Shown: positions 1 to 34,199 of the stretch, one piece after another
Position numbering within the stretch: the stretch's first letter is position 1
How the letters are laid out: the number at the start of each line of letters is the position of its first letter
Translations under genes and position numbers: made by a program
The notes under the pieces: model-generated
Databases searched by the model: none
Told to the model about the DNA's origin: nothing
What the model saw: the letters and a program-made list of their open reading frames with translations, nothing else
Source: Promethearchaeota archaeon
GTDB lineage: Archaea > Asgardarchaeota > Lokiarchaeia > Sigyniarchaeales > SOKP01
Length of the DNA stretch: 34,199 nucleotides
Assembly (NCBI GenBank): GCA_013375485.1
Contig: JABXKB010000011.1
Span: 1-34,199 of the forward strand
Direction: 5' to 3'

Positions 1-219
1 ATCTTTTTATTTCCTGATATCAATAAATCGACAGACAATTTATATTGGAATGTCCCGAATAAGGCGAAAATATATTCATTATTATGCAATGAGCATAACC
101 TTAACAAAGAACGCGTAGAGAATAATGTCAACAAGTTACAGATTAATTATGAGAAGTGTAGACACTACTTTGTTCATCAAAAAACTATCAACAAAACAGT
201 GCAACTCAAACTTTTTTAA
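1..219 (+). CDS. fen: Flap endonuclease FEN1/XPG family, C-terminal part (5' end outside window)
   Basis: Frame 1 is open from base 1: ...DINKSTDNLYWNVPNKAKIYSLLCNEHNLNKERVENNVNKLQ...KTVQLKLF*. Resembles the FEN1 C-terminus (D.F.W..P....I...LC.EHdF..ERVen...kL) with a PIP-like tail. Not in the ORF track because its start is outside the window. Confidence 0.8.
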   Translation: MFLFPDINKSTDNLYWNVPNKAKIYSLLCNEHNLNKERVENNVNKLQINYEKCRHYFVHQKTINKTVQLKLF

Positions 220-240
220 TATGGAGATAGCACATCTCAT

Positions 241-255
241 TTTTTGTTTAAATAC
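241..255 (+). promoter_or_regulatory. BRE/TATA-like promoter element (TTTTTGTTTAAATAC)
   Basis: Near-identical element at 27870-27884, about 56-57 nt upstream of the paralogous start codon at both loci. Confidence 0.5.
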
Positions 256-302
256 TCTTGTTATAATCATAATGTAAGGAAAATTTGAAAACTAAGATTA
301 TC

Positions 303-905
303 ATGGTTCAGACTCTAAAAAAACAATCATATGAAGCTGACAGTATAGAAGAGTATTATAAAACATTTTATATAGCTCAACAAAAATTTAAGCCAATAGT
401 TTTAAATTATTTGTTCAGGAATGTAGCTCTTATTACTAAACAAGAAAATATACGCGAAATATCTAAGAGGGAATATAGCCAAATTAGTAAAACATTATCA
501 GTTCCAAAAGCTATTGTCCAAAAATTCATTAGTAAATTTTTAGAAGATTTACAGTTATTTAGAAATTTTTTACTAAACAATCCTGAGATCCTTAAATCGA
601 AAGATCAAGAGAGAAAAGTTCGTATCTATTTGCATAAACTATATCGCATGGCTCCCATTTTTGATTATAAGAGAGCACGTGAAAATGCTGGAATTCTTAA
701 AAAAAAACTGGATCATTTATTTTTTTGGCCTCAGGTGATGACTCAGATCGCGGTTATTATTTTTATCACTGATATTCTTGATAAAAACAGCACTCAAAAG
801 ATAATCCAATCAAATTTAAGAACATTCTGTTCTTGTTCGGCATACGCGTTTCATAGAACACGTAATAAGGTTGGGTTAACTTCAGAATATATTAAAAGTC
901 TATAA
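303..905 (+). CDS. Putative TFB/cyclin-fold-like protein without zinc ribbon (intact copy of duplicated module)
   Basis: ORF 285-905; ATG at 303 (MVQTLKKQ) aligns with the start of the 27931 paralog (MAQTLKKQ). C-terminal WPQVMTQIAVIIFITDILD...AFHRTRNKVGLT resembles a cyclin repeat. Family assignment is tentative. Confidence 0.6.
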   Translation: MVQTLKKQSYEADSIEEYYKTFYIAQQKFKPIVLNYLFRNVALITKQENIREISKREYSQISKTLSVPKAIVQKFISKFLEDLQLFRNFLLNNPEILKSKDQERKVRIYLHKLYRMAPIFDYKRARENAGILKKKLDHLFFWPQVMTQIAVIIFITDILDKNSTQKIIQSNLRTFCSCSAYAFHRTRNKVGLTSEYIKSL

Positions 906-922
906 ATGAAGTTTTATGTAAT

Positions 923-1217
923 ATGACAGAGAGAGTAGAAGAAATCTATCAAGCGTTATTGAAAGCAGGAGTTCAAGAAAAGGAAATACTTCAAAAGCTC
1001 GAAGAGAAGGAGTTTGAATATCTTACTGAAACTTAGTTTATCTGATAATAGTTCTTCAATAAAGGTGAATATCTGGGGTCTAATAGTTCCAGAAGTTCTT
1101 AAATCGATTGAAGATGGCATGAATGTTCGGCTATCTAGTGTAGTAGTAAAAGAAAATACATATTCAAATACAAAAGAACTCAGTTTTACTAAAAGTTCCA
1201 AGCTTGAAAGCATTTAG
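923..1217 (+). pseudogene. RPA/OB-fold protein remnant with large internal deletion
   Basis: MTERVEEIYQALLKAGVQEKEILQKLEEKEFEY (923-1036, stop TAG) matches the N-terminus of the 305-aa protein at 28886. The overlapping frame 1014-1217 (LLKLSLSDNSSSIKVNIWGLIVPEVLKSIEDG..LSFTKSSKLESI) matches its C-terminus; the middle is missing. Confidence 0.8.
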
Positions 1218-1228
1218 TGATTATAGAT

Positions 1229-1681
1229 CATAGTATATCTTCTCTTTTTGAGAGTAGAGTCTATTATTCTTCCATCTTTTATCTTTATTATTCCAAATTA
1301 AATTTTTTAAAGGATTATATGATTTCAGAAAGTCTAAATCACTATAAATAGATTTAAGGAGCTCTATTCCTTCTACTAAATCTTCTAAGAATATATAACA
1401 TATACCTGATATTATTTTTAGCAATTTCTTTTTTATCAGAGTTTTTTAGAGCTTCTACTCTCTCATCATACTCAGTTTGCATAAATTCGCAATTTGGCGT
1501 GGAGAAATAACTTTAAACCCTTCTAAATATTATTTCTATTTTCGAAATCATATAATTTTCTAATCTGGTCAATATACCATACTTTTCTATTATATTCTTT
1601 TCTATCAACATCCCAGACCAAACGATGTAGTGAATACCTTATAATAATTTTTCTTTTTTTCTTTTTCTTCTTTTTAGTCAT
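1229..1681 (-). pseudogene. Frameshifted/decayed protein-coding remnant
   Basis: Minus strand reads MTKKKKKKKRKIIIRYSLHRLVWDVDRKEYNRKVWYIDQIRKLYDFENRNNI* (1523-1681), then MQTEYDERVEALKNSDKKEIAKNNIRYML... and LEDLVEGIELLKSIYSDLDFLKSYNPLKNLIW..., consecutive segments in different frames. Confidence 0.4.
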
Positions 1682-2010
1682 TATGTCTGAATTCTTCTTT
1701 CTCTAATCCTATTTCCTATTCTTTTATTTTTCTGTTTTTAAATTCTATTGAAAATTCAGATCCATATTTCTATATACAAAATTTTAAACACTTCAATTAT
1801 CTCTCTTGATAATTAAAACAATATGGGTATTTAATGTCAATATGAATTATTCTTCAAAGATGCAATATTATGTTTCATTGAATTAATTTGACACAATTAA
1901 AATATGAATTAAAAAGTAAAGAATACAAGTAAATTCCATGGATTTCAAAAATCACACCATATTGTTGAACAAGTATTAAATATGAATTGTGAAAATTTTG
2001 CTTTTTTATT

Positions 2011-2023
2011 TTTTTTTAAATAC
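2011..2023 (+). promoter_or_regulatory. TATA-like element TTTTTTTAAATAC upstream of the giant surface protein
   Basis: Centred about 25-27 nt before ATG 2044, as expected for a leaderless archaeal transcript. Confidence 0.45.
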
Positions 2024-2043
2024 TTTTAAAATATTTTTTTACG

Positions 2044-5000
2044 ATGTTGTTAAAAAAATATAAGTTCATAATGATTTTAGGTATCATCGTCGGGTCATTG
2101 TTTTTTAGTATTTCTCCTCATTCTCATAAGAAGGAATTAGATGTCTCCAGGTTGAATTCTTTTCCGAATACTTCAGGGAACAACTTTGATTTAGTAGATA
2201 ATATATTAGATACAAAAATAAATTATCATAATATCTTAGGCTATTTTCCTCAATTATATCAACCTTCATTACAAGCTACGTATTATACTTTATATATCCT
2301 GAGTGAGATCGGAAGATTATCCAGTATTAATCAAACCGAGATGGTAAACTACATTCTGAGTTGCTATAATCCCAGTTCACATATATTTATAGACGATTAT
2401 GCCCGAAGATATTTAGATACCGACATTTCCAAGATGTATTATCCCTATACATCTCTGTTAGAGGTAAATTGCTATGCTCTATTATCTATTAGCATTCTAA
2501 ATAGCTTAGATTTAATTGATATCCAAGAATCAATTGATTTTATCTGGAGTTGTTATCAGCCAATTACCAGTGGATTTATGGGACAATCGTATGACTATTG
2601 GTTGCCTGACCATTTTAAATTATCCACTGCGGATAATACCTATTTTGCCATAACCACATTGGACCTGCTTATGAGTGACTGGAATGGCTATCTAACTGAG
2701 AGAAGCGATCTTATTCAATATCTAGAATCTTTACAATCAACCAATGCTTTTTTCTGGTATTTTGGGGGGTTTGAAAATGATAAAGATAACTCACTTGAAA
2801 CGATAGACATTTTTGAACCCAATTTACTATCCTCCTATTATTGTATCAAGGCTTTAGATATTTTTGGTATAGTAGATGTTATTAATATGAATAATTTTTA
2901 TCAATACCTAGGAGGGTTATATGATCCAGTAACCTTTAGCTTCCAAATGGCACATTTTTTACCTCTCGGGAACTACGGGAATAGTATCGCTACCTCTTTA
3001 GGCTTGATTCTTTCTGATCTCACATCTTATAGTAGTATTGATAGAAATAATGTAATTAATTTCATTCTTAATAATCGCAATAGTAAGGGTATCTGGGACT
3101 ATTCTACTGATTTTCTTTATTGTGAATTAATTGATACATATCAAGTAATAAGATCTTTATCGAATTCAGGAGAGTTATCACAATTATCAGAAGGTGATAA
3201 AGACTCAATCTCGACTGCATTAACCGATTTTGCTAGTTACTATGGATTTTCCTTGCTCTCTGAAGAATATACCTCTATTAATTTGTTATATGCTATAATT
3301 AATACATTTGACTTGTATAATAGAACTTCTGATTTAGATTATCAATATCTCTATTCCATGATTGAAGATTCTTGTGTATACCTTTCTGTTTCAGATTGTG
3401 AAGGATTTAATGCGGGTTTAATTTTTGAGGACACGTTTAGAAAATATCGTTCTTTCCCTATTGAATATTACTGTTCTGGAACCCAACAGTACTTTCAATA
3501 TGTTGAGAATTCATTATTATCTCATAAAAATACTTTTAATGCTTTGAGCTCATTAAAAATTCTTGAGATGATTGATGATTTTGAAATCGCTCATAATTTA
3601 AATGATTTATTGCAATCTATCTTGGATAGTCAATTTTTAGAAAATGGATATGATAATTATGGGGGTTTTTTACCATTTCTAACATTTTCTGTAGGCACTC
3701 CTGAGTATCAAGATAAAAAGATCTTTGTTGACTATTCTTATTACGCAATTAAAATTATGGAATTGCTGAGTGATTATTTAGGGTTAGGGGATATCACTAA
3801 TCTTGGGTTCGATATACCTGTTCTTAGTAGTTATATTCATAGTTATATTTTCGAGGATGTAAATTACCAATATTTTTCTCCTGGATATACCATGAATCCT
3901 GCGACTCTAATCGAGAATACCTTCTATGCTGTATATACCCTAAAAAGGATAGGGTTATATGATTTGGATGAGATAAAAGTTAAGAATTTTTTATTAGATT
4001 ACATTAATTATTCAAACATAAAGAGTGTGTATTATACCTATAAACTTTCTAAGATCTTAGATGAAGATATTCCGCTTAATTATGACCTTATTTATCAACT
4101 CATTGGAGATATATATTCAGAAGAGAACCATGAATATTATTTAACCACCGACAGGAAAAAGATTGATCAAGAAATTGTATTATGGGTTTCTGAAATGACG
4201 GTAGAAGATCTTAGTGACTCAAGTACTTTCATCAATATTGATCATCTTGAGGGGTGCGAGTTTCTATCTACTGGAAATAATATAACATTTACAATTAATG
4301 CAAAATATAGCGGAACGTATTGGTACTGGATTGATGGGATTCTTGTTGATTCGAGTACTTTCAATCCAGATGGAGATACCTTTGTATATTCATTAGATGG
4401 ATATACAGATAAAATTAAAGATTATACCGTAAAAATAAATGCAACTGCTTTAGACGATACATATGGAGAGATTATAGCTATGTTTAGCGTCTATTCTGAA
4501 TCAAGCACTATTGTAAATATTATTTCATTAGAAAATTATGAATATATGACGATAGGACATACCATCACATTTTCACTCCATTCTCAATATCCAGATTGTT
4601 ACAATTTTTCAGTGGACAACATTGAAATAATTTCCGATACATATTATGATGGGCAAGTATTTCAGTTTTCTATTGATGGTTATGGAGTAGAAACACATGA
4701 GGTGGAAATATGGGCAAGAGGATTAGATGGAAAAGAAGGAAATGCATATTCTACGTTTATGGTTTATTCTACTTCAGAAACTACAATTACTATTCATTCT
4801 ATTGATAATTATGTGTACAACTCAACAGGTAATTTTATTAATTTTAGTATAAGTTCAGATTTTCCAGAAAATTATTCTATCGAGATTGATGGGGAGATTG
4901 TAGAAAAAAGTACCTACATAAGTAATGAATCGATATTATATTCAATAGATGGGTATACTTCTGGATTACATTGGTTGCATATTTGGGCTAATAGTTCAGA

Positions 5001-7449
5001 TAAGAAAGAGACGACTTCAAGCGTTCGATTTGACGTGTTTACCAACTCATTTTTAGAAATTGAGATCCGACATCTTAATAACTACGAATTTAAATCTACG
5101 GGGAATTATATATTATTTTATCTTAATACATCCTTTCCTGATTCTTATAAATTATTTATCGATGAAATCGAGAAAGGTTCTGGGGTTTATCATTATGGGG
5201 GCGAAGTATTTAATTATTCTACAGATGGTTATTTTATAGGAGATCATAATATTTCTATCTGGGCCAATTCAACCGATGGGAAGGAAGCGATATGTAAGTC
5301 AAGCTTTACTGTATATTCACTTTCAAATACAATAGTAACTATTGAAGAACTCCCCGATTATGAATTCTTAACTACAGGACATTTTGTAAAATTTAATATT
5401 AGCTCTCTATATCCAGATTATTTTATAATTTCTATTGATGGTATTGAGATTAATAATAGTGATTATATTAGCGGGAAATTTTACTATCAATCCATTGACG
5501 GATATTCAACAGGATTTCACACGCTTTCAATTTGGGCAATTGGAGAGGATGAGAAAGTAGGAACCGCATCATCTGATTTTAATGTATATTCTAATTCTAC
5601 TACAATTATTGTGATCAACGAAATCCCTAATTATGAATTTATGACAATAGGGAATAACATTAATTTTAGTATATCTTCTTTCTACGATGGCGAATATAAT
5701 GTTTCAATAAACGATATATTAATAGATGAAGATTTATACACAGTAGGAGAGGCTATTACATACTCATCTGATGGGTATTCCGTAGGAGATCATACCGTTT
5801 TAATATGTGCTAAAAGCCTTGATGGAAAAACGGCTCAATACGAGACAATATTTACAGTATACTCTAATTCCACTACATTAATTAACATTCATAACCTTCA
5901 AGGATGTGAATTTATGTCTGTGAATAATTATTTGAATTTCTCCATTCATTCCAGTTATCCAGATTATTACACTCTAATGATTAACGATATATTAGTTCTA
6001 ACCGATAATTATTCAAATGGGGAATACCTATTATATTCGCTTGATAACTATACATCTACTATGGGGAACTATTCTGTCTCTATTTGGGCAATCGGGAAGG
6101 ATGGGAAAGAGGGATCTATTACCGCAGAGTTTAGTGTATATTCAACATCTGTTACCTTAATTAATATTCATAACCTTCAAGGATGCGAATTTATGTCCAT
6201 AGGCAATTACTTAAATTTTTCCATTCATTCCAGCTATTCGGATTATTACACTCTAAAGATTAATGATATACTAGTTCTAACCGGTAATTATTCAGACGGA
6301 GAATATATTATATATTCACTTGATAACTATACTTCTGAAATAGGAAATTATACAGTGTCAATCTGGGCAATCGGGAAGGATGGGAAAGTGGGTACAAGCA
6401 TTGCTCAATTCAAAGTCTATTCTGCTTCGGAAACTATAATTAACATTCATAACCTTCAAGGATGCGAATTTATGTCCGTAGGAAATTTCCTAAACTTCTC
6501 AGTAAGCTCACGTTATCCAGATTATTACACTCTAAAAGTTGATGATGTACTAGTCACAATAGATAATTACTCGAATGGAGAATATATTGTACATTCACTT
6601 GATAATTATACATCTACAATAGGAAATCATTCTATTTCCATCTGGGCAATTGGGAAAGATGACAAAGTTGGTATATACGTAGATAAATTTAAGGTGTATT
6701 CAGCTTCGGAGCTTTTAATAGAAATTAATAGATTGGAAGATTTTGAATTCCTTACCACTGGAAACGAGTTAGAATTTACTATTTTTTCAAATTATTCCAG
6801 ATATTATGAACTTCATATTGACAATCACCTAATATCGAAAAATAATTATAGTAATGCAATTCCTATCATCTTTTCCTTGGATAATTATACAACATCGCTT
6901 GGAAAACATACTGTAAATATTTTCGCGACTAGTCTAGATGGAAAAAATTCAACAGTTCAAATAGATTTTTGGGTATATTCTGCCTCAGAAATTGAAATTA
7001 CCATTATGAAACTTGAGGATTATGAATTTAATTCCACCGGAAATGAACTAATTGTCAATATATCGTGTAAATATTCTGTGTTTTATAGTATTTTTATTGA
7101 TACTTTAGTCATAGATTCTGGGAATTACACTGAAGGGCAATTAATTTCCCTTCCTATAGATGATTATGATATTGGACAACACAACATTAGTATCTGGGCA
7201 AAAAGCCTTGATGGGAAAGAAATCGAAGTTAATACTACCTTTACAGTATACTATGAAGAAGAGATTGAAGAAGAAGAAAATGATGAAGAAAATGATAATA
7301 GACCCAATAAGTTTAAATTGAGCATTTTGATAGGATCTATCGTAATGAGTGCATTTATGATTGCAATACCAACGATAGTAATAATTTTCTCTACAGTTTA
7401 TCATAATAAGATAAGTAAAAGATTCTCCTATAATATCAAGAAGAATTGA
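2044..7449 (+). CDS. Giant cell-surface protein: signal peptide, alpha/alpha-toroid (prenyltransferase/squalene-oxidase-like repeat) N-terminus, 11 Ig-like repeats, C-terminal TM anchor
   Basis: 1801-aa ORF. Hydrophobic N-terminus; repeated ..YYTLYILSEIG.., ..YYCIKALDIFG.., ..ATSLGLILSDL.. helical repeats; 11 repeats of ~91-93 aa ending in FxVYS; acidic linker EEEIEEEENDEEND and a TM helix with basic tail. Confidence 0.85.
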   Translation: MLLKKYKFIMILGIIVGSLFFSISPHSHKKELDVSRLNSFPNTSGNNFDLVDNILDTKINYHNILGYFPQLYQPSLQATYYTLYILSEIGRLSSINQTEMVNYILSCYNPSSHIFIDDYARRYLDTDISKMYYPYTSLLEVNCYALLSISILNSLDLIDIQESIDFIWSCYQPITSGFMGQSYDYWLPDHFKLSTADNTYFAITTLDLLMSDWNGYLTERSDLIQYLESLQSTNAFFWYFGGFENDKDNSLETIDIFEPNLLSSYYCIKALDIFGIVDVINMNNFYQYLGGLYDPVTFSFQMAHFLPLGNYGNSIATSLGLILSDLTSYSSIDRNNVINFILNNRNSKGIWDYSTDFLYCELIDTYQVIRSLSNSGELSQLSEGDKDSISTALTDFASYYGFSLLSEEYTSINLLYAIINTFDLYNRTSDLDYQYLYSMIEDSCVYLSVSDCEGFNAGLIFEDTFRKYRSFPIEYYCSGTQQYFQYVENSLLSHKNTFNALSSLKILEMIDDFEIAHNLNDLLQSILDSQFLENGYDNYGGFLPFLTFSVGTPEYQDKKIFVDYSYYAIKIMELLSDYLGLGDITNLGFDIPVLSSYIHSYIFEDVNYQYFSPGYTMNPATLIENTFYAVYTLKRIGLYDLDEIKVKNFLLDYINYSNIKSVYYTYKLSKILDEDIPLNYDLIYQLIGDIYSEENHEYYLTTDRKKIDQEIVLWVSEMTVEDLSDSSTFINIDHLEGCEFLSTGNNITFTINAKYSGTYWYWIDGILVDSSTFNPDGDTFVYSLDGYTDKIKDYTVKINATALDDTYGEIIAMFSVYSESSTIVNIISLENYEYMTIGHTITFSLHSQYPDCYNFSVDNIEIISDTYYDGQVFQFSIDGYGVETHEVEIWARGLDGKEGNAYSTFMVYSTSETTITIHSIDNYVYNSTGNFINFSISSDFPENYSIEIDGEIVEKSTYISNESILYSIDGYTSGLHWLHIWANSSDKKETTSSVRFDVFTNSFLEIEIRHLNNYEFKSTGNYILFYLNTSFPDSYKLFIDEIEKGSGVYHYGGEVFNYSTDGYFIGDHNISIWANSTDGKEAICKSSFTVYSLSNTIVTIEELPDYEFLTTGHFVKFNISSLYPDYFIISIDGIEINNSDYISGKFYYQSIDGYSTGFHTLSIWAIGEDEKVGTASSDFNVYSNSTTIIVINEIPNYEFMTIGNNINFSISSFYDGEYNVSINDILIDEDLYTVGEAITYSSDGYSVGDHTVLICAKSLDGKTAQYETIFTVYSNSTTLINIHNLQGCEFMSVNNYLNFSIHSSYPDYYTLMINDILVLTDNYSNGEYLLYSLDNYTSTMGNYSVSIWAIGKDGKEGSITAEFSVYSTSVTLINIHNLQGCEFMSIGNYLNFSIHSSYSDYYTLKINDILVLTGNYSDGEYIIYSLDNYTSEIGNYTVSIWAIGKDGKVGTSIAQFKVYSASETIINIHNLQGCEFMSVGNFLNFSVSSRYPDYYTLKVDDVLVTIDNYSNGEYIVHSLDNYTSTIGNHSISIWAIGKDDKVGIYVDKFKVYSASELLIEINRLEDFEFLTTGNELEFTIFSNYSRYYELHIDNHLISKNNYSNAIPIIFSLDNYTTSLGKHTVNIFATSLDGKNSTVQIDFWVYSASEIEITIMKLEDYEFNSTGNELIVNISCKYSVFYSIFIDTLVIDSGNYTEGQLISLPIDDYDIGQHNISIWAKSLDGKEIEVNTTFTVYYEEEIEEEENDEENDNRPNKFKLSILIGSIVMSAFMIAIPTIVIIFSTVYHNKISKRFSYNIKKN
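4219..7254 (+). repeat. 11 tandem Ig-like coding repeats (~273-279 bp each)
   Basis: Pattern I.I..L..yEFmstGN.lnFsI.s.YpdyY...ID.i.......Y..Ge...YSlDgYt...G.H.vsIWA...DGK......F.VYS. Units starting at 5869, 6148, 6427 and 6706 are spaced exactly 279 bp. Confidence 0.9.
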
Positions 7450-7490
7450 GTTTTTACTTCAAAAGGAGGGAAATATTCTACTTATTCAGA

Positions 7491-7599
7491 ATTTTTTTTC
7501 TTTAGGTATGCATGGTTCAATATGATTTCAATTAAATTACAAATGATAAAGAAGAAAATGATAACTCACATACCAAAAATTTTATATGAGTCAAGTTGA
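7491..7599 (+). repeat. Degenerate upstream duplicate of promoter-leader-first ~10 codons of the Roadblock gene
   Basis: ATGATAACTCACATACCAAAAATTTTATAT...TGA at 7558 (MITHIPKILYESS*) versus ATGATAACTCATATACCAAAAGTGTTATAC at 7672 (MITHIPKVLYQNK). The shared upstream AAATTACAAAT and T-run-CTTTA elements keep the ~113-114 bp offset. Confidence 0.75.
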
Positions 7600-7607
7600 G
7601 TATTAAT

Positions 7608-7622
7608 TTTTTCTTTATATAT
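7608..7622 (+). promoter_or_regulatory. Promoter element TTTTTCTTTATATAT
   Basis: Matches the T-rich + CTTTATATA motif found before several other genes in this window. Confidence 0.5.
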
Positions 7623-7671
7623 TCCAAATTCAATTTCATCTCAACAAAATTACAAATTTTATGATAAAAAT

Positions 7672-8220
7672 ATGATAACTCATATACCAAAAGTGTTATA
7701 CCAAAATAAAATAACTGAAGTATTGGATGATATCAGATATCAATCTGGGAAATTAACTCGAAAGGGATATATTTATGGTCTCATAGCAATCGATCAAGAT
7801 GCGAAAATAATTGCGATTGATTCTCGTTTCGATAGAAAGCTAAATTACTGGGATTTAAGCTCAATAGGAGCCGCATTATATGGGGTCGCACGACAAGGGC
7901 AGGACTTCTTTGAATCTGAATCCTTAGAACGAGCCACCATTATCTACAATGATATGCGTTTATTTGTAAAATCAATTGGAAATGTTGATCTTCAGAAAAA
8001 AGGAAAGAGGGATATTTTAATTGTTCTACTAACTGACAATGAAGTGAATTTAGGAGTAATGATCCTTCAGATGAGTAAGTTTGCTGTAAAAATTAGAGAA
8101 GAAATTGAGAAAAACGAACATTCAAAAAATATCTTAGGAATGCCAGAACATAAGATCAAAGAGCATATCAAGGAATTGAAGAAAGAAATATTCAAAGATA
8201 AGATCGGAACCATATCTTAA
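7672..8220 (+). CDS. Roadblock/LC7 (MglB-like) domain protein
   Basis: GYIYGLIAIDQDAKIIAIDS...DLSSIGAALYGVARQGQDFFES...ATIIYNDMRLFVKSIG...ILIVLLTDNEVNLGVMILQM pattern; adjacent to an MglA-like GTPase. Confidence 0.8.
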   Translation: MITHIPKVLYQNKITEVLDDIRYQSGKLTRKGYIYGLIAIDQDAKIIAIDSRFDRKLNYWDLSSIGAALYGVARQGQDFFESESLERATIIYNDMRLFVKSIGNVDLQKKGKRDILIVLLTDNEVNLGVMILQMSKFAVKIREEIEKNEHSKNILGMPEHKIKEHIKELKKEIFKDKIGTIS

Positions 8221-8235
8221 AATTCCTATGTTTAG

Positions 8236-8901
8236 GTGAGAATAATGGAATTAGAACAAAGGAATTTAGAAGATGATAAGATCGAAATGAGTGAAGAATT
8301 TGACTTTAATGATTCTGAAACGATGATTCAATTTAAAATAGTGTATTGGGGTCCTGGAGAATCAGGTAAGACAACAAACTTTTTTCGATTACGCGAAAAG
8401 TTTGATTTGCTTAAACTCACACGCGGGTATTCCATAGAAACTACTGAAGGAAGGACACTCTGGGAAGACTCCTTATATTTACTCTTTAAATTTACATTAA
8501 AAGACATCAAATTCAATATTATTTGTCATGTTGTGACTTGTACAGGTCAAGAACGGTTCTTATCCACTCGTGAATATGTATTGGACGGCGCTGATGGAAT
8601 AATGTTTATAGGGGATTCAGATCCCGAAAAAATCGAACAGAATAAAAGAAGTTTCAGAGAATTAATTAGCTTCGCTAGACCTAAAAAGATACCTTATTTG
8701 ATTCAGTTAAATAAACGAGATTTAAAGGGTGCTATTGCCATTAAAGATTTCAAACTTCATTTGGGTCTTCCTTTACAAGAAAAATATCCAGATGGAACAT
8801 ATATAGTATATCCGACAGAAGCATTACAAGGGAAGAATGTTATTCCATGTTTTCAAGATTTAATACTTCAAGTAATTTTTAATTATTTTAAAGAAGAGTA
8901 G
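8236..8901 (+). CDS. MglA-like small GTPase
   Basis: G1 GPGESGKTTN; switch II TCTGQERFLSTREYVLDGADGIMFIGDS; G4 NKRD. The GTG at 8236 or the ATG at 8245 may be the start. Confidence 0.85.
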   Translation: MRIMELEQRNLEDDKIEMSEEFDFNDSETMIQFKIVYWGPGESGKTTNFFRLREKFDLLKLTRGYSIETTEGRTLWEDSLYLLFKFTLKDIKFNIICHVVTCTGQERFLSTREYVLDGADGIMFIGDSDPEKIEQNKRSFRELISFARPKKIPYLIQLNKRDLKGAIAIKDFKLHLGLPLQEKYPDGTYIVYPTEALQGKNVIPCFQDLILQVIFNYFKEE

Positions 8902-8912
8902 AAGGTGAAGGA

Positions 8913-10586
8913 ATGGATACCGGTTCAGATTTCATACGACCAGAATTTCTCAATATTTTATTTTTTCAGCAAAAAAACCTAGTGATATTTCCATATGTTG
9001 ATATGAAACATCTCCATGCCTTAGAAATATTTACCGCAGGTCATAATGTAGTTGACCTTGAATCTACAGCGCTTAACAATTTAAAAGAAATTATTGAGTT
9101 TGAATCGAGTAATTCCTATGCCCAGAATCCTACTCTATTTTTTATTTCAAATACTGGGAAAGAACAATTACAGCAAATCATGGAGTTAGATGGGATTCGG
9201 TGTATCATTAACTCTAATGAAAATTTCAGTGATTTAGCAAATGGAAGCAAATTTATTTTCTTTAATAAAAAGCATGGTCAATTCATAAATTATGAAGCTA
9301 ATGATGAGGAACTAGTATTCGAAAATGAATTGATCTCACACTCAGAAAATAAAGAATTATTACAAGAACAAATTCAGAAAATTAAAATTGCGGCTTCCCG
9401 AATATTTCGAGAGTTAAATCAATCTGGTAATCTGCAAAATCTCCCTCAAATACTAAATGATTATGAGAAGAAATACTGGAATTCTATTTTAAATTTTACA
9501 GGTAATTATTATGACATTGTTATTCCTGATATTAAGATTTCAGATCTCAAAGTTAAACCACAAAAGGCTTTGAAAGATTTTTCGGATGAATATGAAGTAC
9601 TTATATCTACCAATAAACCAATTGGGAAAGAGTTTATTCAGTTGATTCATGAGTACCGAAGCAAAAAAGTAAACCCACAACATTTAGAATTAGAAGAATT
9701 ATATAATCCTTTAAGGCTTTATAATTATTTGCGAAATCATCATTGGAAACAAGGAATCCCTCAAGATTTTATTTCATCATGGACCCGTATGGAAATTTCA
9801 GGATATAATCTAACAGATACGGATCAAGAAGAATTTAATTTAATCATAGAAAAGTTAAAGTTACCACAGAATTCTGTAACAATAGTTGCTTCTCGACAAG
9901 GTCTTGAATCTAAAGAACAGCCAATGAAACTAGATATTCCTGATACCATTCCCTCATTAAGTACAGATTGGAATCAGTTTGAACAATGGCTCATGAATCG
10001 GATTGATAATCTGGAAGACATAATTGATAACTCTTTAAACACATCACCTGAAAAAGTAATCAATTCCACGTTCTCTGAGATAACGTCATTCATTTATTCA
10101 GAGATCTCAGATTTGAACCATATGCTTAGTCCTTATAGGAAAGAAAGTATGAGTGCTTTACAGCCACAAAATAATCATGATATATTAAATCAGAAGGAAA
10201 AGATCTTACTTGTGGATACAACGAATATTCTTAATTTAGATAAGAATGAAAAGGGAGAATTAAAAATTTCAAATATTGCAAAAGTACATGATGCTGTCTT
10301 AGTTCTTGGATATATTCCTAAAATGTGGGCAGACGCTTCTATGAGGCATCATGTTGACAATAAGAAACAGTATGAGAAATTGTTAGATAGGAAAATCATA
10401 CATCAAACTCCTGCCGGTACTAAAGCTGATATATGGGTTCTGAAGATCGCCAAGCAGAAAAATTACAAATTTTTAGCAAATGATTTATATAAGGAATATC
10501 GAAAAGAGTTTGGTAAAGAGTGGATTTCCATGAATCGTCTAACTTGTGTGTATGATGAGGGAGATTTTATAATATTAGAAAAATGA
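8913..10586 (+). CDS. Large protein with C-terminal NYN/Zc3h12a-like ribonuclease domain
   Basis: C-terminus ILLVDTTNIL...DASMRHHVDNKKQYEKLLDRKIIHQTPAGTKADIWVLKIAKQKNYKFLANDLYKEYRKEFGKEWISMNRLTCVYDEGDFII matches the Regnase-type NYN pattern. Confidence 0.75.
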   Translation: MDTGSDFIRPEFLNILFFQQKNLVIFPYVDMKHLHALEIFTAGHNVVDLESTALNNLKEIIEFESSNSYAQNPTLFFISNTGKEQLQQIMELDGIRCIINSNENFSDLANGSKFIFFNKKHGQFINYEANDEELVFENELISHSENKELLQEQIQKIKIAASRIFRELNQSGNLQNLPQILNDYEKKYWNSILNFTGNYYDIVIPDIKISDLKVKPQKALKDFSDEYEVLISTNKPIGKEFIQLIHEYRSKKVNPQHLELEELYNPLRLYNYLRNHHWKQGIPQDFISSWTRMEISGYNLTDTDQEEFNLIIEKLKLPQNSVTIVASRQGLESKEQPMKLDIPDTIPSLSTDWNQFEQWLMNRIDNLEDIIDNSLNTSPEKVINSTFSEITSFIYSEISDLNHMLSPYRKESMSALQPQNNHDILNQKEKILLVDTTNILNLDKNEKGELKISNIAKVHDAVLVLGYIPKMWADASMRHHVDNKKQYEKLLDRKIIHQTPAGTKADIWVLKIAKQKNYKFLANDLYKEYRKEFGKEWISMNRLTCVYDEGDFIILEK

Positions 10587-11335
10587 GTGCGACACAAAAA
10601 GAAAGGACTTTTTTATTTATTTTGTTCATCTATTTTTCAATTTATTTTTATTTAGGAATTTTACCTGCCAATATTGAGAATTTACTCAGACAGCTTTCTG
10701 GAGCATCGAACTTTGGTGTAAGCTTTATAATAACTTTAGGGTTGATAAGTCTTACGATCAGCATGATATTGTTTGGCTATTTTAGTAATTACTTATCTTA
10801 AAGGATCGGAAGAAAGAATCTATTTATTTTTACTAATTTACTCTGGATAGTTTCTATTGGAGTTATTAGTATTTCTCCCAACTATATTTTCTTTATTGTT
10901 TTTTATATGATAGCTGCACTTGGAAACGGAGCATTTTTACCAATTGGGTTTTCCATAATAAGCGATTTATACGGACCAGAACAGAGGGGCGTTAAGTTCG
11001 GTATGATGTATGTAGGGTTATCTTTGGGAAATGGATTAGGGATCATTTTCGGAGGCTTGTTAGGATGGAGGCTCGGATTTTTAGTAAGTTGTATTTTAGG
11101 TGCAGTTGGAATCTTAGGGTATTTTAAACATGCTATTGATCCAAAGAGTACGGAATACCAAGAAACAAGAGTAGTACAAGTATACAATAATCAAATAACA
11201 GCGAGAACTTTAATGGATGTAGTGAAGACTAAGACTGTTTTTGGCATTCTATTTTTTGTATTTTGTTCCGGAATTGCAACCTCTACACTCTCCAATGGGG
11301 GTATATTTTATCTAAACCTTCAACTAAATAATAAG
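10583..11335 (+). pseudogene. MFS transporter N-terminal half, interrupted by in-frame TAA and truncated
   Basis: Continuous frame 10583-~11335 with one TAA at 10799-10801 (GYFSNYLS*RIGRKNLFIF). MFS-like GNGAFLPIGFSIISDLYGPEQRGVKFGMMYVGLSLGNGLGIIFGGLLG. The 3' part runs into the antisense of the convergent gene. Confidence 0.75.
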
Positions 11336-13231
11336 ATGATGGCTATTTTTTCCTATCCATTCGTATGTAAATTGTTCCATAAGTTTTGGCGTCAATTTAT
11401 CTTTAATTAAAGTAAGACTTGTTTCATCAAAGCTGTACGATTTCTGATAATAGGGAATAGCAAAATCGTGATGCAAATTTACTTTTATTTTATGAAATTT
11501 CAGAAAGACATATCCTATAATTATCGATAAAAGTCCTATTAAGCCAAAACCTAAATTAATTAATAGTGTTAAGGCTGAATATTGCTGGAAAATAAATATA
11601 AATATAAATACTAATGAATATAAAAGAAAAGGAAATCCTATATTCCTCATGTTTAACCAAAATCTATCTTTGGCAATATAATATACTTTATATGCTCGTT
11701 TTTGCTCATCATATTCTTCAGAAAGCATATATTTTTGATCAATATATTCTAAAAATTTAGTTAATTGAGAAATCGAAACCACATGAAAATTATTGGTCTT
11801 TTGATATGCAAAAGGTAGAACTTTTTCTGTAAATCCAACTGAATTCTGACAAACAATCAGTGGTTCAATTAATAATTTATATTGACGTTGTCCTGAATGA
11901 AGAAATAAAACCTTATTAGTAATAGTCTTTTTGACAATAATATTTGTATTTAGATGGTCATCTAAGTGCTTAGAAAATTTACCTCTATTCACAATATCAT
12001 CATAAATAACTTTCCTTGCTTTATCCAATGCCTTCATGTAAGAGAGGGGTATTCTATCAATATGAAAATTATTTTTTTTATGTTCTTTTGGTTTGTAATC
12101 AATTTTATCTTCAGAGACGATAAGAGAGCCTTTTAACCTACAGATTTTTATAGGTATTAGTAAAAGTAAGTCTAAGAACTCATGGACTTGTATGGATTTA
12201 ATTGCCACCATATCAATTCCATCATGGATTACCCTTAAATCTGGGTGCTTATTTATAATATCAAAATCACCTAATTTGACTTCACCAAATATAACATCTG
12301 TCAATTTATTTAAATTTTGATAACTCAAACTTTCCTTATGGGTTTCCTTCTCATCTTGAATTGAGGATAATGTATCTACTTTACCTAAGTCTACATCTTG
12401 TTGTTCTATTAAAATCGGTTTTCTCTCAATAATTTCTTTTGAATCTATAATCTCTCGAACTTGCGTAATGTTAAGATTGTTAGTTTTTATTAAATCTACT
12501 TTATTATTTATTTCGCTATTGATTTCGTTTAAATCATCAATTTTTTCATCTACATCTTCATCTTCTTCATACTCCTGTAAATTTATTTCTTTTCTCCTCC
12601 TATTGTAACTTCTTCCTAATCTTGAATACTTGAACTTTTCTTCAAACCAAGGTTCGTTATTAATTGATTTACTATATGGACCTTTATTTTCCAGATTTTC
12701 TTCATATTTTAAAGAATTATCCTCCCCTTTCAGATTTTCATTAAAGTCTCCTTGAATTTGTTGATAATTATCATCCTCAACAGGCTGAGAAAAATCATTT
12801 AGTTTCTTTAGGGTTAGATGACTTTTTGCTCCATTTACAATTTTTTGAGCTGTAGCTACTCCAATTCCTGCGATTGAAGATGCTAATGTCCTTGGTGGAG
12901 TATTCGCTAACACTTCTATTGACTTGATATTCCCATCATTCAATTTTTTAGCAACTGCAGGTCCAACTCCTTTAATAATTGTAAAGTCTTCTTTTACAAT
13001 ACTTGTTGTAAGTACACTCTGGTCTGAGGAGGGTTGAGAAAGTCGAGAATTTAAAGTATCAAATTTTTCAACCCAATCTGCTTTTTTTTGTGATTGAGCA
13101 AACTTAAGACCATCCTTGGATATTTTAAGGGCTTGTTCTATATCATATGCTTGAGCAGCTTCTTCAGCCAATTTATAGTAAAATTTTAAATCCGGTTCTT
13201 TTTGAATAAGATTTTTTTGCGTATCCGTCAT
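11324..13231 (-). CDS. TPR-like N-terminus + RadA-type helix-hairpin-helix domain + C-terminal transmembrane segments
   Basis: DFTIIKGVGPAVAKKLNDGNIKSIEVLANTPPRTLASSIAGIGVATAQKIVNGAK (HhH); two hydrophobic stretches near the C-terminus (FPFLLYSLVFIFIFIFQ; LLINLGFGLIGLLSIIIGYVFL). Confidence 0.65.
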   Translation of the reverse strand: MTDTQKNLIQKEPDLKFYYKLAEEAAQAYDIEQALKISKDGLKFAQSQKKADWVEKFDTLNSRLSQPSSDQSVLTTSIVKEDFTIIKGVGPAVAKKLNDGNIKSIEVLANTPPRTLASSIAGIGVATAQKIVNGAKSHLTLKKLNDFSQPVEDDNYQQIQGDFNENLKGEDNSLKYEENLENKGPYSKSINNEPWFEEKFKYSRLGRSYNRRRKEINLQEYEEDEDVDEKIDDLNEINSEINNKVDLIKTNNLNITQVREIIDSKEIIERKPILIEQQDVDLGKVDTLSSIQDEKETHKESLSYQNLNKLTDVIFGEVKLGDFDIINKHPDLRVIHDGIDMVAIKSIQVHEFLDLLLLIPIKICRLKGSLIVSEDKIDYKPKEHKKNNFHIDRIPLSYMKALDKARKVIYDDIVNRGKFSKHLDDHLNTNIIVKKTITNKVLFLHSGQRQYKLLIEPLIVCQNSVGFTEKVLPFAYQKTNNFHVVSISQLTKFLEYIDQKYMLSEEYDEQKRAYKVYYIAKDRFWLNMRNIGFPFLLYSLVFIFIFIFQQYSALTLLINLGFGLIGLLSIIIGYVFLKFHKIKVNLHHDFAIPYYQKSYSFDETSLTLIKDKLTPKLMEQFTYEWIGKNSHHLII

Positions 13232-13390
13232 ACATATCGAATAAGATTAAATTTATTCCTTATAAAGAAAAAATCTGTGATCCATGTCAGATGATTTTTA
13301 TTTATAAGCAATAGATATAAATGTAAAATTGGGTTCTCCATATTTGTCATGGCAAGAATTTTTATATCTACAGAATAAATTTAAACTATG

Positions 13391-13511
13391 ATTTACTCCC
13401 ACCCCATACCCTGGATTTTTGTCTTTTGGTAGTGTAGTCTTCTACACTCTGATTTCGCGCTCCTCCTAACTTTTTTTGACGCGTACTTGCGTTAATGGGG
13501 CGGGAGTAGAT
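13391..13511 (-). ncRNA. Structured ncRNA, family copy A
   Basis: 14-bp closing stem UACUCCCGCCCCAU/AUGGGGUGGGAGUA; P2 ACGC/GCGU; P3 AGUGUAG-AAGA-CUACACU; then ACCAAAAGACAAAAAUCCAGGG, identical to copy B at 31413-31434. Confidence 0.75.
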
Positions 13512-13664
13512 CAACCTTTTTATAAGATAAGATTCATTTTTATGTATTTTGCTTTTTTTCTTTAAATTAAAGCAATTTACTTTATCTTCATAATAAGTAG
13601 AAAGTGATATATAATCGTCATTGTTTTTGGAAAAATTAAAGATGTAAAGAACGTCAAAAAAAGA

Positions 13665-13916
13665 GCTCAGAAAGTTATCTGTCCTTTGTGTCAACAGAGT
13701 ATAGAGCTTGGAATAGAATTGAATATTATAAATCATGGAGATTCACATATTTATTTTCCTCATATTCACTTGCATGGAAATCCAATTCATGCCTTAATTT
13801 GTTATATAAATTCAGAATTAAATGTAAGAAATGTAGGAGTTATCAAGAGTATAGAAATTTCGAGAGATTCAGAGACATTTGGACAGTTTATGAAAAAATG
13901 GACAAATCCATATTGA
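13665..13916 (+). CDS. Small zinc-binding-like protein
   Basis: Frame of 13686-13916 extends upstream through VICPLCQQSIELGIELNIINHGDSHIYFPHIHLHGNPIHALICYINSEL...; the CPLC pair and His-rich HIHLHGNP motif support coding. Start codon not identified. Confidence 0.5.
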   Translation, partial: AQKVICPLCQQSIELGIELNIINHGDSHIYFPHIHLHGNPIHALICYINSELNVRNVGVIKSIEISRDSETFGQFMKKWTNPY

Positions 13917-14031
13917 CAGGTGATTTATAATCACATTAACGGATTTTACTGATAAAAACGAGGAGGAGCAAATAAAAGATAGCTTCTCTAAAGAAATTTT
14001 CAAATTTATTTCTGATAAACGTATTTTACGT

Positions 14032-16461
14032 GTGCTTTTTGAACTGAAAATTTTTCAACTACGGGAGATTCAGAAAGAAGCCATTAAAAAAGGATTATTT
14101 TTCAGAAAATCTTTTCTGGTCTGTGCTCCTTCTGGAAGCGGTAAAACATTAATTGGAGAAGTGTGTGCGATTCATAATGTTTTTCAAGATTTTGGGAAAT
14201 CTATCTATTTAGTTCCCTATAAAGCCCTTGCTACAGAAAAATATTTTCATTTTAAAAAAAATTATGAACGTTTTGGTTTGAAAATAGAACTCTCAATAGG
14301 AGATTATGATGTTGATGATTCTAAATTACAAAAAGCCGATATCATCGTTACTACCTATGAAAAGATGGATTCTATCTTAAGAAATTTTTATGATAAAGGA
14401 TGGATTTTTGACATTTCCACAATCATTATTGATGAGATTCACATTATTGGAGAAAGTGATCGCGGACCACGATTAGAATCACTTATAGTTAGGTTGAATG
14501 AATTTTTGCATAATCCACAGATTATTGGGCTTTCAGCAACTATCGCAAACGCAGAATTTTTTAATTCATGGTTATCTTCACTCGGTAATAAAACCTTATT
14601 AATAAAATCCGACGATCGTCCTGTACCTCTTCATTATAAGATTGAAATTACTCAAAATAAAGATTCTACAATAAAACGAATTATAAAAAACACATTAGAG
14701 AAAAATGGGCAAGTACTGATCTTCTTAAATAAAAGAAAGGGAGCCCAACAATCAGCAGAAAACATTAAACATATTGTAAAAAAGTTTTTGGTAGAAAATG
14801 AGTTAAATATTTGTAAAGCATTAGAAAAACGATTAACATCAATTAAGGGAGGTCACAGAGATTTAAGACGAATAATTAAATCAGGGGTTGCTTTCCACCA
14901 TGCGGGATTGCTTTCTAAAGAAAGAAAAATCATAGAGGATAATTTTAAAAAGAGAATTATTAAAGTTATTTGTTGTACTACAACTTTATCAGCGGGAGTA
15001 AACACCCCTGCGAGGGTTGTTATATTAAAGGATTTTAAAAAATATGTCACCTCAGGACATAATATTAAAAACTTTACGGGATTTCACGAGAACGGAGATG
15101 GATTCTCCTATTTCAAATCCTTTTCTGCAAATGAAGTATTTCAAATTTTAGGTCGAGCTGGGAGACCTGGACTTGATTCAGTTGGGTATGGAATCATTTT
15201 AACTAAAAATTTTGACGAAAAAATGTGGGTTGAAGAGGAATTCTTTCAAAATCAACCTTTACAAAATTCTTTAATTCCTCGATTTAACGATTTAACATCT
15301 GGATTAAATAAAATCAATACCCTCAAAGAACAGGTGCTTTTAAGGATTTATGAGGAGAAAAAAATTACCTTAGAGCAGTTAAAATTTTTTTTTGAAAAGA
15401 CGTATTTCTGGTATGGAATCAAACATAAAATGAAACAACAAAAAATTCCCATTGAACAGTTACTAATGATTAAGGAGATTACCCCAATAAATATATTAAA
15501 ACTTCATTCTGATGCTCATAAATTAGATACGTTAATGAATGGGATATTTGAGTCGAAACTTTCGAAATTTAATGATGAGAACATCTCAGGGTATGTGAAA
15601 ACTCAATTTGGAGTATATTTGTGCCAATTTGATATAACATCTGGAATCCAATGCTCTTGTGGATTTGAAAATGGCATTTCTGATAATTTTGCGAATAATG
15701 AATTTTCATTTGAGTTTTGTGATCATATTACCGTATTTTTACTCTATTTAATACAATATCCTGATATGAACTTTCAAAAATATGTTGATTCTATTGTACC
15801 TAAATCTGTTAAGAATCAATATATCTTAAACTATCTATTTGAAAAGGGATTGATTATTAAAAATGAAGATGGAACAATAAAATGCTCTCAATTTGGTAAA
15901 TTAATTATTAGATTGTATCTTTATCCTGTATCTGGTGTAAACATCAGATATAAGCTAGAAAATGTCGAAATAGATAGCTTCCAAAACTTAATTAAGGAAG
16001 CATATGATGTTCTGAAGTCAGAATTTCGCGTAAAAGATAAAAAAATGCTCCAACCAATTTTAGAATGGGCAGACGAAGAACCTATTGAAGAAATATTGGA
16101 AAGATATAACATCATGACTGGAGATCTGTTTTCCGTAAGAGACAATATAGAACGAATTATTACTTTTATTGGAATTATCGCTAGTAATTTATCCACACAT
16201 GGGATCGATTTGCAAGATAAATTAGTAAGAATTGCTGAGATGGCAGAAACGTTAAAGATTCGATTGCATTATGGGATTCGGGAAGAATTATTTGATTTAG
16301 TGCTTAGATTAAATGATGTTGCTCGTGTGAGGGCACGAATTCTCTATAATGCTGGATACCATACCGCTAGCCAGGTGAAAAAAGAAAATCCTTATGTTCT
16401 CAATCAGAAAACAGGATTAGGAATTAATCTATGTAAAAAAATAATAAAAAAAGAAAAATAG
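14032..16461 (+). CDS. Ski2/Hel308-type superfamily 2 DNA/RNA helicase
   Basis: Motif I APSGSGKT, motif II DEIH, GLSATI, AGVNTPARVVI, GRAGRPGLD; C-terminal HhH-like end. Start may lie upstream at a non-canonical codon. Confidence 0.9.
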   Translation: MLFELKIFQLREIQKEAIKKGLFFRKSFLVCAPSGSGKTLIGEVCAIHNVFQDFGKSIYLVPYKALATEKYFHFKKNYERFGLKIELSIGDYDVDDSKLQKADIIVTTYEKMDSILRNFYDKGWIFDISTIIIDEIHIIGESDRGPRLESLIVRLNEFLHNPQIIGLSATIANAEFFNSWLSSLGNKTLLIKSDDRPVPLHYKIEITQNKDSTIKRIIKNTLEKNGQVLIFLNKRKGAQQSAENIKHIVKKFLVENELNICKALEKRLTSIKGGHRDLRRIIKSGVAFHHAGLLSKERKIIEDNFKKRIIKVICCTTTLSAGVNTPARVVILKDFKKYVTSGHNIKNFTGFHENGDGFSYFKSFSANEVFQILGRAGRPGLDSVGYGIILTKNFDEKMWVEEEFFQNQPLQNSLIPRFNDLTSGLNKINTLKEQVLLRIYEEKKITLEQLKFFFEKTYFWYGIKHKMKQQKIPIEQLLMIKEITPINILKLHSDAHKLDTLMNGIFESKLSKFNDENISGYVKTQFGVYLCQFDITSGIQCSCGFENGISDNFANNEFSFEFCDHITVFLLYLIQYPDMNFQKYVDSIVPKSVKNQYILNYLFEKGLIIKNEDGTIKCSQFGKLIIRLYLYPVSGVNIRYKLENVEIDSFQNLIKEAYDVLKSEFRVKDKKMLQPILEWADEEPIEEILERYNIMTGDLFSVRDNIERIITFIGIIASNLSTHGIDLQDKLVRIAEMAETLKIRLHYGIREELFDLVLRLNDVARVRARILYNAGYHTASQVKKENPYVLNQKTGLGINLCKKIIKKEK

Positions 16462-16464
16462 ATA

Positions 16465-16743
16465 ATGGATTCTAAAACTGAAAAGAAAAGTCTAATTGAA
16501 ACTCAAGAACCACAATCTTCAAGTAAAAATTCAAATAACTTGGAAAAAGTTAAAATTAAATTAAAAGACGTGGAAATTGAAAACTTTTGCGATGAGAATC
16601 TTACTACCCTCCAAAAAATCCATGCTATTTTATTGAATTGTTCAAATCTTTCCAAAAAACATAAATTAGAGTTTTGCGAAAGTGAACGATATTTCATGAA
16701 GTTGTATTTAAAGAAATTAAAAGCTAATAATAACAATCTTTAA
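16465..16743 (+). CDS. Small hypothetical protein, operonic with helicase
   Basis: ATG 3 nt after the helicase stop; polar sequence, 92 aa. Confidence 0.5.
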   Translation: MDSKTEKKSLIETQEPQSSSKNSNNLEKVKIKLKDVEIENFCDENLTTLQKIHAILLNCSNLSKKHKLEFCESERYFMKLYLKKLKANNNNL

Positions 16744-16869
16744 CTTTTTGAATATTGAATATTTAAAAAAAGAATTGAAAAACTTCACTTTTGTACCAAT
16801 TGAATTTATAATTGAATAATTAGGATTTAATTATAGATAGAACCACAATTTTATGAAAGGTTTTTTATC

Positions 16870-17100
16870 ATGAGTTTAAAACCAGTAAAAAAAAAATTCC
16901 AATTTGCCTTTGATAATGATTCCTTTGAAGAAGAATCTATTAATCTGAATAATATTACAATACCGTTCTCCGAGTTTGGAAACTCCAAAAAACTTTCATA
17001 TCTATACAATGGATTGGAAGAAATAACATTCAAAGAAAGACATCTTGTATACCAAAAAATACTTCTGAACGAATTTGTTGAAGAAATTAGTGAATCATAG
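16870..17100 (+). CDS. Small protein, tandem paralog 1 (IPFSEF...FKERHxVYQxILxNEF family)
   Basis: Shares INLxxIxIPFSEFxxSxK..FKERHxVYQxILxNEF with the next ORF at 17213. Confidence 0.65.
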   Translation: MSLKPVKKKFQFAFDNDSFEEESINLNNITIPFSEFGNSKKLSYLYNGLEEITFKERHLVYQKILLNEFVEEISES

Positions 17101-17212
17101 GATAATCTTCGAAAATTATAAGAAAAAATCATAAAACCTCTTAAGACTCACAATTTTTCTTTAAATATTTTTAATTTTATCCTATATTAAAAGGTGTAAA
17201 TGTGAGAAAAGA

Positions 17213-17461
17213 ATGAGTTCTAAGACATTAGATAAAAAATTTGAAGACAATATTGAAGAAAGTATTGCAAAACAACCAGTTAATTTAAAAGAATTTGTTA
17301 TCCCCTTCTCTGAGTTTATTAGATCAGAGAAATATATTTATTTTGGATCTGAAAAGATACCTTTTAAGGAAAGACATCCAGTTTATCAAGTGATACTAAG
17401 GAATGAATTTGCTAAAACAATGAAAGAATTTCTTGGAGGGGATAGTATTAAATCATTGTAA
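17213..17461 (+). CDS. Small protein, tandem paralog 2
   Basis: VNLKEFVIPFSEFIRSEKYIYFGSEKIPFKERHPVYQVILRNEF aligns with the preceding ORF. Confidence 0.65.
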   Translation: MSSKTLDKKFEDNIEESIAKQPVNLKEFVIPFSEFIRSEKYIYFGSEKIPFKERHPVYQVILRNEFAKTMKEFLGGDSIKSL

Positions 17462-17507
17462 TAATAACATAATTTCAAGAAATTTTATTTGAGATAAAAA
17501 TGGAGTA

Positions 17508-17789
17508 GTGTCCGATCCAACATCAGGTAACGTTTATGGGAATGATAATGGAATAACTTTATGGGTAAGTAATTACAATAACATTTCAGAAAATGAACTA
17601 ATTGATACTTGTATGTATGAAGATGAATTCTGTTCGGGGAACATTTTTAAAGATAACATTTGTCCTGATGATGATTTTACGCTCTATTTGATTATATTAA
17701 TTTCAAGTATCAGTGGAGGAGCAGTTATAGGTATAGTAACTATTCTGTTAATTAGAAGGAAAAGGAAAAGTCGAATTCAAAACTCATAG
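17508..17789 (+). pseudogene. C-terminal remnant of NosD/PbH1-type beta-helix surface protein with TM anchor
   Basis: GNDNGITLWVSNYNNISENELID resembles a parallel beta-helix repeat; followed by TM helix LIILISSISGGAVIGIVTILLI and tail RRKRKSR. Confidence 0.45.
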
Positions 17790-17954
17790 GAAGAAATTCC
17801 TTCACTTTGATTATTAATTTTTTCAGGTAAAACATAAATTTTTGTTTCGATTCATGAAATAATGGAGCAGTAATGAGGAAAGGGGAGGAAAATATTAAAA
17901 AATTATTATAAAAAAATTAGAGTGTTAAGTCTATATTCTAAAAATAGTCAAATA

Positions 17955-19205
17955 TCAAACCTCTAATAAAGGAGGACCTTTAGATGTATGATATTTATAT
18001 AACTCAAATTCGAGTAATGGATCATCTTTTCTCTTACGATGTTTCTCATAATTAAAATCCAATGGAGAATCATAAATCTTAAGGAAAATAAATGCAGGAG
18101 AATCTTGTTCTTCTCGTATTGCAAAATAATAGTAACCTAAATCATTATGAGCATTAAACACTTTAGAGGCATTTCCAAGAATAATTTCTTCTCGTTCCGA
18201 GTTAACAACCTCTTCTTGCGCTTTCAGATCTTGTTCTTCTAAAAAATTTAATTTATTTAATATATCCACCAATAAGTCAGATGATTTTATTAAGCTGATA
18301 AAGCCATCAACTTTAAACTTTTGAAAAATCTTTTTTTTGACTTGTGCTTGGATTGTGCTCATCCTAATGCCTAATCGACTACAAATTGAACTTATACTTA
18401 CTTTTTCTTTACATGTACATAAAACTGAAATTGAACTTACTAATCCTGCAACCACATTATCAGTTGTATTTTTGATTCCCTGCCATAACCTATATAAAAT
18501 TTTTTTGGAAAGAAAATAAAAAGGCATTCCTAACTTAAAATGTTCCGAAATTTCGAAAATTCTTTGGAGTATATATTCTTGTCTATTACGCTCTCCATAT
18601 TCTGGTAAGAACCTTTGAAGCTGTAAAATGAAATCATTGAAATCCTTTTTTGAAATATTAGAAATTTCAATCAGCTCGTATGGGTTAATAGAAACATTTC
18701 TAAGCTTAAGACAGAAATAAATTGTAATTGAAACTAACTTTTCTATATTTCTATATTTTGAACCCGGCCTAATTTTCGCTCTAATTTTTTTGAACTTATC
18801 TAGAACCATTTCTTTGATTGCATCATATCCATTCAAATCTAAATAATTAAAGATTCTCGCAATTTCAATCCGAGCTTTCTCAATTACGGCTCTTTCACTG
18901 GTAGTTATAGAATTGTATTTGTTTATTCTTTGTAATTTGATAGAAAGAGGCGAGGTTATTCTCTCTCGCCTCGTTCCTATCTGTGTTTTGCCTACACCCC
19001 TCGCATATTGGATTAAATCTTCATTATAAGGTCTATCGTATTGTAATTTTTGAATTTCTAATACAATTCCACAATCCCGGCACACATATCCCTCAGGATT
19101 CTCTATAATGTCAGAAGAACCGCAAATATCGCAATGTAGATGTGATATATTAGGAGATAGTGCACTTTCTTGAAGTGTTTTATATGTTGCCAATGCTTTG
19201 ATCAC
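17955..19205 (-). CDS. tfb: Transcription initiation factor B (TFB/TFIIB)
   Basis: N-terminal zinc ribbon CDICGSSDIIENPEGYVCRDCGIVLE, conserved RITSPLSIKLQRINKY linker and cyclin-type repeats; long C-terminal extension. Confidence 0.85.
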   Translation of the reverse strand: MIKALATYKTLQESALSPNISHLHCDICGSSDIIENPEGYVCRDCGIVLEIQKLQYDRPYNEDLIQYARGVGKTQIGTRRERITSPLSIKLQRINKYNSITTSERAVIEKARIEIARIFNYLDLNGYDAIKEMVLDKFKKIRAKIRPGSKYRNIEKLVSITIYFCLKLRNVSINPYELIEISNISKKDFNDFILQLQRFLPEYGERNRQEYILQRIFEISEHFKLGMPFYFLSKKILYRLWQGIKNTTDNVVAGLVSSISVLCTCKEKVSISSICSRLGIRMSTIQAQVKKKIFQKFKVDGFISLIKSSDLLVDILNKLNFLEEQDLKAQEEVVNSEREEIILGNASKVFNAHNDLGYYYFAIREEQDSPAFIFLKIYDSPLDFNYEKHRKRKDDPLLEFELYKYHTSKGPPLLEV

Positions 19206-19608
19206 TATTTTTTTAATTTACCTAAAGAATATAAGGTAGGAGTTTCGATTTTAAACCTTTTCCTCAAAAATTAATTGATGAGAAGGACCTCTCTACTCCC
19301 TAATCTTAAGGGGTGACTTTTTGTGATTGACATAAATGACTAAGGATTTTGCATTTTAACGATCACTGACAAAAATGTAAACATAAAAAGCTTTAAGTTT
19401 TCCTTTCAAAAGTGAGGGAAAGATACTCATTACCTTAGGGGCTTAACCTTATGGGGGTTATGGACCTTTGTATTCATCTTATATTATTTACATTAGTAGA
19501 GCGAATACGGATTCTTGAATCGATTATTGAATTCTTAATTTTTACTATTCTACGGTTATGAACTTATCATTTATGATTTTAAATTGATAATTCTTTATTG
19601 ATCATATC

Positions 19609-19624
19609 TTTTTTTCTTTATATG
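19609..19624 (+). promoter_or_regulatory. Promoter element TTTTTTTCTTTATATG
   Basis: About 25 nt upstream of ATG 19646; same motif as at 22146 and 7608. Confidence 0.5.
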
Positions 19625-19645
19625 TATATAAAGTCATAATTTTTC

Positions 19646-20380
19646 ATGCTGGAAGAATTAATTGTATTTTTCATAGTTTTAATTTTATCTCTCCTTGCTA
19701 AAAGTATAGTAAAAAAAGAGAAGTTAGGAGCTTTTTATCCTTTTGTATTAAGATTACGTTTTATTGGAGTAGCTGTACATGAGTTCAGTCATTACATAAT
19801 GAATTTAGCTGTAGGAATCAAACCAGAAGGTATAAAGATTAATTGGCGAGTTAAAGAGACGCGGGAAAGAAACCCTCATGGAATGGTAATCACTAAACCC
19901 CGAAGTTTCTTACAAGGAGTTCTAATATGTCTTGAACCGTTCTATGTTTCTACATGGCTAGTTTTTCTCTCCTTAACTGTCATGTTTAGTTCCAGATTTA
20001 ATCCAATATTGAGAATTATTGCCGGGTTATTCTGTATTTCATTAATATTGGGTGCTGCTCCTTCTGGTCCTGATTTCAATAATATCCCTAAAACATTTCG
20101 AAAAGATCCTCATAATTCCCTCTATCAAATATTTCTCCTCCTTCTTTCAGGAGTAATTCTTTGGATAATTTCGTTATATACTCAAATGCTATTCTTTCTT
20201 GATGTGTTTTATTATTTAGCAATCGCAGGACTATATTTATCCTTGAAATTTAGCTTTCTTGGTATCCATAGAGTTATAACTAAATTATCGTCAAGAGATT
20301 TCAAAAAACCAGCAAAAATAAAATTCAAACGGTTTACAAGACCACTTTATAAACCGAAGAAACCCCAAACTGAATGGTAA
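19646..20380 (+). CDS. Membrane metalloprotease, M50-like (HExxH)
   Basis: VAVHEFSHYIMNLAVGIKPEGIKI in a multi-TM context; later PSGPDFNN. Confidence 0.65.
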   Translation: MLEELIVFFIVLILSLLAKSIVKKEKLGAFYPFVLRLRFIGVAVHEFSHYIMNLAVGIKPEGIKINWRVKETRERNPHGMVITKPRSFLQGVLICLEPFYVSTWLVFLSLTVMFSSRFNPILRIIAGLFCISLILGAAPSGPDFNNIPKTFRKDPHNSLYQIFLLLLSGVILWIISLYTQMLFFLDVFYYLAIAGLYLSLKFSFLGIHRVITKLSSRDFKKPAKIKFKRFTRPLYKPKKPQTEW

Positions 20381-20403
20381 TAATAAAAACGAGGTAAAAA
20401 AGC

Positions 20404-20736
20404 GTGAAAGGATTATGTTATATTGCGTTAATTATTGGATTTTTTATGTTTTATCAGCAAAATCCATTATATACAATAATTATACTTGTTTTATTTTTAG
20501 GCGTATATATATTTTTCAAGTCTCGGTCTTCTAGGGGAAATAATGGCATTTTAAACTTTCTAAGTGGAAAAAACCCTCAGCAAGAAAATAAAATTGATGA
20601 TTTAATAACTTTAATGATGCTCCAGCAATTATTAACTTCGAATCCTCAAAATCATGATACTAGAAACAATACCGAACATAAAGATAAAATTGAAAAGATA
20701 AAACAGGAAGTACTTAATTTATTGGAAGAAGATTAA
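20404..20736 (+). CDS. Small membrane protein
   Basis: Two N-terminal hydrophobic segments and a charged C-terminus; GTG start, operonic spacing. Confidence 0.5.
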   Translation: MKGLCYIALIIGFFMFYQQNPLYTIIILVLFLGVYIFFKSRSSRGNNGILNFLSGKNPQQENKIDDLITLMMLQQLLTSNPQNHDTRNNTEHKDKIEKIKQEVLNLLEED

Positions 20737-20737
20737 A

Positions 20738-21355
20738 ATGCTCCAAGAATCTGAATTTTTTGAAGGAATGAGAAAATTATTTACATATAACAATATTTTC
20801 TCCGTTGCCGGTGAATCTGGTACCGGAAAAACTACTCTAGCGCTTTATTTAGTTGGAAATTGCTTGAAGGAGGGAGAACAATGTATTTGGATTCAAGCAA
20901 GCGAGCATTTTCCTATAAAACGATTAGATCATCTTTTTGAAAATCACCCTAAAAGATTGGATTCTCTTAAAGAGAATATCTTTGTTATCCCTAAAAATCA
21001 TGTAATCGCTAATTATCAGGAGTAATGCACATTATTCCAAAACATACTAATAAAAACAGCAATATTGCCGCCAAATCTACGTTTCATAGTAGTTGACAAC
21101 ATTTCACATCATTTGCGATATATAATTTCTCAGTATAACGATATTAGCCGTAGTTCAAAGATGTTAAATGAATTTTATGAAAATCAAATGATGCCATTAA
21201 TGTTATTTTGTAAAAGAAATAGCCTTATATTGATATTAATTCATGAAATTACCTATGTTCTAGGCTTATCATGCTCTAAGCCTTTTTTCTATAAACTATA
21301 TGATAGACTAAATACTATAGACATAGTATTGAATAAAGCTCTATTTGGCAATTAA
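20738..21355 (+). pseudogene. RecA/RadB/KaiC-like ATPase interrupted by in-frame TAA
   Basis: Walker A AGESGTGKTTLALYL; Walker B-like LRFIVVDNISHHLR; one TAA at 21023-21025; the frame continues as CTLFQNILIKTAILPPNLRFIVVD. Confidence 0.7.
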
Positions 21356-21569
21356 AAAAAAAAAAAATTCAAGTTTTACTTAATGGCGGTGAATGGGCGT
21401 TTATGTATACTATAGAGCACACCGGTATCGTTTTTCACTAAAGGTTTATTTCAATCATTTTTAGTATAATTTTGAATAATTAAATTTTTATATATTATCA
21501 AGTTAACTTACTCCTATCAACAATATATTTATTCAAAAATAATATAAAATTATAAAAAGTTGAAATGAA

Positions 21570-22067
21570 ATGGGCGCAGGAAAAGTTTTCGCGTTTTTAG
21601 GAGGCTTATTAACCTTAGTTGGTACTTATGTTTTTGCATTTTATCCATGGGGTACGGGCGAAGTGGGTTCTGGGATTAGTTTTGCTATGAATATACCTGA
21701 TTTATTTACAAACGCGGATACATATGCTGCTTCATTAACCACACAAGTATGGCTTTTTTACATATATCTAGTTATCTTTATTATCTTTCTTGCATCTGGA
21801 GTGCTACAAATGCTTAGTATACAGAGTAGAGCAGTTGGTTTCATTTTTTCACTCTTTCCTTTAGGCGTTGGAGTAATGTTTATAATGTTAGCATACACAG
21901 ATTTTCTTGGAGTTAAAGCTGCTTTTTTTGATTCATTTTTTCATGGTGAACAGTTTGGTGGTTTTTATCCAATTCTCGTAAACCTTGGAGATTTAGCGTT
22001 AGGCGTATATTTAATACTCGCAGGTGGAGTTTTGGGAGTACTTAGTGTCTTTATGGAGCGCGATTAA
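21570..22067 (+). CDS. Multi-TM membrane protein
   Basis: Four hydrophobic segments, 165 aa. Confidence 0.6.
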   Translation: MGAGKVFAFLGGLLTLVGTYVFAFYPWGTGEVGSGISFAMNIPDLFTNADTYAASLTTQVWLFYIYLVIFIIFLASGVLQMLSIQSRAVGFIFSLFPLGVGVMFIMLAYTDFLGVKAAFFDSFFHGEQFGGFYPILVNLGDLALGVYLILAGGVLGVLSVFMERD

Positions 22068-22145
22068 TTACCTTAAAATTATTTTTTTTTTAAACTTCAT
22101 TTTAAGATTGATTCGAAAGTTTTAATATCTTTAGGCTTGTTTTTA

Positions 22146-22163
22146 TTTTTTCTTTATATATAT
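22146..22163 (+). promoter_or_regulatory. Promoter element TTTTTTCTTTATATATAT
   Basis: About 25 nt before ATG 22182; leaderless arrangement. Confidence 0.5.
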
Positions 22164-22181
22164 GTGCCATATTGATATGAT

Positions 22182-22571
22182 ATGGAATTAAATTCAATAA
22201 ATTCTGGACAAACAATTTCTCAAAACCACCATGATGGTATAAAATGTGGTATTTGTAGAAAAGGATTCAAAAAAGGAGCAAGAATATACCAGAAAGGGCT
22301 TAGTTTTGGAGTTGTGTGTGAAGAATGCTACAAAAATAACTCACCCGAAGATCTTGAACTCATAGCTAATTTATTCATAGCTTATGGTGGATACTTTGGT
22401 ATGCGGAAAGACTCTGATTACTCTTTGTATAAAGTTTTGAAGACATTGACATCTGAGGATAATGGTAATGGCTCAATCCTAGAACTCAATATTAATTTGC
22501 TGTATCAAGCCCTTTTGCATGGTGTTTGTCCACACCAATTTAGACAAGGATTAAAGTTACTTCTAGATTAA
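22182..22571 (+). CDS. Zinc-ribbon-containing small protein
   Basis: CGICRKGF...CEECYKN zinc-binding cysteine pairs. Confidence 0.6.
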   Translation: MELNSINSGQTISQNHHDGIKCGICRKGFKKGARIYQKGLSFGVVCEECYKNNSPEDLELIANLFIAYGGYFGMRKDSDYSLYKVLKTLTSEDNGNGSILELNINLLYQALLHGVCPHQFRQGLKLLLD

Positions 22572-22634
22572 TAACTCCCTGTTTTTTTCATATCTTACTT
22601 TATTTCATTTAAATTTATGAAACGCTCTTAAGAA

Positions 22635-23750
22635 TCAAAACTTTTCTACAACAAATTCTTCTAATTTTAGCAATGCTTCTAGCATATTTTTCCTTCCGAA
22701 TCCAATTCTAAAATGTTTATCACCATATTCATAATTTGAACTTGGCATCAACAGAACCCCTTTAGATTTTAGTAAATCCATACAAAAGTTATCGATACTT
22801 CTTTTTCCAACAATTCTTGGAAAAGCAATAGATCCAGCTTTAGGTTTAACCCATTGGAATAAATTTTGATATTTTTTAAAGAAACTGTCCAACAAGTTAA
22901 GGTTTTTTTTAACAATTTTGAGATTTCTATTTAAAATAATCCCGCTATTTTTTAAAGCTAAGATGGCAAAAAATTCGCTAAGTGCGCTATTACAAATTGT
23001 GGTATAATTTTTAAAAGAAGCAATTTGCTCTAAAAGGGAATGATCTTTGGATGCAATCCATCCGATTCTTAATCCCGCTAACCCATAAGATTTTGACATA
23101 ACACCAAGAGAAATACCCTTGTTATAGAGATCACACATCGGTGGAAGTCTATCATTCTGATCATATTCTAAAAAACGATACACTTCATCAGAAAAAATGT
23201 AAATATCATTTTGCTGTGCAATTTCGAAAATCATTTTATATTTTTCTTTCGAAATGAGATAACCGGTTGGATTATGGGGGAAATTTATAACAATGCATTT
23301 AGTATTTTTTCGGATGTTAGATTCTAAGAATTCTAAATCAAGTTCCCAATCGTTTTCATCTGTCATTTCCCATTTGGTCACTTCACAGCCTATAGCATTT
23401 GCAATTTCAAATAAAGATTGGTAAGCTGGAAATTGAACAATTATATGATCTTCCTTCTTTAGAAGAACATTCATGTATACAAATATTCCCTCTTCGGCCC
23501 CTGAAAAAACAATTACGTTTTCTTTTTCAATATCTTCATATAATTTTGATATTTCCTTCCTTAAAATAGGATGACCAAGTGATTCTGTATATCCTAATCT
23601 AAGTTTGTTAAGTTCTTCTAAAGCCCCACTTTCGAGTTCCAATAATTCTTTTACACTGAAGGATTCACAATCAGAGGAACAAAGGAGATATTCAACATTA
23701 AACTCGTACTTTGCAAAAAATTCTTCTAGTTTGAAAGTTTTAATTCTCAT
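22635..23750 (-). CDS. Class I/II PLP-dependent aminotransferase
   Basis: NFPHNPTGYLISKEKY, YIFSDEVYRFLEY, SKSYGLAGLRIGWIAS (PLP lysine) and FRIGFGRKN motifs. Confidence 0.9.
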   Translation of the reverse strand: MRIKTFKLEEFFAKYEFNVEYLLCSSDCESFSVKELLELESGALEELNKLRLGYTESLGHPILRKEISKLYEDIEKENVIVFSGAEEGIFVYMNVLLKKEDHIIVQFPAYQSLFEIANAIGCEVTKWEMTDENDWELDLEFLESNIRKNTKCIVINFPHNPTGYLISKEKYKMIFEIAQQNDIYIFSDEVYRFLEYDQNDRLPPMCDLYNKGISLGVMSKSYGLAGLRIGWIASKDHSLLEQIASFKNYTTICNSALSEFFAILALKNSGIILNRNLKIVKKNLNLLDSFFKKYQNLFQWVKPKAGSIAFPRIVGKRSIDNFCMDLLKSKGVLLMPSSNYEYGDKHFRIGFGRKNMLEALLKLEEFVVEKF

Positions 23751-23998
23751 CGTTAAAAGAATAAGATTTCAAAAAATTTAAAATTATAATACCTTATCCC
23801 TTTTTTTTTTATTATCAATTTCAGTCAAATGATTGAGGTGATTTTTTCAGAATTTACATTCCGTGGTTTATTTAGGTCTACTAATTATCTTGATTCCCCA
23901 TCATTCAACTTTTCATATTTCCCATTTTTTTCTTTATATAGATTAGTTAAAACTAGCATTCAACAAAATTATATAATAGGAGTTGAAGAAAAAAAGGA

Positions 23999-25234
23999 AT
24001 GGCTGATTTAGATCAAGTGAAAGGAATTAATGCTCGCCAAATTAAATTACTTCAAGAAAATGGAATAAGCACTGCTGAAGCTCTAGCCATGAGTCCTCAT
24101 TCTACGGTCGCTTGTATTGATGGATTAGGAGATAAAACAGCAAAAAAACTCATCTGGAACGCGAGGAATGCGTTAGGTATGACTGATTTCACTCCCGCAG
24201 CAAAAATCGATGACAATGTAGAATATATTACAACTGGTTCTGCTGAGTTAAATCGAATATTGGGAGGAGGATTTCAAACCGGTAAATTAACCGAAGTTTA
24301 TGGACCTTTCAAATCAGGAAAGACAGCTTTGGCGCACTCAATATCAGTCACAGTCCAATTACCAGAAAAAAAGGGAGGATTAAATGGTGCTGTTGCCTAT
24401 ATAGACACAGAAAACACGTTTTCAAAAGAAAAGATTAAAAGAATTGCTAAACGATTTGAACTTAACCCTAATGATGTATTATCAAAGATTTATCATGCCC
24501 GAATCTACTCCTCTGATCATCAATCTCAGATGATTCAAAAGGCAGAAACTCTTTGTAAGACACGTGGGGTACGTTTAATAGTAATCGATAGTTTAATGGC
24601 ATTACTTCGATCTGAATATGTTGGAATCGGAAAACTGGCTCCAAGACAAGCAGTTCTCAATCATATGATCCATGGGTTATCTCGAATTGCGGAGACGTAT
24701 AATTGTGCCGTTTTACTTACAAATCAAGTAGCAACCAAGATGATGGGTATGTTTTCTTCGAATGATGCTATTGGCGGTAATATCGTTGCGCACGGATGCC
24801 ACTTCAGAGTAATGTTCAAGACCAAGGGATTTTCTTCCAATAATTCATTAAAGCGACGGGCTGTAATAGTTGATGCTCCCGACTTACCTCCAGAAGAATG
24901 CGAGTTTTTCATAACTGGTACTGGAGTTGCGGATACTGATAAGGTTGATCTCCCAGAGTCTTCGGGTTTAGATTTCAAAATTGAGACTTTGTATGAAGAG
25001 GATGATACTCAAAAAGATCAGGATACAGAAGAATTATCCAATGATGAGGTCCCCTTAACCCAAGTGAAAGGAATTGGAGTGGGAACTGTTGAAAATCTAC
25101 ACGCTCAAGGGATCTCCAATATATCAGAGTTATTAGCAGCAGATCCAGAAGAACTATCAGCAAGCATTTCTGGAGCTTCCGTAAAAACGATTTCGCAATG
25201 GCAAGTTAATGCAAAGTTATTAAAAAATTCTTAA
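23999..25234 (+). CDS. radA: RadA recombinase with additional C-terminal HhH domain
   Basis: N-terminal HhH VKGINARQIKLLQENGI...GLGDKTAKKLIWNAR, Walker A GPFKSGKT, Walker B VRLIVIDSLMALLRSEY, LLTNQV; C-terminal second HhH VKGIGVGTVENLHAQGISNISELLAADPEEL. Confidence 0.9.
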   Translation: MADLDQVKGINARQIKLLQENGISTAEALAMSPHSTVACIDGLGDKTAKKLIWNARNALGMTDFTPAAKIDDNVEYITTGSAELNRILGGGFQTGKLTEVYGPFKSGKTALAHSISVTVQLPEKKGGLNGAVAYIDTENTFSKEKIKRIAKRFELNPNDVLSKIYHARIYSSDHQSQMIQKAETLCKTRGVRLIVIDSLMALLRSEYVGIGKLAPRQAVLNHMIHGLSRIAETYNCAVLLTNQVATKMMGMFSSNDAIGGNIVAHGCHFRVMFKTKGFSSNNSLKRRAVIVDAPDLPPEECEFFITGTGVADTDKVDLPESSGLDFKIETLYEEDDTQKDQDTEELSNDEVPLTQVKGIGVGTVENLHAQGISNISELLAADPEELSASISGASVKTISQWQVNAKLLKNS

Positions 25235-25248
25235 CTTTTTTTTCCTAT

Positions 25249-25644
25249 CTATGTCCATTCAATTTCTTTGTATTTATTTATTCCTACTTTTAATATATCT
25301 TCAACTTCCTTTAAAAGCTCAGGCGTAGTTTTATTTATATTAAAGCAGGATTTTCCCTTCAAAAATCTCTTAAGTTCTGGACTGATATTTTTGAAAAAAT
25401 CTGGGTGTGAATAAATGGGCGAGAAATAGAAGCTTACATAATTTTTTTGTTGAATAACACCAGCAATATATGTAGGTTGCGGTTTTTTTCCAAATAAACT
25501 GACCTCTTTATTTCCATATAAATGATAAGCAGGTTTTTGCTGTTTAGCTTGGGATCCTATATATTGCTTTTTTACTAACAAGTTGTTAGATTGACTTTCT
25601 AAGATTTTTTTTAATTTTAAAAATATATTCTCAAGCGTTTCCAT
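25249..25644 (-). CDS. DUF1801/YdhG-like protein
   Basis: FYFSPIYSHPDFFKNISPELKRFLKGKSCFNINKTTPELLKEVEDILKVGINKYK pattern. Confidence 0.5.
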   Translation of the reverse strand: METLENIFLKLKKILESQSNNLLVKKQYIGSQAKQQKPAYHLYGNKEVSLFGKKPQPTYIAGVIQQKNYVSFYFSPIYSHPDFFKNISPELKRFLKGKSCFNINKTTPELLKEVEDILKVGINKYKEIEWT

Positions 25645-25743
25645 ATGAAGAATAATAAGAAAATAAAATTTAACCTTTCATCTTATAGTTTATTTAAATT
25701 CACTTTTATTAGCATATAAGACAAAAAAAAAGAAATATAAAAA

Positions 25744-25965
25744 TTATATTCCTGTTGCATTCTTTTTCTTTCGATTTACCACGATTAGAATTGGTACTCC
25801 AACTATAATTCCCGTGACAATTATTATTCCAATTGTCCATTCTTTTGGTATAAACACTTCCACACCGCTTAACGTATTGTTATCTGGTATAGTATTGTTA
25901 TTTGGTATGGTGCTATTATCTGGAATGGGATCTGATGGATCGTTTGGGTTTATATTTATTCTTGA
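25744..25965 (-). pseudogene. Orphan C-terminal surface-protein anchor (PDNNT linker + TM + basic tail)
   Basis: Minus frame ..NINPNDPSDPIPDNSTIPNNNTIPDNNTLSGVEVFIPKEWTIGIIIVTGIIVGVPILIVVNRKKKNATGI*; no start codon. Confidence 0.45.
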
Positions 25966-26603
25966 ATTTCTTCAAATGAAATGAAATATCCGAACCTAAA
26001 AAAAGCAATAGCATATATTATCATTCCAATGAATAATAAGTAAATTCCTATTTGTAATAAAGCTAGGAGGAGTCCTAATAATGTCATAATAGTTCCATAA
26101 AGTGCAAATATTGCGCTTCCTTTTCCATGGTAAGAATATTTTTCTTGAAATATTTCTTTTTTAAAAATAAAGAACTCCCTTAGATTAAACCATCCAACCA
26201 ATAAAATAGCATAATCTATACCAGAAAAAAATAAACAGAGAGAATATTCAATGAATATATTAAATCCAAGGTTGCAGATAAATATTATATAGGATATTTT
26301 GCTAACTAAGCTAAAAATCTGAGCAAATAGAAATAAATAATAAAATCTTGGCAATGTTTTTGTTTGAAGGTTTTTATTCACTTTCTTTAGGATGGATAAT
26401 AATATAAAAGCAAGAGATAATTGAATGAGTTCAATAGGAAAATCGATTAATCCAATAATTGGAAAAAATATGAATCTTCTTCCATAACTGGGAAGATAAT
26501 ATAACCCAGAAAGCTTAAATGTATATAATATCATTCCCAAAATACCCTCAAGGACCATTATAAATCCAAATATTCGAAAATTCTTATAAATAATGGGTTT
26601 CAT
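25956..26603 (-). CDS. Multi-TM membrane protein
   Basis: 215 aa with several hydrophobic segments. Confidence 0.55.
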   Translation of the reverse strand: MKPIIYKNFRIFGFIMVLEGILGMILYTFKLSGLYYLPSYGRRFIFFPIIGLIDFPIELIQLSLAFILLSILKKVNKNLQTKTLPRFYYLFLFAQIFSLVSKISYIIFICNLGFNIFIEYSLCLFFSGIDYAILLVGWFNLREFFIFKKEIFQEKYSYHGKGSAIFALYGTIMTLLGLLLALLQIGIYLLFIGMIIYAIAFFRFGYFISFEEIQE

Positions 26604-26732
26604 TATTTTTCTTTAATTAGGTTAAGGTAATAACATTTAGGTCTAAATAAAATCTACGTCTATAAAGAAGAATAACTATGCAAATTTTAACTTTTTCATC
26701 ATAAATTTTTTATTTATAAATATTGAATTGAA

Positions 26733-26963
26733 TTGATTATCACTATACTTTTTGATTACTTTGATGGGATTGCAGAAGCGATCGAGTTTTTAATAGCTCT
26801 AGGTTCAATAATCGGATTACTTGGTCTTATAGTGGGGATTTTAGGATGGTTATTCATGGGAAAATTCCAACGCCATAAAATGATTGGTGTAGTTGTCGTA
26901 TCCATTATCCTTTTGGGTGTATGTGGACTTTACACAGGAGTCAGATACTTCAGGATATATTAA
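26733..26963 (+). CDS. Small two-TM protein
   Basis: Hydrophobic segments IGLLGLIVGILGWLFM and MIGVVVVSIILLGVCGLYTG; TTG start ~25 nt after a TTTATAAATA box. Confidence 0.45.
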   Translation: MIITILFDYFDGIAEAIEFLIALGSIIGLLGLIVGILGWLFMGKFQRHKMIGVVVVSIILLGVCGLYTGVRYFRIY

Positions 26964-26989
26964 TAAGAACAATAGTATGAAAAAATATT

Positions 26990-27300
26990 TTAATAATATC
27001 CACTTTGACCAGATGATGCGGAATCTCCAATGCTAACTCCAAAAAATTCGATTACTGCTCCGTTACACCAGCAACCAAACCATAGCAGAACAATTGCTAC
27101 CACCCACCAATCTTTATCGATTTTCCTACGAATAGACCAATAAAACAAATTATTATTAAAAATGTTCCACCCGTTAGACAAAATATGCCTATAGTATCAA
27201 AGATTTTTTGAAATATGTATCCTAATTGGTACCTTAAAGTAATACCATAAATAGGGAAAAAAATTACAGCAAATAGAAGGATTGCAAAAAATAGGTTCAT
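26990..27300 (-). pseudogene. Small membrane protein split by a one-base frameshift
   Basis: Frame 1 MNLFFAILLF...IGLFVGKSIKIGGW* and frame 2 ..WWVVAIVLLWFGCWCNGAVIEFFGVSIGDSASSGQSGYY* overlap around the GGTGGGTGG tract near 27105. Confidence 0.4.
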
Positions 27301-27620
27301 TATTGTCTTTTGTTGCGAATTTTTTTGAACACCAAATCTATACTCTTCTTTTGTAATCTATTTCACCTTAATATGGTTATTTTTATGATCATATTTCTTC
27401 ATTTATTTTTAAAGAAAAAAGGCTACATAACTATTGTTCAGTTTTCATTTAAATAGGGACGATTTTTTTGATAGATTAATAAACAATTGATGACGTGGTT
27501 CGAATTCCCATAAAATTCCCCATTATTATTTTAGTTATCATTAGTGATGATAATTTTATATTCTCAGTTTCAATAATAATAATAACAACTATCCAAATTT
27601 GTATATTTTTTACTCTTAGA

Positions 27621-27848
27621 ATGCCTTCAGAATATTATTGTCCTCGATGCCAGTCTGAAGAAGTTATCGTTTATGATGATCATATTGAGTGTTTGCAGTG
27701 TGGATTGGACTTTTCTATAGAGTCTCTGGAGAGTGATATCCAAGAGGATAATATCCTTGCTGAAGAAGAATTACAAGGCGTTGCTGATGCATTTGATGAG
27801 GAAGAGCGTAAAAAACTAAAAAAAATGTTTGAAGAAGATTTTTCCTAA
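27621..27848 (+). CDS. Small zinc-ribbon protein
   Basis: Internal ATG of ORF 27495-27848: MPSEYYCPRCQSEEVIVYDDHIECLQCGLDFS, an acidic C-terminus follows. Confidence 0.65.
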   Translation: MPSEYYCPRCQSEEVIVYDDHIECLQCGLDFSIESLESDIQEDNILAEEELQGVADAFDEEERKKLKKMFEEDFS

Positions 27849-27869
27849 TTTTAAATTCTGTATTCCTTT

Positions 27870-27884
27870 TTTTTGTTTAAATAC
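27870..27884 (+). promoter_or_regulatory. BRE/TATA-like element (duplicate of 241-255)
   Basis: TTTTGTTTAAATAC, ~56 nt upstream of ATG 27931. Confidence 0.5.
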
Positions 27885-27930
27885 TTTTGATTTATCGAAG
27901 TTTAAAGTAAATTGGTTTATTTGAAACACT

Positions 27931-28545
27931 ATGGCTCAAACCCTTAAAAAACAGTTTATCGATGTAAGAGATAGTTCTGACTACTATACAAAATTTTATA
28001 AATATCAAAATGGTCTCAAACCAATTGTTTTAAATTATTTGTTTCGCAATATTGCGTTTGTAACAAATCAAGATAAAATTAGAGCGTTAACCAACCTTGA
28101 TTACGAAAATATTACTGAAAATACAAAGATACCAGTTAAACTTATTCATAAATTCGTAAGCTGTTTTTTAATAGATCTACTAAGGTTTAAACTATTTCTC
28201 CAGAAAAATCCCCAGATCCTTAATTCAAAGAAACAAAATCGGAAAGTATACATATATCTACATAAGTTTTATTGAATAGCTCCTGTATTTGATTATAAAA
28301 GGGCAAGAGAAAATGCTAGAATTTTGAAACTTAAACTTAATCAATTATTTTTTTGGCCACAAATTATGACCCAAATAGCAATTATTATATTTATTACCGA
28401 CTTACTTGATAAGAATCATTCCCAGAAAATAATTCAAACAAATATAAGAGCACTTTGCGATTGTTCTGCTTATGCATTTCATAGAACTCGTAACAAAATC
28501 GGGTTAACTTCAAAATATATCAAGAATTTACTCATTTTAAAATAA
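27931..28545 (+). pseudogene. TFB/cyclin-like paralog of 303-905, interrupted by in-frame TGA
   Basis: YIYLHKFY*IAPVFDYKRARENARILKLKLNQLFFWPQIMTQIAIIIF aligns with RIYLHKLYRMAPIFDYKRARENAGILKKKLDHLFFWPQVMTQIAVIIF; stop TGA at 28273-28275 replaces Arg. Confidence 0.85.
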
Positions 28546-28626
28546 ATTTGTAAGATTATTCTCTTCTTTTTTTCTTTAAATATTTGTCAATCTATTGTTT
28601 TTTTAAAGTTTAAAAACTAAAAGGAA

Positions 28627-28867
28627 GTGAAAAAAAATTTCATTTGAATTTGGAAATAAACATACCTATGGAAGAAGGAATTTTGATGTTTTCTTGCATC
28701 ATTCAAATAAATTTAGAATAGTTCTTGAGGAAGATAGACCTATAGAATATAATTGGAACTGCTCCACATTTTCTAATGAGAATCAAACTCAAAGTTCTAA
28801 TCATGATTATGTGGTCTGTTTTCGAATGAATTACAGACACATAAATTCTCCTTTAAATATTGAATAA
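28627..28867 (+). pseudogene. Small ORF frameshifted at an A8 tract
   Basis: GTG followed by 8 A. One base fewer would give MKKISFEFGNKHTYGRRNFDVFLHHSNKFRIVLEEDRPIEYNWNCSTFSNENQTQSSNHDYVVCFRMNYRHINSPLNIE*. Confidence 0.4.
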
Positions 28868-28885
28868 TAATTTCTTTGAAAAAAG

Positions 28886-29803
28886 ATGATAGAACGAGCA
28901 GAGCAGGTGTATCAAGCCTTAATGGACCTTGGATTAAGTGAAGATGAAATTAATTCCCAAATCAACAAGAAACTTATGGAATATCAAGGTTTTATGACAA
29001 AAGAAGGTGCACTATATTTGATTGGGAAAGAGAATGGTATCGACGTCTATTCTTCAGATCCTAACATCCAAAAAGAAATTGAAGAGCTTATTGATTACAA
29101 TGATTTTGCAATTCTTATTGAAGATATAATTGAAGGGATGCAAAATATAGTTATAGTAGGAAGAGTTACAGATATTTTTGGGATAAATAACTTTACCAAA
29201 AAGGACGGTACATCAGGGATTGTTGGTTCGTTTCAAATCTGTGATCTGTCTAACTGTATTAAGATCGTTTTATGGAATAATCAAGTCAAGGATATGGAAA
29301 ATGAGTATTTCAAGAAGGGTGAAATTATTCAAGTTATCGGAGGATATTCTAAAAAGGGAATTGATGACAACCTAGAAATTCATTTAAGTAGACAAGGAAA
29401 ATTAGTATTAGCACCAGAAGGCGTTACTCTACCAAAAATAAAAAAGAACGAAAATATAAATGTATATGAGGAAAAAGTTGGTAAAAAATCATCTAAATTT
29501 ACCATTGAAGAACTTCATATGAAAGAGGGATTTATACGATTTGTCAAGGGTACAGTACAAATTGATAAATTCAAGGAATTGACATTAAAAAACGGAGAAA
29601 AATCTTTTTTACTCAAGTTAATTCTAAGTGACGATACAGCATCAATTAGAGTAAATATTTGGGGTATAAAGGCTGTTGAATGTATAAAATTCGTTAATGA
29701 TGGAGCTGGTATCAAATTATCCAACGTTTTCTTAAAAGTAAATTCTTATTCAGATGAAAAAGAACTCAACTTTACAAAGAGTTCAAGATTAGAAGTTATT
29801 TAA
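28886..29803 (+). CDS. RPA-like single-stranded DNA-binding protein with OB folds
   Basis: IVIVGRVTDIFGINNFTKKDGTSGIVGSFQICDLSNCIKIVLWNNQ and GTVQIDKFKELTLKNGEKSFLLKLILSDDTASIRVNIWG OB-fold patterns. Confidence 0.75.
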   Translation: MIERAEQVYQALMDLGLSEDEINSQINKKLMEYQGFMTKEGALYLIGKENGIDVYSSDPNIQKEIEELIDYNDFAILIEDIIEGMQNIVIVGRVTDIFGINNFTKKDGTSGIVGSFQICDLSNCIKIVLWNNQVKDMENEYFKKGEIIQVIGGYSKKGIDDNLEIHLSRQGKLVLAPEGVTLPKIKKNENINVYEEKVGKKSSKFTIEELHMKEGFIRFVKGTVQIDKFKELTLKNGEKSFLLKLILSDDTASIRVNIWGIKAVECIKFVNDGAGIKLSNVFLKVNSYSDEKELNFTKSSRLEVI

Positions 29804-29913
29804 ATCCTGTTCTGCATATGCATTTCATAGCTTCGAATCTATTGCTTTGGTGTTAAATAGATGTAAAAATGAGATAAGTAATTATTAAAATTAGTTTTCT
29901 CTAATTTTTTCAA

Positions 29914-29930
29914 ATTTTTTCTTTATATAC
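29914..29930 (+). promoter_or_regulatory. Promoter element TTTTTTCTTTATATAC upstream of NYN fragment
   Basis: Matches the window's promoter consensus. Confidence 0.45.
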
Positions 29931-29947
29931 ATCAGTTTTATTATCAT

Positions 29948-30280
29948 TTTAACAAAATTATTCAAAAAGTTGGTGATGCTGTAATTTCACTTGGGCATGT
30001 CCCTAGAATGATTGCAGATGCATCAATGAGACATAATGTTGATGATGATGATTTATATGAAGAATTGGTTGATGATGGAATTGTAATTCAATCTCCAGCA
30101 GGTATAAAAGCCGATGAATATATTTTAGAAATTGCTAAAGTAGAGAAATGTAAATTTCTTACTAATGATAAATTTGAGGAATATTGGAAAGAATTTGGAA
30201 AAGATTGGATTTTTAATAAACGTCTAACATGTTTATTCTTTAATGGTAAATTTATCATACGGAATAATATAAAAAGATAA
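29948..30280 (+). pseudogene. 5'-truncated NYN/Zc3h12a-like RNase domain copy
   Basis: ..FNKIIQKVGDAVISLGHVPRMIADASMRHNVDDDDLYEELVDDGIVIQSPAGIKADEYILEIAKVEKCKFLTNDKFEEYWKEFGKDWIFNKRLTCLFFNGKFII aligns with the C-terminal domain of 8913-10586 but lacks the first catalytic-Asp strand (ILLVDTTNIL). Confidence 0.65.
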
Positions 30281-30405
30281 AAGTTACTCTCGATACTATT
30301 TATAGTTTTTTCTATTAGGTACTATTATATTTAAGTTTGAAATAATTTATAAGATTAATATATTTATTTCCTCTTATACAGAAGCTAATTTTTTTCCTTC
30401 ATAAT

Positions 30406-31251
30406 ATGATCATTTGGATATTAGATGCAGAATCTGGAGTTAAATTATTATATAGATCATTTCTGAAAACTGATGCTGATGAAGATATCGTTTCTGGATT
30501 TTTAACAGCTTTCCACCATTTCTCAATAATAGAATTTAAGGAATCATTGGATTCTATAGAAATGGGGGGTTTAAGGTGGGTCTATATATTAGAAGATAAA
30601 TATAAATTACTTTTTGTCGCAGCTGACACAAAACATATAAAAACTGAACTTTTGTTAGGTAGATTAAATGTTATTAAAAATGCGTTTGTAAAACAATTTG
30701 ATCCTGTTTGGGAGAAAAAAGGGCATAATTGGGATGGAGATATCAATATTTTTCTGCCGTTTCTTAATGAAATTGAAGATTATTATGACCAATGGGGAGA
30801 AGTGGAAAATTTAGCACAAGTAGCTGACTTTTTTGATTTTTTAGGTATTTTTCAAAAAATTTTAATAATGCTGAGAAATGTTGTAGAAAATAAAATGTAT
30901 ACCAAATCAAAAAATTTAATTCTAGAAAAAATTGAAAACTTTTGTATTAATTTCAAAAACCACAAAGATTTTCAAAATAAACCGGAGTTAAAGAACATTT
31001 CTTTTAGTAAAGAATCATGGTTTAACATTAAAGACATTAATTTAATTAAAAGTGATACTGTTATGGTTATTAAAAATCTAAAAATGATACTTACTCAAAT
31101 TGTAAATATTTTAAGGGAAGTAAAAGGAAACAACTCGTGTTTTAAATATTTTAGCGAGGAAAATATTTATGCTTATCTTTATAACAATATGAAACTCTTA
31201 AAAGATTTGAATTTAGATACGTATCTGTTAGGAACTTTTCTTTTATTATAG
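30406..31251 (+). CDS. Longin-like domain protein (Asgard type) with helical C-terminus
   Basis: MIIWILDAESGVKLLYRSFLKTDADEDIVSGFLTAFHHFS...GLRWVYILEDKYKLLFVAADTKHIKTELLLGRLNVIKNAFVKQF fits a longin fold. Confidence 0.7.
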   Translation: MIIWILDAESGVKLLYRSFLKTDADEDIVSGFLTAFHHFSIIEFKESLDSIEMGGLRWVYILEDKYKLLFVAADTKHIKTELLLGRLNVIKNAFVKQFDPVWEKKGHNWDGDINIFLPFLNEIEDYYDQWGEVENLAQVADFFDFLGIFQKILIMLRNVVENKMYTKSKNLILEKIENFCINFKNHKDFQNKPELKNISFSKESWFNIKDINLIKSDTVMVIKNLKMILTQIVNILREVKGNNSCFKYFSEENIYAYLYNNMKLLKDLNLDTYLLGTFLLL

Positions 31252-31295
31252 AGATAATAATAGCTTTTATAAAGATTCAGATCTTCTTTTTTAAC

Positions 31296-31303
31296 TTTAA
31301 AAT
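31296..31303 (+). promoter_or_regulatory. TATA-like CTTTAAAA upstream of ncRNA copy B
   Basis: Located ~26-30 nt before the 5' edge of the closing stem. Confidence 0.3.
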
Positions 31304-31328
31304 TGTGCCAAAGTTCAAATTAATAAAG

Positions 31329-31448
31329 GAGGCTCCTGCCAACGAGCCTCAATGCGAGGCATAAACTTTCAAAAGGCAGAGTAGGTAATTCTTATGTGTA
31401 ATTTCTTACACAACCAAAAGACAAAAATCCAGGGAATTGACAGGAGCC
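31329..31448 (+). ncRNA. Structured ncRNA, family copy B
   Basis: Closing stem GGCUCCUGCCAA/UUGACAGGAGCC (one mismatch); P2 GCCUC-AAUGC-GAGGC; P3 UGUGUAA-UUUC-UUACACA; then ACCAAAAGACAAAAAUCCAGGG. Confidence 0.75.
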
Positions 31449-31675
31449 ATTGTTAGTAATTTATAACTTATCATGAAAATTTATGACTATATCATATAGA
31501 TTTGTTAAGTAATATAAAAATTTTAGCTCTATAGATATTACCTAATTTTTAATAAAGAGATTTTGAAAATTTAATAAAAAAAAATCAAATTCAATAACTT
31601 TCACCTTATATTAGTTATGGTTTTAATTAAATAGAAAGGTTCCTATATAACTCTATCACAAAATTTTGATGGTTT

Positions 31676-32812
31676 ATGCAAAAAATTGCAAAAGAAACGA
31701 TAATATCTTCATCCGATGATCAAATTTATGTAGATGCAGGTGTTCTTAGAAATTTTATGGAAGATGTGTTCATTAATCTTAAAGTTCCAGCAGAGCATGC
31801 TAAAATTATAGTAGATGTACTTATTACATCAGATTTAAGAGGGATTGACTCCCATGGAATCCAGAGATGCAAGATGTACTACGATCGAATACGAGAGGGA
31901 ATTTATAATCCTAAAACAGAGATTGAAATTGTTAGCGACAACAAATCTTCTGTTGTTATTGATGGAAAATGTGGTATGGGACATGTAATTGCCTTTAAAG
32001 CCATGAAAATGGCTATTGAGAAAGCTAAAAAATACGGCCTTGGAGCTGTAGCAGTTCGTAATAGTACTCATTTTGGGATTGCCGGTTATTATTCACTTAT
32101 GGCAATAAAAGAAGGAATGATAGGATTTATCACGACAAATACACGCCCTTCTGTACCGCCTACATTCGGGGTAGAACCTATGTTAGGAACAAATCCTTTA
32201 ACATATGGTGCCCCTACTGATGAGAGTTTTCCATTTTTATTAGATTGTGCTACATCTATCATTCAAAGAGGTAAAGTAGAGGTCTATAATAGACTTCATA
32301 AACCACTCCCTAATGGAGTAATTGTGTCAAATAATGGTAATTCAAAAACGGATGCTAGTGTAGTATTAGACAAGTTAGGTAACCGTTCTGCAGCATTATT
32401 GCCATTAGGAGGCGAAGGTGAAGATACTTCAGGCCATAAAGGATACGGATATGCTACTTTTGCTGAGATCTTATCTTCAGCATTACAAGATGGAGTATAT
32501 CTAAAAGATACAGCGGGGGTTATAGAAAATGGTCAAAAACGACTAAAAGTAGGCCATTTCTTTTTAGTTATTAATATCCAAAATTTCATTCCAATTGAAA
32601 AATTCAAACATAATACTGGTAGTATCATGAGAGAATTAAGAAGTTCTAAGAGGGCACCAGGGAAAGAAAGAATTTATACAGCAGGGGAAAAAGAATACTA
32701 TACTGAAACAGAAAGAAGAAAAAGTGGTATTCCAATAAATAAAAGCTTACAGAAAGATATTAAAATTATGCAAAAAGAACTTGAATTAGATAGTTATAAC
32801 TTTCCTTTTTAG
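31676..32812 (+). CDS. Malate/L-lactate/sulfolactate dehydrogenase (Ldh_2 family)
   Basis: TSDLRGIDSHGIQRC, VRNSTHFGIAGYYSLMA, GTNPLTYGAPTDESFPFLLDCATSI, LPLGGEGEDTSGHKGYGYATFAEILSS. Confidence 0.9.
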   Translation: MQKIAKETIISSSDDQIYVDAGVLRNFMEDVFINLKVPAEHAKIIVDVLITSDLRGIDSHGIQRCKMYYDRIREGIYNPKTEIEIVSDNKSSVVIDGKCGMGHVIAFKAMKMAIEKAKKYGLGAVAVRNSTHFGIAGYYSLMAIKEGMIGFITTNTRPSVPPTFGVEPMLGTNPLTYGAPTDESFPFLLDCATSIIQRGKVEVYNRLHKPLPNGVIVSNNGNSKTDASVVLDKLGNRSAALLPLGGEGEDTSGHKGYGYATFAEILSSALQDGVYLKDTAGVIENGQKRLKVGHFFLVINIQNFIPIEKFKHNTGSIMRELRSSKRAPGKERIYTAGEKEYYTETERRKSGIPINKSLQKDIKIMQKELELDSYNFPF

Positions 32813-32825
32813 ATTACTCTTTTTC

Positions 32826-34199
32826 TCAAAAGATAATCCCTTTCTTTTGATCTTCAATTGGTTCAGAATGAAGAAAAATAGTGTCTAAATTATCAATCCC
32901 TAGTTTTTCTCTAATACTGGTTTCCAATTCAGAAACATATTCATGGGTTTGTGAAATATTTAATAACCCCTCAAAAAATACATGGAGTTCTAAAACACAA
33001 TAATCCATTGTTGCCCAAAATTCTAATCCATGATATCCCTTAACTTGGGAATGAGCTCTTAGCACTTCTTCTACATTTTCAGTTATTTGTTGTATCATTT
33101 CTGGTCCAACATCAGCACATGTGATTTGATCTGATATTAAAGTTTCGTTGTGAGTTTGACCTTCGATATGTGTTATGACTCGAGAAATTAGAGGAGCTTG
33201 TTTCTTTATCTCATCCTCGAAAAGAGAGGATAGCTTATGAGCTTCTGTAAGTGAGAGTGCTTCATCAACTCTTATAACTAAAGAAATGAAGTACTCATCT
33301 TTAATTCTAAATACATTGAGATCTTTAACGATTTCGATTTTTGGGTATTCAGATTTCATGGAAAAAATTAAATTTATTAGACTCTCACCAATAGATTTTT
33401 CGCTGGCTATAGGATTCATTTCAATAATACATTCAACTTCGTATAAGGGAAATATCTTCTCACTCATATTTCTTATGGATTTGATGATTTCGTTCGCATG
33501 TACAATGGAAATATGATCTTCAACTGATAAATGAACTTCTAGAAATAATGTTTTACCGCTTGTTCGGATTTTTATATCATGAGCACCGATAACATGTTCT
33601 AATCGGAAAATTTTTTGTCTTAAATCTTCTATGATTATTAAATTTACAGGATTCGTGTCTGTAAGTTCTTTTATTCCATCTCTTGCCAATTTCCCTGCCC
33701 CACTAATTATCCACACGGATAAAACAATACTTAAGATTGGATCAATAAAAAAAATATTAAAATATGCTAAAATAAAACTGAAAAATACCAAGATAGCCCG
33801 CATTGAATCTTGAAATAAATTAAGCCCTTGTATTTTCAAAGTTAAACTTTTACTGCGTTTACCTTGATAAATAAGGATCCTAGAGAAGAATAAATTTATA
33901 GAAAAAGAGATAATTAAAATAATAAGTCCAATTCCAGGTTGAGTAATTAGAAACCTTTGCTGAATAATAAATTGAATTGCATTATAAATTAACAAAATAT
34001 ATATATTCATTAAGATAATTCCTTGAATCAGGGCTCCTATAGAATCTGTCTTCGTATGACCATACATATGTTCATAATCCGCAGGTTTTTCGCTATGATA
34101 TATAGTATATAAAGAAATAGAGACAAATAATACATCAGTAAGAGTATCTACAGTCTCAGAGAGGAAACTTAAACTTCCTGTAATTAAGACACCAATTAC
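32826..34199 (-). CDS. Cation diffusion facilitator (CDF) transporter, N-terminus outside window
   Basis: Minus frame stays open to the window edge: VIGVLITGSLSFLSETVDTLTDVLFVSISLYTIYHSEKPADYEHMYGHTKTDSIGALIQG; C-terminal ZT-dimer-like domains. Confidence 0.85.
   Translation of the reverse strand, partial: VIGVLITGSLSFLSETVDTLTDVLFVSISLYTIYHSEKPADYEHMYGHTKTDSIGALIQGIILMNIYILLIYNAIQFIIQQRFLITQPGIGLIILIISFSINLFFSRILIYQGKRSKSLTLKIQGLNLFQDSMRAILVFFSFILAYFNIFFIDPILSIVLSVWIISGAGKLARDGIKELTDTNPVNLIIIEDLRQKIFRLEHVIGAHDIKIRTSGKTLFLEVHLSVEDHISIVHANEIIKSIRNMSEKIFPLYEVECIIEMNPIASEKSIGESLINLIFSMKSEYPKIEIVKDLNVFRIKDEYFISLVIRVDEALSLTEAHKLSSLFEDEIKKQAPLISRVITHIEGQTHNETLISDQITCADVGPEMIQQITENVEEVLRAHSQVKGYHGLEFWATMDYCVLELHVFFEGLLNISQTHEYVSELETSIREKLGIDNLDTIFLHSEPIEDQKKGIIF

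Follow-up and report, generated by a model that had tools for sequence, protein, structure and literature searches.

The stretch of DNA analysed here, referred to as the window, comprises 34,199 nucleotides of contig JABXKB010000011.1 from the Promethearchaeota archaeon assembly GCA_013375485.1. It carries two intergenic copies of a structured element, copy A, with a gene for an HHH-domain protein on one side and one for a Hel308-like helicase on the other, and copy B, which has an orphan ORF on one side and a malate/lactate dehydrogenase gene on the other. Elsewhere in the window are a 1801-amino acid ORF (2044-7449, plus strand) in which a prenyltransferase-type toroid repeat near the N terminus is the only convincing domain, a 557-amino acid ORF (8913-10586, plus strand) that carries a Zc3h12a-like NYN ribonuclease domain at its C terminus, and a Rad51/RadA-like recombinase gene (23999-25234, plus strand), the product of which shows a helix-hairpin-helix match near the C terminus (residues 353-403).

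The 22-nt motif ACCAAAAGACAAAAATCCAGGG, which the initial annotation had described as common to both copies, is found exactly at 13409-13430 (minus strand) and 31413-31434 (plus strand), with no occurrence expected by chance. Only two copies had been recognized; the source genome contains five exact motif copies, and the same five loci are recovered by a covariance model trained on 47 copies (E about 4e-22 to 7e-32, next match 0.17), copy A with an E-value of 4.0e-22 and copy B of 6.4e-24. Copy A folds better than all of 200 shuffled sequences whichever strand is taken (z = -5.6 for the minus and -7.1 for the plus strand), and the fold of copy B on the minus strand has a z-score of -3.5.

Read on the strand favoured below, the RNA gene of copy A would extend approximately from 13388 to 13521 (plus strand), as proposed from the model match and the fold, with the core element at 13394-13508. 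A candidate TATA box, TTTTTATATC, is located at 13359-13368, as suggested by the family-wide enrichment of such words, and would place the start at about 13388. The core begins with the 5′ arm of the closing stem P1 (TACTCCCACCCCAT, 13394-13407), whose partner is the 3′ arm ATGGGGCGGGAGTA at 13495-13508, a pairing backed by covariation in the family. Between the arms are located the invariant motif CCCTGGATTTTTGTCTTTTGGT (13409-13430), which includes AUUUUUG, the P3 hairpin AGTGTAGTCTTCTACACT (13431-13448; fold and family covariation), a pyrimidine-rich linker including CTCCTCC (13449-13477) and the P2 hairpin (13478-13493; fold). A CCTTTTT tail at 13514-13521 may serve as terminator.

The corresponding gene of copy B would cover about 31324-31490 on the minus strand (core element 31331-31448; model match and fold). 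Its candidate promoter AAAATTTTTATATTAC (31509-31524), which is kept in the orthologues L021, L024 and L029, predicts a start at about 31490. In the order of reading, the predicted features are the 5′ strand of an additional helix, P4 (CATAAATTTTCA, 31474-31485), the P1 5′ arm (31437-31448; fold), the invariant motif (31413-31434), the P3 hairpin (31395-31412; fold), the P4 3′ strand TGAAAGTTTATG within the linker (31360-31371), the P2 hairpin GCCTCGCATTGAGGC (31346-31360), the first base of which is the last base of the marked P4 strand, the P1 3′ arm (31331-31340) and a TCCTTTA tail (31324-31330).

Common fold and covariation

Comparison of the copies gives good support to an architecture in which each of them would consist of the closing stem P1 holding the invariant 22-nt strand, followed by P3, the pyrimidine-rich linker and, usually, P2; equally well supported is the prediction that in most copies the linker additionally pairs with the 5′ leader to form P4. 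In a structure-blind alignment, both-sided changes are observed in 19 of the 22 pairs of P1, P2 and P3; the covariation score was reached by none of 500 shuffles, and slid versions are only 27-38% paired. In the model alignment of 102 copies, which is biased towards the structure, all 22 pairs covary and 92.1% of the cells are paired. These data bear out the initial proposal of an orphan structured RNA with covarying stems, and in copy A the closing stem of 14 bp as well as P2 and P3 are present as described therein. The closing stems of the two copies had been taken to be unrelated in sequence. Their 10-nt cores, TACTCCCGCC and GGCTCCTGCC, agree at 7 of 10 positions, and each represents a variant of the consensus GACUCCUGCC/GGCAGGAGUC seen in the family; this part of the description needs correction. 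A further outer stem beyond P1 was considered and rejected, with pairing of the flanks at chance level (p = 0.49).

The motif columns constitute the only nearly invariant block, while the rest of the element varies. The extent of this invariance is inflated, since the copies were initially gathered via the motif; the model search, however, yields few additional copies, some of them with a damaged motif (L211, L218, L219). A divergent subtype (L067, L071, L075, L089, L093, L097, L105, L113, L133) is devoid of P2 and possesses a linker that is GGGAGAAGUAAAGA-like on the initially annotated strand; the invariant motif as well as P1 and P3 are retained.

P4 is an H-type pseudoknot between the 5′ leader and the P3-P2 linker. 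It had been overlooked in the initial description, as had the CCUUUU tail. When each leader is paired with its own linker rather than with swapped partners, a z-score of -5.8 is obtained, which is reached in none of 20000 permutations; a more distal upstream region used as control gives p = 0.18. Read on the other strand, the same test results in z of about -4.7, with p = 0.52 for the opposite-flank control. Changes matched on both sides are exemplified by AAUUAUGAGGA/UCCUCAUAAUU in L005 and CAUAAAUUUUCA/UGAAAGUUUAUG in copy B. A clear P4 is missing from copy A, where the linker has no evident upstream partner, and from some other copies; together with the position of the copy A TATA box near P1, this is consistent with a shorter leader.

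Reading direction and transcript

The RNA would probably be transcribed from the strand opposite to that initially annotated, that is, from the plus strand in copy A and from the minus strand in copy B, as judged from the sequences of the copies. On the initially annotated strand, paired columns contain 87 A.C against 29 G.U combinations; the corresponding numbers are 44 and 13 after thinning to <80% identity, and 39 and 14 for P1 and P3 of the structure-blind alignment. An A.C combination becomes G.U when the complementary strand is read, so that the RNA is probably the reverse complement. The latter also folds better, both by consensus energy (alifold, -25.5 versus -21.0) and by mean minimum free energy (-37.1 versus -33.1, p = 3e-16). 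Mismatch asymmetry and folding energy are published criteria for the reading direction (PMC1892782). For tRNAs, which served as a control of strand asymmetry, G.U was counted three times and A.C once, a sample too small to be informative.

Independently of these criteria, the region 40-100 nt upstream of P1 shows a two- to fourfold enrichment of TATA-like words, which is confined to the likely strand; on this strand, a YCCTTT tail is found 3′ of P1 in most copies. It is supported, albeit not proven, that the RNA possesses its own TATA promoter and that its 3′ end is a short U tract beyond P1; the resulting RNA genes would be free-standing and about 130-170 nt long. Synthesis from the opposite strand, with the A-rich form of the motif unpaired, is quite unlikely. 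There, a diffuse T-rich region extends for about 40 nt after P1, AAAGG is conserved upstream, and the 20 nt next to P1 show an excess of TATA-like words. At such proximity, however, these words would place the transcription start beyond the P1 5′ arm, and a promoter upstream on that strand was rejected since a TATA peak at usable distance is absent; in addition, A.C exceeds G.U threefold and folding is weaker. The motif that the initial annotation described as invariant and unpaired, A-rich on its strand, turns into an invariant U-rich one on the likely strand.

Distribution and genomic setting

Searching for the exact motif gave 37 positive genomes out of 58, all but one of which belong to the family of the source genome. 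With the covariance model, 62 of 65 genomes of this Lokiarchaeial family are positive, with 1-10 copies each; the three genomes in which the element was not detected are 64-78% complete. Among 163 other genomes of the phylum, the model search returned no convincing match, and the three weak ones are devoid of the motif; matches in families f15 and f22 (E 0.003-0.006) were dismissed for the lack of the motif. Scanning a sequence collection for the motif gave a similar picture: the records among the matches listed belong almost exclusively to Lokiarchaeota, and the few others lack the surrounding element, except for one contig binned as Patescibacteria. No element surrounds the matches in Chitinophagaceae, Leptospiraceae, Sulfurospirillum and similar records, nor the single match on a viral contig; from viral contigs, the element is essentially missing. 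The Patescibacteria-binned contig (JANBVM010000030.1, AMOR_Bin_1762; L073) carries two copies, at 675-788 and 3653-3760, beside TPR-type ORFs and is most likely a mis-binned Lokiarchaeial contig.

Screening of the window and 11 further loci on both strands against Rfam 15 gave no match above the gathering threshold, the best sub-threshold matches being at chance level, and no earlier description of the element was found in the literature searched. There is strong support for a genuine structured RNA family to which no relative was found in Rfam or in that literature. Homologues in related genomes, covarying stems in additional copies and the absence of a confident Rfam hit are, in each case, the opposite of what the initial annotation had named as evidence against its proposal. 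What escaped it is the restriction to one Lokiarchaeial family, in which the RNA is near-universal and outside of which it is apparently absent. The RNA genes would have been inherited and duplicated inside this family of the Lokiarchaeia.

All copies examined are intergenic, with none inside a predicted gene. On the likely strand, the downstream gene has the same orientation in 69 of 108 cases and is convergent in about 39. About 25-28 of the same-strand cases represent a single orthologous locus, where the downstream gene encodes a radical SAM protein related to tetraether lipid synthase, an assignment that is slightly under the curated cut-off of that enzyme family; once this locus is set aside, the same-strand share is about 53%. 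A syntenic copy between a small membrane protein gene and the radical SAM gene is seen in several genera (loci L001, L007, L013, L014, L042, L044 and about 25 others) and is likely to be the ancestral one. The intergenic position and the varied neighbours speak for free-standing RNA genes rather than riboswitches. Action in cis, with the element serving the gene downstream as riboswitch or leader, would be suggested by the approximately 28 copies that, on the likely strand, precede the radical SAM gene; neither a constant position nor functionally related same-strand genes, as expected of a riboswitch, are found in the family, where the neighbours belong to many unrelated families and the downstream gene is convergent in more than a third of the copies, among them copy B, so that a cis-acting role is hardly probable. 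It is most unlikely that the copies are what remains of a mobile element or travel with one, as an inverted-repeat element or an orphan guide RNA would. Multiple copies and a long inverted repeat are what such an origin would predict, but the copies are confined to intergenic DNA, no transposase or nuclease family is common to their neighbours, one locus is syntenic in several genera, the paralogues diverged via compensatory changes, pairing of the outer flanks does not exceed chance, and viral contigs are nearly free of the element.

Possible function and relation to known RNAs

On the likely strand, the motif reads CCCUGGAUUUUUGUCUUUUGGU and contains the Sm heptad AUUUUUG (p = 0.009 given the composition of the motif), with a gap of 9 nt between the heptad and the covarying P3 hairpin. 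When GAUUUUUGU is compared with the nonameric Sm site (purine-AUUUUUG-purine), the heptad is present and invariant, whereas the 3′ purine is replaced by U. In the 19 genomes searched, the 13-mer motif core occurs almost exclusively within the elements, which makes a protein-binding or structural site more likely than a guide; at the length of this 13-mer, essentially no complementary chromosomal targets were encountered that would suit antisense guidance by the motif, while shorter pairings may exist. Pairing of the motif with 16S rRNA was likewise dropped: on the initially annotated strand, AUCCAG fits the 16S tail (p about 0.02), and on the likely strand loose pairing via G.U is possible (p about 0.05), both values being weak given several comparisons.

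The preferred reading, to which we assign a probability of roughly 0.4, is that of a regulatory RNA bound by a heptameric Sm-like archaeal protein (SmAP). A constant protein partner, most likely a SmAP recognizing AUUUUUG beside a stem-loop, would dock onto the invariant motif, and targeting would fall to the variable linker, which is rich in pyrimidines, in many copies resembles CCUCC and would base-pair with purine-rich, Shine-Dalgarno-like segments of mRNAs. P4 would mask the linker until displaced by the target or by protein; thus, one common RNP scaffold might address different targets in different copies. Archaeal SmAPs bind oligo-U (PMC4500138), and Sm assembly in eukaryotic cells requires the site together with a 3′ stem-loop (PMC6954390). 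Along with the AUUUUUG in the invariant motif, the hairpin after it and the LSM genes of the genome, which encodes three clear LSM proteins, this supports SmAP docking. Pyrimidines make up 76% of the linker, in which CCUCC is frequent, and a minority of genes have SD-like sites above background.

Several observations argue against this explanation. Invariance extends to all 22 nt, beyond the requirement of an Sm site; the site is within the closed P1 loop, onto which a preformed ring could not thread; and its 3′ flank is U where the Sm consensus has a purine. An LSM protein specific to the lineage is absent: a 4-versus-3 difference in LSM count vanished upon inclusion of weaker matches, because other lineages have a similar divergent LSM match of ~145-150 amino acids. 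Pairing with Shine-Dalgarno sequences cannot be general, since CCUCC is lacking in several copies including copy B, and a clear P4 is missing from copy A and some other copies. The T-rich sequence 3′ of P1 on the initially annotated strand also counts against it.

Instead of a SmAP-bound regulator, the element could be a structural or housekeeping RNP RNA with a role like that of 6S, 7SK or Y RNAs, its motif holding an unknown protein, its copies being redundant and base-pairing with mRNA being absent. Its near-universal presence in the family, the confinement of invariance to the motif and the missing chromosomal complement of the motif core make this a tentative possibility to be taken seriously, while 1-10 copies per genome with divergent linkers would be unusual for a housekeeping RNA. 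An invariant core, variable stems and a pseudoknot constitute the architecture of several small ribozymes, and a self-cleaving or otherwise catalytic RNA scattered in intergenic DNA would share these traits; with no Rfam ribozyme match, 22 contiguous invariant bases in one strand being atypical, and copies that seem to be genes of their own with promoter and tail, such a function is unlikely.

Almost no regulatory RNAs of Asgard archaea are described in the literature searched. A multicopy, near-universal and strongly constrained RNA that is confined to a single family of the closest prokaryotic relatives of eukaryotes offers an entry into Asgard RNA biology. If its motif binds archaeal Sm proteins, the existence of non-eukaryotic Sm-ring RNPs with variable pairing segments becomes testable; even without the Sm link, the corrected strand, the promoter and the pseudoknot provide exact probes for metatranscriptomes.

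Among known systems, small self-cleaving ribozymes (HDV-like, pistol, hatchet) resemble the element in their invariant core, variable stems and pseudoknot; unlike these, it lacks a model match, would possess its own promoters and has syntenic copies. With the Hfq- and SmAP-associated sRNAs of bacteria and archaea it would share own promoters, a 3′ U tract and a U-rich site, as predicted here, as well as a segment rich in pyrimidines that could pair with purine-rich sites of mRNAs, but it differs by the pseudoknot and by a 22-nt invariant motif in all paralogues. In comparison with the Sm-class snRNAs (U1, U2, U4, U5), the element's site is enclosed by P1, its flanks are invariant, too, and its 3′ base is U instead of a purine; similarity to any snRNA model is lacking and a splicing role is without support. 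Sm-class snRNAs nevertheless carry a single-stranded AUUUUUG followed by a stem-loop, and several structured RNAs share one protein-binding code (PMC6954390), as the element might. An snRNA-like Asgard RNP family, with archaeal Sm proteins on AUUUUUG and the 3′ stem-loop and with variable pairing segments, is doubtful; if true, it would represent a prokaryotic counterpart of the spliceosomal Sm-ring RNPs.

Follow-up and report, generated by a model that had tools for sequence, protein, structure and literature searches.

Two copies of a structured RNA in intergenic DNA

The window, by which we mean the whole stretch of 34,199 nucleotides analysed, comes from a 4.6-Mb genome assembled into 457 contigs and holds two copies, A and B, of one structured RNA element. 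Both lie in intergenic DNA between genes of annotated size, as an earlier note on this DNA had stated. Copy B stands ~74 nt from the stop of a gene for a 281-aa protein, which has no Pfam or NCBIfam match, and ~225 nt from the start of a malate/L-lactate dehydrogenase-like gene, Ldh_2. The genes concerned are given below, with the strands of the RNA copies as argued in a later section.

11324 to 13231, minus strand: HhH gene, divergent from copy A as read here
13391 to 13514, plus strand (probable): RNA gene copy A; covariance model R2, 96.6 bits, E 2e-24
30406 to 31251, plus strand: gene for the 281-aa protein, convergent neighbour of copy B as read here; beside copy B in 11 of the 11 orthologous loci compared
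31325 to 31451, minus strand (very probable): RNA gene copy B, ~127 nt, 5' end at 31451 and 3' end at ~31325; covariance model R2, 108.6 bits, E 1.1e-27
31676 to 32812, plus strand: Ldh_2, divergent from copy B as read here; Pfam PF02615, E 3.4e-119

Copy B forms a three-helix structure that extends over 31325-31451, slightly beyond the 31329-31448 given earlier. Copy A has the same stem arrangement on the opposite strand, and the two are identical over a core of 22 nt (plus-strand letters ACCAAAAGACAAAAATCCAGGG). A covariance model search of the window returned exactly two matches, copies A and B (E 2e-24 and 1e-27, respectively). The previous view that the copies share one structured noncoding RNA is thereby borne out, together with the covariation described next. 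From 5' to 3', the parts of the copy B RNA are the following.

31436 to 31448, minus strand: 5' arm of the closing stem P1, GGCUCCUGUCAAU, paired with 31331-31343 in 13 uninterrupted pairs, two of them U.G
31413 to 31434, minus strand: ultraconserved, mostly unpaired U-rich core CCCUGGAUUUUUGUCUUUUGGU, between P1 and P3
31395 to 31412, minus strand: P3 hairpin UGUGUAA-GAAA-UUACACA, with a GNRA tetraloop on the minus strand (folding, covariation, loop count)
31361 to 31394, minus strand: arm joining P3 to P2, unpaired by prediction and, in the majority of copies, rich in pyrimidines (C/U)
31346 to 31360, minus strand: P2 hairpin GCCUC-GCAUU-GAGGC (folding and covariation)
31331 to 31343, minus strand: 3' arm of P1, GUUGGCAGGAGCC, then a short U tract, UCCUUUAUU (folding and covariation)

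Covariation and conserved parts

Two covariance models were used: R1, built from 36 sequences, and R2, a second model on the minus strand. The minus-strand alignment, A6, comprises 50 sequences, with 11 modelled pairs in P1, 7 in P3, and 5 in P2. In this alignment, 20 of the 23 pairs show two-sided (compensatory) changes, compared with 11.3 ± 1.7 in column shuffles and 8-14 pairs when the partners were slid. The covariation score is 0.317 (0.169 in shuffles), and 89% of the cells in paired columns can pair, against 36-45% with slid partners.

The core columns are invariant or nearly so across all 50 sequences. Elsewhere the RNA is more variable: the core remains unchanged even where the arm and P2 differ from copy to copy or are lost, including some copies that lack P2 entirely, and the arm is less conserved than the core. 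The canonical arm, CGCCCUCCUCCCCCU, is kept in several genera, and copy B has a second type, ACCUACUCUGCCUUUU. Genus g3, for instance, has the C/U-rich variant UCUUCUUUACUUCUCCCUUU, and the group of copy B has ACCUACUCUGCCUUUUGAAAG. According to predicted folding, the AUUUUU stretch of the core has a mean unpaired probability of 0.67, the mean for the whole RNA being 0.46, and a CCUCC-type stretch of the arm, present in 50 of 74 copies, has in these a probability of 0.84 of being unpaired. Pyrimidine runs occur in the arms of 61 of the 74 copies, compared with 67% in shuffles, and these runs reflect composition more than arrangement.

A small protein-coding gene was considered and rejected: the frame is not kept, the linker that precedes the core changes in length by steps of 1 nt, and the invariant core leaves no free third positions. 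For a C/D box sRNA, both the C box (RUGAUGA) and the D box (CUGA) are absent from the copy B RNA, and no Rfam snoRNA scored above gathering in the window. A search with Rfam release 15 (4227 families) on both strands gave no match on the element, either at the gathering thresholds, where the whole window had 0 matches, or at E ≤ 5; the best sub-threshold match, CopA, is on the flank, outside the element. Nor did the open-licence full texts on Asgard archaea that we searched contain a description of such an RNA. The RNA is a previously undescribed, orphan structured ncRNA of ~125 nt, and its orphan status had been recognized correctly in the earlier note. Judged by its compensatory changes, together with the strand-specific wobble pairs and RNA tetraloops presented below, the element is far beyond chance and is a structured RNA gene.

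The probable transcribed strand and a candidate promoter

Copy B had previously been described as co-oriented with Ldh_2, and copy A as co-oriented with the HhH gene. Several features of the family argue for the other strand in both cases. Read on the strand assumed earlier, the paired columns hold more A.C mismatches than G.U. Helices were found individually, with G.U and A.C treated alike, and their interior mismatches on the strand assumed earlier number 26 G.U against 78 A.C, with the same direction in all three helices (17:46, 5:13, and 4:19). When mismatches that share genus, position, and pair type were counted once, the totals were 21 G.U and 51 A.C (p = 5e-4). An A.C mismatch on one strand is a G.U pair on the other; therefore, the helices are carried by the opposite strand. 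In copy B itself, the U.G pairs of P1 on the minus strand become A.C mismatches on the plus strand.

Predicted folding energies point the same way, although they depend partly on the mismatch result, given that G.U pairs contribute to the energy: of 60 non-redundant copies, 52 have a lower MFE when read from the opposite strand (Wilcoxon p about 1e-8), and the z-score relative to dinucleotide shuffles is -4.82 on that strand compared with -3.76 on the strand assumed earlier. For copy B, the MFE is -40.5 kcal/mol on the minus strand, where P1 has 13 unbroken pairs, and -33.7 kcal/mol on the plus strand; for copy A the plus strand gives -45.5 kcal/mol and the minus strand -41.2 kcal/mol. Among 46 distinct P3 hairpins with four-base loops, 11 carry GNRA or UNCG loops on the opposite strand and none does on the strand assumed earlier; the numbers expected from composition are 4.0 and 0.9, respectively.

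Upstream sequences provide a fourth line of evidence. Strong TATA boxes on the minus-strand side number 25, compared with 8.2 ± 2.9 in shuffles and 8 for the reversed motif, an enrichment that may include promoters of divergent neighbours; on the other side there are 6, against 11.7 in shuffles, and no positional signal for a TATA box was found 25-35 nt before the element on the strand assumed earlier. In copy B, the candidate promoter was identified by positional conservation and by the family enrichment.

31510 to 31527, minus strand: promoter candidate GCTAAAATTTTTATATTA (BRE and TATA), upstream of copy B

Nine of the 11 copy B orthologues have a BRE and TATA box at -66 to -70 from P1 (TATA letters GCTAAAATTTTTATAT in several), and this position is kept although the gene beyond it differs. 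From this spacing, an RNA-specific promoter ~70 nt upstream is well supported, and we infer that the copy B transcript would start near 31490. The box CTTTAAAA, which had been cited in favour of an independent transcript, is indeed present at 31295-31302 on the plus strand, but on a minus-strand reading it comes after the RNA has ended; it is found in close relatives only, and at least 6 of the 11 orthologous loci lack it.

One feature favours transcription of the same free-standing RNA from the plus strand: a T5 run after the element is commoner on the strand assumed earlier (42% compared with 23%), and such a T-rich flank is by itself compatible with a terminator. We gave it little weight because an SRP RNA control displays only a mild asymmetry of composition. 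Since the G.U and A.C counts, the MFE, the tetraloops, and the TATA boxes are all contrary to it, the plus-strand reading is improbable, and copy B is very probably transcribed from the minus strand, from 31451 to 31325. It is therefore divergent from Ldh_2 and convergent with the 281-aa gene, and the same strand tests make copy A divergent from the HhH gene, so that neither co-orientation can be retained. In practical terms, probes or reporters for the plus strand of copy B would most likely find nothing.

At the 3' end, a short U tract follows P1: T4 is found in 53% of copies, compared with ~20% further away, and the opposite strand is T-rich as well. In copy B, positions 31350-31329 of the minus strand can also form an alternative terminator-like hairpin of 7 bp (GAGGCUC-N8-GAGCCUC followed by CUUUAUU), which is incompatible with P1 and P2. 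As a general feature it was rejected, being kept in part of the copy B group only.

Copy number and distribution

The core occurs five times in the source genome. A pattern search allowing up to two mismatches detected it in 37 of 58 relatives, and a reversed control pattern had zero occurrences in the same genomes. Of the 65 genomes sampled from the same Lokiarchaeal family (f1), 62 contain the RNA according to model R1, with up to 12 copies per genome. The genome sequences used are mostly MAGs. In 14 genomes of sister families, the same model gave one weak, chance-like match and nothing convincing, and in the wider phylum it gave a few isolated matches with E values of 1e-4 to 8e-3. The weak matches outside the family (one at 0.003, in genome G039, and six others at 1.1e-4 or above, among 196 genomes) are few and were taken as chance. 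The G039 match is inside an ORF, and neither it nor the match in genome G186 was recovered with the minus-strand model and laxer filters; a match in a sister-family genome that was new with the second model (G040, 0.006) does not include the core and was likewise attributed to chance.

Named public matches to the core are nearly all from Candidatus Lokiarchaeota/Lokiarchaeia MAGs. Viral spread was considered on account of three viral contig matches (L259-L261) and rejected: each is a bare 19-mer in protein-coding-looking sequence, with no stem, and was ascribed to chance. A MAG labelled Patescibacteria bacterium AMOR_Bin_1762 (JANBVM01; loci L183 and L207) has genuine copies of the RNA, those of L183 with E values of 2.6e-20 and 3.5e-14, and these contigs are probably misbinned Lokiarchaeal DNA. 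At four other loci (L095, L058, L126, and L114), the 19-nt core is kept with no recognizable P2/P3 or full element; from their sequence these may be either degenerate copies or a minimal form of the RNA.

Genomic context

The neighbours of the RNA are diverse. Counted by unrelated clusters, the flanking genes are oriented 22 versus 28 on one flank and 20 versus 27 on the other. No Pfam domain recurs among representatives of the neighbours on either strand, and the genes downstream of family members, which the earlier note had proposed to list as a check for a riboswitch, have no consistent function. Nineteen copies adjoin a radical SAM gene, most with a gene for a small membrane protein on the far side; the 19 loci beside a small membrane-protein gene are largely these same loci. 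Eight copies, including copy A and a second copy of the source genome, have an HhH-domain gene in divergent orientation 99-156 nt away, and eleven, copy B among them, are next to the 281-aa gene. Ldh_2 is found beside some copy B orthologues only, other genes replacing it in several relatives. Some loci are old and stable between species. The HhH-domain gene of copy A has paralogues that are also divergent from an RNA copy at 99-156 nt, as noted for the window and locus L038, and from this arrangement the RNA and the HhH-domain gene seem to have been duplicated together.

Given that its neighbours are unrelated and randomly oriented, the RNA is to be regarded as a free-standing sRNA gene and not as a riboswitch. 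The other option in the earlier note was control in cis, by a riboswitch or leader, of whichever gene follows on the strand assumed earlier, e.g. Ldh_2. The fairly constant distances of copies beside the HhH gene (99-156 nt) and beside the small membrane-protein gene (about 200-420 nt) would be consistent with it. Such a regulator would nevertheless be on the wrong strand by the four tests above, among neighbours with near-random orientation by cluster and no shared function on either strand, and with no constant association with Ldh_2 among the copy B orthologues; we consider it very unlikely. The notion of an independent transcript thus holds, on the grounds of random orientation, unrelated neighbours, and promoter-like boxes belonging to the RNA, and not for the reason originally given, the CTTTAAAA box.

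The presence of 1-12 sharply bounded copies in the intergenic DNA of each genome could also suggest a mobile, MITE-like DNA element in which P1 would represent terminal inverted repeats. Against this, copy locations are kept between species (the radical SAM, small membrane, and 281-aa gene loci), the P1 sequences differ among copies with compensatory changes, and the strand-asymmetric wobble pairs and tetraloops require RNA, leaving this origin most improbable. Family membership, structure, copy number, taxonomic range, and independence from any single neighbour are all shown by sequence comparison.

Possible function

We tentatively propose, with less than even confidence, that the element is a free-standing multicopy sRNA that blocks Shine-Dalgarno (SD) sequences in trans. 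Copy B is most likely transcribed from the minus strand by its own promoter; P1 closes the RNA, and P3 and P2 form hairpins, with the core between P1 and P3 and the arm between P3 and P2. The invariant U-rich core CCCUGGAUUUUUGUCUUUUGGU would be a protein site, plausibly for a SmAP/Lsm ring because it contains an A-U5-G stretch. The C/U-rich arm (usually CGCCCUCCUCCCCCU) would pair with purine-rich SD regions of mRNAs and block their translation, and multiple copies with variant arms may provide dosage and different target sets.

Several observations bear on these steps. SD-like motifs, to which the C/U-rich arm is complementary, precede about 19% of starts, compared with 5% in a control window, and the 3' end of a 16S rRNA from the same genus is GGAUCACCUCC. 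The source genome has at least three LSM-domain genes above the Pfam cut-off. The arm of copy B itself, ACCUACUCUGCC, is a variant and not a plain anti-SD sequence, and no long complementarity of the canonical arm to other genes was found in the source genome. We also considered pairing of the arm with the decoding-site strand of 16S rRNA, GAGGAGGGAGAAGUC (14/15 by eye), and rejected it, the energies being no better than those of shuffles: 90 of 300 shuffled arms were as good, and shuffled 16S sequences were likewise no worse.

The nearest functional analogue is LhrC of Listeria monocytogenes, which is encoded five times, at lengths of 111-114 nt, and whose CU-rich motifs block an SD sequence (PMC4132741) and which binds Hfq, an Sm-like protein (PMC4132741). 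Both RNAs are multicopy and structured, of similar length, with C/U-rich motifs, a likeness that is one of function and not of family membership. LhrC possesses three UCCC motifs and a bacterial terminator, in place of which the Lokiarchaeal RNA shows its invariant U-rich core; the two belong to different domains of life, no homology between them is claimed, and the Lokiarchaeal RNA is known from genome sequences. Among archaea, pull-downs of SmAP1/2 from Sulfolobus co-purified many trans-encoded ncRNAs (PMC4500138). Those form a mixed set, in contrast to the single covarying family described here, whose core contains a U5 stretch of the type that Sm-like rings bind, to judge from its letters.

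These comparisons also accommodate a free-standing protein-binding scaffold or decoy (a snRNA-like RNP or a sponge), which would work through its U-rich core and would not pair with mRNA. The invariance of the core among copies whose arms and P2 vary or vanish, and its greater conservation compared with the arm, are in favour of this reading, as are the Sm-like proteins encoded in the source genome and the many ncRNAs that co-purify with SmAPs in Sulfolobus (PMC4500138). It leaves the conservation of the canonical arm CGCCCUCCUCCCCCU across several genera unexplained, unless the arm also binds protein, and we hold it to be possible rather than probable.

In a more specific form, the RNA could be the scaffold of an Asgard Sm-ring snRNA-like RNP, with SmAP/Lsm on the A-U5-G core and the C/U arm as recognition strand. 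The Sm site of U snRNAs has the consensus Pu-A-U3-6-G-Pu, and GAUUUUUGU fits it at all but the last position; like the Sm site, it is mostly single-stranded by prediction and lies between two stems. It differs in having U, not a purine, at that last position, and in a far longer flanking core. Archaea are not known to have snRNPs. This version is doubtful; if true, it would represent an archaeal, precursor-like form of Sm-site RNPs, with mRNA or pre-rRNA as the substrate.

A further alternative is a free-standing riboswitch-like or catalytic RNA, with the junction (core and arm) forming an active site or a pocket for a ligand. Aptamers and ribozymes likewise have long, conserved strands at the junctions of covarying helices, but the RNA has no expression platform or consistent adjacent gene, it occurs in several copies per genome, and it corresponds to no recognized ribozyme (no Rfam match), which makes such a role rather unlikely.

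With respect to our tentative proposal of an SD-blocking sRNA, the open-licence papers on Asgard archaea that we searched contained no trans-acting regulatory RNA family. Asgard archaea are the lineage closest to eukaryotes, and this RNA family lets post-transcriptional control and the action of Sm-like proteins be examined in Lokiarchaea. Being multicopy and nearly universal in one Lokiarchaeal family, with 22 nt of invariant core, the RNA provides a handle for such work there, as a probe, a bait, or a covariance model.

Other features of the window

Two observations concern the remainder of the window. An ORF of 1801 aa at 2044-7449 contains tandem repeats of 273-279 nt. In addition, the stretches at 351-813 and 27979-28441, and those at 1132-1216 and 29718-29802, are 69-71% alike and ~27.6-28.6 kb apart, and the similarity of stretches ~28 kb apart suggests a duplicated gene set within the window.
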